From positions 304,110 through 368,109 of IMG/VR virus record IMGVR_UViG_3300005056_000001: DNA of 64,000 nucleotides, one strand, 5' to 3'. The notes under the pieces are model-generated. The model was not told where the DNA came from. It made no database searches and was given only the letters and a program-made list of their open reading frames with translations. The DNA is from a virus. This document shows positions 1-64,000 of the stretch, in pieces. The position numbers and the translations under genes were made by a program. Numbering within the stretch: position 1 is the stretch's first letter; the number at the start of each line of letters is the position of its first letter.

Positions 1-2
1 AA

Positions 3-1508
3 TATGAATGGGAACAAAATGACATAGCCAATGCCCAAAAAAACAATATAAACCAAGTGGATATTCCATTAACATACGGCGAGGCTGTTATCATACAGGT
101 CAGGGCAGTGAGTGAGGCAGGATACCCGTCCAACCCTGCAAAGTCGTTATTTTCGGATGATTTAAGAATCGAGTTTCCGACATCGTTGGCACAAAACGAA
201 ACCATTAGTGCAATAGTTTCACAAAATGCAGAGGATGAACAGATAGTGAAACTTGACGAGTTTTTAAGAGACAAGGGGTATGATAAATTAACTGCCGAAA
301 GTTACGAAACAACCGAGCAATATTTTGTTACAAAGGCGAACACCATTGATTCCACGTTCAAGAATGATGCAGGGCTTGTTCAAAACCTAAGAGATTTTTT
401 AACAACATTGGTAAACAGAGTCGGAACACTTGAAGAAACTGTGCTGCGACAAAGCGTGTCTTGGTCTATTGAGATTATTGACTCGAACGGTAAATCTTAT
501 CCTATCGGGAACAGGAGCAGTCTTAAGCTTTTTGCAGGATATTACACCGAAAGTGTTGATGTTACAGATGTCGCAAACTACGGAGATTTTATTCAGGAAC
601 AATTCCTGTTAAAAATCACCAACAACAGTGCAAGCGCAGGCGATATATTGACACTGTCGGCAGGTGACATAACGGCACGAACAACCGACATTAACTATAC
701 AACCGCACCTTTTCAGGCGGTTACAACACCTTTGCAATTCCAAAAGAACGGTCAAATATTCTACCTAAGAACCAATTCGTTAAGTGGTGCCGACACGTTC
801 TACACCAACGACACAACGATTTCAACAAATACGGTGACACCTTCTGACATTGACACAGGTGCACTTACGGCACAAAAAAATGTTGTTTCATGGGACGGAG
901 TTGCCGCATCCTTAATTAAATTATTGGACGGGGCAACATCGCCTAGTTATGTTGCACTTCTGAAGACACATCCGATATATGCCGCTTATTTGACCAATCC
1001 ATCACCCGCAAACTTGGCTCTATTGGCCGATGAATTTGCACGTATTACAAATTACACACAAATATTGAGAGACGGATTTAAACAGCGTGATTATGATTCG
1101 CTTGTCAATCCACAATTTTTGTCTGATGATAAATATTTGGTTGGTGGAAATTCGTGTGGATCCATGTTGTTTACAAGACCACAACAACAAGACAGCGTTC
1201 AGGTATCAACGGCAGATGCCTCTTCGCCAAGAACGGTTGAGGGTGGCAAGTCGATTCAGATACCAATCATCTTTCAATACAGAATGACGGATGGTATTGG
1301 CCGACTGAACGGTGACGGCAGCAAGTCGTTGGCAGCATCAAATCTGACCTACAAAAAAAGAATCGGATTTGACATCTACCTAGGATCACAAATACAATTT
1401 GATATCGAGGTCGAAGCCTCTTTCAGACCAACCCTACAATCGAGCCGCCGATCCGTTGACAACACACCCATTATAACAACCACAAATGGTGATGCAACCA
1501 CGTTGTAA
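3..1508 (+). CDS. Virion (baseplate/tail) structural protein, 3' part
   Basis: The frame is open from the first bases of the window, so the gene begins outside it; about 501 codons are visible. The GTG at 57 is only the first start-like codon and is unlikely to be the true start. The visible N-terminus has a fibronectin type III-like strand pattern (IQVRAVSEAGYPSNPAKS), followed by a short helical linker and a long beta-rich C-terminus ending in a conserved-looking FDIYLGSQIQFDIEVEASF stretch. Large size, beta-rich composition and low cysteine fit a baseplate or tail protein. No enzymatic motif was recognised, so the exact role is inference. It is followed 20 bp later by a small gene on the same strand. 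Confidence 0.6.
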   Translation, partial: YEWEQNDIANAQKNNINQVDIPLTYGEAVIIQVRAVSEAGYPSNPAKSLFSDDLRIEFPTSLAQNETISAIVSQNAEDEQIVKLDEFLRDKGYDKLTAESYETTEQYFVTKANTIDSTFKNDAGLVQNLRDFLTTLVNRVGTLEETVLRQSVSWSIEIIDSNGKSYPIGNRSSLKLFAGYYTESVDVTDVANYGDFIQEQFLLKITNNSASAGDILTLSAGDITARTTDINYTTAPFQAVTTPLQFQKNGQIFYLRTNSLSGADTFYTNDTTISTNTVTPSDIDTGALTAQKNVVSWDGVAASLIKLLDGATSPSYVALLKTHPIYAAYLTNPSPANLALLADEFARITNYTQILRDGFKQRDYDSLVNPQFLSDDKYLVGGNSCGSMLFTRPQQQDSVQVSTADASSPRTVEGGKSIQIPIIFQYRMTDGIGRLNGDGSKSLAASNLTYKKRIGFDIYLGSQIQFDIEVEASFRPTLQSSRRSVDNTPIITTTNGDATTL

Positions 1509-1528
1509 TCACGAATTAATACAATATT

Positions 1529-1798
1529 ATGAAATACGACAAAGAGTTCCTGTTGGATATAGCCTCAGATCTCGAATTTGACCCGTTTACCGCCACAATA
1601 AATGACGGCGGTAATATTACCAAAAAGAAGTTTAAGGATCCTATCGTATGGGTATTTTACGAAGAGGACAGATTGGATATCGAAGACAAAAGATCGCCAA
1701 TAAAGCTTTCTGTAAAAATAAGCGATATTGATACAATTACCACAGGACATAATACCATAGAATTTCATATGGGCGATATGCACATATTATTTCTGTGA
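1529..1798 (+). CDS. Small acidic protein of unknown function
   Basis: An 89-aa acidic protein starting 20 bp after the structural gene, so probably cotranscribed as the last gene of a rightward late operon. It alternates charged segments with short beta strands and has no recognised domain, signal or membrane segment. A perfect palindrome downstream closes the operon. Confidence 0.65.
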   Translation: MKYDKEFLLDIASDLEFDPFTATINDGGNITKKKFKDPIVWVFYEEDRLDIEDKRSPIKLSVKISDIDTITTGHNTIEFHMGDMHILFL

Positions 1799-1829
1799 TA
1801 ATTTAGACACGATAGAAGTGTACAAGACA

Positions 1830-1865
1830 AATAGAAATGGCTCCCAATTGGGAGCCATTTCTATT
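1830..1865. terminator. Bidirectional terminator, perfect palindrome
   Basis: A perfect 36-bp palindrome centred on GGCTCCCAATTGGGAGCC with A-rich and T-rich outer arms. It lies between convergent genes ending at 1798 (+) and 1861 (-). The leftward gene's stop codon (1861-1863) falls inside the right arm. It can act as an intrinsic terminator in both directions. Confidence 0.85.
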
Positions 1866-2406
1866 GTGGTTCGTCGGTCGTGTCCGAAACTATTCCTCCT
1901 TGAAAGTAACTCAAGACCTTTCTGTCGATATATTGGGTTATAATGTCCTCGAATTTTTGTATCAATCCTATCCTAGGCAACAACACATGAAGAGTAACAG
2001 CCAATACCGCCAATGCAATTGGTGCAATCATGATTACCGAAATTTGTTTATCCAATAAGAGAAATGATGGTACAACCGAAATGAATGTTGCAATAAACTG
2101 TGTCAGACTTCTAGAGCTTACAATAGAAGCAATCGTAACAAACATGGCAGCCATAAAAACACCGTGGACATGGAAATTGCCAAAGTTGTTTGGGTAAACC
2201 CATTGTCCTAGATGGATAGACACGTTCATAGACAAAACAAGTACGGCAATGGTGCTTGCCAAAACCATGTTCAATCGGGTCTTTGCCTCGCTTGGCATTT
2301 TGTGTTTTGTTTCTCGGATTTTTTGGAGTGTTCTGAGCCCAAATGAGCCAAATGTAATCATTGTCAAATAAATAATAAATACTATAATTGTAATTGTTTG
2401 ATGCAT
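1861..2406 (-). CDS. Integral membrane protein, about five TM helices
   Basis: 181 aa. Hydrophobic segments near residues 5-23, 47-65, 81-97, 101-118 and 122-144 predict a multi-pass inner-membrane protein with a basic loop after TM1 and an acidic cytoplasmic-looking tail. No family was recognised. It is the last gene of the long leftward block, 28 bp downstream of the LRR gene. A holin or superinfection-exclusion role would be speculative; holins are usually smaller. Confidence 0.7.
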   Translation of the reverse strand: MHQTITIIVFIIYLTMITFGSFGLRTLQKIRETKHKMPSEAKTRLNMVLASTIAVLVLSMNVSIHLGQWVYPNNFGNFHVHGVFMAAMFVTIASIVSSRSLTQFIATFISVVPSFLLLDKQISVIMIAPIALAVLAVTLHVLLPRIGLIQKFEDIITQYIDRKVLSYFQGGIVSDTTDEPQ

Positions 2407-2434
2407 TATTGTTGTTTTTTGTTGGTTAAAAAAT

Positions 2435-3310
2435 TTAGTCGTATTTTATCTTCCTTGGTTTTCTACACCATGTGTTCGGGACGTTTATGTATCTAATTTT
2501 AGGAAGCTCCTCGATCCATTCGGGTAATTCCATTCTTTCGTTTCCGCCTAGCCATAGACATTCAAGGTTGTTTAGATTTTTCATTGACTCAGGAAGGTGT
2601 GTGATATCATTACCCGACAAGTATAGAAACTTAAGAGATTCTAGCTCACCAATACTTTCGGGTAACTCGTTTAAATTATTGTTTTGGAAATTCAAGTCTG
2701 TAATATTTTTAAGATCACCGATGTGTTTTGGCATTGTTTCTATGAGACCATCACGAACATTCAATACACTCAACATTTTCAGGTCACATAGCGAGTCGGG
2801 CAATTCGGTCAATTTATTTCCGATTAAACCAAGATATGACAAGTGTTTAAGGTTCCCAATATCTTTTGGTATCGAGGACACATCACACCTTATCAAATCT
2901 AAACCTCTAAGGTTTTGTAAACTACACAACCAATCAGGCAAGTCTCCAAGCACACAATCACAGGTGACAAAAGTTCGTAGACTTTTAAGATTCTTCATGC
3001 TATCAGGAAGATGTGTGATATTGCAGTATTCTAATTTAATCTTTTCTAAATGTGTCAGTAGTCCGATATTTTCGGGAATTGTATATTTATGCATAAAGCC
3101 TCTTGTTAGGGTTTTCGTACTGCCCAACTTTCTTAATAAGTCCAATAAAGGGAAATTTATACTTAACGGATTAAAAGAAATGTACAGCTCATAATACCCG
3201 CTAAAATCCATCACAATATTATTGGACTCAACCAATTGCAATGCAAGTTCAATATTGTTGCTGTCCCATGTGTGAATGAGGTCTAGTATTTTTTGTTCGT
3301 CTGTTGTCAT
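2435..3310 (-). CDS. Leucine-rich repeat protein
   Basis: 291 aa from the ATG at 3310, whose ATGA overlaps the stop of the upstream gene; an in-frame ATG at 3328 would add six residues. From about residue 85 onward there are eight or more consecutive 23-residue LRRs of the LxxLxxLxLxxNxLxxLPxxIGxL type, for example LKHLSYLGLIGNKLTELP and LESLKFLYLSGNDITHLP. LRR arrays form curved protein-binding solenoids. There is no signal peptide or catalytic domain, so a cytoplasmic binding role is likely; the partner is unknown. The N-terminal 85 residues are not LRRs and may hold a specific function. Confidence 0.85.
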   Translation of the reverse strand: MTTDEQKILDLIHTWDSNNIELALQLVESNNIVMDFSGYYELYISFNPLSINFPLLDLLRKLGSTKTLTRGFMHKYTIPENIGLLTHLEKIKLEYCNITHLPDSMKNLKSLRTFVTCDCVLGDLPDWLCSLQNLRGLDLIRCDVSSIPKDIGNLKHLSYLGLIGNKLTELPDSLCDLKMLSVLNVRDGLIETMPKHIGDLKNITDLNFQNNNLNELPESIGELESLKFLYLSGNDITHLPESMKNLNNLECLWLGGNERMELPEWIEELPKIRYINVPNTWCRKPRKIKYD

Positions 3311-3936
3311 TTTGTATAGGTTATCCAATCATATAATAATTCACCGTTGTGCTTACTAACCACACAATCATAAGAAACTTTCTTGTGCTCGTTGTGTGCC
3401 CAAAGATGTGTAATAATATTTGCCTTTACTTTGTCGGGCTTGAGGTTCTTCAATAAGTGTGTTACTAGGTTCGGGTGGATTCGCTTGTTTATACACCAAA
3501 GAAGAATAATATCCACATGATTGACATAGTATAGCAAAACAAAAATATACTTCATACAGTGTCCAATATTTTCAATGGGCATTATGACATTGGGACAAGT
3601 CGAAAAAGCGTAGCCTTCTGAGGTTAGTATCAGGTCTGTATGACTATCTCCCATGCCTGTCGAAAGAAAGTTTTTGGCTGTCTCATTGAAATTATTGTCA
3701 CAATCCAAGGCAGCGGTAACTGTCCCGAATAATTCGTCAATACGTTTATTGTCGTATATGTCTAACACAAGAAACGACAAATCAAGATTTGTTGCAGGAA
3801 CATCACCAACGGTAAATCGAAGATTCTTAAAATCCTCAAGTAGTGGCCCTGAATCCATAAACAGGGTCGTGTCGTTTATAATCCATGACGACCCATTTTT
3901 TAGGTATAAATTAAGCCCCTCAAATTTTATAGTCAT
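3307..3936 (-). CDS. Unknown protein upstream of LRR gene
   Basis: 209 aa, translationally coupled to the LRR gene by a 4-bp ATGA overlap. A hydrophobic stretch around residues 127-149 could be a buried helix or a single membrane segment. No recognised family. The coupling suggests the two proteins act together. Confidence 0.7.
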   Translation of the reverse strand: MTIKFEGLNLYLKNGSSWIINDTTLFMDSGPLLEDFKNLRFTVGDVPATNLDLSFLVLDIYDNKRIDELFGTVTAALDCDNNFNETAKNFLSTGMGDSHTDLILTSEGYAFSTCPNVIMPIENIGHCMKYIFVLLYYVNHVDIILLWCINKRIHPNLVTHLLKNLKPDKVKANIITHLWAHNEHKKVSYDCVVSKHNGELLYDWITYTK

Positions 3937-3954
3937 TGTGTGATAATTTATATG

Positions 3955-4464
3955 TTAATAACCTTCCCATTCATCGTCTGTGTCAATACTAGGCACATCA
4001 CTTGTTGTGTCACAGGAAAATGGCAAGTCCTCGTTATCTTTAGGCGCAAACACAGGATGGTTTCCGAGCCATTCTTCAAAGTCGGGCGAATCGCTACCGC
4101 TATTATTGGAATGTGCCTCGGACTGTCCTGCCATGAATGCCTGTTCAAGTATATCTGTTAGTTTAGTTTTTGTGAATGAAAAATCTGTTACTGAAAAATC
4201 TTGATGAGGATCCCGACGTCGGTCTGTTGCCTTGAATACAAGTTCTCCGTCTCCACCAATTTCGCTTACCTTAAATACGAAATCATTTAATCCGTCATCC
4301 GTCCATAAGAAGTCTTCAAACTCTTTTACTGCACCAAAACTAGCGGCCTTGATTAGGTTTGTGTGTAATAAGATCGCCTTTAAATCCACCAAGAAGTTAT
4401 CCAAATTGGCAGTTGTAACACAGTCCGTGATATCCTGAAACGTTTTTATTTTATATGTTTTCAT
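3955..4464 (-). CDS. Unknown acidic protein
   Basis: 169 aa. The first half is a mixed alpha/beta domain; residues from about 110 on are rich in Asp, Glu and Ser and probably disordered. No recognised motif. It overlaps the upstream gene by 14 bp and lies in the leftward operon. Confidence 0.65.
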   Translation of the reverse strand: MKTYKIKTFQDITDCVTTANLDNFLVDLKAILLHTNLIKAASFGAVKEFEDFLWTDDGLNDFVFKVSEIGGDGELVFKATDRRRDPHQDFSVTDFSFTKTKLTDILEQAFMAGQSEAHSNNSGSDSPDFEEWLGNHPVFAPKDNEDLPFSCDTTSDVPSIDTDDEWEGY

Positions 4465-4732
4465 TGTCTATTTTTATTAGATTAATTTTTTCGGTATGTA
4501 ATTCGCTGTAATACATTGTGTTCATGGCAATATGCACGGCCTCAAGGCATACACAATTAGATCTTAGTCTATAGGAATAATCTTGAATATCTCCCTTAGA
4601 CCTTGCTGCCACACAGTCGGGTCTGTTGGCCCATTGTTCCAAGCAAAATTCTATGTCTTTTTTAAGGGTTTTTGAATGCTCCTTGAGTGTTTCTAGGCTA
4701 CATTTTGACAATGTTTTTTTGTCGTAAACCAT
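4451..4732 (-). CDS. Small helical protein, unknown
   Basis: 93 aa, predicted helical with a basic N-terminus and several cysteines. It overlaps the following gene by 14 bp, typical of the compressed leftward block. Function unknown. Confidence 0.6.
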   Translation of the reverse strand: MVYDKKTLSKCSLETLKEHSKTLKKDIEFCLEQWANRPDCVAARSKGDIQDYSYRLRSNCVCLEAVHIAMNTMYYSELHTEKINLIKIDNENI

Positions 4733-4773
4733 AATGTTTTATTTTAATGTTTAGAAAGAATTAAAAAGAGAGT

Positions 4774-4989
4774 TTAATCTTTTTTATTACTTCGTGCCAC
4801 TTTTTCGGCCCAACTACATTTTCTTCTTTTTGCATTTAATACAACGTTCTCATCACCGTCTATGCTACAACCATCTAAATTAACACCTTCTCGGTGTGCC
4901 TTTTGGACTGTCTTTCGGATCGTGTTACCTTCCTCTTCGTGTGTGTAGATAGTTTTATTGTCCCTGTCTTGGATTTCAATTTTTCTCAT
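4774..4989 (-). CDS. Small protein resembling the leader of pentapeptide-repeat proteins
   Basis: 71 aa. The segment HREGVNLDGCSIDGDENV resembles the lead-in and first turns of pentapeptide-repeat proteins (A[D/N]LxG), which in phages often follow a similar N-terminus. Only about two partial repeats are present, so it may be a truncated relative. The C-terminus is basic. Function unknown. Confidence 0.5.
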   Translation of the reverse strand: MRKIEIQDRDNKTIYTHEEEGNTIRKTVQKAHREGVNLDGCSIDGDENVVLNAKRRKCSWAEKVARSNKKD

Positions 4990-5000
4990 TGCTTATCTGT

Positions 5001-5204
5001 TTATCTGTTTAATTCGATTAAAATAAGAGGCTCTTTCTTGCCATTAAATTCAAATTGCTTGTGTGTGACCTTTACCACATTTAAAGTCGTTTCTTGACCA
5101 TCAATACGTACAGCCACGGACTCACCCTCACGAGGAATAGTTTCAAACACGGTCACGTAACAATCTGTGTTGTCAATATTGCTTTTACAAAATCCTTTTA
5201 GCAT
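5001..5204 (-). CDS. Small beta-rich protein, unknown
   Basis: 67 aa with predicted beta strands throughout (for example ESVAVRIDGQETTLNVVKV), consistent with a small barrel. It is preceded on its strand by a hairpin at 5219-5244. No function recognised. Confidence 0.6.
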   Translation of the reverse strand: MLKGFCKSNIDNTDCYVTVFETIPREGESVAVRIDGQETTLNVVKVTHKQFEFNGKKEPLILIELNR

Positions 5205-5218
5205 TTTTTTGATTTAAA

Positions 5219-5244
5219 GTGACGGGTTCATATGATCCCGTCAC
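5219..5244 (-). terminator. Stem-loop between leftward genes
   Basis: GTGACGGG and CCCGTCAC form a perfect 8-bp stem with a 10-nt loop in a 94-bp gap between leftward genes. In the leftward direction it is followed by T-poor sequence and then the 5204 start, so it may be an attenuator or leader hairpin rather than a strong terminator. Confidence 0.55.
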
Positions 5245-5298
5245 AATAATAGTAATATTTTTCGTAATATCAAAACTTTTTGGGGTAATGTGATGGTA

Positions 5299-5574
5299 TT
5301 ATTTTTTGACGTTCCCAACATTATTGATCACAACATTATTGTATCCCATTGCCAACAACATTCCTGTTGTTAAATGGTTTAAAAAATGAAACACATTCCC
5401 GTTCAGGAAATCAATCTTTACCAATGTGTTTCGGATCATCTTGTGTTCCGACTTTGCTGCACAGATATAATCAACCAACATTTGCCATGTTAAGCCGATA
5501 TGACCATCAACACCAATTTCTGCATCAATGTCCATGCCTTTTTCTGAAAGTAGATTTAATAGGTAAGTTCTCAT
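5299..5574 (-). CDS. Small conserved-looking phage protein, unknown
   Basis: 91 aa. The arrangement (MRTYLLNLLSEKG, a middle MLVDYICAAKSEHKMIRNTL, then KIDFLNGNVFHFLNHLT and MGY) has the look of a small alpha/beta domain seen in other Bacteroidota phages, but its function is unknown to me. It is the first gene behind the composite promoter at 5602-5673; the leader before its ATG is almost pure A. Confidence 0.65.
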   Translation of the reverse strand: MRTYLLNLLSEKGMDIDAEIGVDGHIGLTWQMLVDYICAAKSEHKMIRNTLVKIDFLNGNVFHFLNHLTTGMLLAMGYNNVVINNVGNVKK

Positions 5575-5601
5575 CTTTTATTTTTTTTTGTGTCTTTACT
5601 A

Positions 5602-5673
5602 ATGATTGCCTTACAAATATAGACAAAAATCCGTGCCCACAAGCATGGACACGGATTTTAACATTTCTTTAAC
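5602..5673 (-). promoter_or_regulatory. Composite terminator-promoter element, copy A
   Basis: Read leftward: paired GTTAA repeats 11 bp apart (5655-5673), an imperfect 14-bp stem (5646-5659 with 5626-5639), a TTG -33 box in the loop (5640-5642), 18 bp, the -7 box TATATTTG (5614-5621) and a conserved leader TAAGGCAATCAT (5602-5613). The -33/-7 pair matches the Bacteroidota consensus. The hairpin ends in T-rich sequence, so it should terminate the gene ending at 5682 and start transcription for the gene at 5574. Copy B at 6486-6557 is almost identical. Confidence 0.8.
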
Positions 5674-5681
5674 GTTTTTAA

Positions 5682-6464
5682 CTAAATTTTCATTTTGGAG
5701 TTGTTCTTTAAAATACTACTGAGCTCTGTTTTTGAATCCTTCAAAAGCTTTTTGTGTGCCTTAACACTGTCGGTTGCCCATTTAATATGTTTTTTATAGG
5801 AGTTAACACAATCCTTGATGCACTCTTTTTGATATTTCTTGTAACCCTCAATATCATTTTTGTATAATTTGTAATTGTGACAAGATTTGTCAATACTCTC
5901 AAAATCATCCAATAACCAAGAAACATTTTTATGTTCCAATATTTGTGTGACAGTCTTTATGTTTTTCTTGGTGGCTAGGTACTCAAGGTTTCTGTTAATC
6001 GAAGATTTGGCCAATGTAATCACATCGTTCAATTTTTTTGTGCGGTTATTTTGGCGTTTAACGGCCTTTGACAGTGCTTCGTACTTGTCTGTCACATCTT
6101 GTCTGTTTGTTTGAGGAAGGGTGGTTTGTGTGGTGTAGCGTGTATGAAACCGTTGCTTGTTCCATCCACCCGCATAAATAACATCAGTAGTCAATGTATA
6201 CTCTCTTTCGTCACGTATGATAATGGCATTAATTGTAACATTCCCACAATCAAGATTTGCCGTGAACGATTTTAGTTTGTCTGTTGGAAGTGTGTATTTA
6301 TTTATTGATGTTGCCATCTTATAAACCATGTCCAACCTAAGACATTGTTTGTCGTACTTGCTTAATGCCTTGCCATTCTTTTGGATGTTGTGGTCATTAA
6401 CCTTTTTGATAATGGTATTGATCCAAGAGTTTGACTTTTCGATAATTGTTTCCAAGATATGCAT
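5682..6464 (-). CDS. Unknown Lys/Asn-rich helical protein
   Basis: 260 aa, basic. An N-terminal helical region is followed by a beta-rich middle (VTINAIIIRDEREYTLTT, residues about 75-95) and a long Lys-rich helical C-terminus from about 125 on. No domain recognised. It sits alone between two copies of the composite terminator-promoter element, so it is probably its own transcription unit. Confidence 0.7.
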   Translation of the reverse strand: MHILETIIEKSNSWINTIIKKVNDHNIQKNGKALSKYDKQCLRLDMVYKMATSINKYTLPTDKLKSFTANLDCGNVTINAIIIRDEREYTLTTDVIYAGGWNKQRFHTRYTTQTTLPQTNRQDVTDKYEALSKAVKRQNNRTKKLNDVITLAKSSINRNLEYLATKKNIKTVTQILEHKNVSWLLDDFESIDKSCHNYKLYKNDIEGYKKYQKECIKDCVNSYKKHIKWATDSVKAHKKLLKDSKTELSSILKNNSKMKI

Positions 6465-6485
6465 AATGACTATTTTTGTTTACTA

Positions 6486-6557
6486 ATGATTGCCTTACAA
6501 ATATAGACAAAAATCCGTGCCCACAAGCATGGACACGGATTTTAACATTTCCTTAAC
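6486..6557 (-). promoter_or_regulatory. Composite terminator-promoter element, copy B
   Basis: Nearly base-for-base copy of element A. GTTAA pair at 6539-6557, stem 6530-6543 with 6510-6523, loop TTG, -7 box TATATTTG (6498-6505) and leader TAAGGCAATCAT (6486-6497). It drives the 260-aa gene at 6464 and can terminate the gene ending at 6571. Confidence 0.8.
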
Positions 6558-6570
6558 AGTATGTCATTAA

Positions 6571-7071
6571 TTAACGATTGTATATATCTTCTTCCTCATC
6601 TGTTAGGGGTATATTACCTTTTACCTTAGTTAAAGCAATTTCGGCTTTTATGGCCTCGACTTTACGGTGAAAATTACCCATTTCAGCATAGACATTCTCG
6701 GAATCACTGTGTCTAAGGTTGTTGGAATCTATACGCAATTCTGAAATAGATCTTTCCATCGTGTCGATTTCGGATAACAAAATTTGCTCTCTGCGTAATT
6801 TATCCTGAATTAAAGATTTAGGTTCCCCTATTAAGGCTTTAATTATTTTTGCCAACAGGAAAAATCCCCAAAACAGGCTTAGTAACCACATATCATTGTG
6901 ACTATAAGAATATTGTTTCAATTTAATCAGGTTATATTTTGTAGGATCCTTGTATTTATTGGTTATAAATATATTATATAACCTTATACATCCGAACATC
7001 ACAAGAGATAAATAGAAATATCCAATAACAAATAATACATTAAAAGGAATTGTTTTTATATACTCAAACAT
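6571..7071 (-). CDS. Two-TM membrane protein with coiled coil
   Basis: 166 aa. Hydrophobic segments near residues 10-34 and 60-82, then a heptad-like helix from about 90 to 150 (for example LLSEIDTMERSISEL). Probably anchored in the inner membrane with a cytoplasmic coiled coil. Function unknown; layout resembles the 103-aa protein at 8607, which has one TM plus a coiled coil. Confidence 0.7.
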   Translation of the reverse strand: MFEYIKTIPFNVLFVIGYFYLSLVMFGCIRLYNIFITNKYKDPTKYNLIKLKQYSYSHNDMWLLSLFWGFFLLAKIIKALIGEPKSLIQDKLRREQILLSEIDTMERSISELRIDSNNLRHSDSENVYAEMGNFHRKVEAIKAEIALTKVKGNIPLTDEEEDIYNR

Positions 7072-7106
7072 TTTTTATTTTTAAAAGGTTGAAGAATTAT
7101 AAGTCA

Positions 7107-7307
7107 TTACGATTGTGTCAGTCTACCCTTTCCGATCCAAATGATCAACGTGTCACCGTCGGTTCTGTGCATGGTAGTCAATTCGGCAGCCATACAGTCT
7201 TCTAGTATGCTACACAATCTCTCGGCAGAGTACTTAAACTCGCTATTGTGTTCATAACCAACCTCTTTTAGCTTAGATTTCCAATATAAAATTCTAATAG
7301 TTTTCAT
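7107..7307 (-). CDS. Small unknown protein
   Basis: 66 aa, alpha/beta, no recognised motif. It is the first gene behind the promoter element at 7341-7402, with a leader of about 27 nt. Confidence 0.6.
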   Translation of the reverse strand: MKTIRILYWKSKLKEVGYEHNSEFKYSAERLCSILEDCMAAELTTMHRTDGDTLIIWIGKGRLTQS

Positions 7308-7340
7308 AGTCGTAAATTAATGTTGTTTTAATCAATAGCA

Positions 7341-7402
7341 CAATATTAAACAAAAAAGTCCGTACCAAAAAATTTTAGTACGAACTTTAACATTTTCTTA
7401 AC
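7341..7402 (-). promoter_or_regulatory. Composite terminator-promoter element, divergent copy
   Basis: Same design as copies A and B with different sequence: GTTAA pair 11 bp apart (7385-7402), stem 7378-7387 with 7356-7365 (one wobble), TTG at 7366-7368, 17 bp, -7 TAATATTG (7341-7348). It lacks the TAAGGCAATCAT leader. It terminates the gene ending at 7412 and starts the gene at 7307. Confidence 0.7.
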
Positions 7403-7411
7403 ATATACATG

Positions 7412-7720
7412 CTATTTTATGTACTTGCCCTCTACGCCACGACGTTTTCTGTCTTTCGTGCGCCTGTTTTGAGTTTTCAGTGCCACGTTTATAAGGTCTA
7501 TAGTCTTTTCGTTTTCTTTACAAGGAAGCGCATCATTAAGGCTAGTGTAGAGGTTTCTTACAAATTCTAGCATGTCGGTTGCCTGACATCCATTAATACC
7601 AACATCGCCAATTGGAGCATCCTGTACCTCAAACGTTACGCTATGATCTTCCTGTGATAGTTGAACATATACTCTTACGTCATGCTCCAATTTATTTCGT
7701 GCCTCTGTTACGTGTTTCAT
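7412..7720 (-). CDS. Acb2/Tad1-like anti-defence nucleotide sponge
   Basis: 102 aa. Three blocks match the pattern I associate with the Acb2/Tad1 hairpin family: DAPIGDVGINGCQATDML (residues 34-51), PCKEN (66-70) and RTKDRKRRGVEG (87-98), in the usual order and spacing, after an N-terminal beta segment. Characterised members bind immune signal nucleotides (cyclic oligonucleotides for Acb2, gcADPR for Tad1) and so block CBASS or Thoeris defence. Which ligand this one binds cannot be read from sequence. It is the last gene before the composite element at 7341-7402. Confidence 0.75.
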   Translation of the reverse strand: MKHVTEARNKLEHDVRVYVQLSQEDHSVTFEVQDAPIGDVGINGCQATDMLEFVRNLYTSLNDALPCKENEKTIDLINVALKTQNRRTKDRKRRGVEGKYIK

Positions 7721-7769
7721 ATTTTTGTTTTTATTAATTACTGATTGTTATGGTTGTCGTGCTTGGTTT

Positions 7770-7991
7770 CTATCGCTTACTTTTCGTGTTCCTCTGAATG
7801 TGTCTGAATTTTACGATAATATTCAAATCTAATTTGATGGGTATTTCGCCAATAAAAGGTCTGTAGTAATACTCACCCGTCAGATGATTGGTGTAACCCT
7901 TGAATTCGTCGCCATCTTTGTCTATAAACATAAACTGCTCACCACCTGTTATCTTAAAATTGTGCCGTGTTTTTACTGTATATACATCCAT
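7770..7991 (-). CDS. Small beta-rich protein, unknown
   Basis: 73 aa with mostly beta-type sequence and a basic C-terminal tail (RHIQRNTKSKR). No recognised family. Confidence 0.55.
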   Translation of the reverse strand: MDVYTVKTRHNFKITGGEQFMFIDKDGDEFKGYTNHLTGEYYYRPFIGEIPIKLDLNIIVKFRHIQRNTKSKR

Positions 7992-8043
7992 ACCATTTCA
8001 ATTTTTTATTATCTTCAGAACTGTTTTTATCGACACTTATCCA

Positions 8044-8361
8044 TTATCCTTGCTCGTTCTCATCATACAAACGTTCTAAGACTCTTATCGAATCCATGGC
8101 AGCCTCTTTGCATACACCCAAAGAATGTTTGTCCTTCGCCTTTATTAAAACCTCCACATAGGAATATTTTAACAACATTACAGTAAGTGCCAAAGATAAC
8201 ATTTCGATGTACGTACAGTCATTCGTTTTCAATCTAAAATCTTCTTTGTCAAGTTTTTCGGAAACCAACATGTTCGCATATCCGTATATACCAACAGACT
8301 TGTCATGTGGTATCATACCTATAACGGATTCGAAATCCTCAATTTTTTGTTTATTTTTCAT
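8044..8361 (-). CDS. Unknown helical protein
   Basis: 105 aa, mostly helical (YIEMLSLALTVMLLKYSYVE, residues about 50-69), acidic C-terminus. No recognised domain; part of the leftward small-gene run. Confidence 0.6.
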   Translation of the reverse strand: MKNKQKIEDFESVIGMIPHDKSVGIYGYANMLVSEKLDKEDFRLKTNDCTYIEMLSLALTVMLLKYSYVEVLIKAKDKHSLGVCKEAAMDSIRVLERLYDENEQG

Positions 8362-8368
8362 AGTTTAT

Positions 8369-8599
8369 TTACCATCTGACTTCACAACCATCTTTTCCAT
8401 TAATTACCTGATAACCAAGAACCACCAAAAGTTCCCCCACCGTTTTATTGATTGGAAAGTGTGGTAGGTTGTTCTTAAAAAGGACATAACCAAGCCCTTC
8501 CTTGGCCCGCTTTTCAATACAGGCACAAACGTGTTCTAGTGTTGTGTTTTTGTTGTTGGCTATTATGGTCAGCGTCTTAGCCTCTGTTGCTCTTAACAT
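8369..8599 (-). CDS. Small phage protein (AxEA...GY.V...W pattern)
   Basis: 76 aa. The pattern EAKTLTIIAN, then a helix with CACIEKRAKEGLGY, then GELLVVLGYQV and a terminal W is common among small phage proteins of unknown role. It lies 8 bp downstream of the next gene in the operon. Confidence 0.6.
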   Translation of the reverse strand: MLRATEAKTLTIIANNKNTTLEHVCACIEKRAKEGLGYVLFKNNLPHFPINKTVGELLVVLGYQVINGKDGCEVRW

Positions 8600-8606
8600 T
8601 TTTTGT

Positions 8607-8918
8607 TTATGGTTTTAGCAGACATTTCTCGATCTGTTCAATTTTGATTAGGATTCTTTCGGACTCATTACTGTCTTGACATTCGGCAAATTTTAGGGTT
8701 AGATCATCCCGTCGTGCCTCGAGCTTGACGTTTTTGCCCTGTCGCTTTGTGTTCTTTAGTGTTGACTTTAGCTGTAACATTTTGCGTTCGTTGTACCCGT
8801 TAATACCTGCCATTAGCAATGTGTACAGACCTCCTAAGACGGATACTATTAGAAAAAATGCAAAAATGATAATTACTTTGGTACTATTTTCGTCAAGACT
8901 GTTTATAAATTCCCACAT
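8607..8918 (-). CDS. Single-TM protein with basic coiled coil
   Basis: 103 aa. One hydrophobic segment (about 15-37) followed by a strongly charged, Lys-rich helix (residues 48-100). Predicted bitopic membrane protein with a cytoplasmic coiled coil. Function unknown; a spanin-like role would need an outer-membrane partner, which is not visible next to it. Confidence 0.65.
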   Translation of the reverse strand: MWEFINSLDENSTKVIIIFAFFLIVSVLGGLYTLLMAGINGYNERKMLQLKSTLKNTKRQGKNVKLEARRDDLTLKFAECQDSNESERILIKIEQIEKCLLKP

Positions 8919-8938
8919 TTATTGTTGTGTTTAAAGGT

Positions 8939-9577
8939 TTATGAATTTCGGGACTCACAATTGAAATGTGTCATGTGCCTATCACTGTTAAACACCATTA
9001 AATACCGAATGTCACACACCCCAATGATTAGCCACAATTCACCACTTCCCATAGGCGCAGCACTCCAAACAAAATTTTCATACTTTATAACACACACAGT
9101 CTCTACCAACAATTTTTTAGTTTGTTCGGGAGACAGTCTTTCTTTGTGTACCTTGGCGATTAATAGTTCAGTTTCTTCGTAACGTCCCTTTTTGAACAAA
9201 TCAATTTCCTCCTCCGTATAATACTGCGGCTCGGCTGTCGGGTCAGTATAGAACAGATATTTATCGTCGTCTATCTTCTTTGACTTATATGAAATATATT
9301 GGGGGCACGGTAACGGCTCAGTTAGACCCTGTATAAGTTTTGCATTGTATCGTTTTGCTTCCTTCCGTGCCTTTGCCATGCTCGGAAAAATACCATGATG
9401 TACCAATGATTTGCTATATCGTTCGACATCTATTGGCGGACAGCCGAATAACATGGGTTCGCAACCAATATATTTTCTGTCTTCGCTTTCTTCGTTCATT
9501 ATGTTATTGTTTTTGTCATAGGGATATATTGCATATCCCCCGACATTAAATAATACTTCATTTTTCAATTTGCGCAA
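8939..9577 (-). CDS. Unknown protein, 212 aa
   Basis: Begins with a small domain (FNVGGYAIYPYD), then a helical region with FPSMAKARKEAKRYNAKLI and a C-terminal alpha/beta part (ELWLIIGVCDIRYLMVFN). No family recognised. The gap to the upstream gene is 11 bp. Confidence 0.65.
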   Translation of the reverse strand: MRKLKNEVLFNVGGYAIYPYDKNNNIMNEESEDRKYIGCEPMLFGCPPIDVERYSKSLVHHGIFPSMAKARKEAKRYNAKLIQGLTEPLPCPQYISYKSKKIDDDKYLFYTDPTAEPQYYTEEEIDLFKKGRYEETELLIAKVHKERLSPEQTKKLLVETVCVIKYENFVWSAAPMGSGELWLIIGVCDIRYLMVFNSDRHMTHFNCESRNS

Positions 9578-9588
9578 TATAATACTTT

Positions 9589-10260
9589 TTATGGGTAACG
9601 CAAAACAATGTTGTCATAATCGGTGTCATAATATTCACCGTTCTCTTCCTTGTGCTCCTTGATGAGCTGATGCAACAGTATTTCGACAAGCCCTACTGAT
9701 GAGCAATCACCATTGTCCCATCGACCGTATAATTTTTTAATTTCTTCGTCCCCCATGTCTAGCAAGCCTTCTATGTTGGTACGGACTCTGTAGTGTTTTA
9801 GCTGTCTTTCAGTCTCGTCCGATATTTTTTGCACACAGACTTTTAACAAAACAAGGCTATCAATTAAGTAGCCTAGCTCGCTCAGGTTTTCTATGGTCAT
9901 ATTCACCCCTATACCATCACACACATCCCCCATTGAAAGCTCTTCAATAGATCCGTCTGTTGTTATCGACACCCAATCACCTTCTTCGTTTGTGGATATT
10001 CCTAAATTATTAGACAACAGACCCACTGATGATCCGAGTCCAAGACTTGCATTCCTGAGCATTACAATGACAGAATCAATTTCCCATGTATAGAAGACTT
10101 TTAGAGACAGAACGATCTTGTCGAAACCTCGGTTTGTGGAAAATTCCCTGATACACTCATGATTGGTATGGTACAGGGTGTGTGTGGTGTTATCATTGTA
10201 ATAATACCCCTTTATGTCGAAGCATGAGCGACGCTCGTTTTTGTCCATTATAACTTTCAT
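9589..10260 (-). CDS. Unknown acidic protein, 223 aa
   Basis: Acidic alpha/beta protein without recognised motifs. The ATGs at 10260 and 10248 are both plausible starts. The 135-bp gap upstream of it (10261-10395) is AT-rich and may hold a promoter; a TATTATTG sequence is present but has no clear -33 partner. Confidence 0.65.
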   Translation of the reverse strand: MKVIMDKNERRSCFDIKGYYYNDNTTHTLYHTNHECIREFSTNRGFDKIVLSLKVFYTWEIDSVIVMLRNASLGLGSSVGLLSNNLGISTNEEGDWVSITTDGSIEELSMGDVCDGIGVNMTIENLSELGYLIDSLVLLKVCVQKISDETERQLKHYRVRTNIEGLLDMGDEEIKKLYGRWDNGDCSSVGLVEILLHQLIKEHKEENGEYYDTDYDNIVLRYP

Positions 10261-10395
10261 GTATATTTAAATTTAAACATTAAAAATATTACCGACCGTC
10301 TCTGAATAGTTGGTCAATAATACTTGATTTTGTTGTCAGTGGTGTCTAGTACCCTTTTATTTTGACTCATTTTGTATAATTTAATGGGTGGTAAT

Positions 10396-10725
10396 CTATT
10401 TCTTGGTATAATATTCATTACACGCCTTTATGATATCCTTGATAGCCCCACCAAACTCTTCAGTGGTAAGTCCGTAATTCTCTCTACCAAGACTGTTGTA
10501 CTCGTGCAAAGAAAACAGAGGACATTCCCAAGTAATCTCATAGGCATTTCTGATATTTTCATTAAACATCTCAAAGATGCCTTCGGCACCCTCGGCAGCC
10601 GTTAGAATGTTACCACCACAATTTTCAATCATTAGATCTGCTATCTTGTTGGCAAACTCGGAACGGGGATCTGTTATATCCTTTCTTTTTATAAAGTCTA
10701 TGTGTTCTCCTGTTATTAATTTCAT
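10396..10725 (-). CDS. Unknown protein, 109 aa
   Basis: Helical protein with an internal AAEGAEGIFEMFNENI helix. No recognised family. Flanked by a 135-bp gap downstream and 40 bp upstream. Confidence 0.6.
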   Translation of the reverse strand: MKLITGEHIDFIKRKDITDPRSEFANKIADLMIENCGGNILTAAEGAEGIFEMFNENIRNAYEITWECPLFSLHEYNSLGRENYGLTTEEFGGAIKDIIKACNEYYTKK

Positions 10726-10765
10726 ATCTTTTTGTTTGTTTGTTTATGCTGATAAAATCATTAAT

Positions 10766-10987
10766 TCACGACTTAACAATAGACTTCACTCTTTCATTAA
10801 GGGCTTGTTCTAGGTACTTGAAATGGCTGAGGTGTCTTATCGGGTGGTCGTGTGGTATTAGTTCTGTTATGGACATAATAAGACCCTCTGTGTGTGCTTG
10901 AAACCTAGCCTCGGTTTCGGTTTTTGGCTTGTAGTGTTTCAACAAAATAGTCTCGGAATAGACAAGCTCGTTTCTTTTAGTTTTCAT
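10766..10987 (-). CDS. Small unknown protein
   Basis: 73 aa from the ATG at 10987 (MKTKRNELVY). An earlier in-frame ATG at 11032 would overlap the upstream gene by 29 bp and is less likely. Helical, basic; no function recognised. Confidence 0.6.
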   Translation of the reverse strand: MKTKRNELVYSETILLKHYKPKTETEARFQAHTEGLIMSITELIPHDHPIRHLSHFKYLEQALNERVKSIVKS

Positions 10988-11003
10988 GTTAGATTTTTTG
11001 TTA

Positions 11004-11354
11004 TTAATTACCCTGTCGGACATCAAGACCATGCGTGTCGCAAAAGTCTACGATTTTTGCAGGACTTAGACAGGTTATTATGTGGTCTATGCTCGACCCG
11101 TTGTTATCATTAACATATTGTACACAATACCATGCCCATCCACACCCACTATGTGCCGTGATATAAAACGAAAAATGTTCAATAATACCATTTTCTTCTT
11201 TTTGTGTCCATTTTACCCCCCTCTGATTGCGACTTGCATGTTCAACCTTTTGTTGGTTACTAGAAATATTGGAGGTGAAATATCCACCTGTTGCAATGTC
11301 TGCAATAGAGAACAATTCTTCCGATGTCATTTGTTTAAGCGTCCTTTTCATCAA
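11004..11354 (-). CDS. Unknown protein, 116 aa
   Basis: N-terminal basic helix (KRTLKQMTSEELFSI) followed by an aromatic-rich middle (FYITAHSGCGWAWYCVQYV). It overlaps the upstream gene by about 20 bp (ATGs at 11354 and 11351). Function unknown. Confidence 0.6.
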   Translation of the reverse strand: MMKRTLKQMTSEELFSIADIATGGYFTSNISSNQQKVEHASRNQRGVKWTQKEENGIIEHFSFYITAHSGCGWAWYCVQYVNDNNGSSIDHIITCLSPAKIVDFCDTHGLDVRQGN

Positions 11355-11646
11355 TAATAAATTTAATTTTGCAATAATAAGTTGTACTATTTTTCACTGC
11401 CTTTCGTATGTGTCCACCAAACAAGTTCTGAAATTTTATCAGGTAGTCTTTCTCATAATCGCATGGTCGCCTATGATCGTCATACTGAAAATATCGAAAA
11501 TCATGTTCGAAATGATAATCGTTAGATCCGCTATAAGTGCGACATATCTTTGTGATAACAGTATAGAACTCGTCCATCTCGCTTGTTTGTGGAATAACCA
11601 ACACACGCTGTCCTATATGTGGATAAAAATATTTTATATTTTCCAT
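11335..11646 (-). CDS. Unknown aromatic-rich protein
   Basis: 103 aa, rich in Tyr, Phe, His and Asp; starts with a beta segment (GQRVLVIPQ). No recognised family. It lies 2 bp downstream of the SLOG-family gene. Confidence 0.6.
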   Translation of the reverse strand: MENIKYFYPHIGQRVLVIPQTSEMDEFYTVITKICRTYSGSNDYHFEHDFRYFQYDDHRRPCDYEKDYLIKFQNLFGGHIRKAVKNSTTYYCKIKFIIDEKDA

Positions 11647-11648
11647 TC

Positions 11649-12014
11649 TTAGTAGTTGTAAACCCTTACCAATAATCCGTTCTCGTGTGCCAAATCAATC
11701 ATGTGCCTTGTACCCTTGCTTTTCGTGTCCCAAAAGGCTATTAAGGCATCCGAGTATTTTGCCATTTGCTTGTTTCTTATATAGCCTGCCGCCAATTTTA
11801 ATCCCTTCCAATCAGCGGGGAATTTTTTGATTTTATACCCACGGGCCTTGGCATATCTTTCTCCAAGTTTGTCGGTACCATTGGCGGTTCCGCTTATTAT
11901 TGTCACATCGTTTTTGTTTCTGAGTATCTTGTCACAGTAGACCACCAATGATTTGTAGTCCAAAAAATGACGGCCTCCTGCAATGATTACATTGAATGTT
12001 TCTGTACTATCCAT
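11649..12014 (-). CDS. SLOG (YspA/DUF2493-like) nucleotide-binding protein
   Basis: 121 aa from the ATG at 12014; an in-frame ATG at 12059 overlaps the upstream gene more deeply. Signature blocks are clear: IIAGGRHFLDY, SGTANGTDKLGERYA, FPADW, AGYIRNKQMAKYSDALIAFW and SKGTRHMI. These define the YspA-type SLOG family, a small Rossmann fold proposed to bind nucleotide-derived ligands. The role in phages is not established; sensing or masking an NAD- or nucleotide-derived signal is possible. Confidence 0.85.
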   Translation of the reverse strand: MDSTETFNVIIAGGRHFLDYKSLVVYCDKILRNKNDVTIISGTANGTDKLGERYAKARGYKIKKFPADWKGLKLAAGYIRNKQMAKYSDALIAFWDTKSKGTRHMIDLAHENGLLVRVYNY

Positions 12015-12375
12015 GTGTATCGTTCTTCTTGTTAAAATCCATGAATAAATAATACCCAAATGAACAGAGCATACATGTAAATGTTACACAGGTATAGATC
12101 CCGACAAGACTTTTTGCTCCATAGTGTTTAATAATTTCGTCGGATTGTTGACGTGCCATCATACACGGGAATATGCCAAAGAATATAATTTCTTGTATGG
12201 TGTCTATTATGCCCAAATATTGTGGTAAAAGCATGCGTGGTAAAAGTATAACCAAATATATCCTAACTATACCAATGAGCGTCCCTACTTGGCTAGGAAG
12301 AATTTTTATATAATACTCCGATGGCTTAAAAACCCAAAAGTATATTATATCCATTACTAGCATTAAAAACCTCAT
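12007..12375 (-). CDS. Multi-pass membrane protein
   Basis: 122 aa with about four hydrophobic segments (residues roughly 1-16, 27-48, 55-72, 89-110) and a charged C-terminus. No recognised family. Overlaps the SLOG gene start by 8 bp. Confidence 0.65.
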   Translation of the reverse strand: MRFLMLVMDIIYFWVFKPSEYYIKILPSQVGTLIGIVRIYLVILLPRMLLPQYLGIIDTIQEIIFFGIFPCMMARQQSDEIIKHYGAKSLVGIYTCVTFTCMLCSFGYYLFMDFNKKNDTHG

Positions 12376-12377
12376 AT

Positions 12378-13040
12378 CTATTCATTTTCTGTATCAATAA
12401 CAAACATCGGAATAATCTTGGAACCAAGACACACATCACACGGGCTCTGACTCGGCACGATTGATGCCGAAACCTCGGTTTGTCTTAATATGGTACCCTC
12501 GCCATTACATCGTGGACATAGTTGGAAGGGGACATACTTTACGGACTTGGTTAGTGGCTCGGTTACTTCAGGCAACTCTTTGGATTCTTGTGTGATTTTT
12601 CCTACGTGTGGAAATTGCCTTTTAGTCCTTTTTTGTACATGTTGTGATGTAAACCAACTTTCTATATCAACGAATGTTTTAGGACTCTCGCTCATTGGCG
12701 CACCAAGACCAATCGGGTTGTCATCCCGATATTCCGTCCACCATCCAAAAATATAAGCATATTCAATGGGTGGCAGATCCGATAATATAAGCATGTCGGC
12801 GTACTCAACAGTATCATTTGTTGTGGTGTATAATAAATTTTTTTCATTCACTAAAATTCGAGAAATAGTTATTTGAACATCCATACAACCCATCCAATCC
12901 TCCATGGACATATATCGAGACCTCTTATTTAGCTGTTGGTGCATCTCGATATACTCCTTCCACATCTTTTCAACCCTAACAAGTTGTGTGCTTGTTAATA
13001 TCTGTTTTGTTATCATACCGTTATGTTGTGTTAGTGACAT
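12378..13040 (-). CDS. Protein with DnaJ-type CxxCxGxG zinc motif
   Basis: 220 aa. The C-terminal part has CPRCNGEG and CDVCLGSK about 25 residues apart, a DnaJ-like pair of CxxC knuckles likely to bind one zinc ion. The N-terminal 150 residues are helical with no J domain, so this is not a DnaJ. A role in protein or nucleic-acid binding is inferred only from the zinc motif. Confidence 0.7.
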   Translation of the reverse strand: MSLTQHNGMITKQILTSTQLVRVEKMWKEYIEMHQQLNKRSRYMSMEDWMGCMDVQITISRILVNEKNLLYTTTNDTVEYADMLILSDLPPIEYAYIFGWWTEYRDDNPIGLGAPMSESPKTFVDIESWFTSQHVQKRTKRQFPHVGKITQESKELPEVTEPLTKSVKYVPFQLCPRCNGEGTILRQTEVSASIVPSQSPCDVCLGSKIIPMFVIDTENE

Positions 13041-13051
13041 TTTCTACTTAA

Positions 13052-13573
13052 TTAAACGCCAAGCTCCAACGGATGTTCGAGCATATCCACGAACTCAATA
13101 GTCAGAAACCAATCGCCCTTCTTGTATTTGAATTCTGCCTCATTTTCGCTTTTTCGTTTACGCACGAAATCCTTGTGCTTCTTATATTTTTCAAATAGTT
13201 TATTATAACCTTTTCTTGCATCTATGGAATTTGTATAAAACCTTGATTTTGAGTTCAAACAAAATGTATGGTCAATACACCCGTCAACGATCTTGTATCT
13301 ATACCCGTCTAAATCCAATAAATCTTGTATGGTAACACCCTCAGTCTCTTTCATATTGTTTTGGTCACAATATGAAAATCTAGGAACCATTTTATTCTCG
13401 TGCCGAACCGTGTCGGTAAACATGGCATATGGTTGCACAATTGTCGCATGGTCGCCATACATTTTCTTGTATACCACCAATCGGCTGTTGTCCTCGGAAT
13501 GATTTGCCACGGAAATAACCCTGTAGTGTTTGCCTTTATAGTGTTGATATACTCCTTTGTCTATTGTTTTCAT
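13052..13573 (-). CDS. DUF1653-domain protein
   Basis: 173 aa. Residues about 7-60 match DUF1653 (GVYQHYKGKHYRVISVANHS, then LVVYKKMYGD and MF), a small SH3-like barrel of unknown role common in bacteria and phages. The rest is a Lys-rich helical extension. It is coupled to the upstream membrane gene by an ATGA overlap (13570-13573). A truncated duplicate of its 5' end lies at 14003-14144. Confidence 0.8.
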   Translation of the reverse strand: MKTIDKGVYQHYKGKHYRVISVANHSEDNSRLVVYKKMYGDHATIVQPYAMFTDTVRHENKMVPRFSYCDQNNMKETEGVTIQDLLDLDGYRYKIVDGCIDHTFCLNSKSRFYTNSIDARKGYNKLFEKYKKHKDFVRKRKSENEAEFKYKKGDWFLTIEFVDMLEHPLELGV

Positions 13574-13992
13574 TGTAATAAATCATTTAGATACATATAA
13601 TAAAATATACACAAAATAATAAGTCCACAAACACGTGAAGGTCGAAGTGTTTTCGAACGAAAAATACCATGAAAAATTGTGGAGCGTAATGATATGGATG
13701 TAAAAATTATACCAAGAATAGAAAACGCATAGATGGCATTTATACACATTTTCTTACGGCTCATGTGTGAAGATATATTGGTGACCACATCATTCTGAAT
13801 ATTACCAATATTCTCGACAATACCACCAACATCAAGCACTTCGGTGACACCCACCTGATCCTTAAGCACAGAATCTTTTATACAAATATCCAACCAAATA
13901 TCATAGCCATACAGACCCGACAAAACAAGGGCCATAGCGAACAATATATACCATGGCATGTTCTCTTTCATTATTTCTATTCGTTCTTTCAT
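13570..13992 (-). CDS. Membrane protein B, paralogue of membrane protein A
   Basis: 140 aa from the ATG at 13992. The first 50 residues (MKERIEIMKENMPWYIL, then a TM) nearly equal those of the gene at 14252-14713. The remainder differs and holds two more TM segments. The upstream reading-frame extension to 14052 is residual DUF1653 sequence, not part of this gene. This is the product of a local tandem duplication. Confidence 0.7.
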   Translation of the reverse strand: MKERIEIMKENMPWYILFAMALVLSGLYGYDIWLDICIKDSVLKDQVGVTEVLDVGGIVENIGNIQNDVVTNISSHMSRKKMCINAIYAFSILGIIFTSISLRSTIFHGIFRSKTLRPSRVCGLIILCIFYYMYLNDLLQ

Positions 13993-14002
13993 GTTTAATA
14001 TA

Positions 14003-14144
14003 TGTTGCACAATTGTCGCATGGTCGTCATACATTTTCGGGTACACCACCAATCTGCCGTTGTCCTCGGAATTATTTTCCTCGGAAAAAACCCTGAAGTG
14101 TTTGTCTTATAGTGTTGGTATACTCCTTTGTCTATTGTTTTCAT
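14003..14144 (-). pseudogene. Truncated, frameshifted copy of DUF1653 gene 5' end
   Basis: Reading leftward from the ATG at 14144, the sequence follows the first ~145 bases of the gene at 13573 almost base for base (MKTIDKGVYQHYK), then shifts frame after the HYK codons and breaks off just before membrane gene B. It is a non-functional remnant left at the duplication joint. Confidence 0.8.
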
Positions 14145-14251
14145 GTTTTAGTTGTTAGGTGTGTATTTGTAACGTGGAAAAATAAAGAACATACGATCCC
14201 TAGATCAACTCTAGGTTGTTGGATAATGATTGTATACCCACCACAATTATA

Positions 14252-14713
14252 TTAATACTTTTTAAAGGGTCTTATCAGCCCAATAAAATATACTAGAGTT
14301 AAGCCACCGCCTAGTACTATTAAATATCGCCCAAATGGCGTAAATGGTAGTATATTACTGAATTCATCCTCTACTAACACACTATCATGTTCGGATTTGT
14401 TCAGATTTGTAGTGTCAGGAGTAATCACATCTACATCACGCACTGAACCATCGACTGTAACAGCCTCAACAACACGCTCCTCAAACGTCCTTAGTATTGG
14501 CACCGTGTCGTCGGCCCAAATAATATCACCATTCTCGGCAAGATAAGGAACATCAAGCACTTCAGTGACCTCCACCCGATCCTTAAGCACAGAGTCTTTT
14601 ATGCAAATATCCAACCAAATATTATAGCCATACAGGCCCGATAAACCAAGGGCTATTGCGTACAATATATACCATGGCATGTTCTCCTTCATTATTTCAA
14701 TTCGTTCTTTCAT
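14252..14713 (-). CDS. Membrane protein A
   Basis: 153 aa. An N-terminal TM (about 14-32), an acidic soluble middle (residues 50-125) and a C-terminal TM (about 127-147). The soluble part would lie outside the cytoplasm if both ends are inside. Parent or sister of membrane gene B. Function unknown. The region 14145-14251 downstream holds only a short CCTAGA/TCTAGG hairpin. Confidence 0.7.
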   Translation of the reverse strand: MKERIEIMKENMPWYILYAIALGLSGLYGYNIWLDICIKDSVLKDRVEVTEVLDVPYLAENGDIIWADDTVPILRTFEERVVEAVTVDGSVRDVDVITPDTTNLNKSEHDSVLVEDEFSNILPFTPFGRYLIVLGGGLTLVYFIGLIRPFKKY

Positions 14714-14715
14714 TA

Positions 14716-15069
14716 TTAATATAGGTCGCTTATGTGATAAAATGCATCATAGGATATTCCGTCAATCATTAAAATAGCATCTCTATGCGCCCTTGCGTCC
14801 ATGACATCAATTAATGTTACACTTGATTCTACACCCGTGATTAATGATAGGTTGTTATTAAGCTCCCAAACCCCGTCGTCTCTAAACGAAATCTTATGGT
14901 ATCCAAAACAAGGAGGATACCCGTCTATAAAAATGAACGTTATAACTTCACATTTCGATTTTTTCATAATTTTTTCTTTTCGGGACGATTTCCAATTTTC
15001 CCAATCCTCTTTGGTCATGTTATTTATATGATCATAAAATTGGCTGTCTAGTTTGTTCCAATCTGCCAT
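14716..15069 (-). CDS. Unknown protein, 117 aa
   Basis: Helical basic N-terminus (TKEDWENWKSSRKEKIMKKS) and a beta-rich C-terminal half. Two bp separate it from membrane gene A. No family recognised. Confidence 0.65.
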   Translation of the reverse strand: MADWNKLDSQFYDHINNMTKEDWENWKSSRKEKIMKKSKCEVITFIFIDGYPPCFGYHKISFRDDGVWELNNNLSLITGVESSVTLIDVMDARAHRDAILMIDGISYDAFYHISDLY

Positions 15070-15099
15070 GGTTTTTTTTTGGTCATGTATGTTTTTATT

Positions 15100-15438
15100 C
15101 TAATACAAATTCTCCCACATTTTGCATTCAAACAAATCAATTTTAATATCCTCTTCTAGTTCCTCGAACATGTGGTCTCGGAGTCCGTCAATAAATTGCC
15201 CTGATTTTCCGATTAGGTAGCCGATACCGTATGTTTCAATTTCGATAATTGTTTTATCCCTTACCTTAAATGTTCTGATTGAGGTGATGTACTCTTTACG
15301 TGTCCATTGTTTCCATTCGAAATAGCTTTGAATTTCGTTTCTGTACTTCTTACTCTCGATCTCGTACTTCCATCCGAAAACAGATGCCAAAAATGTATAA
15401 AACACATTGCTCTTTGTTTCTTTATAATCCTTGTTCAT
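15100..15438 (-). CDS. KH-domain RNA-binding protein
   Basis: 112 aa. Residues about 62-104 form a KH domain: beta strand IIEIETYG, GxxG-type loop IGKSG (76-80), helix QFIDGLRDHMFEEL and closing strand DIKIDLFE, as in type II KH domains of ribosomal protein S3 or Era. KH domains bind single-stranded RNA or DNA. The N-terminal 60 residues are helical and unrecognised. A role in RNA metabolism during infection is inference. Confidence 0.75.
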   Translation of the reverse strand: MNKDYKETKSNVFYTFLASVFGWKYEIESKKYRNEIQSYFEWKQWTRKEYITSIRTFKVRDKTIIEIETYGIGYLIGKSGQFIDGLRDHMFEELEEDIKIDLFECKMWENLY

Positions 15439-15479
15439 GATTAAAACGCTTATGATTGTTAATGTTGTGTTAAATCGGG

Positions 15480-16025
15480 TTACCCCTCGGTATTGGTTAA
15501 TGATTTTTTGACATATCCATCAAAAAAGGATTCCTTGGTACCCATGCGATAGTCTATATATATATCGGACTCTGACATTATTTTTGAAAATAACTTGTGT
15601 GCCATGTCCTTTTCCGACGGGAACTTGAATGACTTTAGGATGCAGCCGCCATCCTTTTTTATGCCCCATACCACAATCTCTTTGTCTGTATCCTTGTGTA
15701 GGTACATTTGGTTGCTTGGATTGTCGGGGTCAAGGTTTGTGAGGGCACAATTTGTGTACGAATGTAATTCGGTTCGCTTCTTTTTGACTTGGGCAAACAA
15801 TTCGTTTTTTGTGAACCCGTTACTTTCGGCATATGACATCACAACCTGCATCAGGTCTCCAAACTCGGTAATATCTTGATGCTTAGAGCTCCTTATTTCG
15901 TCTAGCTCTTCTATTACCTTGAGACTGTAGAGTTCGTTTAGCTCCTCCACGTCTTCTATTTGGATAAATTCGTCATTTTCTAGTCGGTCTTTTATTCCGT
16001 CTCTTACTAATTTTCTTGGCTTCAT
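15480..16025 (-). CDS. MazG/PRA-PH-like NTP pyrophosphohydrolase
   Basis: 181 aa from the ATG at 16025, which overlaps the upstream stop as ATGA; an ATG at 16100 lies inside that gene. The N-terminal ~95 residues have the all-alpha MazG-superfamily pattern: KLVRDGI, a helix with LKVIEELDE (metal-binding acidic residues), then TEFGDLMQVV and KKKRTEL. Such enzymes hydrolyse non-canonical or alarmone nucleotides. The C-terminal ~85 residues are an extra domain. Phage MazG-like proteins are often thought to tune nucleotide pools or stress signalling. Confidence 0.75.
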   Translation of the reverse strand: MKPRKLVRDGIKDRLENDEFIQIEDVEELNELYSLKVIEELDEIRSSKHQDITEFGDLMQVVMSYAESNGFTKNELFAQVKKKRTELHSYTNCALTNLDPDNPSNQMYLHKDTDKEIVVWGIKKDGGCILKSFKFPSEKDMAHKLFSKIMSESDIYIDYRMGTKESFFDGYVKKSLTNTEG

Positions 16026-16417
16026 TGGTTGTTTGTTATTTCGTGAATGATTTTTGCGTCCCCCTCTAGATATTCCCTGAATGCACTTATATATGCCCAA
16101 TAATCATCGTTGTAGCCCATGTCAGGACAATACCATTCAAAATCAGTCTTTTGACTAATATTTTCCGAAAATATGAGATTGTATTTTGCCTCGTCCGAGA
16201 GTGGTGATTCGCTAATGGTTACGGCCTTTTCAAAAAGAGACTTTAGTTCCTCATAACCCAAAGGTTTTGCAGACTCTTCAATATATTGGGCATATCTCAT
16301 CCCATGAATGAAAGACTTGATATCAGCAGAAAATTCGCTGCTTAGCATGTATTGTTCTTGCCATGCCGTGGCTATTTCCAACTCTTCTTTGGTGGGAGTT
16401 ATGTATGGTGGTATCAT
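16022..16417 (-). CDS. Unknown protein sharing SFIHGxRY motif
   Basis: 131 aa from the ATG at 16417. The N-terminus (EELEIATAWQ, then FSADIKSFIHGMRYAQYI) matches the N-terminus of the 218-aa protein at 16755-17411, so the two share a small helical domain of unknown role. Coupled to the MazG-like gene by ATGA. Confidence 0.65.
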   Translation of the reverse strand: MIPPYITPTKEELEIATAWQEQYMLSSEFSADIKSFIHGMRYAQYIEESAKPLGYEELKSLFEKAVTISESPLSDEAKYNLIFSENISQKTDFEWYCPDMGYNDDYWAYISAFREYLEGDAKIIHEITNNQ

Positions 16418-16418
16418 G

Positions 16419-16745
16419 TTAATCCTTTTTTGTGTATAAGTCAAAAATATTGGTCAGGCTAGACACGGCATTGTCAATGATGTGTATAAACTTGCCCATG
16501 TCTTCAGTGTTCCCCTTGTTTATTTTCAAATGATGATCGAATGCCCAATCGTCAAGCGACAATATATTTTTGAATTGGGCAATAATGTCGTCTTTATGCT
16601 CGATATTGCCCAATAAGAAACAGGAATAATGCTCTATATCTATAAAAACCTCAACCTTGAATCCTTGGTTTCCCATGGTTTTCCATTTCGTGACGAATAT
16701 ATCAACAAGAACATTATCTTGCGAGTCGGTTATGTATATGGTCAT
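16419..16745 (-). CDS. Unknown protein, 108 aa
   Basis: Alpha/beta protein beginning with two beta strands (MTIYITDSQDNVLVDIFV). It lies between the two SFIHG paralogues, with a 1-bp gap to the downstream one. Function unknown. Confidence 0.6.
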   Translation of the reverse strand: MTIYITDSQDNVLVDIFVTKWKTMGNQGFKVEVFIDIEHYSCFLLGNIEHKDDIIAQFKNILSLDDWAFDHHLKINKGNTEDMGKFIHIIDNAVSSLTNIFDLYTKKD

Positions 16746-16754
16746 GTGTTTGTT

Positions 16755-17411
16755 TTAAACATTACAACCAAGACAACCATCCTCTGCCACAAACCACCCA
16801 AGTTGTCTTAGTGTCCGACATTCTTCCTCTGTGATGCCCTTGTGCATGAAATGACCGCATTCTTGACTAAAAATTTTATTATCTCCTGTGTAGGTTATTA
16901 CAAAATCATCCTTGCAATATTTCGAAAGTATTTTAAGTCCCTCAAAAACATTGTCGTGCTTGCTTTCGTAATCATATGGCAATTTGAAGATCCTGCGCAT
17001 CTTGTCGTCGTCAATAACCTTTTGAGAGTTCATGCTGCGCATCTTAGACAATGCAATCGTGGCAAGGTAAAGGTAAGTTCCTTTCATTTCTGAAAGTGCC
17101 TCGTCGGAGTATTCTTCATATTCCGAAATCTCACGTTCTTCTTTTATTGTGTGGCCACGTGCCCTAGCCATAAGTGCAGCAGAAATTTCCTTTCCTAGCT
17201 CAAGCGTTTGTTCTTCGTTTGGTAATATCGGATTAATTTCGGAATATCTTAAACCGTGTATAAACGAGCGTAGTTCTGCCTTAAAGTCTTTCCTGTTACA
17301 ATTTTTGTCGAACCAATTCTTGGCAAGCACGAGTTCGGTTTCGGTGGCAGAGATGTAAACATATCCTTCCTTGTTTATTCCGACCCCTTTGATCTCAGTG
17401 TTGTCTGTCAT
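16755..17411 (-). CDS. Unknown protein with SFIHGxRY domain and C-terminal Cys/His
   Basis: 218 aa. The N-terminal domain (FKAELRSFIHGLRYSEI, about residues 38-54) is shared with the gene at 16022. The middle is helical; the C-terminus has CGHFMHKG, EECRTL and CLGC, which could bind a metal. Function unknown. Confidence 0.65.
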   Translation of the reverse strand: MTDNTEIKGVGINKEGYVYISATETELVLAKNWFDKNCNRKDFKAELRSFIHGLRYSEINPILPNEEQTLELGKEISAALMARARGHTIKEEREISEYEEYSDEALSEMKGTYLYLATIALSKMRSMNSQKVIDDDKMRRIFKLPYDYESKHDNVFEGLKILSKYCKDDFVITYTGDNKIFSQECGHFMHKGITEEECRTLRQLGWFVAEDGCLGCNV

Positions 17412-17446
17412 ATCTTTTCTGTTTTTAGTCCGTGTTGTAGGTAATA

Positions 17447-18016
17447 CTACTTTTTTACTATCCTTTCAAAAACAACTTGCTTAGGTAACATGTCCTTTGT
17501 TAAAAATACACTTGAAAACGGTGGATTAAGTTTTGGCTTTACGTCTGCGTAATCCTTAAAGTAACTTACTCGCTTATCAAAATACATTATTTCAAAATCA
17601 TTGTCCGCAAACATTGTAAATCTTTTTTGGCTTTCAAATAATCCAACAACACCAACCAACATAGCAAAGGGCTTACCTAATTCAAACAGTTTGCTAAATA
17701 CTTCAAATTTAATCGAGTAAGGAGGATTGCTTATTATGTAATCAATATTACTCGGTGCTTCGTAATTAAAGAAATCTTCACCGTTTTCAATGTGTGTATT
17801 TAAAACCCTGTGCCCATTCGCAACTAACAACTTTACAAAGTTACTTTCTGCCAAATCAAAAGGACACCACACATAACTGTTAGGTTTTAAGTATTTTAAC
17901 AAAGGGGTTATCGCATAATTTGGAGTATAAAACTCATCATTTTCATTTCGTGCAGTTGTTTTTCTGCCTTGTTTGTAATTAAATCTAATTTCATATTTAT
18001 TAATTTTAGTTATTAT
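17447..18016 (-). CDS. NPPY-type DNA methyltransferase, start codon unclear
   Basis: The frame is open from 18016 to 17447. From 17995 it encodes YEIRFNYKQGRKTTARNEND, then EFYTPNYAITPLLKYLKP, WCPFD and the catalytic IISNPPY, a convincing AdoMet-dependent N6-adenine or N4-cytosine methyltransferase-like protein of about 180 residues. No ATG or GTG exists in frame; the first start-like codon is a TTG at 17902, which would cut off the conserved N-terminus. The ATG at 17994 is in another frame and stops after 28 codons. A lost start, a frameshift or a rare start codon is possible. The FGG-type AdoMet motif is not evident. Confidence 0.65.
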   Translation of the reverse strand: MITKINKYEIRFNYKQGRKTTARNENDEFYTPNYAITPLLKYLKPNSYVWCPFDLAESNFVKLLVANGHRVLNTHIENGEDFFNYEAPSNIDYIISNPPYSIKFEVFSKLFELGKPFAMLVGVVGLFESQKRFTMFADNDFEIMYFDKRVSYFKDYADVKPKLNPPFSSVFLTKDMLPKQVVFERIVKK

Positions 18017-18035
18017 TTATTCGTACTACCTACAA

Positions 18036-18078
18036 CAACGTATAAAGTGCATTAAAACGCACCTTATACAATGCGTTG
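18036..18078. repeat. Long imperfect hairpin, attC- or REP-like
   Basis: CAACG and CGTTG bracket the near-perfect arms GTATAAAGTGC (18040-18050) and GCACCTTATAC (18059-18069) around an 8-nt spacer. It adjoins the methyltransferase frame on its upstream side. The structure recalls folded attC recombination sites of gene cassettes or REP hairpins, but core-site consensus is not met exactly. The TGTTGTAGGTA inverted repeat (17433-17443 and 18027-18037) brackets the gene. Confidence 0.5.
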
Positions 18079-18090
18079 GAATCACCTTCC

Positions 18091-18118
18091 ACTATCCAAC
18101 CAACACTATCCAACCAAC
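18091..18118. repeat. Tandem 14-bp repeat, two copies
   Basis: ACTATCCAACCAAC occurs twice head to tail in the non-coding stretch 18079-18248, followed by a third partial unit. No gene is visible here. It could be a protein-binding site pair or debris of the cassette insertion. Confidence 0.7.
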
Positions 18119-18248
18119 ACTAACAGGATATTGACCATCACTCGAGCAGGTTCTATATGTTTCAATCTTTGTTGGTGTGTATCCGTGATACAACAACAAC
18201 ATTTTAAATATATTTTTATTAGTCATCTTTATTTTTGTTTTAAAACGC

Positions 18249-18291
18249 CGAATATTATCAACGTCTACACATTAAATGTTGATAATATTCG
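18249..18291. terminator. Strong stem-loop downstream of leftward gene
   Basis: A perfect 14-bp stem, CGAATATTATCAAC with GTTGATAATATTCG, and a 15-nt loop, located 14 bp after the stop of the gene at 18305. Probably a leftward terminator or mRNA-stabilising hairpin. It isolates the upstream operon from the methyltransferase. Confidence 0.65.
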
Positions 18292-18304
18292 ACATCTGAA
18301 TGTT

Positions 18305-18574
18305 TTACTCAACAGGCCCGAATTTGATCCTAGAAAGGCGGGCGATATATTCCTTTAGGAGACGTTTTAAGCAAATCTCAAAATCTTCATAGCCGTCCTT
18401 TTCTTCGTCATAAAGACGCTCATCGTTTTGGTCTTCCCACAAACAATACTCATTAAAAAGAACCCCACAACAATTTCCGTTTGTAAAATAAATAAAGCAA
18501 AAATCGGTTTCGCCTTGGTCGTACAATTCGGCATTTAATTTTGCCACAATTTTTTCATATTCTATACCTGCCAT
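18305..18574 (-). CDS. Small acidic protein, unknown
   Basis: 89 aa, acidic, with aromatic beta segment FCFIYFTNGNCCGVLF. No family recognised; last gene before a strong hairpin at 18249-18291. Confidence 0.6.
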   Translation of the reverse strand: MAGIEYEKIVAKLNAELYDQGETDFCFIYFTNGNCCGVLFNEYCLWEDQNDERLYDEEKDGYEDFEICLKRLLKEYIARLSRIKFGPVE

Positions 18575-18576
18575 GT

Positions 18577-18804
18577 TTATTGACTTTTAGTTTTTGTGTC
18601 TACCTCCACGATACTTGCGCCATTTGATTCGCCTTGTGTGTATCGCCAAGGACAGTTTTTAATTACTTTCCTGAGCATTCTTTCGGCCTTCTTTTTGGTG
18701 TCGAACCGCCTTGCATTTTTCTCGACCACTGTTCTTGGCGGATCACCCTCCCCCTCGGTAATCCAATATGGACGACCGCCATTTTCAAATTCTATGATAT
18801 ACAT
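18577..18804 (-). CDS. Small basic protein, unknown
   Basis: 75 aa. The pattern YIIEFENGGRPYWITEGEGD, then VVEKNARRFDTKKKAERML is often seen in small phage proteins that precede a helix of Lys/Arg. Function unknown. Confidence 0.6.
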   Translation of the reverse strand: MYIIEFENGGRPYWITEGEGDPPRTVVEKNARRFDTKKKAERMLRKVIKNCPWRYTQGESNGASIVEVDTKTKSQ

Positions 18805-18805
18805 A

Positions 18806-19006
18806 TTACCACACTTTTAGTTTTTTAGTAAATGCTAGTATTATTCCACTAGCCATGATTGTCCAAAACAAACCCGATACAAACATGTTCCATCCTAGAA
18901 CATGCACAAAAGACCAAAAACATACAAAACAGAACAGTAGAGGAAATAGTACTGCTGCCATAACCATAATTTTCTGTAATATACCAAAATCTTTTTTTGG
19001 TGTCAT
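18806..19006 (-). CDS. Small two-TM membrane protein
   Basis: 66 aa with hydrophobic segments about 12-33 and 40-58 and a basic tail. Size and topology would suit a holin-like protein, but the lysis gene is 6 kb away and no direct evidence exists. Confidence 0.6.
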   Translation of the reverse strand: MTPKKDFGILQKIMVMAAVLFPLLFCFVCFWSFVHVLGWNMFVSGLFWTIMASGIILAFTKKLKVW

Positions 19007-19021
19007 TTTTATATAATTTTA

Positions 19022-19216
19022 TTAATAATAAAGTACCCATTTTTCATTTCCTTCTATGTCGATAAGAAGGATGTTTTCTCGCTCGTATCCACCAAATTTA
19101 TAGACCTCGTGGTCATACAAAACATACTGTCCAATACTAGGACTGTCACCAATGTCTATGACCTCGACTTCTATTTGGGCAAACATTTTTCCGTTGCGAT
19201 TTATAATATCACACAT
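19022..19216 (-). CDS. Small beta-rich protein, unknown
   Basis: 64 aa of alternating beta strands (AQIEVEVIDIG, GQYVLYDHEVYKFGG), consistent with an SH3-like barrel. Function unknown. Confidence 0.6.
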   Translation of the reverse strand: MCDIINRNGKMFAQIEVEVIDIGDSPSIGQYVLYDHEVYKFGGYERENILLIDIEGNEKWVLYY

Positions 19217-19219
19217 ACG

Positions 19220-19504
19220 TTACGTGTTTTTAATATTTCCTGAATCTTTTTTGTCTTCCGTGTTGTTTGGTGGTATGCTTGCACAAAGCGCATTAAAATC
19301 TTCGTTTTCCAATTCCGAAAGGGGCATCACATTTAAACAATCAACAGTGTCCACAGGACAATCCTCCAAGTATTTGTATGCGATCATTTTCCATCCATCA
19401 TAGGAAGGAAAGTCCGTGATAGTGGTTCCGAATGAATAGAAACCAAACTCACCACTTTTTGTGTAGTAATTAACCCCAACCAAAAACCTTCTTTTCTTAC
19501 TCAT
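19220..19504 (-). CDS. Unknown protein, 94 aa
   Basis: Starts with a beta hairpin (RRFLVGVNYYTKSGEFGFYS) and ends in a polar, probably disordered tail. Overlaps the upstream gene by 8 bp. Confidence 0.6.
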   Translation of the reverse strand: MSKKRRFLVGVNYYTKSGEFGFYSFGTTITDFPSYDGWKMIAYKYLEDCPVDTVDCLNVMPLSELENEDFNALCASIPPNNTEDKKDSGNIKNT

Positions 19505-19949
19505 TGTATTTCCATTTTAATAGATATTCATAGCCATAATTTCCTTCAAAAACGATTTCTATATTGTGTTTATTGGCAGCCTCAAGCACAACCCTTTCAA
19601 TTTCCAAATTTGATTGGTCAATCAGTCGTTCGCCAATGGTTCCGCCCATGAAGAAGTGATTGTATTCGTCGGCACTGCTGTCCCTATAAATACTTTCCAT
19701 GATGTCCGTGATGTCTTCCCACCAAAATGCTTGGTTTCTTTGGACTTTTGCCATATCTCCGACTATCTCATAATACAATGAGCGTGGTATCTGCTTAATG
19801 TATGGCTCGATCACATTAGAATTCGGGCAATTATATAGAATATCCGAATTAGAAGCAAATAAATCAAAATGTTGAAAACCACCCTTCCCCTTGGAAAACA
19901 ATGCAAGTCCCTGACGACAACCTATACATTTTTTGTAATCTATTTTCAT
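19497..19949 (-). CDS. Unknown protein with N-terminal CxxC
   Basis: 150 aa from the ATG at 19949, which overlaps the upstream stop as ATGA; an ATG at 20003 lies inside the upstream gene. The N-terminus MKIDYKKCIGCRQG could hold half of a zinc or iron site. The rest is alpha/beta without recognised family. Confidence 0.65.
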   Translation of the reverse strand: MKIDYKKCIGCRQGLALFSKGKGGFQHFDLFASNSDILYNCPNSNVIEPYIKQIPRSLYYEIVGDMAKVQRNQAFWWEDITDIMESIYRDSSADEYNHFFMGGTIGERLIDQSNLEIERVVLEAANKHNIEIVFEGNYGYEYLLKWKYNE

Positions 19950-20245
19950 GTGTCGGGGTTTAGTGTTGGATTCATGCCTCGTTGTCCTTTTGTGCTGTTC
20001 CATGAGTCCACGATTTTGTATATCAAATCGCTTCTCAGGTTCTCACTATCAGAAACCTCAAATATCTCAATATGCTTAAGTCGCACCTCGTCACCCAAAT
20101 AGTCCTCATGAACAATTTTCAAAAGCATGTCCTCTGCCTCTCTCATTGTGGTGGCACCTTCTAGGTCAAGTATTTTTTCGGCACATGATATGGTATAGTC
20201 GCATCCTTCACAATCCTGTTTGATGTATGCCTTATAACTTTTCAT
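19946..20245 (-). CDS. Unknown protein, 99 aa, N-terminal cysteines
   Basis: The N-terminus (KQDCEGCDYTISCAEKIL) has three closely spaced cysteines, a possible metal site. The remainder is helical. Coupled to the next gene by ATGA. Confidence 0.6.
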   Translation of the reverse strand: MKSYKAYIKQDCEGCDYTISCAEKILDLEGATTMREAEDMLLKIVHEDYLGDEVRLKHIEIFEVSDSENLRSDLIYKIVDSWNSTKGQRGMNPTLNPDT

Positions 20246-20597
20246 TACTCTCTTTTGTGGGACGCACCAAAACGATATTTCTATACATAGAAAAAAATTG
20301 CCAACGCCATCCGCTAACCTTTATGCTGTATGTGACACCCTCGGTCAATTCGTTCTGAACATCAGAGCTATTAAACTTAAGGTAGAGCCACGAGTCCACA
20401 TTTTCAAACACCTCACCGTCTGTGTATACAAGGTATTTACTCTTGGTGCCTTTATTATCGTTGTCGTTGACGACGATCGATTCTGTTTTTTTGACGGTCA
20501 CAATCACATCCTCCGAACTGTTCCAAATCGCAATCGGGTATATAAACACCGATACAGATAATATACATAATAATCCAAGTAACAATATGTCTTTCAT
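20232..20597 (-). CDS. Membrane-anchored small-barrel protein, paralogue 1
   Basis: 121 aa. An N-terminal TM or uncleaved signal (about 3-21) is followed by a beta domain with EVFENVDSWLYLKFNSSDVQ and VSGWRWQFFSMYRNIVLV. This pattern resembles a DUF1523-like family of membrane-anchored phage and bacterial proteins of unknown role. Tandem paralogue of the gene at 20626. Confidence 0.7.
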   Translation of the reverse strand: MKDILLLGLLCILSVSVFIYPIAIWNSSEDVIVTVKKTESIVVNDNDNKGTKSKYLVYTDGEVFENVDSWLYLKFNSSDVQNELTEGVTYSIKVSGWRWQFFSMYRNIVLVRPTKESNEKL

Positions 20598-20625
20598 TTT
20601 AATCTGATTAAATTAATAATTCGTG

Positions 20626-20961
20626 TTACGGCTCAAGACTCACGGATTGTCGTACCAAAATAATATTTCTATACATAGAAAAAAACTCCCAACGCCATCC
20701 ACTAACCTTTACCGTATATGTAACGCCAACAATTAATTCTTTTTGGACATCAGGACTATTGAATTTAAGACACAGCCAAGAATCCACATTTTCAAACACC
20801 TCTCGGTCTGTGTGTACGAAATATTTACCCTCCTGATCGTGGTATTCTGCTTTTTTGATAGTGATGGTAATATCCTCGGAACTTGTCCAAATAACATTTG
20901 GGTATATTAACCCCAATAGAACCATTATAAAAACAAAAATATGTAGTGTTTGCTTTTTCAT
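20626..20961 (-). CDS. Membrane-anchored small-barrel protein, paralogue 2
   Basis: 111 aa; TM about 5-22, then the same beta domain as its neighbour (EVFENVDSWLCLKFNSPDVQ, VSGWRWEFFSMYRNIILV). The two arose by tandem duplication and differ mainly in the linker after the TM, which is 9-10 residues shorter here. Confidence 0.7.
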   Translation of the reverse strand: MKKQTLHIFVFIMVLLGLIYPNVIWTSSEDITITIKKAEYHDQEGKYFVHTDREVFENVDSWLCLKFNSPDVQKELIVGVTYTVKVSGWRWEFFSMYRNIILVRQSVSLEP

Positions 20962-20972
20962 TATGTGTTTTA

Positions 20973-21302
20973 TTAGTTTTTATTTGTGGAAAGGTGATCA
21001 AGATATGCCTTGTGGCTAGGCTTGTCTAACAATTCAAGAGCCTTTAGGAAGCCTCTTTTTACAATGATAGGCTTTCCGTAATGTTTTTCCAATCTATTGT
21101 ACACGGCAGTCCATTTTTGTTCCAACTCCTCGAAGAGCCTAAACAGTCCACCATCGGTCTTTATGTTACGCTCCTTTGGCAAGGTTCGAATGTCGTCCAT
21201 AAAAGACTTGTGTAAGCCACGCAACGCCACGGTTAATTTCTCCCTTGATGTTAGTGTGGGTGATATTTCAATAAAGTTTTCTGCTAATTTTTTTGCCTTC
21301 AT
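20973..21302 (-). CDS. Unknown helical protein, 109 aa
   Basis: Almost entirely helical and basic (EKLTVALRGLHKSFMDDIR). No recognised family. Confidence 0.6.
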   Translation of the reverse strand: MKAKKLAENFIEISPTLTSREKLTVALRGLHKSFMDDIRTLPKERNIKTDGGLFRLFEELEQKWTAVYNRLEKHYGKPIIVKRGFLKALELLDKPSHKAYLDHLSTNKN

Positions 21303-21325
21303 TTTATTTTGTTTATATGAAACAC

Positions 21326-21568
21326 TTACTTAAAGCATCCAACAAACCAAGACCAAAGACTCTTCTTTGGGACAGGCTCTTTGTCAATTAATGTTGACAG
21401 GAACCTGCTCAGTTCGGTTGACTCCGCCATGTCCGTAAAGCTAACGCATATATAATACGTTCCACTTACCTCAAAGGGGTTACTCTTAAAACGGGCAGTC
21501 TTAAGACTCCTGATGAATGCCTTGGTTTTGTTTATGTCTTTTTTGTCTACTTGAAATGATGTTTCCAT
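21326..21568 (-). CDS. Small protein, unknown
   Basis: 80 aa, alpha/beta, with C-terminal SLWSWFVGCF that could touch the membrane. No recognised family. Confidence 0.6.
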   Translation of the reverse strand: METSFQVDKKDINKTKAFIRSLKTARFKSNPFEVSGTYYICVSFTDMAESTELSRFLSTLIDKEPVPKKSLWSWFVGCFK

Positions 21569-21580
21569 GTTTGTTTTTGA

Positions 21581-21919
21581 TTAAAAAATATACCACTCGG
21601 CCTCGCTTTCGTGATCAGTCTCGTCAATGTCTTCAATTTTTTGGATTCTTAGGTGATATTGCCATGAGCCCTGATTCACCACCGCATATCCCGACTCGGT
21701 TTTCAGGAATACAGAGGAATCAATTTTTGAATGGTAGGCAAAATCGGCAGAATAAACAATGTCGAATTGTTTTTTTGCCTCCTCAAATGTTGTGTAGTAG
21801 GTGACTACATGATCACCCTCGGTAACACCGCCACGATATGTTGCATACTTTAGTCGATACTTGAATCCAAACGACTCTAACATACCCTCAAGACTCATAC
21901 CCTCTTTTTGTTTAGTCAT
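21581..21919 (-). CDS. Unknown protein, 112 aa
   Basis: Alpha/beta protein rich in Tyr; contains TTFEEAKKQFDIVY, a helix often seen in small phage DUFs. Overlaps the upstream gene by 8 bp. Confidence 0.6.
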   Translation of the reverse strand: MTKQKEGMSLEGMLESFGFKYRLKYATYRGGVTEGDHVVTYYTTFEEAKKQFDIVYSADFAYHSKIDSSVFLKTESGYAVVNQGSWQYHLRIQKIEDIDETDHESEAEWYIF

Positions 21920-22313
21920 GATTTCGTTCGAGTGTTTTATGTCCTGTTATGTTAAATTCACCGATGTACATTTCGCCGTGTTCTTTGGTGTCCACAGTCA
22001 GGTCTATTCCGTTTTCCGAAAAATGTTTAACAACACCCTCCATGAGCACCTGTTCTTTGCTTCTGCTAAAACGCCACATAAAAAACACGGTATCATTTAC
22101 ATAGTAAGGTTTTGTGTGTGACTTGATCAGGTCTGTTCCTTTGGTTGTGATGCACCAATAAAGACAGTCCCCGTGCTCAACACGTTTTATGATATTATAA
22201 AACGCCAATCTACACAAAACTTCATTGTGTTTCTTTGACCATGCACACTCAAGGAGGCTTTTAGTTTTTCCTACTGTGTGGAGTATTCTTAATGTTTTGT
22301 TTGATAGCTTCAT
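21912..22313 (-). CDS. Unknown protein, possible winged-helix N-terminus
   Basis: 133 aa. The first 60 residues (LRILHTVGKTKSLLECA, then LAFYNIIKRVEHGDCLYWCITTKG) have the helix-helix-wing pattern of a winged-helix DNA-binding fold, but this is only a visual impression. The C-terminal half is beta-rich. Coupled to the upstream gene by a 4-bp overlap. Confidence 0.55.
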   Translation of the reverse strand: MKLSNKTLRILHTVGKTKSLLECAWSKKHNEVLCRLAFYNIIKRVEHGDCLYWCITTKGTDLIKSHTKPYYVNDTVFFMWRFSRSKEQVLMEGVVKHFSENGIDLTVDTKEHGEMYIGEFNITGHKTLERNHD

Positions 22314-22618
22314 GATAAAGTATTTAATTCAATGAAAACAGTTTTGTACTTGTCCTTGTATTCGTTAATCAATTTTCGTCTTAATTCCATACAAGCATCA
22401 ACAGTCTCATCGTAACCAAGACCCGTACATCTTCTTAGCAGGAAATAAGAAAATTCGGTTGTTATAATCTGTTGTACCAAATCACATTCCTGACTGTTCT
22501 TGTCGTAAAACACATTCCAAAACAAGTCTTCTGTGTCAACACGCCCTGTCTGAATAAAATAAGAGGCCGAATCTTGTATGACAAAAGGATTTTCTTCGTT
22601 TATGTTACAGTTAATCAT
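22310..22618 (-). CDS. Unknown acidic protein, 102 aa
   Basis: Helical acidic protein with two conserved-looking aromatic patches. It has 4-bp overlaps with the genes on both sides (22310-22313 and 22615-22618), so it is translated with the SEC-C gene upstream. Confidence 0.6.
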   Translation of the reverse strand: MINCNINEENPFVIQDSASYFIQTGRVDTEDLFWNVFYDKNSQECDLVQQIITTEFSYFLLRRCTGLGYDETVDACMELRRKLINEYKDKYKTVFIELNTLS

Positions 22619-23070
22619 TTTTTATTTTTTAGGCAACATTTTTTATTCTTATTTCCGCTGCCACAAGGACATTTTTCGTTGCGCCCAACCTTTGATCCCT
22701 GTGTATGGATTGTATTTGGTTTGATTGTGTATGTGCGTGAATTTTCAAATTTGTTACTGTCAAGCACCTTTCCTATCACACCATCCATTATCACACCATC
22801 AGACTCTTTGCATGTGTTAAACATGGCACTGATGTACTTGGTATCAATAAGAACCGCCTTGTCAGAAGATAACGTAACACCACCCACACTAAACTTGCTT
22901 GTGGTCACAGAGTCAGAACCGTCCCATTGCATTGTTACGGAAATGCAACCACTGTCGTTTTTTAAGGAATTGACCCATGCACAAAAGCCGTCATTTGTCG
23001 TGATGGTGTTAGGCATTATTAGTGCCTGTACCTTGCTGTTTGTTACTGACGGAATCATTTCTTTGTCCAT
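22615..23070 (-). CDS. SEC-C zinc-motif protein, paralogue 1
   Basis: 151 aa. The C-terminal ~24 residues are a classic SEC-C motif (VGRNEKCPCGSGNKNKKCC; C134, C136, C145, C146), the zinc-binding tail of SecA that contacts SecB and ribosomes and is also found in other proteins. The N-terminal ~120 residues are shared with the gene at 23139 (MPNTI, AWxxSL, SVT, DKAVLID) and are otherwise unrecognised. Possible ribosome- or chaperone-binding adaptor. Confidence 0.8.
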   Translation of the reverse strand: MDKEMIPSVTNSKVQALIMPNTITTNDGFCAWVNSLKNDSGCISVTMQWDGSDSVTTSKFSVGGVTLSSDKAVLIDTKYISAMFNTCKESDGVIMDGVIGKVLDSNKFENSRTYTIKPNTIHTQGSKVGRNEKCPCGSGNKNKKCCLKNKK

Positions 23071-23098
23071 TATAATGTTTTTTGTGTTATTGTTTATG

Positions 23099-23129
23099 CA
23101 ATATTAGGCATAATTTTTTGATTGACCAA
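23099..23129 (-). promoter_or_regulatory. Promoter for SEC-C paralogue 1
   Basis: On the leftward strand: TTG (23127-23129), 20 bp, TAATATTG (23099-23106), close to the Bacteroidota TAnnTTTG box. The spacer and flanks are copied almost exactly at 23730-23760 before the other paralogue. Confidence 0.65.
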
Positions 23130-23138
23130 ATGTTTAGC

Positions 23139-23702
23139 CTATTTTTTATTTTTAAGGCAACATTTTTTATTTTTCTGCCCGCTGCCACAAGGACACGGCG
23201 AGTTGCGTCCAACTTTGACTCCCTCGTTTACAAACGGCACATTCCCGCTATGGATATATGCACGGGTCGGTTTTTGCCCTTCTGAAGGAAAACCATGCAT
23301 TTTGGCTATGGTGTACATCTCTTGCACTTCTTCCACGGCACCAACATTGGTCAGTGGAGAGTCCTTCTTTGACTCAAACTGTTCCTTTATCTTTTCTATA
23401 TTACTTGACGAGTCAATAATAATCGCCTTGTCAGAGAATGCCACAAGATTGAAATTGAACACACTATTGAAGTCGCCTAACTTTGTGGTGTGTTTTGTGT
23501 TGTCAATATTGTATGTGATACAGTCTTCACCCTCAATCATATCGGACGGGGAGATGTTGTCGTCCTCCTTAATCGTTACTGAAAGGTAGGTTGCTCCTGT
23601 GTCAAAACAGTCACCCCACGCATTGAACTGATCTAGCGTTTTGATGGTGTTGGGCATCTTAACCCTTTTTATTGCGTGATTGTCTGTTGAATCTTCTTTC
23701 AT
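23139..23702 (-). CDS. SEC-C zinc-motif protein, paralogue 2
   Basis: 187 aa with the same C-terminal SEC-C tail (VGRNSPCPCGSGQKNKKCC) as its neighbour and a related N-terminal domain (MPNTIKTLDQFNAWGDCF, then YLSVTI, DKAIIIDSS). It carries about 35 extra residues between domain and tail. Product of a duplication that included the promoter region. Confidence 0.8.
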   Translation of the reverse strand: MKEDSTDNHAIKRVKMPNTIKTLDQFNAWGDCFDTGATYLSVTIKEDDNISPSDMIEGEDCITYNIDNTKHTTKLGDFNSVFNFNLVAFSDKAIIIDSSSNIEKIKEQFESKKDSPLTNVGAVEEVQEMYTIAKMHGFPSEGQKPTRAYIHSGNVPFVNEGVKVGRNSPCPCGSGQKNKKCCLKNKK

Positions 23703-23729
23703 GATAGTTGTTTTGTATTATTGTTTATG

Positions 23730-23760
23730 CAATAGTAGGCATAATGTTTTGATTGTCCAA
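23730..23760 (-). promoter_or_regulatory. Promoter for SEC-C paralogue 2
   Basis: Leftward TTG (23758-23760), 20 bp, TACTATTG (23730-23737). The surrounding ~45 bp repeat those at 23085-23130, showing that promoter and gene were duplicated together. Confidence 0.65.
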
Positions 23761-23801
23761 GCGATTTTTAGAATTTAACATAATCATTGTGAATGTATCC
23801 G

Positions 23802-24287
23802 TTATCTCTCAAGATGTTGCCTTGTCTTTTTGATAAAGTCACATACCCCTATTGTTGTTCGGTGGGTTCGGTTATTCTTTTTGAATGTGGCACGGCTCCT
23901 GTTGTGGTTATAAATAAAAACAACATTTTCTTGGGAGAATAACACAGGCTTCTCGGTGTCCATAGAATCGCCACTGTCTTGTTCAAAAAAGGAAATCGTG
24001 GTGGTACGAGCCTCCTTATCCAAGGACACCTGAAACAGGCGATTGTTGTGTGTGTACAGGCGTTCGTATTCCAAGGCACTTTTGTGGAATGCGTCAATGT
24101 CGCCAATTATACACACATTGTTGTTACTTGTTTGTTTTATTTGAAGCCCGACAACGTCCTTAATCGAAGATACTGTTCGTGCAAACTCGAACCCTGTTAT
24201 TAGATAAATACTGTCCTTGTATTCAATTTCTTTGCCCTGTAACTCATGCACATTGTCTTCATTGATATTGTTATCCTTCATGGACAT
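23802..24287 (-). CDS. Unknown protein, about 161 aa
   Basis: Start uncertain. The ATG at 24287 (MSMKDNN) avoids overlap; an in-frame ATG at 24392 would add 35 basic residues but overlap the upstream gene by 46 bp. Beta-rich, Arg/His-rich C-terminus (RSRATFKKNNRTHRTT). No recognised family. Confidence 0.55.
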   Translation of the reverse strand: MSMKDNNINEDNVHELQGKEIEYKDSIYLITGFEFARTVSSIKDVVGLQIKQTSNNNVCIIGDIDAFHKSALEYERLYTHNNRLFQVSLDKEARTTTISFFEQDSGDSMDTEKPVLFSQENVVFIYNHNRSRATFKKNNRTHRTTIGVCDFIKKTRQHLER

Positions 24288-24346
24288 TGTAACAATAGTC
24301 CCACGACCCGTGACTCGAAATAGTTCTATTATTTTTAGCTTGATTA

Positions 24347-24649
24347 TCACTCTTTTATGTTTGAATGGTGTACAAATAACGATTTTCGACAATTGAACGT
24401 GTCGGTGCCGTTTATTACATATTGGACATATTCTCCTTTGAGTGTTATTATGCGTTTTTCTATGGTAAAAAACGGCTCAAACGGGTTATGATCTATGTCG
24501 GTTCTTTGCCATGTCTGTCCAACCGTAAGCGTTGATATTTGTCTTGATTCAACGAAGCGAGGACTGTTGTACAGACAACGACAAAACCATATTGAGAATA
24601 AGAATGCCAATATCGAGAAACTACTTGGTAGGAATTTGGGTTTTTTCAT
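24347..24649 (-). CDS. Membrane-anchored protein, paralogue 1
   Basis: 100 aa with N-terminal TM (about 10-28), then a small extracytoplasmic beta domain (VGQTWQR, YVQYVINGTDTFNCRKSLFV). Homologous to the next gene, including the closing SNI-KE. Function unknown. Confidence 0.65.
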   Translation of the reverse strand: MKKPKFLPSSFSILAFLFSIWFCRCLYNSPRFVESRQISTLTVGQTWQRTDIDHNPFEPFFTIEKRIITLKGEYVQYVINGTDTFNCRKSLFVHHSNIKE

Positions 24650-24657
24650 AATACTTT

Positions 24658-24945
24658 CTATTCCTTTATGATGTTTGAATTGTTAATGAACTCGAATCTG
24701 TTACAAACGAAGGTGTCACTTCCGTTTGTTACGTATTGAACATCGTTACTATCTAGGGCTATAATATTCATGTGTGCAAAAGGAGTTCTCTTGTCTTGTC
24801 CTATGGTCAGGGCCTTTTGCCATGACTGACCGACTCTTAGTGTCTTTGCCTTGCTTTGTTGTCTGTTTACGGATAGGAAGTCTCCTATAGTGGCTAAGGT
24901 TGCGAGAAGCCCTATAAGAATTATAAAAATTTTCATATGTTTCAT
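24658..24945 (-). CDS. Membrane-anchored protein, paralogue 2
   Basis: 95 aa from the ATG at 24945 (ATGs at 24951 and 24936 are alternatives). An N-terminal TM or signal is followed by the shared domain (VGQSWQK, DVQYVTNGSDTFVCNRFEFI). Tandem duplicate of the gene at 24347. It follows a promoter at 24977-25006. Confidence 0.65.
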   Translation of the reverse strand: MKHMKIFIILIGLLATLATIGDFLSVNRQQSKAKTLRVGQSWQKALTIGQDKRTPFAHMNIIALDSNDVQYVTNGSDTFVCNRFEFINNSNIIKE

Positions 24946-24976
24946 AACCATTGTTTTATAATTATTGAATAATACA

Positions 24977-25006
24977 CAAATCTAACAAAAAATCTCGGTA
25001 TAACAA
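24977..25006 (-). promoter_or_regulatory. Promoter overlapping endolysin terminator
   Basis: Leftward TTG (25004-25006), 19 bp, TAGATTTG (24977-24984), an exact match to TAnnTTTG. The TTG touches the end of the terminator palindrome at 25006-25037, again placing stop and restart of transcription together. It drives the gene at 24945. Confidence 0.7.
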
Positions 25007-25037
25007 AATAAAGCCCCACAATTGTGGGGCTTTATTT
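25006..25037. terminator. Perfect palindromic terminator after endolysin
   Basis: A perfect 32-bp palindrome built on AAAGCCCCACAATTGTGGGG with A and T tails, 28 bp after the amidase stop codon. Strong intrinsic terminator. Confidence 0.85.
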
Positions 25038-25065
25038 AATACTAACCATTACTTATATGGTCATA

Positions 25066-25998
25066 TTATCTTCCAACATAAGGTTTAGTTCGGTTTAGTT
25101 CTGTTTTGACCCACCGAGCGGTCTTTAAACAAGCCTCAACCCGAAGATCCCTATTTTTTGGTTCTGTGATAAATTCACAATCCGTGGCAGAGGTATGAAA
25201 CCCCCATTCGTCTAGTATCGAACCAAACCAATCAAACTCTGAAAGGTCTGTCTGTCTTAACATTTGGAAGTTGGCCTCAAAGTCGGAGTCGCCGTCCCGA
25301 TATTTTTGCTCTCTAAAAGTCCAATTGTCTTTGCCGATTGTCTCTTTTACATTGTCAAAATGTTGTTGGGCAATCAAGTCCGAGAATGTTTTATCACGGG
25401 TGGTGTATACGCAAAAACCTTGTGTCGATTCTAGTTTAGAGGCACTGTTGTCGGCAGAAATCGCATTGGAATGAAACGAATGCATATAGCCATAATAGCC
25501 CCTACGCAACCAACTCCGAATTAGTTCGGTACGCTCCGAAAGATTTGTGTCCTTGTATGGGTGGTATGTTCGAATACACATAATCCCGACATTGGTGCAT
25601 GCCTCAATAAAGTTTTCGGCAACTATTCTGTTTTCTAGCCCCTCGTAGTAATGCCCCCCACGGTGCAATTCTTTGCTTGGATGATAACCTCGCTTGCCCT
25701 TCGTGACGTATTCATTGTCCTCTGATATTCCGCCATGTCCTGCATCCACAAAAACAACAAAACGTCTTTTACCAAAATTTAGCAACGATTTTTGTGAAAC
25801 CATTGCTGCACAAACAGTATCAAGCTTCTTCAGCGTTTTTTGTCCTGCATCACCATCCGAAACCAATCCAAACACAGATTGGAATCTTTTGACGGCATTT
25901 TTGGTAACATTACCATAATCCCCATCAACACGAAGTTTTAGGTTAAGCACTTTGTTTAATTTTCGTTGGAGGTCTTTGACCTTTTTGTTGGTTCTCAT
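25066..25998 (-). CDS. Endolysin: PG-binding domain plus Amidase_3
   Basis: 310 aa. Residues about 5-60 form a peptidoglycan-binding domain (LQRKLNKVLNLKLRVDGDYG, then AVKRFQ, GLVSDGDAG). Residues about 79-303 are a zinc N-acetylmuramoyl-L-alanine amidase of the Amidase_3 type: VDAGHGG (H88), GLENRIVAENF (E122), SFHSNA (H176) and the catalytic LDEWGFHT (E264). It cleaves the amide bond between MurNAc and the stem peptide at lysis. No signal peptide, so release would need a holin. The order (binding domain first) is common in phages of Gram-negative hosts. Followed by a strong terminator. Confidence 0.9.
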   Translation of the reverse strand: MRTNKKVKDLQRKLNKVLNLKLRVDGDYGNVTKNAVKRFQSVFGLVSDGDAGQKTLKKLDTVCAAMVSQKSLLNFGKRRFVVFVDAGHGGISEDNEYVTKGKRGYHPSKELHRGGHYYEGLENRIVAENFIEACTNVGIMCIRTYHPYKDTNLSERTELIRSWLRRGYYGYMHSFHSNAISADNSASKLESTQGFCVYTTRDKTFSDLIAQQHFDNVKETIGKDNWTFREQKYRDGDSDFEANFQMLRQTDLSEFDWFGSILDEWGFHTSATDCEFITEPKNRDLRVEACLKTARWVKTELNRTKPYVGR

Positions 25999-26031
25999 GG
26001 CGTTTGTTGAAATTATGATTATTTAAATGTT

Positions 26032-26559
26032 TTATTGTGTGTCATGTTTACCAAGACGTTTGCTCATTTTCTTGGTAAGGAATATGTATTTAGAAATCCA
26101 ACCCGTTAGTGGCCATACCACACCCATTATAGAATAATAATCAATGACAGTATAATTACCACAAACATCTTTTTTTACGGATGCCTCTAGGCGCATGAAA
26201 AACCATTGGAAGAAAAATACATTAACGGCCTTGAGCCGACTACCCCGCAACGATGCGTAATAGCCCGCAAAATAAAAGTATCCCACAAGAAAAAGTAAAT
26301 ATATTGACGATGTAGACAAGCATAACACACAGAAAAGCACTGTCCAAATGTACCAAACAGGATTAAACATTTTCTTAAACCTACCACTGTTCAAATCGAG
26401 TATATGATTATTGATTATAATATCATCGCCCTTGGTGGTGGTTGTTGAGATTTTACCCTTGTTTGTTTGTAGATGTTTTGGAATGGCATACTCTCTGTCG
26501 TCCACTTTTATAGACAACAGTCTTTGTGCCGACTTGTCCTTGATTTCTGTGATTTTCAT
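26032..26559 (-). CDS. Membrane protein, unknown
   Basis: 175 aa. A soluble N-terminus (about 60 residues), then TM segments near 67-84 and 86-102 and a hydrophobic segment near 144-162. It lies directly upstream of the endolysin gene in the operon, so a holin-related role is conceivable, but its large soluble N-terminus is unusual for a holin. Confidence 0.65.
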   Translation of the reverse strand: MKITEIKDKSAQRLLSIKVDDREYAIPKHLQTNKGKISTTTTKGDDIIINNHILDLNSGRFKKMFNPVWYIWTVLFCVLCLSTSSIYLLFLVGYFYFAGYYASLRGSRLKAVNVFFFQWFFMRLEASVKKDVCGNYTVIDYYSIMGVVWPLTGWISKYIFLTKKMSKRLGKHDTQ

Positions 26560-26584
26560 TTTTATGGTTTTTGTTGGATACGAC

Positions 26585-26923
26585 CTACTTTGTGTAGGCG
26601 TTTTTGTATAATTCTTCTTGTGTTATTAATTGTATGGTGTTGGCATCATAATCCTGTAACACCATCACAAATCCATGATGTGCAGTGTGTCGCAAAATAG
26701 CGGTATCATTATCACAGTGATTCTCTCCCATTCTCTTGCCAATCCGCATCATCAATCTCTCGTTTGTCTTTGGGGTATTGCAATGGTCAATAACCTTAAC
26801 GATATATCCACCAAACAGCAGAGATATTGCAAGATCAATCTGTCTAGTACTATTACCCCTGCAACGTCCGTCGATATGTGAGTATCCTGTTAGGGTGTCT
26901 TTTGTTTCTTTTATATTTTCCAT
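26585..26923 (-). CDS. Unknown protein (GRCRGNSTRQID)
   Basis: 112 aa. The segment HIDGRCRGNSTRQIDLAISL has a P-loop-like feel (GRxxGNSTR), followed by VKVIDH and a helix with RLMMRIGKRMGENH. It could be a small nucleotide-binding protein; no family recognised with certainty. Confidence 0.6.
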   Translation of the reverse strand: MENIKETKDTLTGYSHIDGRCRGNSTRQIDLAISLLFGGYIVKVIDHCNTPKTNERLMMRIGKRMGENHCDNDTAILRHTAHHGFVMVLQDYDANTIQLITQEELYKNAYTK

Positions 26924-26941
26924 TGTGTTGTATGTTTTTGA

Positions 26942-27292
26942 TTAATCCTTGGAATCTTTGTCATTAAATAAATCCCCTGACTCTATGGTCTTAACAATAG
27001 GGAAATGCTTGGAGAAATCAATGCTTTTCGATGTTATTCCGTCAGCATCCATTGTTTCTATCTTTGCGAGCAAATCGTAATGGCACCATACCAACCCCGA
27101 CGTTTTGTGTTTTGAGCACTCAGTAACACTTACTGTCCATTCGTTGTTTATCGCATCCTCGCCATTGTCGCCCTCATAAAGATTGATAGAAATGCTTCTT
27201 ATGTCCTTGGAGCATGACTTCATATAATCCTTAATAACTTCTATCACTTTTTGGTCTAGTTTTGTATACTTCCCTGTTGGCTCTTTTGGCAT
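26942..27292 (-). CDS. Unknown protein, 116 aa
   Basis: Alpha/beta protein with an acidic C-terminal tail (GDLFNDKDSKD). No recognised family. Confidence 0.6.
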   Translation of the reverse strand: MPKEPTGKYTKLDQKVIEVIKDYMKSCSKDIRSISINLYEGDNGEDAINNEWTVSVTECSKHKTSGLVWCHYDLLAKIETMDADGITSKSIDFSKHFPIVKTIESGDLFNDKDSKD

Positions 27293-27303
27293 TTTTTGTT
27301 GTT

Positions 27304-27603
27304 TTATTTCTGAATATAATCGAGGCGTATAAACACATCTCGTACCTCGTCTAATTGTCCTCTTGTGACATTATAACGTGCCTCAAGGGGTGAATATTTA
27401 TCAACAATACCAAATCTTTTAATATCCTCCATAAATATAATATTTTGGTTGGATTCCACACCGTCGATTCTGAAAAAATGCTCTACATACACAGGCAATA
27501 CTTTGCCTTTTGAGCTACCTATGGTGGTTTTGTATATATCAAATGTTTCGATGTCATATAAAAATATACCCTCTGTTAGTCCAAAAAATTCTTGTTTTGT
27601 CAT
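27304..27603 (-). CDS. Unknown protein starting MTKQEF, paralogue 1
   Basis: 99 aa. It begins MTKQEFFGLTEGI and ends with SPLEARYNVTRGQLDEVRDV. The next gene upstream also begins MTKQEF, and a remnant resembling this C-terminus lies at 27962-28075, pointing to duplication. Function unknown. Confidence 0.6.
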   Translation of the reverse strand: MTKQEFFGLTEGIFLYDIETFDIYKTTIGSSKGKVLPVYVEHFFRIDGVESNQNIIFMEDIKRFGIVDKYSPLEARYNVTRGQLDEVRDVFIRLDYIQK

Positions 27604-27682
27604 GTTTAGTGATTAATTCTGTTAATATTTTCCAACTTGTTGACCTAGGTGGGAGTTTAATGATTTCCAATCACGTCATATT

Positions 27683-27961
27683 TTAACTAAAGACCCCGCC
27701 ATAAATTTTCATGTCTCCTGTCTCCATACGCTTTAACTTTATTGCCATGTGTATAACAGTTTCGGCATGACTATATTTACGCATTTCAACGCTGTTGTCG
27801 CCAACCCATAGTAGCTGTCCACAAAAATAATAGGAGGACGGTATTAACTTTAAGACCTCTTCTATTGTGTTATATTCCTTCTTCACGTTCAGGCCAAGAC
27901 CATTGGCCAATTTTAAGGTGCTCTCGTTTATTTCGATTGGTACAAATTCTTGTTTTGTCAT
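27683..27961 (-). CDS. Unknown protein starting MTKQEF, paralogue 2
   Basis: 92 aa from the ATG at 27961 (MTKQEFVPIEINES). The open frame continues upstream to 28033 and beyond, but that part looks like the tail of a lost neighbour. Contains YFCGQLLWVGDN and an amphipathic helix. Function unknown. Confidence 0.55.
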   Translation of the reverse strand: MTKQEFVPIEINESTLKLANGLGLNVKKEYNTIEEVLKLIPSSYYFCGQLLWVGDNSVEMRKYSHAETVIHMAIKLKRMETGDMKIYGGVFS

Positions 27962-28075
27962 GTTATATTTTTTTATGTCAATATCACCACCCAACTCATT
28001 GGCCTCGTCTTGTAATTCTTTTATGGTGTACAATGCATAACCAAAACGGGCCTCGATGGGATATGTGTTGTTGCA
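27962..28075 (-). pseudogene. 3' remnant of a duplicated MTKQEF-type gene
   Basis: In frame upstream of the gene at 27961 the sequence reads NNTYPIEARFGYALYTIKEL, similar to KYSPLEARYNVTRGQL at the end of the gene at 27304. It has no start and is cut off by the stop of the gene at 28076, so it looks like the end of a deleted copy. Confidence 0.45.
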
Positions 28076-28630
28076 TCATTGCCAATACTTTAAAAAACAT
28101 TCCTTGGCAGCCTCGTGACTGTCGAACAAATGATTAACCCGATCTGCTCGATCACCCTCGGTACCAAACAGTCCGTCATCGGTCAGGAGGTATGAGTCAT
28201 AATGATTGGACATGTTCATGGTCACGATCCATTTGGCGGGTCTAAAATTTACCCATTTAATACACTTTGCCCAAACCACAGGATACCCCGACTTGTTGTA
28301 TGCAAGCGCATAGACAGATTCTACAGAGTCCGAAATAATAATATTTTGCTTTGAAATTGGTATTGTCTCTTTTGACATGTTTTTTATTGTTGTACCGATT
28401 GATAATGCAATTGTCACAACTAGAAGCACTAGCACAAGGGCCTTAAATAGAATTGTTAGCATCAGGCGTGGGTCGTGTATTGTTACCATCAGGTGTGGGT
28501 CGTGTATTGCTTGTGTTTCTTTTCGTGGTTGAGGTTGTGGCGGGTCTGTTATTTCCTCCTTGGATTTCTTGCCTCTTTTTGGAGGCGGCGGCGGCTTGTA
28601 GTCGGGGAAATTTTTATTTGTTATTGTCAT
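28076..28630 (-). CDS. Single-TM protein with Pro-rich N-terminus
   Basis: 184 aa. A cytoplasmic-looking Pro/Lys-rich head (YKPPPPPKRGKK), two 9-residue repeats IHDPHLMVT/IHDPRLMLT (42-59) and one TM (about 59-81), then a soluble C-terminal domain. The 27-bp tandem repeat at 28461-28514 encodes the peptide repeats. Function unknown. Confidence 0.7.
   Translation of the reverse strand: MTITNKNFPDYKPPPPPKRGKKSKEEITDPPQPQPRKETQAIHDPHLMVTIHDPRLMLTILFKALVLVLLVVTIALSIGTTIKNMSKETIPISKQNIIISDSVESVYALAYNKSGYPVVWAKCIKWVNFRPAKWIVTMNMSNHYDSYLLTDDGLFGTEGDRADRVNHLFDSHEAAKECFLKYWQ
28461..28514. repeat. 27-bp tandem repeat inside a gene
   Basis: Two in-frame 27-bp units (28461-28487 and 28488-28514) differ at a few bases only. 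They add nine residues in front of the TM segment and suggest recent slippage. Confidence 0.8.
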
Positions 28631-28812
28631 TTTATATGTTTTGTTAATGTGTTATCTTGGTTATCATTAAAAGAAATGTACGACCACATCAATACTTCAC
28701 ACATTCAAAGTGTCCTTTACAATTCTTGGTTATTATTGCATTAGACTTCCAATGTTATGAAGACAATCCGTTCTCGTACATTTCGATTGCATATTTCGGT
28801 CAAAATCCTACA

Positions 28813-29103
28813 CTAAGATCTTGCTTGCTTCTTCAATGCTTCTATTTTGTCGTTTAATTTTCGGATTGTTTTTCTTAGGCTTTCGTTTTCTGCAACCAAA
28901 ATCTCGTTGTAGCCCATCTTCTTTGCCACCTCCGTTGTCAATTCCTTGATTAACTCTTTGGACATTTCCACACTGACAGACTGTTTTATGTTGGTCTTTA
29001 CCAAGTTTTTATTTGCCTTTTTTAGTGAGGTTATGACATTGCATGATGGTCTTGGTCTGACTACGTATCGTCTTGATTCTCGTTTCTTGTTTGGTGTTGT
29101 CAT
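28813..29103 (-). CDS. Basic coiled-coil protein
   Basis: 96 aa. A very basic N-terminus (KKRESRRYVVRPRPS) and a C-terminal coiled coil (LVAENESLRKTIRKLNDKIE). Possibly nucleic-acid binding or a small scaffold. The 182-bp gap downstream (28631-28812) shows no gene and no convincing promoter. Confidence 0.65.
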   Translation of the reverse strand: MTTPNKKRESRRYVVRPRPSCNVITSLKKANKNLVKTNIKQSVSVEMSKELIKELTTEVAKKMGYNEILVAENESLRKTIRKLNDKIEALKKQARS

Positions 29104-29134
29104 TTTTATATGTTTTTGTTATTATATTAACTTT

Positions 29135-29566
29135 CTATGTGTATGGCAACTCTTTGGTTATCGGATACGTTCTAGGCAGTCCTTTATCAACCAAACGGCT
29201 ATTTGGTGTCAACATAGACCTTAAAAATTTGTCGTTTTCATATTTCACAATATCAAGCCATTCACCTATCCATGTACTGTCGCCAATATCCAATGGCTCG
29301 ATCTTCAAATACTCAACCTTTGGATTCGGGTTAGTCTTAGGCAAAAATCGGTGCCTAAATTCGGTGTCCTTCCTAGACAAGTCCATGAACTCTATATATG
29401 TATAATGCCGACAATCGAAAAATGGTACCATGGTTATTGTTTTAATAACGTGCCATTTGTTCTGATATATTTCGTTCTTGGTGTAATCTTGTTTTGTGGG
29501 GAGGGGCAAGGAAAGATATTTCTTGTATCCTCCCATGAATAGCCTGTTTATGTTAAACTCACTCAT
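29135..29566 (-). CDS. Unknown protein, paralogue of next gene
   Basis: 143 aa. The pattern GGYKKYLSLPLPT, NKWHVIKTI, PFFDCRHYTYIEFMDL aligns by eye with the N-terminal half of the 219-aa protein at 29559 (YTHYRELSIAT, NGWYTTIV, PYHYDFAEFCFM). It overlaps that gene by 8 bp. Function unknown. Confidence 0.6.
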   Translation of the reverse strand: MSEFNINRLFMGGYKKYLSLPLPTKQDYTKNEIYQNKWHVIKTITMVPFFDCRHYTYIEFMDLSRKDTEFRHRFLPKTNPNPKVEYLKIEPLDIGDSTWIGEWLDIVKYENDKFLRSMLTPNSRLVDKGLPRTYPITKELPYT

Positions 29567-30218
29567 TGTCTAATTCTTTCATTTGTAGGGCGGTGTTTAG
29601 GTAATTTATACCTCTTTCTTCGTGGAAATGATATGGTTCGCAATCAACAAGTATATAAATTGTCCCACGAGGAACCTTGGAGTCCCTGAATTTTTCGGCT
29701 CTCTTAAGGCTATCAAAAACCACACCTGTGATATGCCTTTTAATCTTGCCCGAACCTATTTTTGCCTTGGTTTTCGGTGACAAGTGTGCTATGGTATAAT
29801 AGGTCTCTGTTTTGTTGTCTATAACATCATCTAACTTTGTAAATATATCATCGCCCAAAAGAGTTGTCATGGCACATTGTGCAATACGATCATCACAGTC
29901 TGTGTCCTCGTCGGCGTTGTAATCTTCCGAATTAACAAAATCAACCTTGGTCTGACAAAGCTGTTTTAACTCGTCTAGGTAGGCGTCTGTTTTGGGCGGA
30001 AAATCTTCGTGCTCGGCAACAAACCGTTTGTATAGTTGGTTGTCTTGTCCACACATGAAACAAAATTCGGCAAAGTCGTAGTGGTATGGAATATCCGACA
30101 CTATTGTCGTATACCAACCGTTCTTGTATAGCTCACTTTGTGGGTTGTTGGATGTTGCTATGCTCAATTCTCTGTAATGAGTGTAACCTTCGTGTACTAA
30201 CTGTATAAAAGCTTTCAT
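29559..30218 (-). CDS. Unknown protein, paralogue with extension
   Basis: 219 aa. The N-terminal ~80 residues resemble the downstream gene's product; the C-terminal part has a separate alpha/beta domain (GVVFDSLKRAEKFRDSKVPR). Acidic overall (NADEDTDCDD). Function unknown. Confidence 0.6.
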   Translation of the reverse strand: MKAFIQLVHEGYTHYRELSIATSNNPQSELYKNGWYTTIVSDIPYHYDFAEFCFMCGQDNQLYKRFVAEHEDFPPKTDAYLDELKQLCQTKVDFVNSEDYNADEDTDCDDRIAQCAMTTLLGDDIFTKLDDVIDNKTETYYTIAHLSPKTKAKIGSGKIKRHITGVVFDSLKRAEKFRDSKVPRGTIYILVDCEPYHFHEERGINYLNTALQMKELDNE

Positions 30219-30219
30219 G

Positions 30220-30954
30220 TTATTTGGTTTTTATGTGCTTAAATGTAACCATGTGTGCAATGTCAAGATAGTTGATCCATTCCTTGAACTTCTTAATGAA
30301 TGAGGGGTATGAAGTTTTGCTAATATCAAAAAAGAACTCGAATGTTTTTTCTCCTATCGAGTGTCCGTCATAGATATAGTTGCCCTTGCCCATGAAGGAT
30401 TGTATGGTATTCAGGAGGTGCGGGAAACATTCAGAATGACCCTTGGCTGACATCTTCTCGAACACATCTATGATGTCTTGGTGGGTCGGTTTTGTTGGGA
30501 GGGATAGAAGTTGGTCTCCTGAATAGAAAATGTCCTTTATAGACCAATCAAATGAACATGACCAATGGTGAGAGTTGCAAATAAACAAAAATTCCTTGTG
30601 TTGTGTCAAGATATTTTCGTGTATGGTCTCGATGTCATGGAATCTAAAGTCAATGATATTTATACACTCCTTGTCGATAATTTTTTCATAGAACACAGAG
30701 TAGCATAAATGACCCTTGTCCTCTATTAGATCCTTTGCTTTTTTCAGAACTTCGTCAGGAAAAACACCAACAGAAACAAGGCCGTTATAGAGTGTCTTTT
30801 TATATTCGACTGTCCATTGCTCCAACGTCAAACCTGTTTTGATACCATTTTTGCCTGATTTAATATATATAAACTCGGACTCTAATAGTTCTAGTGTTTC
30901 TACTATGTTTAAGGAGTCTAGTGTTTCTTCTAGATTTATGAATATGTTTTTCAT
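30220..30954 (-). CDS. Unknown protein, 244 aa
   Basis: Start placed at the ATG at 30954 (MKNIFINLEETLDSL); a longer frame to 30993 runs into the hairpin at 30990-31014. Alpha/beta, no recognised family. It ends one base before the next gene's start codon. Confidence 0.65.
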   Translation of the reverse strand: MKNIFINLEETLDSLNIVETLELLESEFIYIKSGKNGIKTGLTLEQWTVEYKKTLYNGLVSVGVFPDEVLKKAKDLIEDKGHLCYSVFYEKIIDKECINIIDFRFHDIETIHENILTQHKEFLFICNSHHWSCSFDWSIKDIFYSGDQLLSLPTKPTHQDIIDVFEKMSAKGHSECFPHLLNTIQSFMGKGNYIYDGHSIGEKTFEFFFDISKTSYPSFIKKFKEWINYLDIAHMVTFKHIKTK

Positions 30955-30989
30955 TGGTGATTGTGGTTGATTATGTAAGCCTGTAACCA

Positions 30990-31014
30990 CCACATTGATA
31001 TTTTACCAATGTGG
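30990..31014 (-). terminator. Stem-loop between leftward genes
   Basis: CCACATTG and CAATGTGG form a perfect 8-bp stem with a 9-nt loop in the gap after the gene ending at 31040. T-runs are short, so it may be an attenuator. Confidence 0.5.
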
Positions 31015-31039
31015 AGATTACAGACATTCACAAAAAGGT

Positions 31040-31369
31040 TTAGTTTGGTGTCGGCAAAATTCGGTCGATTATAGACCGAGCCACGTCTTGATTGCTGTAT
31101 CCAAAACATACATGTGCAAACTTCTCCTTACCGTCATTGCCAAAAATACTATTCGAGTATACCGTGGCAACAATCAGGTTATTCGTGACAATCTCGGGCA
31201 AGTTATTACTGTCGTCGGACACAACCCTGTAATTTTTGCCCATTAGACGTGTTATTTCATCTTTTAACTCGTCTCGCACATTTTGTGTGTTGTGCTTTCC
31301 TTCAAACATACTTTCCATGCGCTCAATTCCGCTTTCAAGTCTTTGTAACATGTTTTCTGTGGTATCCAT
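31040..31369 (-). CDS. Unknown protein, 109 aa
   Basis: N-terminal helix, then a beta-helix C-terminal part (IVTNNLIVATVYSNSIFGND, FAHVCFGY) that loosely resembles the C-terminus of the next gene (ELGVAVITIFSKDFYGAG, YSHMLLG). Function unknown. Confidence 0.6.
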   Translation of the reverse strand: MDTTENMLQRLESGIERMESMFEGKHNTQNVRDELKDEITRLMGKNYRVVSDDSNNLPEIVTNNLIVATVYSNSIFGNDGKEKFAHVCFGYSNQDVARSIIDRILPTPN

Positions 31370-31380
31370 CTTGTTTGTTT

Positions 31381-31812
31381 TTATCTGCCCATGCGACGTA
31401 GCATGTGCAGTGCCTTAGAAAAATTTTCTTTATTACCCAATAACATGTGCGAATATGACAAGCCTGCCCCATAAAAATCCTTTGAGAAAATGGTAATAAC
31501 CGCAACCCCCAATTCGATAACGTCACAGGTATTGTTCTCCTCGTTGCATTTGGTACCATAATACTCGCTTGGTACCATACGGTTCATGTCTGCCTGTATT
31601 TTTGCCCGTGTCTCGGGGTTATTCACAAAATCCGAACCGTTATATCTTTTGAGAAGTATGCCATGCATTGTATCGAAAAGATCCCCTGTGAAATTATCAC
31701 ATACGCACCGTTTTTCGTTGAGCCACTTAGCAAGCGACTCCTTGGTTTCGCTATTCAATGCGCTGTCTAGGTGCTCCTCCAATTCTTTTAGGTCTATTCC
31801 TTTATTTTCCAT
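31381..31812 (-). CDS. Unknown protein, 143 aa
   Basis: Helical N-terminus with a C-terminal domain possibly related to the neighbour at 31040. The start codon overlaps the end of a broken small membrane gene at 31802-32013. Confidence 0.65.
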   Translation of the reverse strand: MENKGIDLKELEEHLDSALNSETKESLAKWLNEKRCVCDNFTGDLFDTMHGILLKRYNGSDFVNNPETRAKIQADMNRMVPSEYYGTKCNEENNTCDVIELGVAVITIFSKDFYGAGLSYSHMLLGNKENFSKALHMLRRMGR

Positions 31813-32013
31813 ATTCGTCTAATATTTTATATACAACGGCAGTAACAACGACCGCACAATATTCCTTCCAAAGTTCAATCAACAATTGTGTTTGTGTCAA
31901 TGTTGGATGTGAAAACACGTATACAGCTATATATACAATACAATACATGACAGACATACTATTGCACAAATTGCCGACAAAAGTAATGATCCATATTTCT
32001 TAATGAAATTCAT
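31802..32013 (-). pseudogene. Small membrane-protein gene split by frameshift in a TA repeat
   Basis: From the ATG at 32013 a frame reads MNFIKKYGSLLLSAICAIVC and stops at 31927. The continuation AVYVFSHPTLTQTQLLIELW down to 31802 is in another frame. Removing one TA from the TATATATA run (about 31928-31935) restores a single 69-codon protein with two hydrophobic segments, ending across the start of the next gene. A 51-codon frame starting at 31957 could also be translated alone. The remaining 31813-32121 region is otherwise non-coding and contains the divergent start at 32122. Confidence 0.6.
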
Positions 32014-32121
32014 ATTTAGTTTATTTTTAGTGAAGGTAACACAATAACGCCACATCACCAAATATATATCGTTAGTACATAAGTTATATCATAAAATTAT
32101 ATCATAAAAAGATTACAGACA

Positions 32122-32811
32122 ATGAAAGAGGCAAGCAGCGGGAAATTGGTGAGATACTATATGACAGACAAAATAAAGGTCACCCACGACATAAATAATA
32201 TCGGTCATAGAGAGAAATCTGTCATAATCGGGGAATTGGCGGCAGGACTTTCCTATCTATATGAATTGGACGGTGTGGACGACAATGTTCTGAACCAATT
32301 ATTTGACCAAAAAGGCATCAACAAGTCAACCACGGAAAAGGTTGCAGACCTTATCATACAATACGAAAAAGTCACAAAGGCGGCACAGTCATTTAGCTCG
32401 GACAAGTACATTCCGTATGATACATATCGCAAAGAAGACGAGAATTTTAATACAAAGACAATGATTATTGTTGATGGTGTACACAAGGAGTTTGATGTTG
32501 CCAAAACGGAATTCTACTCCGAAAGCAAACGTATCGAGTCGGAGCTGTCAAAAATTGTAAACTCGCAAATGTATACACTCAGGTTTCATGATTCTATTAT
32601 GGCTTGGTTTGACACCGAATACATTTCGGTAACCACCAAAAAAACAACCATGTATTTCCCGACACAAATTATGGGTATCGTCGGCACAAGTCCTTTTGAG
32701 GAAGACGAGCACTCACAGGCATTTTGGGAGAAAATATTCCTTCCGTTCTTACAAAGAAAACACAAAATTTTTGATTATGACTATGTGGAATATATACAAG
32801 GACTAAAATAA
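32122..32811 (+). CDS. Unknown protein, 229 aa
   Basis: First rightward gene after the leftward block. Helical first half and mixed second half ending in FLPFLQRKHKIFDYDYVEYI. No recognised family. Upstream lie two direct copies of TTATATCATAAAA. A bidirectional terminator follows 2 bp after the stop. Could be virion-associated, but nothing proves it. Confidence 0.7.
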   Translation: MKEASSGKLVRYYMTDKIKVTHDINNIGHREKSVIIGELAAGLSYLYELDGVDDNVLNQLFDQKGINKSTTEKVADLIIQYEKVTKAAQSFSSDKYIPYDTYRKEDENFNTKTMIIVDGVHKEFDVAKTEFYSESKRIESELSKIVNSQMYTLRFHDSIMAWFDTEYISVTTKKTTMYFPTQIMGIVGTSPFEEDEHSQAFWEKIFLPFLQRKHKIFDYDYVEYIQGLK

Positions 32812-32812
32812 C

Positions 32813-32844
32813 AAAAAATGCGCTTCGATTGGAGCGCATTTTTT
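32813..32844. terminator. Bidirectional terminator
   Basis: AAAAAATGCGCT and AGCGCATTTTTT form a perfect 12-bp stem with an 8-nt loop, between convergent genes ending at 32811 (+) and 32855 (-). Confidence 0.85.
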
Positions 32845-32854
32845 GTGGGGGTTA

Positions 32855-33100
32855 CTAACCAAAATATGTATAAAGGCTGTATAGTGATAATGAGACCGTG
32901 TACACTCCCACCATAAAATTATTTCGGATATTTATCTTGCGCTGTCTTTTATATTCCGAAAGCGCAAAGTAAATTTTTTCGCCCATGATGTCATATGCCT
33001 CTGACATACCCTGTTGTTTTTGGGAGGCTTTATTTTTTTTGTGCGATTCCTTGCGTGTGTATTCAAGGGCTTCCTTTAGTAGGTGTATTGTGTTGTTCAT
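32855..33100 (-). CDS. Small protein with C-terminal TM
   Basis: 81 aa from the ATG at 33100; an upstream ATG at 33130 adds ten residues. Helical, Lys-rich, with a hydrophobic C-terminus (FMVGVYTVSLSLYSLYTY) that suggests tail anchoring. Function unknown. Confidence 0.6.
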   Translation of the reverse strand: MNNTIHLLKEALEYTRKESHKKNKASQKQQGMSEAYDIMGEKIYFALSEYKRQRKINIRNNFMVGVYTVSLSLYSLYTYFG

Positions 33101-33250
33101 AATGTTTTTGTTTTTGGGTTGTTGAAGCATGTATTGGTTGTTGATTCGTATATTTCTAGTTATTTAATAACGTGTTTATTGTACAATTTAATTATTAGTA
33201 CTATATTACATTGACCAATTGTCAATAATAATGAAAAAATACAACCAACA

Positions 33251-34567
33251 ATGAAAAAAATAGGATTTGCCTCAAAAACATATTCGATTTGGGAGCTCAC
33301 AACAGAGGATAATCTAACAACCTATACATTTAACAACAACCTGTCCAAGAAGGAAGATTTGGCACTCAAAAAGGCTAGGGGCATGGGCGTTAATTCGCTA
33401 GATATCCACAAGGAGTTATACGGGATGAGAAAAACATTCAAAAAGTCAACAAATCCGACGGGTTCTTGTTTGGAGCAGCAGTTTAATTTTGGCAAACACG
33501 AGGGAAAGAGTATCGAAAAGTGTAAGGATGTTCTGTTTATGGTTTGGTTTCTGTCTCATTCAAACACGAACGAACGAAAAGATATTGTAGTCAATCGAGT
33601 TTGTGAGTTGGATGAGAGTTACATGATACACAACCAAGAACTCAGAACCAAGGCCGATGTAGAGTTTGAGTTGGAGTCGGCACGTGCGATCGAGTATATC
33701 AAGCTACAATCATCCCCTTTTGTTGTGACACCATTGTCGCATATTGAAAATTGTCAAATACTCATTCAGACCAAGCAAGGGAAAGTGCGTGTGTCCTGTA
33801 CCAATCCTGTTAAATGTGTCTCGATCAAGGGGGTTAATTGTAATATCCCGCTGATAAATGGCAAGGGATATGTTGTAAAGGATAAAAAGTGTTTTATCCG
33901 TGTAGAGACCATTGGGAGTGTTCTGACGATCACAGGGTTGTCGTTGGGAAGCACTCCCGAGGAAGCCTTGGAGGATTTTTATGCATTGGATGTATCCAAT
34001 ATGTCTGACAGATTTTATAGGGCCGCAAGGAGGGTTAAATTGGAACTCGATAATATTTCATTGGACATGGATGTTGTTGTGCATGATGCAATCGAGTGTG
34101 ATTGGACAGATAACGAAATATGCGATTGGGTCACGGGTCAGGTGGCTGACATAGAATCAAAGCAGCGATCCGTTGTTGATTATGACAAGGCACGAGGGAT
34201 TATTAATGAGGTTTTAGACGAGTTGTGTGTGGTTGGTGGGCATTTGTATAACATGGACAATGAAGTGTCCTATGTAGCCGAAAAAAGAATGAACAAGGAA
34301 GATTACACAAATCACATATTGGATTTACTAGAGGTCGGGTACATGATTGACACAACAAAGAATCCTAAATTTGTCCAATACAGGGAGGATTCTATAGGGT
34401 ACCTAGCCAAAAAAGAGTACAACGAATCTAGGTATGATAAAAGCGATTGGGAGAAATACATATTACACTGTGCCGAAAAGCAATTGGATATGTATACATT
34501 TACGGCCATGATTGACGGTTATGAAGTTCAATTTATACAAAAGATTCCTGTGGTTGATTCCTTGTAG
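33251..34567 (+). CDS. Unknown protein with FGKHEGK motif, 438 aa
   Basis: Residues about 77-104 (FNFGKHEGKSIEKCKDVLFM) resemble the small FGKxKGxxI domain found at the C-terminus of exonuclease X-like proteins; no exonuclease motifs are seen. The remainder is alpha/beta and unrecognised. Preceded by an AT-rich region with a TTG and a TTACATTG about 24 bp apart, a weak promoter candidate. A nucleic-acid role is only a guess. Confidence 0.65.
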   Translation: MKKIGFASKTYSIWELTTEDNLTTYTFNNNLSKKEDLALKKARGMGVNSLDIHKELYGMRKTFKKSTNPTGSCLEQQFNFGKHEGKSIEKCKDVLFMVWFLSHSNTNERKDIVVNRVCELDESYMIHNQELRTKADVEFELESARAIEYIKLQSSPFVVTPLSHIENCQILIQTKQGKVRVSCTNPVKCVSIKGVNCNIPLINGKGYVVKDKKCFIRVETIGSVLTITGLSLGSTPEEALEDFYALDVSNMSDRFYRAARRVKLELDNISLDMDVVVHDAIECDWTDNEICDWVTGQVADIESKQRSVVDYDKARGIINEVLDELCVVGGHLYNMDNEVSYVAEKRMNKEDYTNHILDLLEVGYMIDTTKNPKFVQYREDSIGYLAKKEYNESRYDKSDWEKYILHCAEKQLDMYTFTAMIDGYEVQFIQKIPVVDSL

Positions 34568-34593
34568 TTCTTGACCATATTGTCATAAATCTA

Positions 34594-34622
34594 GGACATT
34601 GCAACCTTTGGTGGTAGTGTCC
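34594..34622 (+). terminator. Imperfect terminator hairpin
   Basis: GGACATTGCAACC and GGTGGTAGTGTCC pair with a few mismatches around a 3-nt loop and are followed by five T. Located 27 bp after the 438-aa gene. Confidence 0.5.
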
Positions 34623-34664
34623 TTTTTGCTTGTGTCCCTCAGTGATCCCTTTATATTATTTGGG

Positions 34665-34871
34665 TTAAACCCTCCACCAATTCTTTACCAAGTCAATTTG
34701 TTGATAAACAGGAATCATGAACTCCTCCAACATCAGGATAAACATGGCTGTTGTCGGGTTCGTGAAGGCACGCTTGGGAAGTCCATTTGTTAATAGACCC
34801 TTTGTCCAATCGGTTTCACGATTACACTTATTGTTCTCAAGGTGATTGTATTTGGTCTTTATGCGGCTCAT
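34665..34871 (-). CDS. Small unknown protein
   Basis: 68 aa from the ATG at 34871 (MSRIKTKYNHLENN). Ends in an aromatic/hydrophobic helix (VYQQIDLVKNWWRV). It follows the broken gene at 34889-35133 in the same leftward unit. No recognised family. Confidence 0.55.
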   Translation of the reverse strand: MSRIKTKYNHLENNKCNRETDWTKGLLTNGLPKRAFTNPTTAMFILMLEEFMIPVYQQIDLVKNWWRV

Positions 34872-34888
34872 GTTTTTACAATATGTAC

Positions 34889-35133
34889 CTAATTCACAAA
34901 GCAAATCTCTTTACAGCAAACAGTGGTTCTGTTGTCACCCTCGGTAACTATATACACGCCGCCTAGCCAATGTGGGGTTGTGGGACTGTTTGGTTTGAAT
35001 TCGACATTTACATTTTTGCCTTCTTTTTGTCCATTATATTTTTTAATGGCAAATATTACACCATCAACGGTTCAAACCAAGGGTGTAGGGTCATGCTTGT
35101 TAATTCTCCAAACTGTACCAATGTCTTTTTCAT
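34889..35133 (-). pseudogene. Decayed small gene: frameshift plus in-frame TGA
   Basis: From the ATG at 35133, adding one A to the poly-A run gives MKKDIGTVWRINKHDPTPLV, then TGA, then in the same frame TVDGVIFAIKKYNGQ and continuing through PHWLGGVYIVTEGDN to a TAG at 34889. As written, the ATG frame stops after 25 codons. Two lesions make the ~80-codon gene non-functional, unless they are sequencing errors. Confidence 0.65.
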
Positions 35134-35228
35134 GATTTTTTTATTTGTATGTATAATTATTATATACCAAAAAATGTAATATTCTCTGACTTTGCCATGT
35201 CACAAAAACAACAAAATGCTTACTTTTA

Positions 35229-35271
35229 AAAACTTACGATTTGCGGGAAATATACACAAATCGTAAGTTTT
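35229..35271. repeat. Perfect 15-bp inverted repeat
   Basis: AAAACTTACGATTTG (35229-35243) and CAAATCGTAAGTTTT (35257-35271) are separated by 13 nt. It stands in the largest gene-free stretch of the window and could be a regulator site, a terminator-like hairpin or part of a replication origin. Confidence 0.75.
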
Positions 35272-35701
35272 CGTCCTAAAAGTACATTTTTCGGGGCTTA
35301 TATATAAAAAAATAGTATGCTTACTGTTACTAGGGTTTTTGGTCGAAAAGCCTAATAACAGCTATACCACCCTAGCCCTTTAAACATCGAGTGTTCAGCC
35401 TGTTTTTATTTTGGATGTTTTGACACCAAATATAACGATAAATACCCGATTATACTAATATTTCTTCCAAAAACCTTAAAATATTGTCAAATGATAATAA
35501 TATAAATATGTTATGCTATATATTTTCCATTTCATTTCGGGTTGTTGTTACATTTTTTTCGCTTGATGCTAGTATATATCGTTGTTCTAGCCGAAAAATA
35601 AAACAGGCTAAAATAGTGTCTGCCTAGTAAACCTAAAACATTCTTAATAGACATTATTTTTTGTCACATAAACGTTGAGATTTATATAACGTTAATTGTG
35701 T
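35272..35701. other. AT-rich non-coding region upstream of helicase
   Basis: No open frame of useful length is seen on either strand. The sequence is very AT-rich with several short palindromes (for example AACGTT twice near 35672-35691). It may hold promoters for the helicase operon and, with the adjacent inverted repeat, is a candidate replication origin. Confidence 0.4.
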
Positions 35702-37477
35702 ATGATAATTAGAGTAATAAATAAAGAAAGGGCAAGGATTGTCCAAGCCAACAAGCAGGATGTAAAATACCTAAAGGCTAGACTAGTTGCCGAAAAGTAT
35801 CAACCACGCAAGGGTGGTGGCTTTATGGGAATCGAGTCTGCTATTGAGGATATGAGGTATATCCCTTGTACCCTACTGAAAAGGCTAAAAGGGATTCCGA
35901 ACCTAAAGATCGAGAATGCCTCCTTGCTTTATAATCCTGTGCCAAAACCAAGAATAAGCGAGGGTCTTGAATCTTTTGGTATGGAATATCCACCATACCG
36001 TTGGCAGTTGCACACCATACATATGATGCTCAGCCTACCCTTTGGACAATTCGACCTGTCCATGAATGCAGGCAAGAGTTATATTAATTATTTGTTTACT
36101 CTAATCAGGGCCATGAAGGGGTACAAAACTCTTGTTGTGGTACCAATGAAGACTTTGGCCATACAAATGTTTAAGGACTTTAAAGGACACTCTGAACACC
36201 TCAACCAAGCTACACTCGACCAAATAGAAGGAGGGTATGACACGGATGTGATATATTACAACTCTAGGCGTGTTGACAGCAATATAATTATAGGGAATGC
36301 GGCATCGCTTGGAAGGATGTGTGCCAAGGACAAGAACGGGAATTACCTCAAGCCCGAACACAAAGAATTTTTTGAGAGTATCGACTATGTAATTTTTGAT
36401 GAGTGTCATAGCCTTGTTAGTGACACCTACTACAAAAACGATAGTGGGTATCTGAAGGTCTTAAAATGTTGCAAAAACATAAAGGGCAAGTATGGCTATA
36501 CAGGAACCACACAGGACGAGGAAGAAGACCCGATTAAAAAACTTTTGGTCGAGAAGTATATAGGTTGTGTGGTGTACAAGGTGCCCGCCAAAGAATTGGA
36601 GGAGGCAGGGCAGTCCGCAACACCAAAATATCATTCGCATGTCATCGAGGTTTCGCAGGAAGCAACCGAACATTTCCATAAGAAATTAAATGAGTATGGC
36701 GACATGGTCAGAAAGGGTCGTGTGGCCCGCTGTATAAATGTTGATAATTTTATCGACACGGTGCCAAATAATATTGCCAAGAAAAAAATCTATGATAAAA
36801 AGTATTGGCTAACAGGAAACCCGACCACGCTAAAGAATATCGAAAAATCAAAACCCAAGAAGAATGTTGATTTCAAAATCTTGAAATACACAGAAACTAT
36901 TGCATTTAATTATAGCAAGCTATATTGGGGGACAAGCAAACTATACCGCAATACTGTCTTGTCAAACATTCTTTCGCACCCTCCCAAAGAAAATCAATTA
37001 GTCTTTGTTGACAACCTAAAAGACCTACATCGTCTTGGTGAACTATTGTCAGAAAAGGGCAGGGATGTCATTAAATTCTATGGGGACGTAAAGGATGCCG
37101 AGCGTGTTGCGTTAATGGAACGAATGGAAGAAGGCGAGGGTCTTATTTTGGTGGCCATGTATCAGGTTATGGCCATTGGTGTTTCTATTAAAAAAATACA
37201 CAGGTTGCATTATTACTCGTCATGTAAACGTGCCCTTCGATTTATGCAGTCGTTTGGGCGAATAATTCGAAAACATCCGACCATCCCTATTGTACATATA
37301 CATGATTGGAGTTTAAAATTATGGGTGGAGCCGACCAATCGAAAACCCGTCAAAGAAACCAAGTCCAACACCAAAAAATTTGGTTACTTATACAACCATT
37401 TAATTCATAGATTACACACACTACAGAAAAGATTGGGTTACGGTTATGACCGTATTGTCCATAAAACTGATACATAA
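35702..37477 (+). CDS. uvsW: UvsW-like superfamily 2 helicase
   Basis: 591 aa from the ATG at 35702. Motifs in order: YPPYRWQLHTI (Q-like), MNAGKS (Walker A, about residues 121-126), FDECHS (motif II), GYTGT (motif III), LVAMYQVMAIGVSIKKIH (motif V), QSFGRIIRKH (motif VI). The C-terminus (KSNTKKFGYLYNHLIHRL) matches the tail of phage T4 UvsW as I remember it. UvsW unwinds R-loops and branched DNA, shifting replication from origin- to recombination-dependent mode. Follows the non-coding region at 35.3-35.7 kb. Confidence 0.85.
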   Translation: MIIRVINKERARIVQANKQDVKYLKARLVAEKYQPRKGGGFMGIESAIEDMRYIPCTLLKRLKGIPNLKIENASLLYNPVPKPRISEGLESFGMEYPPYRWQLHTIHMMLSLPFGQFDLSMNAGKSYINYLFTLIRAMKGYKTLVVVPMKTLAIQMFKDFKGHSEHLNQATLDQIEGGYDTDVIYYNSRRVDSNIIIGNAASLGRMCAKDKNGNYLKPEHKEFFESIDYVIFDECHSLVSDTYYKNDSGYLKVLKCCKNIKGKYGYTGTTQDEEEDPIKKLLVEKYIGCVVYKVPAKELEEAGQSATPKYHSHVIEVSQEATEHFHKKLNEYGDMVRKGRVARCINVDNFIDTVPNNIAKKKIYDKKYWLTGNPTTLKNIEKSKPKKNVDFKILKYTETIAFNYSKLYWGTSKLYRNTVLSNILSHPPKENQLVFVDNLKDLHRLGELLSEKGRDVIKFYGDVKDAERVALMERMEEGEGLILVAMYQVMAIGVSIKKIHRLHYYSSCKRALRFMQSFGRIIRKHPTIPIVHIHDWSLKLWVEPTNRKPVKETKSNTKKFGYLYNHLIHRLHTLQKRLGYGYDRIVHKTDT

Positions 37478-37500
37478 ATTAAAAAATAACCCAAAAAAAA

Positions 37501-37956
37501 ATGATACGAAAAAATAACGGAAAGCAAAGACTGAACGAATTGACAAATGCATTTTACAATGCCCCACAAGGCATTGAGGTGAACAACGATAAGGTTACCG
37601 TCAGTAATTACTCGACACCCGCAAATGTGGATTTCATGGAGACCAATGAGATTAGGCGTGTCGAAAAAATACTTTCGAACGAGGTTCCCATAGAAACATT
37701 GATTGTTAAGTCCTCCGAGATTAGGCACAATGTTGTCAAGAAGGCTATGGGTGTAACCACAACACTAAACGTGGCCCAAATTTTTGAGATAATCACCGAC
37801 ATTATAGGTTTGGATCAAAAGGATTATACAACCTTTTTTAATGGTCTTGAACCCGAATCCAAGGATTTTTTCATCAATGGTCTCAAAAAATTAAGTTTGG
37901 GCAAAAAAGTAAACGACATGTTGGAAAACGAACCCAATAACACACAATTAGCATGA
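37501..37956 (+). CDS. Unknown protein, helicase operon
   Basis: 151 aa, 23 bp after the helicase; coupled to the next gene by an ATGA overlap (37953-37956). Helical with acidic C-terminus. No recognised family; possibly a small virion-assembly protein given its neighbours. Confidence 0.65.
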   Translation: MIRKNNGKQRLNELTNAFYNAPQGIEVNNDKVTVSNYSTPANVDFMETNEIRRVEKILSNEVPIETLIVKSSEIRHNVVKKAMGVTTTLNVAQIFEIITDIIGLDQKDYTTFFNGLEPESKDFFINGLKKLSLGKKVNDMLENEPNNTQLA

Positions 37957-38720
37957 ACAAATTAAATCTCATACAGAATTGTGTCACTGTTGCCATAAAC
38001 ACGATTGCAAACCATGTGATGTTTTATACTAGGTACCTAGAAAAAAAACATTTTCCTGTATACATAAGAAGTACAGGAGACAAGGTTTGGCTGTCGAAGG
38101 ATTACGGAGTCAACGAAGCCCAAGAATATAAATTGGAACAAGTGCCTCGCTGTGTGATGTCAATAACCAATGTGGAGTTTCCTGAAAGCAAACGAAGCCT
38201 AGGAAGACAGGACAGCTTCTATAAGTTAGAAGTTGCAGAGATGGCATCAAAAAAGGCCCGATCCATGAAAGTTGTGGGTTATGAAATTGAAATTAAGGTA
38301 CAATTTGTACTTCCTGATTTTTTACACCTAATCTCTTTTGTTGAATTCCTTCAGGAGGCTTTTATAGACCCCAATATTCCAATCTCGTTTCAGGCAGACG
38401 GAATGACCAATAATGCCGTTATGTATATTGATACAACATCACCCGACATGGACTTAAATATTGTGGACGGTTTTGAGCAAACAGACCTATACCCCACACT
38501 AGAAACCACCATAAAAATAATAGGCAATAAGGCGAATTTCGGAATGTACAAGCTTTCAAATGGCGGACACGGATACGACGGATACAATCCTGATGCCGTA
38601 ACAGATTTCGTTGAAAGTAATGATTTGGATGCCGATAAGGTAATAACCAAGGTTACCGTGAACACAACAATCGAGGAGAACGACGGTACTATCGGAACAG
38701 ACAGCTACAATGTAACCTAA
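37953..38720 (+). CDS. Probable virion protein (tail/neck)
   Basis: 255 aa. N-terminal helix, then a beta-rich domain (DKVWLSKDYGVN, VVGYEIEIKVQFVLPDFLHLI) and a central EFLQEAFIDPNIPISFQA. This layout resembles tail-completion or neck proteins of myoviruses, but homology is not demonstrated. Translationally coupled to the gene before it. Confidence 0.5.
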   Translation: MNKLNLIQNCVTVAINTIANHVMFYTRYLEKKHFPVYIRSTGDKVWLSKDYGVNEAQEYKLEQVPRCVMSITNVEFPESKRSLGRQDSFYKLEVAEMASKKARSMKVVGYEIEIKVQFVLPDFLHLISFVEFLQEAFIDPNIPISFQADGMTNNAVMYIDTTSPDMDLNIVDGFEQTDLYPTLETTIKIIGNKANFGMYKLSNGGHGYDGYNPDAVTDFVESNDLDADKVITKVTVNTTIEENDGTIGTDSYNVT

Positions 38721-38730
38721 AATAAATCAT

Positions 38731-39387
38731 ATGACTTCGCATACAAGGAAAAATAGACTAATGGAAAAGAAGGTAAAAACTAATAGTGTAACGCCACAGA
38801 TACATGTACCTTCCGATGTGGATATTTGGGTACATGACATTGTTATGGGACACAGCAAGGTTAGTATGCGAAGTCTCATTTATAAATTTTTTCCGATAGG
38901 GATTTTACTTTGGTACAAGGCAAATCAAACATACAAAAAAGAACACGAGACCCTGATGCGAATAATCAATGAAAACGATGTGTTGGCAACAACCTTGGAA
39001 ACGTACAAGGCAGAGCATGATGGTAAGATATTGTATCTTTACCATTATGCATCCGACTCGATGTTACAATGGACTGATCAACGTGTTGTTAATTACGTCA
39101 AGTCATTCATGCACGACGAGGTCTATAAACACTTTAAGGAATATGGTGGCGGTACAATGTTTGCAGAAGACATAAGTTTGATTGCCTACAAAATACCCTT
39201 GGATAATGTCGAATTGAAAGATATTAGGGGGTATGCCCAATCTGATGAGGTTCGAAAGATAGTCGTGAAGGTGTACCCCACGTATTTAGGCACACCCGAG
39301 GCGATTATGAAGATCACACAGCAATCCATGGCGATATTCGTTGTTGTGCTATCCATGATAATACTAGGAGTAGTATTTTTAGTGTGA
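38731..39387 (+). CDS. Tail-anchored membrane protein
   Basis: 218 aa. Mostly soluble with a hydrophobic C-terminus (AIFVVVLSMIILGVVFLV, last ~20 residues), and a shorter hydrophobic patch near residues 46-60. A second ATG at 38761 is an alternative start. Its 3' end overlaps the leftward gene at 39379 by 9 bp. Confidence 0.6.
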   Translation: MTSHTRKNRLMEKKVKTNSVTPQIHVPSDVDIWVHDIVMGHSKVSMRSLIYKFFPIGILLWYKANQTYKKEHETLMRIINENDVLATTLETYKAEHDGKILYLYHYASDSMLQWTDQRVVNYVKSFMHDEVYKHFKEYGGGTMFAEDISLIAYKIPLDNVELKDIRGYAQSDEVRKIVVKVYPTYLGTPEAIMKITQQSMAIFVVVLSMIILGVVFLV

Positions 39388-40434
39388 TTGTAATAGTGTG
39401 TTTTTATATATTTGAACAACACTATTACCCCCTGATGTGGTTTTTAATTTGGACGGAAACTCTTTGCGTTCTTGAAAAAACGGCACAAACTTGTCTGTCG
39501 GAAAATTAATTTGCACAATATCGTTTACGTCACGTGTGTTACCGTCTTCCATGACGTATGTACCCTTTTTCTTGTGTGTAATATAAACCTCTTTTTGGGT
39601 AAATATAGTTTTCCTCTTCTTGGTTTCTGTTATGGTTATTTCTACCTTGTCGCCAACCGTTATTGGGTGGGCATTGTCATTCCTTAAAACGATAACATTC
39701 TTAAAAAAGTAGAATGTGTTGTTAATATCCATTGGCTCAAAAAACGCCACGATTTGTTTTGTGTCGTGTGTTGCCAATTTCACCAAGTCAACAACCAAGT
39801 CTAGATTACACCTACCGTCTGTCATCGAATATATATCACCCCTTAAAACACGTGTTCGTGCCCTGTCTGTAATTTTTAATATCTCGTGTACCTTGTTATA
39901 TTCATAGGCACTAGAGGCAACTATTATGTTTTCGGCCAATACAGGAAAACCGAAAGACTTCCATGTTTTGTATGTGAAAATTGTACAATATTCGGTCAAT
40001 TTGAATATTTCTGATATGTATTTTGTATACCCACCAATAATTGATTTCGGGATATGATAAACAAAGTCTTTATCAAATGACGTGACCAAGAACATTGAAC
40101 AATTTTTCTTGTTGTGCATGTACTTTTTCGTCTTGTTTTTAATGGCCTTATATTTGCCAATAACAAGCTCGGATATGAACTCGCTTGTGTATATTCTGCC
40201 GTTGTGGTTGTCAACATAAAGCTTGCCATTATCATCACACTTAATTACGTCGTCCACCAACAATATTGTCCCTAGCGGTTGATCGCACATAACGACCTCG
40301 ATGTCTGTGCCTTTTTTCTTGGTAGATTTTGTTTTTGTAATTACCAATTTGTCCCCAACCTTTAATACAGTAGATTTTGTTTTTTTATACCAAAAATTTT
40401 TATCCTTGATGTAATAGTATTTAAGTTGTTTCAT
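39379..40434 (-). CDS. Unknown Lys-rich protein, 351 aa
   Basis: Basic and beta-rich with repeated small-barrel-like segments (VGDKLVITKTKS, VGDKVEITITETKK, KKKGTYVMEDGN), which suggests two or more KOW/SH3-type modules. No recognised family. Preceded by the terminator at 40451-40483. Confidence 0.65.
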   Translation of the reverse strand: MKQLKYYYIKDKNFWYKKTKSTVLKVGDKLVITKTKSTKKKGTDIEVVMCDQPLGTILLVDDVIKCDDNGKLYVDNHNGRIYTSEFISELVIGKYKAIKNKTKKYMHNKKNCSMFLVTSFDKDFVYHIPKSIIGGYTKYISEIFKLTEYCTIFTYKTWKSFGFPVLAENIIVASSAYEYNKVHEILKITDRARTRVLRGDIYSMTDGRCNLDLVVDLVKLATHDTKQIVAFFEPMDINNTFYFFKNVIVLRNDNAHPITVGDKVEITITETKKRKTIFTQKEVYITHKKKGTYVMEDGNTRDVNDIVQINFPTDKFVPFFQERKEFPSKLKTTSGGNSVVQIYKNTLLQSH

Positions 40435-40450
40435 ATATTAATATTTATAT

Positions 40451-40483
40451 AAAGAAATGGCACCGTTAAGGTGCCATTTCTTT
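40451..40483 (-). terminator. Terminator after the 338-aa gene
   Basis: AAAGAAATGGCACC and GGTGCCATTTCTTT form a perfect 14-bp stem with a 5-nt loop, flanked by T-rich and A-rich sequence. Confidence 0.85.
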
Positions 40484-40507
40484 TGTATTTATATAAAGGG
40501 TTATGGT

Positions 40508-41524
40508 TTACATAGAGGTATCAATCGCCTCCAACTCTTCAATCTCTAAGACTATTGTCTTGAGCGTTTTTCGCTTTGTAATCCACGATGTGTCAACCCC
40601 TGCATCCTTGAGCTCTGTGCGTAGCTTGTCACGTTTTAGCTTTATGTCTGCCAATTGATTTTGAGTTTGTTTGTTGATTTGGTGCTCCGATACCTCCTTG
40701 GCAATACTGTCTAAAGAGACTTCGCCTTTTTTCCCACTAGCCTTTGCTGCTTCTGCAAGTGATTTCTGTGCGGCCTCGGTAGAAACCTTGTCGTCATAAA
40801 GCTTGCCTGCCTGCTTAATTCCCGTTTGGATTTGGTAAATCGAAATGTTGGTAGACTGAAAATATCTCATCCACTGAAAGAATGTTTCGAGTGTACTGTC
40901 AGACATTTCCCAATGCGAAACAAGTATTTGCATTGTTTGAAAGTCCAACCAATCCAAATAAATTAAGCCATTGTGTTTTGGTTCCTTGTTTCCTGTTGTT
41001 TTGAAGAAAACATCAACACCCTCCATTGCTTCCAACTCTGTTCGAAGTTTTGAAAGTTCTTGTGGGTTGGCAGAACTAACCACATAGTAATACGACTCCA
41101 CACCCTCAACCTCAAGGTTGCCAAAGCAATTACCATCAACAGTGTTAGACTTAAACAAACCCTCCTTGATTAGGTTCCTGTCAGACATCACAGTCATAGA
41201 ACGACCCATGATTTTTTCCTTGAGCTTGTATACACCCTCAACATTGGCAATAGTCAAACCCTTGATCGTCTTTCCAATTTGATTCAGAATTTGATTCACA
41301 ATCGTTTTTGCATGATTATGAATAGGGATTCTCATCTCATACAATTGTTTTTCATATTCTGCCTGCTTAACAAGCAATTCAGGGATTGTGTGTTCATGGA
41401 GCGGTTTCACCATACGAAAGTCTGACGTTTCCATTTCTAATGGGATATCATCCGTTTTTCGCACTTCTACATTTTTTGTCGGGATTTTTATCTCTTCTGC
41501 CATTGGAGCTTTAGTATCTTCCAT
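40508..41524 (-). CDS. Unknown protein, 338 aa, coiled-coil C-terminus
   Basis: Charged N-terminus, an alpha/beta middle, then from about residue 255 a long helix with KASGKKGEVSLDSIAKEV and LADIKLKRDKLRTELKDAG. Shape fits a structural or scaffold protein; no motif proves it. Upstream (41525-41700) is AT-rich non-coding with a possible leftward promoter (TTG, 17 bp, TAACTTTT). Confidence 0.6.
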   Translation of the reverse strand: MEDTKAPMAEEIKIPTKNVEVRKTDDIPLEMETSDFRMVKPLHEHTIPELLVKQAEYEKQLYEMRIPIHNHAKTIVNQILNQIGKTIKGLTIANVEGVYKLKEKIMGRSMTVMSDRNLIKEGLFKSNTVDGNCFGNLEVEGVESYYYVVSSANPQELSKLRTELEAMEGVDVFFKTTGNKEPKHNGLIYLDWLDFQTMQILVSHWEMSDSTLETFFQWMRYFQSTNISIYQIQTGIKQAGKLYDDKVSTEAAQKSLAEAAKASGKKGEVSLDSIAKEVSEHQINKQTQNQLADIKLKRDKLRTELKDAGVDTSWITKRKTLKTIVLEIEELEAIDTSM

Positions 41525-41700
41525 TCTATCTATAACTATTTTTATGATTAATATTTAATTCTTGCTATGGTAACGTTAAAAAAATTAGGTTGTTTATAGT
41601 TTGTAATCAAAAAAGTTATATTTTTTTGGTTCTAGCAATGAGTCATAATCGTGTGTATCCTGTATAATTTAAATAAGGTCAAGAATAATATTATAATTAT

Positions 41701-41730
41701 TTGTTTATGTTATTTTTTTGTCTATCTTTA
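41701..41730 (+). promoter_or_regulatory. Promoter candidate for exported protein
   Basis: TTG (41701-41703), 19 bp, TATCTTTA (41723-41730), one base off TAnnTTTG, 38 bp before the ATG at 41769. Confidence 0.5.
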
Positions 41731-41768
41731 AATACGCCAATAAGGTATCACATTTTAAAATGTTAGAC

Positions 41769-42122
41769 ATGAAAAGGTTAATGATCACAATCGCAATGCT
41801 AGGCACTCAATTATTATATGCCCAAACCTACACTTTCGACAGAATTGTAGAGAAACAGCAGTACATGACAGGGACACTACCCGTTTCCGACACGATGATA
41901 AACGGGGCTATCATATTGGACGGTGTAACCTTAACAATAACGACCGAAAATCGTGTGAACATTGTAATACATCCTGTAATACTAATGGATTTTGACCAAG
42001 AAACAGGCCTACAGTCGTACTTTAACAATGGAAATATGTATTTTCTTAACCTAGAGTCCGAAGAATTTATTGTGGTAAAAATTGGATACCGAACCGTATA
42101 TAACATAACATGGGGTCTGTAA
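41769..42122 (+). CDS. Exported protein with signal peptide
   Basis: 117 aa from the ATG at 41769; in-frame start codons as far as 41718 would bury the signal. MKRLMITIAMLGTQLLYA is a typical Bacteroidota Sec signal with likely cleavage before QTYTF. The mature ~99 residues are beta-rich without cysteines. A periplasmic or surface role, such as altering the envelope or superinfection exclusion, is inference. Confidence 0.75.
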   Translation: MKRLMITIAMLGTQLLYAQTYTFDRIVEKQQYMTGTLPVSDTMINGAIILDGVTLTITTENRVNIVIHPVILMDFDQETGLQSYFNNGNMYFLNLESEEFIVVKIGYRTVYNITWGL

Positions 42123-42169
42123 CCAAGTATCCCGTATAAAGAATAAATCCAAAATTAATTGTGTATACC

Positions 42170-42201
42170 TTGGGGAAGTGAAATATTTTGTTGTATATTT
42201 G
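42170..42201 (+). promoter_or_regulatory. Bacteroidota-type promoter
   Basis: TTG (42170-42172), 21 bp, TATATTTG (42194-42201), exact to TAnnTTTG, 31 bp before the ATG at 42233. Starts the rightward small-gene operon. Confidence 0.75.
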
Positions 42202-42232
42202 TGACAAGGTTAATTCAAACTAAAAAATAAAA

Positions 42233-43207
42233 ATGGATATAGCACAGGCAAAGAAACAATTCAAAGACCACGTACTTACCAAGGTATTGGACACCAAGGA
42301 CGTAAAAATATTCACCTTTGGTATTCCTGACGGAGAGAAGCACAAATGGCATTACTTTCAGCGTTGGATATTCGACAGAGGCACACTAATCATCCAAGGA
42401 GACTGTTATTGTTCAATATATAGATTTGATTCCCCAAAGTTAAACATCGACTTTTTCAAAAATGTGAATGTTGGATACTTCTCGGGAAAATGTGTGTCTG
42501 ACAAAGACGGAGACTCGCAGGCAACATTTGAGCACGAAAATGCGCTTGGGATTATACAACAGCATGTTGTTGACAGATTGGTTGACAATTTCGACAACGA
42601 AAAATATGAAACGTATCGACTCGAGTACGTAGACCACGTATTGGGATGGATAGATATGGTTGCTTGCTCTCTCGATAACGACATGGGTGAAAGGTATAAA
42701 GAGGATATCTTGTCAATCACAGAAGCCTTGGGAGACTATGACGGAGAAACACGCCTCCAAGAAATTAAGGCAGGCTTCAAAGACAACACCGCATGGTCAT
42801 GTTTCGAGGAATATTTACTGACCATGTACAAGTGGGACGATATCGGCTCATGCGAGTATGATGATTCTGATGTGACCAAGTTTTTTGATCTGTCAATTAA
42901 AAAATGGAAACGACTGAGCGAGCTTGATTTTGATGGCAAAGAATGGAAAGGGCTTGGTGTCGAAGATAAATACACCGCTCTTATTCCTGTCGTAATGGAT
43001 GTGTTAGACCTCACGTATGAGTTCGAGGTAGACAATTTACTTGATTTCGATTACGAGGGTGATGCACACTCTATAATGAGAAAAGAGGAACACGAATTTA
43101 TGTTCGGGCTAGACCCATGGGAAATATCCCTGACAAGCAAAACCCCAACCCCGTATTGGCACCTTGCGGCCCTACAGGTGGCAGCCATAAAATATCCTAA
43201 CCCATGA
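42233..43207 (+). CDS. Unknown acidic protein, 324 aa
   Basis: Very acidic alpha/beta protein without recognised motif; first gene behind a clear promoter and coupled to the next gene by ATGA (43204-43207). Confidence 0.7.
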   Translation: MDIAQAKKQFKDHVLTKVLDTKDVKIFTFGIPDGEKHKWHYFQRWIFDRGTLIIQGDCYCSIYRFDSPKLNIDFFKNVNVGYFSGKCVSDKDGDSQATFEHENALGIIQQHVVDRLVDNFDNEKYETYRLEYVDHVLGWIDMVACSLDNDMGERYKEDILSITEALGDYDGETRLQEIKAGFKDNTAWSCFEEYLLTMYKWDDIGSCEYDDSDVTKFFDLSIKKWKRLSELDFDGKEWKGLGVEDKYTALIPVVMDVLDLTYEFEVDNLLDFDYEGDAHSIMRKEEHEFMFGLDPWEISLTSKTPTPYWHLAALQVAAIKYPNP

Positions 43208-43542
43208 ACATAAACGAAGAAAATAAAAAAGTATACAACCACTACAAGGATAAGTTCTTGAGTGAAATAAAAAGTACTTCGGAGTCTGAAAATATCGACA
43301 ATTCAACGGCTGTGGCACTCACAGAATTGGTGAGGTATTCAATCGAGCTAAAGCGGTACAAGTTTTATGCGGGCGGAGGATATGAAAAAGACACCAAAAA
43401 CCCTATCAATATGTATGACGTTGTTGTCTATTTTACTCTGACATCAGACCCGTTCTTTGCTGTATGTATTGACGAGGACGGTGATTTGTGCGACCTATAC
43501 CGATGCAATGAGGATGGCAAAGTTGAGCATGTAATATATTAA
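43204..43542 (+). CDS. Unknown protein, 112 aa
   Basis: Helical N-terminus, then a beta part (VVVYFTLTSDPFFAVCIDED). No recognised family; translationally coupled to the 324-aa gene. Confidence 0.65.
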   Translation: MNINEENKKVYNHYKDKFLSEIKSTSESENIDNSTAVALTELVRYSIELKRYKFYAGGGYEKDTKNPINMYDVVVYFTLTSDPFFAVCIDEDGDLCDLYRCNEDGKVEHVIY

Positions 43543-43558
43543 AATTAAACAGTGAGAT

Positions 43559-43819
43559 ATGAAATATTTTGACGATTACGATTGTAAAGAAGACGGTGAG
43601 ACCTACACATACGCAGAGCTACAAGAAATAGTAGCCAAGGAATACAAAACGATGCCCGAGGAAGAAAAATATAAACGGTTGGTGCACGGAGACCCAACAT
43701 TTGAGGAATACCTTGTCTCGTGTATGACGAAAAATCAACACGTGACCATAAATCATACCACACAGGCATACAGTATTAAAGATAACCCACAGAGCTCAAA
43801 GGATACAAATCATGGATAA
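43559..43819 (+). CDS. Unknown acidic protein, 86 aa
   Basis: Asp/Glu/Tyr-rich (MKYFDDYDCKEDGETYTYAE). Overlaps the following 57-aa gene by 8 bp. Function unknown. Confidence 0.6.
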   Translation: MKYFDDYDCKEDGETYTYAELQEIVAKEYKTMPEEEKYKRLVHGDPTFEEYLVSCMTKNQHVTINHTTQAYSIKDNPQSSKDTNHG

Positions 43820-43985
43820 ATATAGAGCTTCGAAACGTAAGTGTGAACATTTCGGTACCGTATATTTCATTGAGGAATACAAAACCGTGTTTTGGTTTTT
43901 CAAGAAATGGGTTGTTATTGACACCACGGTAACACCAAACAAAAATGTCTGTGAAGGCGAGGCAAAAAAAATGAATATGGAATAA
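43812..43985 (+). CDS. Small unknown protein, 57 aa
   Basis: From the ATG at 43812: MDKYRASKRKCEHFGTVYFI, then EEYKTVFWFFKKWVVI and a Lys/Glu tail. It fills an otherwise empty gap in the operon and starts inside the stop region of the preceding gene. Function unknown. Confidence 0.6.
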   Translation: MDKYRASKRKCEHFGTVYFIEEYKTVFWFFKKWVVIDTTVTPNKNVCEGEAKKMNME

Positions 43986-44022
43986 ATTATTGTGTTACAT
44001 TATCAACATACCAAAAATAATT

Positions 44023-44835
44023 ATGACAAAGAAAGGAATCAAAAAAGAAATAGAGGATTGGATTTTGTGGGCAGGCTTCACATGGGAATTTGAGGAGATA
44101 TACGACCATTATTGCGAATATCGTGAAGGGTGTTACGTGTCCAACACCTGCAAACAAACCATCCTAAAGTTCGAAAAGGAATTGGAGTGGCTGTTCCTTA
44201 CAATGGAATTTGTGCTGACATCCAACATCCAAAAGGGCAGAAAATGCTCGGACGGAAAAAGCCGTACATTGATCACATACTACGTTAATGGGGTAGAAAT
44301 CCTGACACAAAAGGTTCCGTATGACGAGGAGTATGATTTTGGGTTTTGTCATCGTATAGGCATCTATGATGTGTATGTGCTAGGCAATAACATTTACCAA
44401 AAACGTCAGAAGATTGGGTGTACTCTTCCTGACGAGGAGATCCCTGTCAGGGATGTCAAGTTTCCCCTCTCCAAAAAAGTATTGGAGGACATAGGACTAC
44501 CACCCGACTTTAAGTTGGTTTTTTGGGACGAATGCGACGATATAGAATATCCTGTGGCAAGGATTGAAGAACTCAAGCAAGATCTAATAACCGACCTTCT
44601 AAAAATAAGAGAGTCACGAAAAGAAAGACCAAGCATATGGGAATGTGAAACCCTTGATGGTGTATATAAACACACCAAGATTTGGTCAAGCGAGTTGGCA
44701 TTGAGCACAACCGACCGTGAAGGGTTCGGAAAACGAAAGAATGACATTATTATTGATATACATACCGAAGGAACCCGATTCAAGTTCAACCTGTCATTGT
44801 CGGATTTACACACCAAGGATTCTAAACAAAACTAA
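44023..44835 (+). CDS. Unknown protein, 270 aa
   Basis: Start at the ATG at 44023 (MTKKGIKKEIEDW); the frame is open from a TTG at 43990. Alpha/beta, several cysteines, no recognised motif. One base separates it from the next gene. Confidence 0.65.
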   Translation: MTKKGIKKEIEDWILWAGFTWEFEEIYDHYCEYREGCYVSNTCKQTILKFEKELEWLFLTMEFVLTSNIQKGRKCSDGKSRTLITYYVNGVEILTQKVPYDEEYDFGFCHRIGIYDVYVLGNNIYQKRQKIGCTLPDEEIPVRDVKFPLSKKVLEDIGLPPDFKLVFWDECDDIEYPVARIEELKQDLITDLLKIRESRKERPSIWECETLDGVYKHTKIWSSELALSTTDREGFGKRKNDIIIDIHTEGTRFKFNLSLSDLHTKDSKQN

Positions 44836-44836
44836 G

Positions 44837-45388
44837 ATGGAAGTCGAACAAGCATATAACGACAAGAAGGGCAAAGAAATAAGAGAATACGACGTACTAA
44901 AAGTCTTTCATTTTACGGGGGTTAATGAGCAAGGGCGTGGTCGAAAACATTATTACATGTATAAGTGGGCAAAACTTGTTGAGATACACGGAATGATGCG
45001 TTGGGTAGGACAACACCTAAACAACGACAAGAAGGAATATTACCACCTTGGGGGACGGGATATTGGAGAAGACAGAAAATTGATTGACACAGAAATTGTA
45101 CAGACACGGCATGAGGTTGTTACATCAGAAACGAAGCGAAGGGTTTTAAGAGCTTCAGAAAAAATTTCAGAGGTTGGTAGACAAGGAACTGCCTGTTTTA
45201 TTGTTCCTCCAAAGAGTGTCATTAAAACACTCCCTGATTGGTTGGCATATATCAGACACGGAAACTTCGATTGTCCCATAACCAAGACAATGTTGGAAAA
45301 CTATAGCCAAGACAATAATTGCTTGGGGTTTTTTAATGGCATAGGATATTATGTAACCTCTGATGGCAGCGAAAATCATATTTTTTGA
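44837..45388 (+). CDS. Unknown protein, 183 aa
   Basis: Start at 44837 (MEVEQAYNDKKG), directly after the previous stop; the frame continues upstream inside the previous gene and is ignored. Basic, alpha/beta, with CFIVPPKSVIKTLPDWLAYI. No recognised family. Confidence 0.65.
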   Translation: MEVEQAYNDKKGKEIREYDVLKVFHFTGVNEQGRGRKHYYMYKWAKLVEIHGMMRWVGQHLNNDKKEYYHLGGRDIGEDRKLIDTEIVQTRHEVVTSETKRRVLRASEKISEVGRQGTACFIVPPKSVIKTLPDWLAYIRHGNFDCPITKTMLENYSQDNNCLGFFNGIGYYVTSDGSENHIF

Positions 45389-45447
45389 CCCCTGTGATAT
45401 CAGAGAAGGCATAAGATTAATTAACAACAAAATTACACAAACACAAT

Positions 45448-45675
45448 ATGAAGACTAAATTTAATTGTCCACACAAAGAAGGCGAATTGGTGGTGGTTGA
45501 CAGCAACACAAGACAAGAAATTTTCGTGACTAAAACAGTCGGGGATCAAAAGAATACCGACACACTCAGAAAGGCCACAAACACCGAAAAGCGTATGTGG
45601 TACGACAATAATGATAAAGAGTTGGTTATTGTGGAGTCCTGTGATTATTCCGATGCCATGGTTTTTGGGAATTGA
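45448..45675 (+). CDS. Small unknown protein, 75 aa
   Basis: Begins MKTKFNCPHKEGELVVVDSN; the CxH and later C could bind metal weakly. Function unknown. Followed by a 99-bp leader region with two hairpins. Confidence 0.6.
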   Translation: MKTKFNCPHKEGELVVVDSNTRQEIFVTKTVGDQKNTDTLRKATNTEKRMWYDNNDKELVIVESCDYSDAMVFGN

Positions 45676-45712
45676 CAGAAACAAGAAGCCTTTCGTTAGC
45701 ATATCGGGTGAT

Positions 45713-45751
45713 AGTCGGAATATTTCCGATTATGTAATAAGACGATTACAT
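45713..45751 (+). promoter_or_regulatory. Two successive hairpins in a leader
   Basis: TCGGAA-TAT-TTCCGA (45715-45729) is followed by ATGTAAT-AAGACG-ATTACAT (45732-45751), 23 bp before the ATG at 45775. The first could be a weak terminator, the second a regulator site or leader structure. Confidence 0.5.
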
Positions 45752-45774
45752 TACTTTAATACAAATAACAAACA

Positions 45775-46422
45775 ATGATAAAGACATTATACGACATACT
45801 AGAGACACAATTAATGGGTAAATATATTCGTGTGCGAGTATATGAGGAAGAAGACATGGCGGTTAATGTCGTGGGTGAATGTCCAAAGACATACACAGGC
45901 GGCACCAAATATTGGAACGAGGATATTAAATATAATGAATGGTGTGGTCATGTCGAAAAACTCATGGGTTCGGATGGGTCAACAGTTGATATTGTGTTTG
46001 GGCGGGACGAGCAGCATAAATTCCCTGACGGATATAGTGGGGATGTTTTTGGGTGTCATATGTTCACCGATATAGAAATAGTAGAAGAATCTGTATATGA
46101 TATCAGTGTCGACAATCTTGTTGTTATACCTAGCGATTCGCCTATATGGATAGAGAAGTATGGATTGTATTGTTGTTTCAATAGTCCTGTAATAGTAAAG
46201 ATAACGCACACAACAACCAATTCTACATGTTTATTTGGGAGTGTGCATAAATTAAAAAACGAGGGGTATCCACACCAATCACTTGTTGATTTGGGCCTTA
46301 GCGTTAGTATCGACATAAACAAGACGATACCGACACTATATATCATGCCCGACCCAACGTTATCAAACCTATATTATATAGAAAGTATGTATGGGAAAAA
46401 AACAAAAAGACTGAGGCAATGA
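45775..46422 (+). CDS. Unknown protein, 215 aa
   Basis: Beta-rich protein with a hydrophobic middle; no recognised motif. Coupled to the next gene by ATGA (46419-46422). Confidence 0.65.
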   Translation: MIKTLYDILETQLMGKYIRVRVYEEEDMAVNVVGECPKTYTGGTKYWNEDIKYNEWCGHVEKLMGSDGSTVDIVFGRDEQHKFPDGYSGDVFGCHMFTDIEIVEESVYDISVDNLVVIPSDSPIWIEKYGLYCCFNSPVIVKITHTTTNSTCLFGSVHKLKNEGYPHQSLVDLGLSVSIDINKTIPTLYIMPDPTLSNLYYIESMYGKKTKRLRQ

Positions 46423-46754
46423 AAATGTTAGACGATTACAACAATATATATCATGAAATACTAGACCACTTCTGTATGCGTCATGAGGCATACGGGACAT
46501 ATCATATCGAGGATTACCGAGACCATTTTTGGTACCACTCGGCAGAAAACAATGAGGTGATATTTTTTGATAGCGACCCCCGACTAGAGAAGGGACTGCT
46601 TGACCAAGACTCTTGGGTTGATAGTGACGGAAACGATTACGCACTAGAACTAACATCGGATAGTGTGCGTTCAATGGGCGGTTTTTTTGCCTGCTTTACA
46701 GACGATGCTCTTATTTGCATCTTTGACGAGTCTAAGAGACTTGAGGCAGAGTAG
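46419..46754 (+). CDS. Unknown acidic protein, 111 aa
   Basis: Asp/Tyr/His-rich N-terminus (MKMLDDYNNIYHEILDHFC) and an acidic C-terminus. No recognised family. Confidence 0.6.
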   Translation: MKMLDDYNNIYHEILDHFCMRHEAYGTYHIEDYRDHFWYHSAENNEVIFFDSDPRLEKGLLDQDSWVDSDGNDYALELTSDSVRSMGGFFACFTDDALICIFDESKRLEAE

Positions 46755-46790
46755 AGGTACACATTAATAAGAAATAAAACAGTTAAAAAC

Positions 46791-46994
46791 ATGTTTAATA
46801 TACTATATTACCAAGGAAATTATAACCAATTGTATGTTCGTGAGATAGCCAATTGGGAAGTTATAGAGGATTTTCCTGCTGCCTCACGAAAAAGTTTTCA
46901 AAAAGAGGAGGAGGCAATCGAATACGCAAAAGAATTGGCCGAACAAAACGGCTTAACATATGTGGCCAACAAAAAAGGAGGCTACCTAGACTAA
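46791..46994 (+). CDS. Small phage protein, 67 aa
   Basis: Pattern of a beta strand, WEVIEDFPAASRKSFQKEEEAI and a helix ending in LAEQNGLTYV, typical of small phage DUFs that end a helix-strand module. Function unknown. Confidence 0.6.
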   Translation: MFNILYYQGNYNQLYVREIANWEVIEDFPAASRKSFQKEEEAIEYAKELAEQNGLTYVANKKGGYLD

Positions 46995-47001
46995 AATAAA
47001 T

Positions 47002-47376
47002 ATGAAACAATTAGTAAGAAAGATTTTCGGAGACGAGGCTGCCAATAATCCCGAAACTGTGGAAATGTATGTGGAAACACAAAAAATTGCCATGGATGAA
47101 TATGCCAAGGAGTACCACAAGAAGCAGCTAGACACGTTGCTCGGATTGGGTCGATCGTTCGAGTTGGCATTCGACACTATTAATTGTCCTGTGAGATACG
47201 ACAGCTATGCACAACAGATTTTTGATTGTAAAAACAACCTCCTGTTTCAAATCCGTGGTTGGGGACACATACAGTACTTGACCAATGCAACAGAACGTCA
47301 GGACGACATCGGAAGAATGCTTTGTGCGGTTATTAACAAATGTGCAAGTGTTAATATAATGTTAAAACAGGACTAA
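47002..47376 (+). CDS. Unknown phage protein, 124 aa
   Basis: Helical N-terminus and a C-terminal segment (LLFQIRGWGHIQYL, then RQDDIGRMLCAVINKCAS) of a type frequent in small phage proteins. Function unknown. Confidence 0.6.
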   Translation: MKQLVRKIFGDEAANNPETVEMYVETQKIAMDEYAKEYHKKQLDTLLGLGRSFELAFDTINCPVRYDSYAQQIFDCKNNLLFQIRGWGHIQYLTNATERQDDIGRMLCAVINKCASVNIMLKQD

Positions 47377-47389
47377 ACAGAAAAGTAAT

Positions 47390-47420
47390 TTGTTATTGTG
47401 CAATTTCTTTCGTAGGTTTG
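47390..47420 (+). promoter_or_regulatory. Bacteroidota-type promoter
   Basis: TTG (47390-47392), 20 bp, TAGGTTTG (47413-47420), exact to TAnnTTTG, 31 bp before the ATG at 47452. Confidence 0.75.
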
Positions 47421-47451
47421 TGTATAGTTACTAACAAAAATAAAAAATATC

Positions 47452-48243
47452 ATGACAACATTTAACAGCACAATTTCTTGGTGGGCACTAAGAAGTAATG
47501 ACGAAAAGAAAGATCTAAAAAACAAGTACTTTTTAAACAGTACTTGGACAGTGCCTAATATTCAACAGGTAGACGTCATGGCAAGAGGGGAAGGTGTTAT
47601 TGTGAAGGCTATCATTGCACCGCCCTTGTTTTCAAGTGTAATGGGTCGTATGTCAATTGATTGGAGCCTAGATTCTGCATATCCAAGCTTGAATAACGAG
47701 TCTAAAAACACAAAAAAAGAAATGGTCTTGGAAGAGCGTGTTTCTGATAATTCCACGGGTGGGGAAGCTTTTGACAATACAATGAATCAAGTGTGGGATC
47801 ACAACATAGAACAGAGGCTACAACACAAACGTGAACAGACCGCTCCCATGCAACACTATCGCAAGTTGCAAGAAAAGTTGTACCAAAAAAGACAGGGTAC
47901 CACACAGTTTATTTTTGTGGTGGTAACTACGGCGCATGTACAGCAGGCCTTTGAGCTGAACAAAATAGACGAGGATACACTGTACATGGAGTATGGCGTA
48001 ACAGGATTTGATCCTGTGGACATTGCACTAAAAGAGCTTGTGCACATAACCGAGCCTGTCACATCAGACAGATTGCGTCTATGGCAAAATCTTCCTGACA
48101 AGGTCGATACGTATATCAAAAAATTTAACACAGAGAGTGCAATGGGCGTGCCAAATATTGGTGGTATCTCGTTTGTGTGCCAATTAATCACAGGGCATAT
48201 AGAGGGAGACAATTTTGACGAATACTATAAAACCAAATGTTAG
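47452..48243 (+). CDS. Unknown protein, 263 aa
   Basis: First gene behind a clear promoter. Begins MTTFNSTISWWALRSNDEKK; central part QFIFVVVTTAHVQQAFEL looks like a buried strand-helix core. No recognised family. The next gene starts at the following base. Confidence 0.65.
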   Translation: MTTFNSTISWWALRSNDEKKDLKNKYFLNSTWTVPNIQQVDVMARGEGVIVKAIIAPPLFSSVMGRMSIDWSLDSAYPSLNNESKNTKKEMVLEERVSDNSTGGEAFDNTMNQVWDHNIEQRLQHKREQTAPMQHYRKLQEKLYQKRQGTTQFIFVVVTTAHVQQAFELNKIDEDTLYMEYGVTGFDPVDIALKELVHITEPVTSDRLRLWQNLPDKVDTYIKKFNTESAMGVPNIGGISFVCQLITGHIEGDNFDEYYKTKC

Positions 48244-48729
48244 ATGGGTTGTCATACATGGTTTTGGCAAAGAATCGAACGTTCTTTTGATGATGCAAAG
48301 GAAAATTATCATATTGCAAAAACAAAAGAACTAGATTCTTTGCAGAGGTGTATTGATTCTCCCACCAAGGACGATATCGAAATGGCTCAGATATACTCAT
48401 GGACAAGCAGTCATTTGCGTGATTGGATTGCTGATATTGAGCAAGAAATGGATATTGTTGCGTCGGGGTATCGGCAATGTATAATGTGGGAAAATCAACC
48501 CGACACAGATGATGAGTCTGTTGTGTATGTAAAGGATGCAGGTTTCTACAGAAGATGCAAGGACAAAGGTGACACGTTCAGGACAGTCCACACAGAAGAG
48601 AAGTTGTTCTGTTACGATCAGACAATACACTTTTGTGACAAGAACGGCATTGAACTGAATAGTAACCAAATAAAATCACTAAAAGATTTTTGGGACGAGT
48701 ACCCCGAGGGTATGATAGATTTTGGATAG
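48244..48729 (+). CDS. Unknown protein starting MGCHTWF, 161 aa
   Basis: The MGCHTWFWQRIERSFDDAK start is a pattern I associate with a widespread phage protein of unknown function; the Cys/His at positions 3-4 could bind metal. Starts immediately after the previous stop codon. Confidence 0.65.
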   Translation: MGCHTWFWQRIERSFDDAKENYHIAKTKELDSLQRCIDSPTKDDIEMAQIYSWTSSHLRDWIADIEQEMDIVASGYRQCIMWENQPDTDDESVVYVKDAGFYRRCKDKGDTFRTVHTEEKLFCYDQTIHFCDKNGIELNSNQIKSLKDFWDEYPEGMIDFG

Positions 48730-48759
48730 CGATATTATAATAACCAAATAAAACCAACC

Positions 48760-48915
48760 ATGTTAGAAACAATTATTAATTACCCAAGAGACATACTAGA
48801 ATCCTTTGTCAATTATCCGATAACCACATCTTTGTGTGTAATACTAGGAGCACCCGTGATTTATTTCTTATGGGCATATTTCAATTATAGTTTAGTTGAC
48901 GAAGAAGAAAATTAG
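48760..48915 (+). CDS. Small single-TM protein, 51 aa
   Basis: MLETIINYPRDILESFVNYP, then a hydrophobic segment (about 22-42) and an acidic tail DEEEN. It begins 30 bp after the 161-aa gene and ends just before the promoter element at 48919. Function unknown. Confidence 0.65.
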   Translation: MLETIINYPRDILESFVNYPITTSLCVILGAPVIYFLWAYFNYSLVDEEEN

Positions 48916-48918
48916 TGT

Positions 48919-48966
48919 CGGGTATTGTGAATACCGATTTTTTGGTTACATCTGTAAGGCAATCAT
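48919..48966 (+). promoter_or_regulatory. Composite terminator-promoter element, rightward copy D
   Basis: Imperfect stem GGTAT/ATACC with TTG in the loop (48925-48927), T-run, 19 bp, TACATCTG (48947-48954) and the conserved leader TAAGGCAATCAT (48955-48966). The GTTAA pair seen in the other copies is absent. Drives the gene at 49010. The leader contains the four-codon frame ATG GCA AAT ACA TGA. Confidence 0.75.
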
Positions 48967-49009
48967 GGCAAATACATGAACAATTAATTAGCAACAAAAA
49001 CAAAGCAAC

Positions 49010-49507
49010 ATGGCAAATTATCCTGCAACAATTTTAGAGGTAGTAAGAGAACATTTTGATAAAATTATATTCGCAAAAGCTTGGAACGAAAAATCAATCC
49101 TCGAAGCGAATTCAAAGGAGTATATAGAGAAGAGTTCGGTAGAAAAATCTGTTTATAACGACCCAAAAATCACGATACCTATTTACGAGGCCAACTTGCT
49201 TGTTATTGATGATAGACTCAAGGAGTGGGGTGTGTTGTTGGATCATATCAACCTTAACATGACATCAACAAAGGAGACTTTTGTTGAAAATATTATGGGG
49301 ATTGACACAGGACTAGGCATTTTCCAATTCGAAACATGTATCAAGGAACAAATTGAAAAACTCCCGTTGTGTTATGCAAAGGGATATTTGGATGGTACAG
49401 TGAGCGGTGCAATGCAAGATGTTTTTTGGGGTGTGACTGATACGAATTTCAACTCAGGTAAAAAAGAGGCTGTGCTTGAATTGGCAAAAAAAGATATTTG
49501 GCATTAA
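49010..49507 (+). CDS. Unknown protein, 165 aa
   Basis: Alpha/beta, no recognised motif. Its leader from 48955 carries the conserved TAAGGCAATCAT element, so it may be coregulated with the genes at 5574, 6464 and 49964. Confidence 0.65.
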   Translation: MANYPATILEVVREHFDKIIFAKAWNEKSILEANSKEYIEKSSVEKSVYNDPKITIPIYEANLLVIDDRLKEWGVLLDHINLNMTSTKETFVENIMGIDTGLGIFQFETCIKEQIEKLPLCYAKGYLDGTVSGAMQDVFWGVTDTNFNSGKKEAVLELAKKDIWH

Positions 49508-49561
49508 GCACTATCTCTATACCAAAATTTATTACTATAAAATATTACTAAAGAAACAATT

Positions 49562-49834
49562 ATGTTAGAAACAATGATTACGCAGTACCTAGAAGGTCGT
49601 GAGGATATTAATTTTAAGAATGTCGAGGATCTTACGGTAATTCGAAGTGTAACAAAGCACGATGACGTAGCTCTATGTGCAAAATTTATATGTGCAGAAA
49701 CCAAATCACAAGAAGATCCTTATAGCACCATTTACATTGATGTTTGGGAGGTTCTTGCCTTTGTGAATAACAATGTCCATAAGAATACCAAGAGAAGGTC
49801 AGCCCATGTATACAGGGATGGTGTAATCAATTAA
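49562..49834 (+). CDS. Unknown protein, 90 aa
   Basis: Starts MLETMITQYLEG (similar to the start of the 51-aa gene at 48760), then a beta-rich part with two cysteines. Ends 6 bp before the terminator-promoter element at 49841. Confidence 0.6.
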   Translation: MLETMITQYLEGREDINFKNVEDLTVIRSVTKHDDVALCAKFICAETKSQEDPYSTIYIDVWEVLAFVNNNVHKNTKRRSAHVYRDGVIN

Positions 49835-49840
49835 CAAAAA

Positions 49841-49913
49841 CGTTAAGGAAACGTTAAAATCGGTATCTGCTATTGTGGGTACCGATTTTTGTTTACATTT
49901 GTAAGGCAATCAT
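49841..49913 (+). promoter_or_regulatory. Composite terminator-promoter element, rightward copy C
   Basis: GTTAA pair 11 bp apart (49841-49860), stem AAAATCGGTA/TACCGATTTT (49856-49865 with 49880-49889), TTG in the loop (49873-49875), 18 bp, TACATTTG (49894-49901) and leader TAAGGCAATCAT (49902-49913). It ends the gene at 49834 and starts the gene at 49964. The leader contains ATG GCA AAG ACA TGA. Confidence 0.8.
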
Positions 49914-49963
49914 GGCAAAGACATGAAAAATAAATACATTAACAATCCATTAAACATATCATC

Positions 49964-50404
49964 ATGCACGTAATATTAAAATCTAAGCACCGCAATGTCC
50001 GAACACAAAAAGGGCATATATATGTAAAGATGTCGGATCACTACACGGCAACCGTCCGAAATCTGTCGGAGTTTGTTCACTTATTGAACGACGATAACGA
50101 GTCTAAATCAGAACTCGAAGTTGTTGATATTAGTGGTGTTAGTATTGTCTTTCACACAGCAGTATTGGACTTGATTGCCCAATACAAAAATCGTGCCCCT
50201 GAATCGACACAACCAATGAATGGTGGCTATGTTGTAAAACTTATGAGGCTATACGAAAAAGAGTCCGAGATTTCAAGAAGACTTGGTATGGCCAATAAAT
50301 ATGGGTATGGCCTTGAGGATTATACAGATCTTAGTTGGCTGTCAAAAAAACAAATGAGAGTGGTTTCTTATTTGAGAACACAAATAAAAGTAGAGGAAAT
50401 ATAG
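49964..50404 (+). CDS. Unknown protein, 146 aa
   Basis: Beta-rich first half (VKMSDHYTATVRNLSEFVHL, LEVVDISGVSIVFHTAVL) and a helical C-terminus. Behind element C. A second frame from 50335 continues to just before the terminator at 50498, so the 3' end may have been altered by a frameshift. Confidence 0.6.
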   Translation: MHVILKSKHRNVRTQKGHIYVKMSDHYTATVRNLSEFVHLLNDDNESKSELEVVDISGVSIVFHTAVLDLIAQYKNRAPESTQPMNGGYVVKLMRLYEKESEISRRLGMANKYGYGLEDYTDLSWLSKKQMRVVSYLRTQIKVEEI

Positions 50405-50496
50405 CAGAAATTATTCCTTATATCACCAAAGAAGAGTTTGAGTTAAACTTTGAAATTGATGCTTGTTGTACTTTTGAGGAGTGGAGTGTGGGTTAG
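50335..50496 (+). other. Open frame overlapping and following the 146-aa gene
   Basis: A +2 frame without ATG runs from 50335 to a TAG at 50496, two bases before the terminator stem, and its last 30 codons (IAEIIPYITKEEFELNFEID) look protein-like. It may be the original 3' end of the 49964 gene, lost through a frameshift in the run of seven A at 50344-50350. Confidence 0.35.
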
Positions 50497-50497
50497 G

Positions 50498-50529
50498 AAA
50501 AAGGCTACAACAATTGTTGTAGCCTTTTT
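50498..50529. terminator. Bidirectional terminator, perfect palindrome
   Basis: AAAAAGGCTACAACAATTGT and its complement form a perfect 32-bp palindrome between convergent units. Confidence 0.85.
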
Positions 50530-50531
50530 CT

Positions 50532-50864
50532 TTACCAATTAAACATGGTAATTGTTAATACGGCATCATTCTTAAATATTAGCACCATACAATCCTGTGA
50601 GGTTATTGTCCAAGATGAAATATCTTCTACATTAAAAGTCAATCCTAACGGCTTGTCTTCCCCACAAAATAAGTATAGCTTCATAACATTAAAACGATAA
50701 CCAACGGTTATTTCTTCTTGGTATAGATGGCACAGTTGACTTGTCTTGTCCGTGTATTAAAATTCGCATGAAAATTTTTCACGTGAAAAATCGTAAATTT
50801 TATTGGCCGTGTATTGATCCTGAACCACTCCATTCTCAAGCATGTATTCTATCTCTGTTCCCAT
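50532..50864 (-). pseudogene. Small gene interrupted by one in-frame TAA
   Basis: Reading leftward from the ATG at 50864, 35 codons (MGTEIEYMLENGVVQDQYTA, then IYDFSREKFSCEF) lead to a TAA at 50757-50759. The same frame then stays open for 74 codons (YTDKTSQLCHLYQEE to LTITMFNW) up to the TAA at 50532, beside the terminator. One nonsense change therefore splits a 110-codon gene. The second part has an internal ATG that might restart translation. Confidence 0.65.
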
Positions 50865-50866
50865 CT

Positions 50867-52465
50867 TTAATCATTATCTCTATTAATAAATTTATAAACG
50901 GATTGGCTATTCCGTAAAACGGCCTCCTTGCTAAAGTCCCCCCAATTTAAACCATTGATACCATTGGACGTAAAGTCCCCTAGCAGGGCAGGGTTTTGAC
51001 CGCTTCCTCCAATGGGTGAGTTGGTGCCTTTATACACGTCTTTTGGTTTCCAATATGTACGGGCACCACCATTAAATAAACCTTCTGCTCCTGCACGACC
51101 TCTACCCATTGATGGCTTAAAGCTCATCTCCACGAAGATCTCTGTCGGAAAATCTTCGTATCCCAATTCGTCGCCGAACCAAATCTTGCTTTTTCCGTCA
51201 TTTATGAGATTCCCGACACTCATAATAGGATTAAGCGGGTTGCCAATGACTATGTGATAATTGCCCACAGGGTCGTTTGTAAGCAAACTATTCATGAACG
51301 GGATACTAGGACGACCAACCGAGTCTAATAGCTTACCAAACGCCATATTCAGGACATTTGTTGCGACCTTCTTTAGGGTCTCCAAAACACTGCCACTCGA
51401 TAGGCTTCCTAACCAACCCTTCATAGAGGCATGTCCTTTGTTAAGGAAGTCCCGATAATTTGACGGGTTCATCATTCTAAGATTTGTGGCCATTTGGGAC
51501 GGTCTTTGACCAACCCAATATCTAGACCCACCCCAAAATGTGGCATCATTGGTTGTCATAATCAAGATATTAGAAATTAGGTCAATGAATGCCCTTTTGC
51601 CGCTAATTCCTTGATGTGAACGCATTTTATATTTGAATATTAACTTTATTGGCTGTTCCCAATCTAGCCCAACGTCCCTGATGTGTGTAGACTCGATCGA
51701 GTCTACTTGTCCATACACCTTATTTGTGTCGTGTGTCGGGTCAATATTTAGTCGGTTTTCGCCTTGTATGGCATTCTTGCCAAACTGAGGACTTGCCACA
51801 CTAAGTATGTTTTTCATAACACCGCCACCCTTTCCGTTTTTTCCAAATCCTGTTCCTGAACCAAAACCGCTGTCGTCTCCTTGATTACCCATCTTTTCCA
51901 TGCCACTCTTAAGGCTCTTCCAACGCATACCCATTTCCATGGATGTGATTTCGCTAAGTTTATTATAATCTTTTCCTGCAAAGGTTAGCATTGTAGAAAT
52001 TGGGGGTTCTTGGTGAAATTCGGGATCATAAATATTGTCTGAGCAAGGATATGAAAACTTATTTAATGTGACAAGGCGGTTTAGCGGAATGTCCCGAACG
52101 TCCTTTAAGTAAAGGAAGTCGTTTGCATTGTAAATAAGCCCACCACGAGGATTGTCTATCAGGTCAATAGGTTGGATGTCCTTGAATAGTTCGGAATTGT
52201 CCCCAATATCTTCTTCTGTGGTTGGGTAATTGCCACCCTTGGAACCGTATATGTTAAGGTAAAACAAGTGATGTTTAGAAAAAAGAGACCGTGGTTGGTC
52301 TTCTATCTGAACATGTTTAACACTTCCGTTCTCCAAGACTTGTTGGTCTGCTCCCTTGGGCATATCAATAGGCTCGGTCGAATTGTACTTCCCTGTCATT
52401 CTTTTAGAAGTATTATATTCGGTGTCTTTGCGTAGTTTTATAAATTCGGATGGTGATAGTGCCAT
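50867..52465 (-). CDS. Virion structural protein, 532 aa
   Basis: Large Gly/Asn-rich protein. The stretches IKLIFKYKMRSHQGISGKRA, NDATFWGGSRYW, YHIVIGNPLNPIMSVGNLIN and FGDELGYEDFPTEIFVEMSF have the look of large tail or baseplate proteins of jumbo phages of Bacteroidota. A Gly-rich linker (residues about 197-215) separates two halves. No enzymatic motif. Followed 2 bp later by the split small gene at 50864. Confidence 0.65.
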   Translation of the reverse strand: MALSPSEFIKLRKDTEYNTSKRMTGKYNSTEPIDMPKGADQQVLENGSVKHVQIEDQPRSLFSKHHLFYLNIYGSKGGNYPTTEEDIGDNSELFKDIQPIDLIDNPRGGLIYNANDFLYLKDVRDIPLNRLVTLNKFSYPCSDNIYDPEFHQEPPISTMLTFAGKDYNKLSEITSMEMGMRWKSLKSGMEKMGNQGDDSGFGSGTGFGKNGKGGGVMKNILSVASPQFGKNAIQGENRLNIDPTHDTNKVYGQVDSIESTHIRDVGLDWEQPIKLIFKYKMRSHQGISGKRAFIDLISNILIMTTNDATFWGGSRYWVGQRPSQMATNLRMMNPSNYRDFLNKGHASMKGWLGSLSSGSVLETLKKVATNVLNMAFGKLLDSVGRPSIPFMNSLLTNDPVGNYHIVIGNPLNPIMSVGNLINDGKSKIWFGDELGYEDFPTEIFVEMSFKPSMGRGRAGAEGLFNGGARTYWKPKDVYKGTNSPIGGSGQNPALLGDFTSNGINGLNWGDFSKEAVLRNSQSVYKFINRDND

Positions 52466-52555
52466 ATTACAGATATTTTTTGTTAATGTTCGTGTTTTAT
52501 GTACAAACAGCCTATAATATCGTTACGATTAAATAATATACTAACAAAAACAACT

Positions 52556-53275
52556 ATGGAATTAAAAAATAAACTTGTAAAAGGCTCTGTTTGGTCGCCG
52601 ACCATGACAGACACATCAATACCAAGAGGAAACGAAAAGAAAGGCGAGACACTATTTACAGTCGAGATTCTAAATGTCGATTTTGTCAATAATAGTGTGA
52701 CTCTTGTTAGTCGCCCTACCGAGACATTTAATATCCCCGAATTTTTGGCAGAGCATAAATTGGTCTCGATGACACCCATCAAGGAACCCATCAAGGATAT
52801 CCTGTCAAAAGCAGTTGGTAGTATCGCCAAACAGCTTGGGATTTCAGGAACAGGCGGCAAGACCATGCGAAAGTTAGACGAGAATGATCAGCCAATAAAC
52901 AATACGATTGACATACCCGACTCAAGCCCTGTTCAGGAAAAAGAGACACAAGACGTCGTTGTGCAAAAAACACAAAAAAAAGTTGTGCAAGATCATGTGT
53001 CATTAGAAATATCAGAAGAACTCAAAAGCGTTTTGACATTGTCAAAGAAATCAATTGTAGAGTTCGAGGGAGATTCGCCTAGCCTTGATAAGGTCATTAA
53101 ATTATTGGGAATGTTTCCTGATGTAACACTCAAGGAGTATGTTGAGGCCATGGTAAATACGCCCTCCATGGAAAATGCCGTTATGGCGTTAATCATGGAC
53201 TGCTTTCGGACACATCCTGATTGGGTCGAACCGAAGCATATTGTTGAAAAAATGTCAGAAAGCGAGTCTGAATGA
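52556..53275 (+). CDS. Unknown protein, 239 aa
   Basis: Start at the ATG at 52556; the frame opens at 52499 but that part is leader. Beta-rich N-terminus (VEILNVDFVNNSVTLVSRPT), a polar linker and a helical C-terminus with acidic tail SESESE. It lies between virion genes and is coupled to the next gene by ATGA. Possibly a late, virion-linked protein. Confidence 0.65.
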   Translation: MELKNKLVKGSVWSPTMTDTSIPRGNEKKGETLFTVEILNVDFVNNSVTLVSRPTETFNIPEFLAEHKLVSMTPIKEPIKDILSKAVGSIAKQLGISGTGGKTMRKLDENDQPINNTIDIPDSSPVQEKETQDVVVQKTQKKVVQDHVSLEISEELKSVLTLSKKSIVEFEGDSPSLDKVIKLLGMFPDVTLKEYVEAMVNTPSMENAVMALIMDCFRTHPDWVEPKHIVEKMSESESE

Positions 53276-53721
53276 TAGACTTTTTTGATAAAAAGGTGTT
53301 TCAGCCCATGGATGTTGTTTACTTTGTGGCATCTCCTGTGTCTGATGTTTATAGGTATTATATCTTTGAGGGTGTTGTTCAGAAAGTAATTGAGGAGGGT
53401 GAATCATATTATTATGAAATATCACCCACAAAAATTATGTCCAACAAGTCTTTGATTAAAAACCTTAACAAAAGCACTTGGTCATGTACCAAGGTAACCG
53501 ACAAGAGACCCTACTGTGGTCTAAAAAAATTCTCGGCTCCTGTTATGACAGAAAACATGTTCTTGTCAATCGCCAAGACGTGGAATATGAACGTCCCCCC
53601 AATTTTGGTTTATCAATACAAAACAGAGGCAAGGAAAGGGTACACACAGACCATGGAATATTTGGCAAAAAAGTTGGAGATTGACTTGGGGTATATTCAC
53701 AAGCAACTAAAACGTGAGTAA
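53272..53721 (+). CDS. Unknown protein, 149 aa
   Basis: N-terminal beta domain (DVVYFVASPVSDVYRYYIFE) and a basic C-terminus with KKLEIDLGYIHKQLKRE, possibly nucleic-acid binding. Translationally coupled to the gene before it; ends inside the arm of a terminator. Confidence 0.65.
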   Translation: MIDFFDKKVFQPMDVVYFVASPVSDVYRYYIFEGVVQKVIEEGESYYYEISPTKIMSNKSLIKNLNKSTWSCTKVTDKRPYCGLKKFSAPVMTENMFLSIAKTWNMNVPPILVYQYKTEARKGYTQTMEYLAKKLEIDLGYIHKQLKRE

Positions 53722-53758
53722 AAACAAGCCATACTACAAATGTAGTATGGCTTGTTTT
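53721..53758. terminator. Bidirectional terminator
   Basis: AAAACAAGCCATACTACA and its complement form a perfect 18-bp stem with a 2-nt loop between convergent genes. Confidence 0.85.
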
Positions 53759-53761
53759 TTG

Positions 53762-54004
53762 TTACACGTCGTCCATGAGCCTCCATTCGTCGGTGTCGAT
53801 AACAAGACGTAGCTCGTCACGCCCATACTCTGTATAGCTATCCAATTCTGTGTAAGTGTCGGTATCGAACAGGCTAAGTTTAATGATAACCTTTGTACCA
53901 TCCAAGGACTTCCTCCTTGTTTCGGGTGTTCCGACTAAAAAATCATCCAACTGTGCTAGAATCGGATCCGTCATGTCTATTATAATAAAAAACCTATTAT
54001 GCAT
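53762..54004 (-). CDS. Small acidic protein, unknown
   Basis: 80 aa, or 70 aa from the ATG at 53974 (MTDPILAQLDDFLVG). Acidic beta-rich C-terminus (DELRLVIDTDEWRLMDDV). It follows the giant tail gene by 18 bp and may be a small virion or assembly factor. Confidence 0.6.
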   Translation of the reverse strand: MHNRFFIIIDMTDPILAQLDDFLVGTPETRRKSLDGTKVIIKLSLFDTDTYTELDSYTEYGRDELRLVIDTDEWRLMDDV

Positions 54005-54022
54005 GTGATTATTTTTGTTTTA

Positions 54023-57000
54023 TTATTGGTTATTAACATCCGTGCTTCGGCTCGCTTCTTCTAAATTAATACCCTTAAAGAAATTGACATTCCTTGATTC
54101 GTCCAACAATTGCCAATTGCTGCCATCAAAAAAGCCATTATTCCCCATTTTACAGTCAACAATAATATTATTTGGTTTAACGGGTGTGTCTAATATCTTA
54201 CCGTCATTGTATTCGAGCTCTATATCATCCACGCCCAATTCTATATTCCACATTCTTGCATTGTCATAAAACCCCGCACCAAACTGACCGACACTAACCA
54301 AAGTCCCCATTCTTAGGGGTGTCGTATTAATAATTGTGTCGGATGTAATGCACACTAAACCAAAGGTTGTCTTTGGTAGCAATATATTATTAAGATACAT
54401 ATTAACACCCGAGACTAATCCTGAGCCGTCGTATGTGACCAACATGTGGTTATGAACATCATTTAAAACAGAGCCGATATCACTATAAACATCAATAGAC
54501 CGTGTGTCAATCCCTAATCCTGTTGATAACTCAAACCTGAGCCGTCCATTACTTGTAACCGTAAAAAAGAATCCTCTGTCTGTAACCCATTTGGATATTG
54601 CATGAAACGGACTAAGGTCGCTTGTTTTTTTAAAACGTGCGCTTATGCTCATTGGGTCTGTCCATTCCAAGTCGTATATTGGGTTAATAGGAGCCTCAAA
54701 ATATTCATCAATGCCATTTAATAGCATAGAATAGTTAATGGTTGCCAATTCGGTTTTTTCTACAATTCTCAAAGGGATTGGTTCTATGACAGGCAGACCG
54801 ATTTTCTCGGGAATCTTGTCAATTGTAACAAATCCTTTTTTTGTGTGTGTATGCGTTCCGTTGCGGTCGGTTATACTAACAGTAAGATCAAATGTTCCTG
54901 TCTTAAACATCATAAACCTAAAAACAATAGAATATTGAACAACTTCAACGTCTCCTGTAAGTGAGTCTGTCAATGTCCAAACTATAAACGCATTTGTGTT
55001 TCTTGAGTATGTGTTTACGAATGCATAAAATGGCTGTCCCATCTGAACAAAACTTCCGACAGGAACAACATTCAAAACAGAACCCTCCAAACCAATACAC
55101 TTGATGGTTTGTACGCCCAATGTCGGGTGTTTAATGATAAGGTTATCCTTGGTAATTAAGTGTACTTCATCGGTCTCGCCAACACTAACAATAACCTCCA
55201 AATCAAAGTTGTTTTCGGTGGCAATTAATCTTAGTTTTGTGGCAAGGTCTTGTGCATCCGTATAGGTCAATATGTCCTCATACAAAAGATGTTTCGTTTG
55301 GAACAATTCAAGCCCTAAAATACTTTCCTCGACGCCAATAACCTCGAGTGTTCCGCTCAATACAGACAGATCCAATATGGTTCTTGCAAATCCTTGCAGA
55401 CTGCCAAATGATTGATAATCATTGGAAATTACATTCAATACGGTGTCAAACACAAACCATTCGCTCAGATATGCCTTAAAGCGGAATGTTGCACGAATCA
55501 TTACCTCTGTTGTGATATCGTCTATGTTTACATACTCTAATGTAAATGTAAACATATTAAAAAGAGTGTCATCTTTCTCGTTTAGCCAATTAACGGCGGT
55601 CTTCACAAACTCATTTTCTGTTTGTGTTCCCGAATTATAATTTAGCGAAAAAATAGCCTCCAACCCCAATAGTCGAATCGTGAATGTCTTGGTTCCGTTT
55701 AGACCATCGCCCAACACATCAATATACCAACGAGGATACGTATAGCCATAATCGTCCATACGAGAGTCGCAGATGTCTATCATTGGTGTTTGCGAAAACT
55801 GTCCCATATGGGTCTCACGCATATAGGCATCAGGCGACTTGTGCATTAAATTCTTTACATGTATACCTATCGGTGATGTTTGATTGACAAGACTGTATGT
55901 GTTTATGTCCAAGTCAATGGCAGTGTACGTAAAATATGGATACCCCTCAGAGAACGGGAAAGTTCCCCAAAGGACTGTATAGTTTTCAAACGGGTTGGCC
56001 CCTATATTCCCCTCAAGACCAAGGTTGGTTATTTGGGCAAGCGGGTCGGTGGCAATAGAATTTTCTTGTGCACCAAGGGTGGTGTCCTGTGCTGCCTGAA
56101 AGAGTATGTCGCTTGAATTAACGATGTCTCTTTGATGGACAATATCCCCCCTATGGAAAGTTTGTCTGTTGTGTATGTCCAAATCAAAAATTCGGTTCTT
56201 GTTGTATTGATATTCCTTTGTGTACGGATTTATTGAAGTTCTATCAATTAAACACAAAGAAAAATCGGGTGCCGTTGTGGTAACCGTGAATTTTTTTTGT
56301 AGAATTGTGTGACCGCCATGCTTGTCTTGTAGACACCAACGTACAGAATACTCTCCTATTTTTAACAGTCCTAAAATCATTTCAGGAGCTAGGTTGCTGA
56401 TATTAAGCCACCCCGTCTCCCAAACAGCCATCGGTAGTGGTGTTTGTAGGTCGGCAGTGTTGAATAACTTAACATTAAACAAATTATATTCCTCGGGTTC
56501 GAAACCGATTTCCATCTTGAGCAATGCCACATCCAATGAGTGGAAATTGTTCAACATCTTATAGTCCTCGTAAGGCTGTATCGTTTTGTCGTTCTCGTCA
56601 ACATCCTCAAATACCTCAGAATCAATAAGCAGGTAGTCTGTGTTGTCGTAACAAAACGCTTTGTCGGGGCGGAACGTGACCACAACCCCTAGGTTTAGAC
56701 TAAAAACACTTTGTGCATAGCTATAGATATTTGTAAAAACTTCACTAGGAATCTCTAGTGTGTTAAGTTTGTCGTTGTCGTCAACAAAATACAGTACTGT
56801 ACCACCATTTACATTCTTACCCGAAAGAGCCGTTATGGTCTCGGTGGCATCCACATAGGTCTTGGAAGACATTGTTAATGACACGGTATCAAAGTGATGG
56901 TAGTAAATCTCGTCGAATGTGGAAAAATACACAATACCCAAGAGTCCGTCAATCCATATTTTGGCGTTTTCGTCGGCTGCCCATTCTAGATTTAAGTCTA

Positions 57001-59254
57001 GGCTATACTGATGTACAGAAAAGTCGGTCAGGTCTATGTGGTACATGAACGACTCAACAACAAATAGTTTATTATCGTAAAAGCCGACATCAGAGAATAA
57101 CACATTGGGCAACCCTGTCGTGGCATGTGTACTCTGTAGTGTTTGTGTAGGAAGATCATATACTTCGACCTCCTGACTAGAATTTATAGAATAAATCAGA
57201 TTATTCTCAATATCCACATAAGAGTTGTTTTGTATTGATATATTGGAGTTGAGAATCGTTCTTGATAGACTGTCATCCAAAAGAGTAAATTCATTGTTCC
57301 CCCCCAATTCGATAGCATATATCACGTCTTCGGTTTGGACTAGATTAGGCTGTGTTGGTTCATCAAAATGGTCAAATCCATAATAGGCCAAGTCCTTTAT
57401 TACAACAGGCAAGTCCTTAAAATCTGTTTGTGTGACAACAATTGTTTGTTCGCCGAATTGATTTACGGCATCGTTTATTTCAGAAATGCTTATTTCGTGT
57501 ATAGAAGAATTGTATACAGTTGTATTATTGGAAATAATAAGCCTGTCAGACAGGTTTGATTCCTTGTCGTACACTATCGTTGCGCCTGTGATGTTATCTA
57601 TATCAAATTCGAGCCTTTTGGTGTTTACTAAGTCCGAAAGATTAAGGACGTGTAATTTATTTCCACTAACCACAAAAACGTCCTCGGTGTTGGTATCAAT
57701 TGTTATGTCAATATCTCCTGTTGGGGCATTGTCCCATCCAATTGCTCCCAACAAAACAACATTTGTTGTTGATGGATCTATTGTGTATAGGTTATCACCA
57801 TTTATGGTGTAGAGTAGTCCGTCATGGAACGTTAGGTTGTTGGGCTCCTCGATAAAAACAATGCTTTTTGATACCACGTTGGTACTTATATCAATACCGA
57901 TTAATTCAACCTGTCCATCAACATCCGAATTTTTCTTTAGTGTGAAAACGGTTTTCGTTTCTACGTCAAATGCAATGTTTGTTGTATAGTACCACTCACT
58001 GCTCAAGATTTTTTGTCTGCCGTCCTCTAAGAAGTACGCCACCAACTGTTTGTAGCTATTCACACCCAAAACATATTGTGAACGGTCACGTGTGTCTGTG
58101 TTGGGGTTATAGTCCAAGAATACACCCTCATTGGTCAAGACAAACCTGTTGGATATGACTAAATCGGACTGTTCAATTTTAAGATAGTTATCATCCTTGG
58201 TTCCGCTGCCCTGAATGTTTATACAGTGTGTTGGGTTGTCCCACGAGCCCAAGTTGGTTATTACGGGCTGTGTGTATTCGCCTATAATGTCCGTTATTTT
58301 TACGTTCACAGGAAGGTAATCATCTTCTAGGATGTCACGTATCAAAAACATTTTATATAGCACTAATTCTGTGTCTATCAAAACGTTTATGTAAAAAGGA
58401 ATACCACGGTCGTCAAATGTGCCGTCTGTCGCATTTATTTGGTAAACCAATTGTATATTGTTGGTCTTGGTAAATACTGCCAAACGATTGTCTATAAAGT
58501 CTAAGACCTCATTGGTCACGTCTGTTGTTACAACCTTATCGGCATTGGCCCAAATTTCACGAATAGACAAAAGATCCCCATACCCAAAAAAGTCTAACAC
58601 AGACAATAAGGACTTGTAGGCCCCTTGGAATGTTTTTATGGTGTTTTGGCGCATAAGAAGCTCACGTCGCTTCTGATTGAGTATTTTTCTGTCCTTGTAT
58701 GGTTGGCGTATGGGTGTGTCTTTAAATGCCTCATACATATCATTATCGACCTTAAGATTGAACACATCCAATTGTTCGGGTGTGTGTAAGTTATAGTCAA
58801 CAATGAGACTGTTTATATCCAACTCAACATTGTACAATACACTATCAATGGTGTATTGGATAAACAACGTACCAAAAGATTTCGGTTCGAAATTATCGTC
58901 AAGGATAGGCTCGCCGTTAATGTATTTTGGACAAAAAGTAACCCCAAACGGAAGTGACTTATAATTTGTTGCTGTCCTTAGAACAACATCGCTCAAGTCC
59001 AATATGTTGTATACTTCGACATTGCCCGTTAATGTACTTCTATATATAATGTCCCAAGATTCGGTTTCATTAGAAACTATGGTGGCCGAAAAAGTTGTGA
59101 TATTATCGGCAACAGGGATCATTAACGAGAATGATGCCACATTATTTACATCATAAGAAGTCGGTCTTAGGTCAATGTCTTTTTTGACTTGAACATAAGA
59201 AGCATCACTAATTTTGATGGGATTATCTTGAAGGTCTGTTTTTACGAGGAGCAT
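54023..59254 (-). CDS. Giant baseplate/tail protein with C-terminal LamG domain
   Basis: 1743 aa. Residues 1-160 are beta-rich. Residues about 196-235 (RRELLMRQNTIKTFQG, then LSVLDFFGYGDLLSIREIW) form a motif I associate with large baseplate proteins of Bacteroidota phages. Residues about 430-900 hold repeated beta blades with N-x-DN and DxxTNxV turns, like a propeller. PKD/Ig-like segments follow, and the last ~200 residues (MLLNGIDEYFEAP, YDGSGLVSGVNMYLNNILL, FYDNARMWNIEL) are a concanavalin/LamG-type carbohydrate-binding domain. Probably baseplate-attached and exposed, binding surface glycans. Confidence 0.7.
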   Translation of the reverse strand: MLLVKTDLQDNPIKISDASYVQVKKDIDLRPTSYDVNNVASFSLMIPVADNITTFSATIVSNETESWDIIYRSTLTGNVEVYNILDLSDVVLRTATNYKSLPFGVTFCPKYINGEPILDDNFEPKSFGTLFIQYTIDSVLYNVELDINSLIVDYNLHTPEQLDVFNLKVDNDMYEAFKDTPIRQPYKDRKILNQKRRELLMRQNTIKTFQGAYKSLLSVLDFFGYGDLLSIREIWANADKVVTTDVTNEVLDFIDNRLAVFTKTNNIQLVYQINATDGTFDDRGIPFYINVLIDTELVLYKMFLIRDILEDDYLPVNVKITDIIGEYTQPVITNLGSWDNPTHCINIQGSGTKDDNYLKIEQSDLVISNRFVLTNEGVFLDYNPNTDTRDRSQYVLGVNSYKQLVAYFLEDGRQKILSSEWYYTTNIAFDVETKTVFTLKKNSDVDGQVELIGIDISTNVVSKSIVFIEEPNNLTFHDGLLYTINGDNLYTIDPSTTNVVLLGAIGWDNAPTGDIDITIDTNTEDVFVVSGNKLHVLNLSDLVNTKRLEFDIDNITGATIVYDKESNLSDRLIISNNTTVYNSSIHEISISEINDAVNQFGEQTIVVTQTDFKDLPVVIKDLAYYGFDHFDEPTQPNLVQTEDVIYAIELGGNNEFTLLDDSLSRTILNSNISIQNNSYVDIENNLIYSINSSQEVEVYDLPTQTLQSTHATTGLPNVLFSDVGFYDNKLFVVESFMYHIDLTDFSVHQYSLDLNLEWAADENAKIWIDGLLGIVYFSTFDEIYYHHFDTVSLTMSSKTYVDATETITALSGKNVNGGTVLYFVDDNDKLNTLEIPSEVFTNIYSYAQSVFSLNLGVVVTFRPDKAFCYDNTDYLLIDSEVFEDVDENDKTIQPYEDYKMLNNFHSLDVALLKMEIGFEPEEYNLFNVKLFNTADLQTPLPMAVWETGWLNISNLAPEMILGLLKIGEYSVRWCLQDKHGGHTILQKKFTVTTTAPDFSLCLIDRTSINPYTKEYQYNKNRIFDLDIHNRQTFHRGDIVHQRDIVNSSDILFQAAQDTTLGAQENSIATDPLAQITNLGLEGNIGANPFENYTVLWGTFPFSEGYPYFTYTAIDLDINTYSLVNQTSPIGIHVKNLMHKSPDAYMRETHMGQFSQTPMIDICDSRMDDYGYTYPRWYIDVLGDGLNGTKTFTIRLLGLEAIFSLNYNSGTQTENEFVKTAVNWLNEKDDTLFNMFTFTLEYVNIDDITTEVMIRATFRFKAYLSEWFVFDTVLNVISNDYQSFGSLQGFARTILDLSVLSGTLEVIGVEESILGLELFQTKHLLYEDILTYTDAQDLATKLRLIATENNFDLEVIVSVGETDEVHLITKDNLIIKHPTLGVQTIKCIGLEGSVLNVVPVGSFVQMGQPFYAFVNTYSRNTNAFIVWTLTDSLTGDVEVVQYSIVFRFMMFKTGTFDLTVSITDRNGTHTHTKKGFVTIDKIPEKIGLPVIEPIPLRIVEKTELATINYSMLLNGIDEYFEAPINPIYDLEWTDPMSISARFKKTSDLSPFHAISKWVTDRGFFFTVTSNGRLRFELSTGLGIDTRSIDVYSDIGSVLNDVHNHMLVTYDGSGLVSGVNMYLNNILLPKTTFGLVCITSDTIINTTPLRMGTLVSVGQFGAGFYDNARMWNIELGVDDIELEYNDGKILDTPVKPNNIIVDCKMGNNGFFDGSNWQLLDESRNVNFFKGINLEEASRSTDVNNQ

Positions 59255-59320
59255 ACATATTTTATCTTATGTACAATTTTTCATTATAGTACATATTTTA
59301 AGCAAAAAAAAACACAAAAA

Positions 59321-60568
59321 ATGACTACCAAACCAAGCATATTCCGTGCTTATCCTTATATGGGATTGTTTATCATATACATTACGAATATATTATTACA
59401 TGTCGGTTTGGTAGAAATGAATCCTTATATCACCATTACCGAAATAATTGTTCTGCTTGTTATAACGATATTCCATAGCAGCCTGTATTTATCAAAAAAA
59501 GCGTTGGTAAAACAAAATGAAATTATTCTAAAAAAATACAAGGATGCCGACATATTCGCAGACGAGTTGGTGAATGCCTCGGCATTGATTTCGAAAACCG
59601 ACGAAAAGGGTAAAATAATTTATGCCAATGCCACATTTTGTTCGGCATCAGGATATAAAATTCATGAATTAATAGGCAGAGACCACAATGTGCTCACTTC
59701 AGGACAACACAAAAAAGACTTTTGGAGCCAAATGTATTTAGCAACCGTGAAATTCAAAACTATTTGGAATGATACGGTTGTGAACAAAACGAAGGGTGGT
59801 GATTTGTATATTGTAAATACATGGATAAAGGCAGACTTTAATAATAGTGGAAAACATATCGGTTTTACGACGGTTCGCCAAGACGTCACAGAGCTTTACA
59901 AAACCAACCGTGAGATCGAAAGGAAGAACATGTTTTTAGAACATTCGGCAAAAATATTAAGACATGACATGCACAGTGGTATATTTATGTACATACCAAG
60001 AGGTTATGATGCTATAATGAGAAAATTACCCGATGAGGTTATTGAGAAATACAACCTTAAAGGCTCGTTGAAGCTCATTGGAGGAGGATTGAAGCGCACC
60101 CAAAACATATATAAGGGTGTCAAGGAATTTACAAATCTTGTAAAAAAAGATTCTGTACTATCAAAAGACCTCTATGACCTACAGGTTATTTTAGAAGAGT
60201 TTGTCAAAGACACGGGTTACGGAAAACAGGTAATGATTGATACATTGCCAATACGAAATGTAAATAAATCGCTTTTTTGTACCGCAATTAACAATCTAAT
60301 AACAAACGGTCTAAAATACAACAAGAGCGCAACGAAGTGGGTTAAGATCTACATTGACGGTTGTGACATGGTTGTTGAAGACAATGGTATTGGTATGACA
60401 AAAAAAGAATATGACGAATACCTTCTGCCTTACGTCAGGGGAACCAACAAAATTTCGGGTAGTGGTCTGGGACTGAATATTTGTAAGGCAATATTAGACG
60501 AACACGGATTCGATATGTACTGTGAAGACATTGAAGGCGGAACAAAAATACGGATAAAAATAAACTAA
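59321..60568 (+). CDS. Membrane PAS sensor histidine kinase
   Basis: 415 aa from the ATG at 59321; the frame opens at 59189 inside the divergent gene. TM segments about 13-30 and 38-58; PAS domain about 85-195 (TDEKGKIIYANATFCSASGY, then IGFTTVRQDVTEL); a phosphoacceptor helix with KILRHDMHSGI (likely H215), which deviates from the usual SHELRTPL form; HATPase from about 315 with N-box NNLITNGLKYN, G1 VEDNGIGM and G2 GSGLGLNICKAI. All ATP-binding boxes look intact. It would autophosphorylate and pass the phosphate to the receiver encoded one base downstream. Very unusual cargo for a lytic phage. Confidence 0.85.
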   Translation: MTTKPSIFRAYPYMGLFIIYITNILLHVGLVEMNPYITITEIIVLLVITIFHSSLYLSKKALVKQNEIILKKYKDADIFADELVNASALISKTDEKGKIIYANATFCSASGYKIHELIGRDHNVLTSGQHKKDFWSQMYLATVKFKTIWNDTVVNKTKGGDLYIVNTWIKADFNNSGKHIGFTTVRQDVTELYKTNREIERKNMFLEHSAKILRHDMHSGIFMYIPRGYDAIMRKLPDEVIEKYNLKGSLKLIGGGLKRTQNIYKGVKEFTNLVKKDSVLSKDLYDLQVILEEFVKDTGYGKQVMIDTLPIRNVNKSLFCTAINNLITNGLKYNKSATKWVKIYIDGCDMVVEDNGIGMTKKEYDEYLLPYVRGTNKISGSGLGLNICKAILDEHGFDMYCEDIEGGTKIRIKIN

Positions 60569-60569
60569 T

Positions 60570-61022
60570 ATGAATAAACTAATTGATAAGATGATAGAGT
60601 CGATACTACTTGTAGACGACGAGGACTTGTTCCATTTAGTATTCGAGGATGCCTGTAGTATTCTTGACATTACATTGTCGCTGAGTTCGGCATCTTCGGC
60701 AGACGAAGCCGAGGTGTTGGTACAAAAATGGTACAACAATGCCGCAAAAAAACCGAGTTGTATTTTCGTGGATTTAAATATCATAGGCTCGTCATTTGAT
60801 GGGATTGAATTAATACGGCGTATAAACTATGAGTATGGGAATGGCGTTGTAATAGGAATAATATCGTCCTCGGACGAGCCCACCGAACAACACAATGCCG
60901 TCTTGGCAGGTGCCCAATTTTGGATAATAAAATCGGATGACATCGAGCCAAGACTTATTGAGTTTCGAAACGATTTTGAAGGTTTTAAGAACCACACACT
61001 CGGATTTAAAATCTATAAATAA
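60570..61022 (+). CDS. Stand-alone response regulator receiver
   Basis: 150 aa. Receiver fold: ILLVDDE (D16, D17), phosphoacceptor FVDLN (D68), IISSS (S99-101 region) and IIKSDD (K121). No output domain follows, so it must act by protein contacts or by phosphotransfer, like CheY-type proteins. Lies one base after the kinase stop and overlaps the next gene by one base (TAATG), so the three genes are one unit. Confidence 0.85.
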   Translation: MNKLIDKMIESILLVDDEDLFHLVFEDACSILDITLSLSSASSADEAEVLVQKWYNNAAKKPSCIFVDLNIIGSSFDGIELIRRINYEYGNGVVIGIISSSDEPTEQHNAVLAGAQFWIIKSDDIEPRLIEFRNDFEGFKNHTLGFKIYK

Positions 61023-61564
61023 TGATCAACAAATCAATAGAAGATTTACTCCTTAAATTACACAAGGAGCACAATATATTCCTTGAAGGAAATTTACTTA
61101 AGGTATTAGTGTCTGTTGAGGGTACCGAGTTTCATGATTATTTGGTTTTTTGCAACAAGAAAGACAAGGATATAAGAACGAAAAGACTGACGGTTCTAAA
61201 GGATGTTCAAGAACAAAACAAGAAATTGATATTGGCACAAAAAGAAAATGTCAAGATCAATACGGAACTACAAGAACTGTTGGAGAGTACGAAAAAATCA
61301 AAGGAGCGTGTCGAACTAGATCTATATGTGTTAACCAAAAAGAACCAAAACGAGCTCCTAAACCTAATAATTAAAACAGCATTGTTTATAATTGTAGGTA
61401 TAGGAGCCACAACAGCATTAATGTATGGATTGGCAATTTACAATGACAGAGAAACAGTTCTTATTGGCGCAGCATGGAGTAATATGTTTAACATTACGCT
61501 GACTAGTTCATTTACGATAATAGGAACCATAATGGGAGTAAAAACCACAACCAATAAAGAGTAG
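61022..61564 (+). CDS. Membrane coiled-coil partner of two-component system
   Basis: 180 aa. The N-terminal 50 residues are alpha/beta, followed by a coiled coil (residues about 60-110: VQEQNKKLILAQKENVKINT) and two TM segments (about 120-142 and 152-172). Cotranscribed with kinase and receiver. No recognised family. A role as membrane effector, or as a partner that gates signalling, is inferred from position only. Confidence 0.6.
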   Translation: MINKSIEDLLLKLHKEHNIFLEGNLLKVLVSVEGTEFHDYLVFCNKKDKDIRTKRLTVLKDVQEQNKKLILAQKENVKINTELQELLESTKKSKERVELDLYVLTKKNQNELLNLIIKTALFIIVGIGATTALMYGLAIYNDRETVLIGAAWSNMFNITLTSSFTIIGTIMGVKTTTNKE

Positions 61565-61573
61565 TGTATATTG

Positions 61574-62524
61574 TTATTTAACCAATCCTTTTAATTTTTC
61601 AATTGCGTATGTACGAAGTGTTTTTCCTTGCATATCGACTAACATTGTGTCATACAATCCTTCGTATGCTTTTAATGGGTGTGCCGCCACAAAAGGTGTC
61701 GAAAAAACTGTATCGTTTAGCCAAGGAATTGTAACATCGTTTAGTATCTCTTGGTATACATTTTCATCACCATACACTTTGTATGTGTCCATGGAGGTTT
61801 GGAATGTTCGTGCCAATTGTTTTAATAATATATTGGCATTAGCCTCGTCTGTTGCAATTCCTTGGAGCACCAATGCATACCCCACGTTATCACCAAGAGC
61901 ACTAAGAATATTCTCTCTTCTTCTTGTGCCAATCCTACGTTGGTTTACAGAGTTTTTATATGGTTTTTCTTTTGTTTTACAATTAACACTGTCCAATACA
62001 CCATCTTCATAGGCCCATTTCCAAGTCTTGGTTCTTTTCTCTATGGCCCTTTCGGAAGGATTTAAACCAATATCGGTAGCCTTTGTGGTGTATGATTCAC
62101 TGACCTCTATAACCAATTTGTGCTGACTGACACTTTGTGCGTCTATATATTCGTGATGGTATTCTGTTTTATCCAAAAGACCATCATCCGTAAAGTGGTG
62201 CGTTGGTTCCAACCTAATGCCCGACTTTAGCTCGGTTTTGTAGTTAATAGCAATAATGTCTTTTTCTACTATGCTCGGCGGGACTATACCTAAAATGTAA
62301 TGTTTAGGCTTTGTGTTGGCAGAAGTGTGACTGTCTAAAATAGCATCCATTGTGACCACAGAAGAAATGCTATCCCCGTATACATTAATCACATCATCAT
62401 CAACTTCTAAACCAAACAAGTTTACCACACAAGAAGAATCTAAAATTTCTCGGTGTAATTTTGTAATATCAATTGTGCTTGATGTTATGTCGGCAGCAAC
62501 CGAATATGTTTTTATGATTGTCAT
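61574..62524 (-). CDS. Tail-fibre-type structural protein, 316 aa
   Basis: Begins MTIIKTYSVAADITSSTIDI, beta-rich N-terminus, then a helical C-terminal half (ALVLQGIATDEANANILLKQ). Position among fibre genes and composition suggest a virion-surface or fibre-assembly protein. Ends 9 bp from the end of the convergent kinase operon; no terminator hairpin was seen between them. Confidence 0.55.
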   Translation of the reverse strand: MTIIKTYSVAADITSSTIDITKLHREILDSSCVVNLFGLEVDDDVINVYGDSISSVVTMDAILDSHTSANTKPKHYILGIVPPSIVEKDIIAINYKTELKSGIRLEPTHHFTDDGLLDKTEYHHEYIDAQSVSQHKLVIEVSESYTTKATDIGLNPSERAIEKRTKTWKWAYEDGVLDSVNCKTKEKPYKNSVNQRRIGTRRRENILSALGDNVGYALVLQGIATDEANANILLKQLARTFQTSMDTYKVYGDENVYQEILNDVTIPWLNDTVFSTPFVAAHPLKAYEGLYDTMLVDMQGKTLRTYAIEKLKGLVK

Positions 62525-62525
62525 G

Positions 62526-63251
62526 TTATAATACTTTGATAATATTTATAGTTCTGCGGTACATTGTTGCTATACCACCATTGAGATGTTTCCACTGTGC
62601 TGTTATGACTTGTGACCCATTAACAGTAACCTTTGTTTGTGTTGAAATAGGTTTGGTGGAATACTTTTGTTTCGAGTGGTTATTTCTTGCGCTTCGTTCA
62701 GAGTTTTTGTTAATGGCACCACCAACATGAATGGCAACATACGTTTGCCCATCAGAGTTATTATTTTCTACACTTGAGCTAAAATAAACCATATAATTTC
62801 CTGCAACAGGTGTTATGCTCATCCCTGCAATTAAACCATATGCCGTTGATGATCGTGTTATTGTGCTACTACTGCTTGCTTCTGTTGAGGGATTTACGAA
62901 ATTGCTTACATCAACCTTTTTAAGATTCCCACTATCAGAGGTATCGCTAACCAATAAAAAATCCCCTGTTGATGGTGTTATGGTTGACTGTGTCGTTATT
63001 GCTCTACTATTAATGGATGGTGTAATTATATTCGTTACAGCATCACCATTCTCATTTTTGGCTGTTATATCTCCACTTTCGAGTAGTGCCTGTAACTCTT
63101 TGTTGTCGGTTATATCGGATTTCGCAAAATTTCCCTGTTGGTCTCCATATAAATCAATATCCGTTGCTCCAATGACCAATTCATAACCATCCAAAGTGGT
63201 TATCACTATCATCGCCCCTGTTGTATTTGTGACTAAAAATTGTGGTTCCAT
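62526..63251 (-). CDS. Tail-fibre protein with C-terminal jelly-roll
   Basis: 241 aa. The N-terminus ends in the phage fibre pattern KELQALLESGDITAKNENGD, typical for attachment to the virion. The C-terminus (SSTAYGLIAGMSITPVAG, MVYFSSSVENNN, YVAIHVGGAI) resembles a trimeric C1q/TNF-like receptor-binding head. One-base gap to the gene ending before it. Confidence 0.65.
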   Translation of the reverse strand: MEPQFLVTNTTGAMIVITTLDGYELVIGATDIDLYGDQQGNFAKSDITDNKELQALLESGDITAKNENGDAVTNIITPSINSRAITTQSTITPSTGDFLLVSDTSDSGNLKKVDVSNFVNPSTEASSSSTITRSSTAYGLIAGMSITPVAGNYMVYFSSSVENNNSDGQTYVAIHVGGAINKNSERSARNNHSKQKYSTKPISTQTKVTVNGSQVITAQWKHLNGGIATMYRRTINIIKVL

Positions 63252-63263
63252 AGTTAATTTGTG

Positions 63264-64000
63264 TTATAATATTTGTGTTAGTGTCACGTTTGCCTCGTAT
63301 ATACGTGCGGTTCCGCTGTCAATATTTCTTAATTCTAACGTAATTGTGTTATTTCCTGCCGCAAGCGTTACACGTTTTGTGATATTAACATAGAATGTGT
63401 TGTTGCCCGAATCGGGTTCAACACGATGTGGCTGAACAAACACTGAATTACCGCCGATTTTTGGCTCAACAACAACGTCGCCCGAACTTGATGTGTTCCT
63501 ACACACAAAACTTATACTCATGTGGTACGTGCCACCAATGGCACTAACAACATTATTTATTTCGGTGCCGTTTTGTGAATGTGTAAAATACTCCTTTGGT
63601 GTGCTACTCCCTTCATTGATCGTTTCGATCCTTTCAAGGTAAAACTCTTCGGGTTTTAGCATATTACGAACTTCCGAAATTGTTAAATCTTTAGGGTCGG
63701 AAACACTTCCTGTGTTATTCCCTTTTAGGGTATTGGCAGCCATATTGGCAGCCTTGGAATTTGTAACGACATCGGGAGAGATAACGGTTGCGCCATCACC
63801 TGTACTTGTGACATCTCCCGAATGATTTGGATGTGAATAGTCATTTGCGCCTGCCTCGATCTCATTAAGCTTGGTTTTATCCGTGCTCGACATTGCACCA
63901 TCGGTACTTGTGGTTGCTAGATTAACGGTTATCACTTGCCCACTTAAATTAAGCGTGTCGTCGGTGGTGTCCGAAACAACTCCGCCAAGTGTTAGTGTGT
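63264..64000 (-). CDS. Tail-fibre protein, 5' part outside window
   Basis: The frame stays open through 63998 to the window edge, so the start lies outside; about 245 codons are seen. It carries the fibre repeat SGQVITVNLATTSTDGAMSS, KTKLNEIEAGANDYSHP and NHSGDVTSTGDGATVI, characteristic of long phage fibres, and a beta-sandwich C-terminus (about 110 residues) that resembles the head domain of the next gene. The GTG at 63935 is not a likely start. Confidence 0.7.
   Translation of the reverse strand, partial: TLTLGGVVSDTTDDTLNLSGQVITVNLATTSTDGAMSSTDKTKLNEIEAGANDYSHPNHSGDVTSTGDGATVISPDVVTNSKAANMAANTLKGNNTGSVSDPKDLTISEVRNMLKPEEFYLERIETINEGSSTPKEYFTHSQNGTEINNVVSAIGGTYHMSISFVCRNTSSSGDVVVEPKIGGNSVFVQPHRVEPDSGNNTFYVNITKRVTLAAGNNTITLELRNIDSGTARIYEANVTLTQIL

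Follow-up and report, generated by a model that had tools for sequence, protein, structure and literature searches.

The window analysed here makes up the final 64 kb of a virus record of 368,109 bases. On its minus strand lie two intergenic blocks, at 5595-5673 (copy 1) and 6479-6557 (copy 2), which sequence comparison within the window showed to be 99% identical over 79 bp, with a single mismatch. The first-pass annotation had described a nearly exact repeat of about 72 bp in front of the genes starting at 5574 and 6464; this repeat is real, and the block is slightly longer. The gene below copy 1 (5299-5574, minus strand) encodes a 91-aa protein of phrog_6004 (unknown function). The gene between the two copies (5682-6464, minus strand) and the gene upstream of copy 2 (6571-7071, minus strand) encode proteins of 260 aa and 166 aa, respectively, both of unknown function. 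The upstream stop codons are located 8-13 nt before each element.

Both blocks have the same order of parts: GTTAA-N6-GTTAAA, a 15-bp hairpin, TTTTTG, TATATTTG and TAAGGCAATCAT. In copy 1 (all minus strand), the upstream promoter element GTTAAAGAAATGTTAAA, with two GTTAA boxes at an 11-bp step, occupies 5657-5673, and its spacing to the TTG is that of hairpin-free promoters (see below). It is followed by a predicted terminator hairpin with its T-run (5626-5659), recognized by folding, covariation and a terminator scan, by the TTG (-33 box) at the hairpin apex (5640-5642), by the -7 box TATATTTG (5614-5621), which fits the sigmaABfr consensus TAnnTTTG (PMC7366714), and by the leader TAAGGCAATCAT (5602-5613), where the new transcript would be expected to start. 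The corresponding parts of copy 2 (minus strand) are the GTTAA pair at 6541-6557, the hairpin at 6510-6543, the TTG at 6524-6526, the -7 box at 6498-6505 and the leader at 6486-6497. Both hairpins have 15 bp in the stem and GCUU in the loop, with a folding energy of -21.7 kcal/mol (z-scores of -5.6 and -5.2, with 0 of 200 shuffles as good). The TT of the apical TTG forms part of the loop and its G the closing G-U pair, and exactly 18 bp separate the TTG from TATATTTG; the layout proposed in the first-pass annotation, i.e. TTG at the apex, 18 bp to the -7 box and then the leader, was thus borne out. A separate terminator scan of positions 4000-9000 returned four sites, three of which are copies 1 and 2 and a diverged copy 3 (near 7388), and an Rfam search of the same interval, with E-values up to 1, gave no match to a curated RNA family.

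The element belongs to a family of about 15-20 copies in the 368-kb genome, five of them within the window. The first pass had missed three of the latter, along with at least a dozen copies in other parts of the genome. Copy 3 (7341-7402, minus strand) is diverged, with a GTTAA pair at 7386-7402, a hairpin at 7355-7388 (-16.8 kcal/mol) and a -7-like box TAATATTG at 7341-7348. Copy 4 (49842-49913, plus strand) is full: its GTTAA pair lies at 49842-49858, the hairpin at 49856-49889, the TTG at 49873-49875, the -7 box TACATTTG at 49894-49901 and the leader at 49902-49913. Copy 5 (48908-48966, plus strand) is decayed, as it retains a hairpin remnant (fold z-score -0.41), TACATCTG and the leader and has lost the GTTAA pair. 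The genome-wide survey consisted of searches and the inspection of selected loci. A covariance model of the element, as proposed in the first pass, together with BLAST and two motif searches, yielded 15 hairpin-bearing copies preceded by the GTTAA pair or followed by the leader; the high scores of the copies within the model are by construction, since it was built from the copies that it then ranks at the top. At least four more diverged copies (genome positions 75335, 237346, 6257 and 5774) lie outside the model. The family is not uniform: two strong copies (genome 2704 and 31261) lack a TTG at the right spacing, the copy at 353056 has lost its stem, and several hairpin-bearing copies have only a near-consensus -7 box (TAnTATTG) or lack one nearby. 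Some dozen other GTTAA-N6-GTTAAA sites are without a strong hairpin, often with promoter-like sequence below. TAnTATTG replaces TAnnTTTG below nested hairpins at genome positions 58748, 311492, 5774, 6257 and 33218 (L028, L039, L323, L322 and L027, respectively).

The leader motif TTTGTAAGGCAATCA was found in 90 stretches of viral contigs, none of which, among those inspected, had the architecture of the element, which suggests that the leader is peculiar to this genome. BLAST comparison of the element and its region with GenBank phages gave no useful match. The window also contains tandemly duplicated stretches at 13432-14729 and 20263-20831 (80-89% identity over 105-211 nt), which are probably duplicated genes, and two related ORF ends at 22617-22700 and 23141-23224 (minus strand), whose hand translation includes EKCPCGSGNKNKKCC, a candidate likeness to the SEC-C zinc-binding motif.

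A perfect dyad placed over the -33 and -7 boxes, in two nearly identical copies, occupies the classical position of an operator. It might therefore be a DNA-level site (a binding site of a phage regulator or a cruciform) over an ordinary promoter, with the RNA hairpin being incidental. The comparison of 14 copies argues against a fixed operator, as the stem sequences vary while pairing is kept: 91.6% of the stem cells are paired and two-sided changes occur in 8 of the 15 pairs, whereas sliding the partner by 1-3 columns reduces pairing to 35-54%. Moreover, deviations in the stem are mostly G-U on the promoter-sense strand (21, versus 2 A-C), which leaves the antisense fold much weaker, and the sense RNA was the more stable in 16 of 17 copies, with one tie (p=0.0004). 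The same trend was seen in the Tenacibaculum phages pT24 and PTm1 (18 of 22), a figure that is biased by the choice of these cases through sense-strand folding. A DNA-only dyad would give no such strand asymmetry, and we conclude from these patterns that the stem is under selection at the RNA level. In addition, the dyad is followed by a T-run in the sense direction and directly preceded by co-directional stops. The operator or cruciform reading was rejected on the grounds of strand asymmetry and covariation, and we consider it very improbable.

What is found instead, on the coding strand and after a gene, is a stable RNA hairpin followed by a T-run, i.e. the features of an intrinsic terminator. 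Its position is consistent: relative to the end of a co-directional ORF (by mechanical, uncurated ORF calls), 14 of the 15 GTTAA-anchored hairpin elements begin at -16 to +28 nt, and the next start codon is located 32-73 nt below the -7 box. In three elements the end coordinate of the ORF falls within the GTTAA/ATTAA box, which therefore appears to supply the stop codon. The hairpin-free GTTAA promoters mostly follow co-directional ORFs too, so context alone cannot separate the two classes.

The primary sigma factor of Bacteroidota (sigmaABfr) recognizes TAnnTTTG at -7 and TTTG near -33 (PMC7366714). The element resembles such promoters in both boxes and in their 18-20 bp spacing, but adds GTTAA-N6-GTTAAA at a fixed distance and a terminator embedded in the spacer. 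Given conventional placement of the -7 box, the GTTAA boxes would lie at about -47 to -63. The complete spacing GTTAA-N6-GTTAAA-N14-TTG-N18-TAnnTTTG was found in 58 viral-contig stretches, which with few exceptions form a single coherent set that has TATATTTG and, a short way downstream, a start codon. It was also found in 14 contigs from GTDB species genomes, chiefly of Flavobacterium and its relatives. These tripartite promoters (with TATATTTG as the -7 box in IMG/VR contigs L055-L112 and GTDB contigs L203-L216) have no strong GC hairpin. As the same spacing occurs without it, the hairpin seems to be an addition to an existing promoter design. We found no name for the GTTAA upstream promoter element. 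At two GTTAA sites of this genome (100206 and 102323; L052 and L053), hairpin-free promoters that are near-identical over 75 nt lie behind paralogous genes with 46% identity.

The genome encodes a T4-type portal protein (Portal_T4, PF07230; E=1.9e-52). A large protein encoded at 57-1508 of the window (PHROG 29329, unknown function) has relatives in Tenacibaculum phages PTm1, PTm5 and pT24, Sphingomonas phage PAU and Chryseobacterium phage MA9V-1, and published work groups PTm1 with jumbo phages that are relatives of coliphage T4 (PMC7824862). The promoters and these relatives suggest that the host of this giant T4-like phage is probably a member of Bacteroidota. A search of this genome for the sigma70 region 3 family found none, a result still compatible with a T4 gp55-like sigma factor.

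The nested layout is not confined to this genome. A TAnnTTTG box with a terminator-like hairpin directly above it occurs 3 times in the window (0.0 expected), 11 times in pT24 (0.2 expected) and 11 times in PTm1 (0.0 expected), the two latter in samples of 150 kb each and with expectations derived from dinucleotide shuffles; in the sampled MA9V-1 (3 versus 0.6) and PAU (1 versus 0.4) there was little or no excess. The stems of pT24 and PTm1 differ in sequence from those described here, and we conclude from the sequences that the layout recurs independently in Tenacibaculum phages. According to GenBank gene calls, most of the checked cases in these two phages lie right after a stop and shortly before the next start, between co-directional genes; examples are pT24 6317, 25544 and 3835 and, in PTm1, the sites that follow ORF-288 and the major capsid gene. 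The site at pT24 35290 is more than 200 nt from the annotated stop, and PTm1 17358 (locus L369) has its next annotated start about 340 nt away. A pattern scan of viral contigs gave further nested cases, including some in contigs of 434 and 430 kb. In these two contigs (L424, 434,509 bases; L447, 430,120 bases) a hairpin lies directly above TATATTTG, without a TTG at the right spacing.

These counts bear on another reading, namely that the element is a terminator only, and that the -7 box and the TTG arose by chance in AT-rich sequence. The 64-kb window does contain some 83 occurrences of TAnnTTTG, most of which are outside recognizable promoters, and the perfect box is missing in some hairpin-bearing copies. 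However, the combination of box and hairpin was expected almost nowhere, and the GTTAA pair keeps its fixed spacing in hairpin-free promoters as well. Moreover, of the 27 terminators that stand before a -7 box, 22 have a TTG 18-20 nt above that box, versus 19 of 246 other terminators read at the same offset (five phage samples pooled; Fisher p=9e-17). We regard a chance promoter as scarcely credible.

Based on these observations, we suggest that each copy is very probably a bifunctional intergenic cassette, in which an intrinsic terminator is placed inside a primary-sigma promoter of Bacteroidota type. That one site both ends and restarts transcription, as the first-pass annotation had suggested, is strongly supported by sequence, namely by covariation, sense folding, position after stop codons, TTG spacing and recurrence. 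The anatomy, the RNA-level selection on the stem, the TTG spacing, the gene context and the recurrence are properties of the sequences themselves. The polymerase arriving from the upstream gene would transcribe the hairpin (AAAATCCGUGUCC..GGGCACGGAUUUUU) and undergo intrinsic termination in the T-run, just past the stop. The same DNA would act as a promoter, with the apical TTG at -33, 18-20 bp further the TAnnTTTG at -7, and upstream the two GTTAA boxes, spaced by one helical turn; the 3' arm of the hairpin and the T-run would double as the promoter spacer. Termination activity, initiation activity and the use of the host sigma factor are what we infer for this cassette. As the new RNA would start below the hairpin, the latter would belong to the upstream transcript only. 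The cassette, which appears to have been copied around the genome, would thereby make tightly packed co-directional genes separate transcription units.

The closest known kind is the PeSL (promoter-early stem-loop; Arbiol 2010, doi 10.1093/gbe/evq006; Comeau 2014, doi 10.1093/gbe/evu129; cited through PMC4503421 and PMC5348500), a composite promoter-terminator cassette of T4-like phages with a link to gene shuffling. Judging from its sequence, our element would work like a PeSL. Both are small, repeated intergenic units combining a stem-loop terminator with a promoter for the primary sigma factor (here, as predicted from sequence, a strong one), and both occur in numerous copies within single genomes of T4-superfamily phages. 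The promoter of PeSLs is that of E. coli sigma70, in contrast to the Bacteroidota -33/-7 promoter found here. In the present element the hairpin fills the interval from -33 to -7, with the TTG at its apex. A 90-kb sample of RB49 yielded one candidate with the terminator wholly before the promoter and one that may overlap the -35 box, too few clear cases for a comparison of PeSL layout. The element also resembles ordinary intrinsic (Rho-independent) terminators in its GC-containing stem, small loop, A-tract, T-run and location right after stops, but differs from them in that the apex and the T-run also serve as promoter parts.

The PeSL model raises the question of whether the cassettes are mainly a recombination module, i.e. 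homologous sequences spread for the shuffling of accessory genes, with terminator and promoter as cargo. PeSLs are credited with such shuffling in T4-like phages (PMC4503421). Here, an unrelated 260-aa gene lies between the two near-identical copies, whose identity ends at the edges of the element, and copies that are neighbours resemble each other somewhat more than distant ones do (p=0.007); both observations are in keeping with copying by recombination. On the other hand, we saw no insertion or replacement bounded by the element (PTm1 and PTm5, being 99.9% identical in the compared part, are too similar to inform), and the covariation and the TTG rule indicate selection on function, beyond homology. 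A primarily recombinational role thus seems hardly probable, and the terminator-promoter cassette remains our preferred interpretation.

The nesting itself allows for a further suggestion. Release of the upstream RNA is predicted to take place about 15 nt above the predicted start; a terminating polymerase would therefore cover the promoter that it leaves, making interference or reuse of the polymerase possible. In vitro, polymerase has been observed to be recycled once it has terminated at an intrinsic terminator (PMC6978380). The first-pass annotation had suggested that hairpin or DNA occupancy could couple ending and restarting, a hypothesis that follows from this geometry. From geometry, it is conceivable, although unlikely, that nesting couples both events, so that the polymerase left after release at the T-run is preferentially reused at the next start. 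If so, the element would serve to hand polymerase over from one transcription unit to the next and thereby keep the output of successive genes in proportion; alternatively, it would act as an interlock, with mutual exclusion between a bound, initiating polymerase and an arriving one.

The element might thus constitute a natural system for asking if termination feeds re-initiation. It would also offer evolutionary evidence for the -33 TTG box and for the GTTAA upstream element in flavobacterial phages; PMC7366714 states that transcriptome data of Flavobacterium johnsoniae had revealed no -33 motif. Such compact, natural terminator-promoter parts for Bacteroidota may be of use in synthetic biology. 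Our results would extend composite terminator-promoter cassettes from the T4-like phages of E. coli to large T4-related phages of Bacteroidota, where the two functions would overlap more intimately.

Follow-up and report, generated by a model that had tools for sequence, protein, structure and literature searches.

The window analysed here, the final 64 kb of a virus record 368,109 bases long, carries a leftward block of small genes in which the following features lie in and around a gene of interest:

7355..7388, minus strand: rho-independent-type terminator, a 15-pair stem with a T tract (z-score -5.2), just after the stop codon
7412..7720, minus strand: coding sequence of a short-form Tad1-family protein (P0001), 102 aa, assigned from sequence searches, profiles, AlphaFold2 and a fold search
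7770..7991, minus strand: 73-aa ORF with no convincing relative, upstream and presumed to be in the same transcription unit as 7412-7720
8044..8361, minus strand: 105-aa ORF with no convincing relative, upstream, presumed same unit
8369..8599, minus strand: 76-aa ORF without an informative family match, upstream, presumed same unit
8607..8918, minus strand: 103-aa ORF with one weak holin-like match (PHROG 20, E 0.09), upstream, presumed same unit

The ORF at 7412-7720 is intact, running from ATG to TAA without an internal stop, and the gaps to the next gene are 7 bases after 8607-8918, 7 after 8369-8599, 52 after 8044-8361 and 49 after 7770-7991. The Tad1-family gene probably closes a leftward polycistronic unit, which ends in the strong terminator. 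Sigma-70-type promoters are not commoner in the region than in shuffled sequences, and the 110 bases preceding the gene hold no Bacteroidota-type promoter. Across the block, start codons mostly follow A-rich leaders that show no evident Shine-Dalgarno sequence, the usual arrangement in Bacteroidota. The original prediction had suggested that the neighbouring small genes might also be anti-defence; family scans and relative searches gave no such sign among the neighbours tested, which have neither an informative family nor convincing relatives, and that suggestion is without support.

The same part of the window has further features of its own. Two identical 34-base terminator hairpins (6510-6543 and 5626-5659, minus strand), each followed by TGTCTATATTTGTAAGGCAATCATTAGTAAA, lie upstream of 5682-6464 and 5299-5574 and contain TTG-N18-TATATTTG; from their sequence they look like a duplicated terminator-plus-Bacteroidota-promoter cassette. 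Within the leftward block of the Tad1 relative, 11649-12059 (minus strand) encodes a small SLOG-family protein (YAcAr, PF10686, E 7.8e-14); the Thoeris effector ThsA likewise has a sensor domain of the SLOG type (PMC12043709). Adjoining ORFs at 13052-14713 (minus strand) contain near-repeated stretches, with MKERIEIMKENMPWYIL and MKTIDKGVYQHYK each occurring twice, a pattern of sequence that suggests local duplication.

Translation of 7412-7720 gives the three blocks on which the gene was originally recognized, GINGCQ (residues 41-46), PCKEN (66-70) and RRGVEG (93-98), in the order claimed. The blocks are far beyond chance, because the protein has matches in the PDB, in PHROG 2428 (E 2.6e-14) and in 51 phage records. 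As a single sequence it finds Tad1 (8kbb, E 2.6e-5) and phiKZ gp184 (8y6v, E 2.5e-5) in the PDB by phmmer, and the 51 records with relatives found by tblastn include the named Tad1 of SBSphiJ7 (UPI13470.1; 34% identity over 76 residues, E 1e-11). Profiles strengthen these matches: the best Tad1 structure scores 1.1e-18 with a close-subfamily profile and 4.2e-35 with a wide-family profile, phiKZ gp184 scores 4.4e-11 and 2.1e-21, respectively, and the Tad1 chains of the PDB range from about 7e-9 to 4e-35 over both profiles.

Pfam and NCBIfam scans of the window protein itself gave nothing useful, and its homologues were used instead. Pfam family PF24729 (Acb2_Tad1_hairpin; gathering cut-off 27 bits), which covers Acb2 (71 bits) as well as Tad1 (34 bits), does not match the window protein even at E 10, but 37 of the 53 aligned family members hit it at E<=0.01 and hit no other Pfam family. 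Clear relatives also miss this family or score below its cut-off, among them a phage BtpYZU04 protein (21.3 bits) and that of Thanatos-2 (no match), and we therefore read the miss as divergence rather than absence of kinship. Short relatives exist elsewhere too, one being the BtpYZU04 protein, of 79 aa.

The predicted structure and the family alignment divide the protein into four parts:

7625..7720, minus strand: N-terminal part, residues 1-32, with helices at 2-9 and 13-16 (the latter short) and two strands (AlphaFold2)
7589..7624, minus strand: conserved loop Q33-G44 (QDAPIGDVGING; family alignment)
7439..7582, minus strand: helical hairpin of helix 47-64, PCKEN turn and helix 68-94 (AlphaFold2, alignment)
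7427..7441, minus strand: C-terminal tail R94-G98 (RGVEG; family alignment)

These elements came out alike in two AlphaFold2 runs made from different alignments (pLDDT 89.5 and 91.1, pTM 0.79 and 0.82), with the strands at 19-22 and 27-30. The two long C-terminal helices are antiparallel, as in Tad1, and when the second model was compared with PDB folds, nine matches came back at probability 1.00 (TM 0.60-0.68), all of them Tad1 chains, including complexes with cAAG, cAAA and gcADPR; the remaining matches are noise, so that CmTad1 and CbTad1 are the only credible fold matches. The helical-hairpin kind of sponge originally proposed is thereby supported, in that the model has the hairpin and the fold search leads to solved Tad1. 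We therefore narrow the original ‘Acb2/Tad1’ to a Tad1-family protein: the Tad1 half of that label is supported by strong profile matches and by the predicted fold, while the Acb2 half drew no profile match at all.

Residues of the loop (Q33, G41, N43, G44) are invariant among 52 aligned family members, as are N70, R87 and R91 of the hairpin and R94, V96, E97 and G98 of the tail in the family alignment. Among the residues compared, Q33, G44, E69, N70, R87, R91 and G98 are the same in the window protein, in CmTad1 and CbTad1, and in phiKZ gp184. The residues matching N70, R87 and R91 are, we assume, those that contact gcADPR in CbTad1. The C-terminal tail of Tad1 lines the ligand pocket (PMC12043709). 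The N-terminal sheet is smaller in the prediction, with two strands and an N-terminal helix, against the four-stranded antiparallel sheet of solved Tad1 (PMC12043709). The aromatic that precedes the hairpin turn in solved Tad1s (F90 in CmTad1, F83 in the CbTad1 chain, Y187 in gp184) is L61 here, and the turn lacks one residue relative to those structures. This aromatic is common to the solved Tad1s but is not known to define the family; L61 lowers the inference of a ligand and not that of homology. The halved sheet, L61 with its shorter turn, and the W-to-T difference at position 83 may be relevant to the ligand.

CmTad1 (8kbb, 8kbc, 8kbd) is the best solved relative, both by profile and by fold (TM 0.68, rmsd 1.7, 77 columns), and has in common with the window protein the GPI.E.GING loop, the C.EN turn and the RT..R...G.EG tail; it differs in its length (132 aa), its larger N-terminal domain, and W113 at the position of T83. 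CbTad1, solved with gcADPR (7uav, 7uaw, 8smd; profile 4.2e-26, fold TM 0.60), belongs to another clade, has a longer N-terminal part and does not keep the loop G41/N43 or the tail E97. The Tad1 of Bacillus phage SBSphiJ7 (142 aa) has a long N-terminal domain, unlike the short window protein, and in related Bacillus phages tad1 is flanked by a DNA-binding protein gene and a recombinase gene, a context unlike that of the window. Finally, phiKZ gp184 matches through its C-terminal domain and, like the window protein, comes from a jumbo phage and lacks W83 (its equivalent is A), but it is 230 aa long and virion-packaged, with an N-terminal extension that the window protein does not have.

Closer relatives come from viral contigs. 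Searches of these with the window protein, its 260-aa neighbour or the helicase gave no matches, and since a 13-row phage alignment had no sufficiently conserved stretch we used a degenerate DNA pattern on E69-N70...R87-T88...RGVEG, which found 80 loci with the family signature. The closest of these (L028, L045, L046, L065) are 40-47% identical to the window protein over nearly its whole length, including an N-terminus that begins M/IRHV where the window protein begins MKHV. A search with L045 then gave 63 relatives, L188 and others reaching 50-52% identity, so that the closest IMG/VR sequences overall are 40-52% identical across nearly their entire length. Among bacterial genomes the subfamily profile found no match, and the L045 query found one relative, in a Tissierellia MAG contig (L139 932-1153, 58% identical to L045), the only bacterial genome record recovered.

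In a maximum-likelihood tree the window protein falls inside a 14-row group (support 96/91) nested in a 19-row short-form clade (99/97), with CmTad1, CbTad1, SBSphiJ7 Tad1 and phiKZ gp184 all outside it. The clade, drawn from IMG/VR phages (L028, L045, L140-L189), has a common M(R/K)H start and the same deletion in the turn. The median dN/dS of the short subfamily is 0.18 (360 pairs), and we therefore take it to be maintained by purifying selection. These ~105-aa minimal Tad1 proteins thus form a coherent, constrained and apparently uncharacterised clade. The window protein is among its most divergent members, with a long terminal branch (1.25), and its exact position within the 14-row group is unsure. 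Residues common in the subfamily have changed to D75 (for T), L76 (for K) and T83 (for W), W83 being kept by 97% of the subfamily.

The phage itself belongs, by protein similarity, to the jumbo-phage group of Tenacibaculum pT24/PTm1, PAU and Lak. The first 24 kb of the window have no similar DNA in the phage collection. A 532-aa window protein is 44% identical to a protein of Tenacibaculum phage pT24, with further matches in PTm1, Sphingomonas phage PAU, Chryseobacterium phage MA9V and the Prevotella Lak phages, and the window helicase is also nearest to PTm1. Given these relatives the host is probably a member of the Bacteroidota, the recorded Sphingomonas host of PAU being an exception. Profile searches found no Tad1-family member in the complete records of pT24, PTm1, PAU, Lak-C1 and MA9V-1 (the controls SBSphiJ7 and Thanatos-2 both matched), and the gene is therefore accessory in the lineage. 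It is single-copy in the 368-kb record, and searches across that record for another copy, for Tad2 and for an NAD-salvage enzyme found none of them. Elsewhere in the window, 59189-60568 (plus strand) encodes a histidine kinase with a PAS domain (HATPase_c 3e-15, PAS_9 2e-8) whose N-terminal part is apparently membrane-spanning. On the minus strand, 2435-3328 encodes a leucine-rich-repeat protein of 297 aa (LRR_14 6.7e-32), a kind uncommon among phages.

Phage Tad1 is a hexamer built of three dimers and blocks both Thoeris and CBASS (PMC12043709). By sequence the window protein is a homologue of Tad1, and we infer its putative sponge activity and its ligand: with good confidence, we propose a short-form Tad1-family sponge of a nucleotide immune signal, made during jumbo-phage infection, which most likely sequesters a Thoeris or CBASS signal. 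Synthesized during infection, the protein would oligomerize by way of its helical hairpin, with pockets formed by the Q33-G44 loop, the RGVEG tail and a partner's helices bearing N70, R87 and R91. Such pockets could hold gcADPR of Thoeris or a cyclic di- or trinucleotide of CBASS, and the defence effector would consequently stay off. phiKZ gp184 has been validated as virion-carried and injected (PMC10449902), and the Tad1 that this phage injects is reported to block both CBASS and Thoeris (PMC13282480); as the window protein has no N-terminal extension, new synthesis would be likelier here than packaging in the virion.

It is conceivable, though we lean against it, that the short clade has a changed pocket that binds CBASS cyclic oligonucleotides or some other signal and no longer gcADPR, which would be a sub-case of the Tad1-sponge explanation and compatible with it. 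The leucine in place of the aromatic, a turn shortened across almost the entire short clade, the reduced sheet and the well-supported separation from the characterised Tad1s all favour such specialization; yet the polar residues common to all solved Tad1s are kept, and Tad1 homologues are reported to retain binding of both CTNs and gcADPR (PMC12043709). What counts against the sponge proposal more generally is the miss by PF24729, two strands rather than four, L61 with the shorter turn, the lack of W83, and a short clade that includes none of the characterised Tad1s in the tree. We think it unlikely that this clade is instead a distinct hairpin sponge, in the size range from Acb2 to Tad1, that no longer binds gcADPR or has acquired a different signal, the second helix of the window protein having diverged further.

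That the protein is a decayed or repurposed hairpin protein which has lost signal binding, for example a small structural or regulatory protein, also seems improbable. The long terminal branch, the three changes from the subfamily at residues 75, 76 and 83, and the annotation ‘putative structural protein’ on some phage relatives would fit such a history, but every family-invariant residue is kept, the anti-defence Tad1 phiKZ gp184 likewise lacks W83 and the T/K pair, and association with the virion need not be just structural, gp184 being both virion-borne and injected (PMC10449902). An Acb2 (of the T4 Vs.4 or PaMx33 p26 type), which the window protein resembles in its helical hairpin, short N-terminal helix, length (88-94 aa for Acb2, both kinds being about 90-100 aa), homologues with PF24729 membership and, by analogy, action as a nucleotide sponge, is highly improbable and was rejected: neither profile found a PDB Acb2 at E<=10 although 7uq2 and 8h2j are in the database (where a T4 Vs.4 query finds itself and p26), Vs.4 aligned to the family profile over 16 columns only (25.6% probability), and Acb2 was missing from both fold searches, its absence from the first counting for little alone because that search missed CbTad1 too.

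The short-form Tad1 sponge remains the reading we prefer. Both the sponge mechanism and the Tad1 family are already known, and what is new is the short-form member and its clade. A 2026 review names phiKZ Tad1 as so far the sole anti-defence protein described in jumbo phages (PMC13282480), and a second lineage would therefore be of some specialist interest: the gene is an anti-defence candidate in a jumbo-phage lineage whose five searched relatives are without such a gene. The minimal Tad1 clade may in turn be useful for learning how little of Tad1 suffices for binding each immune signal.
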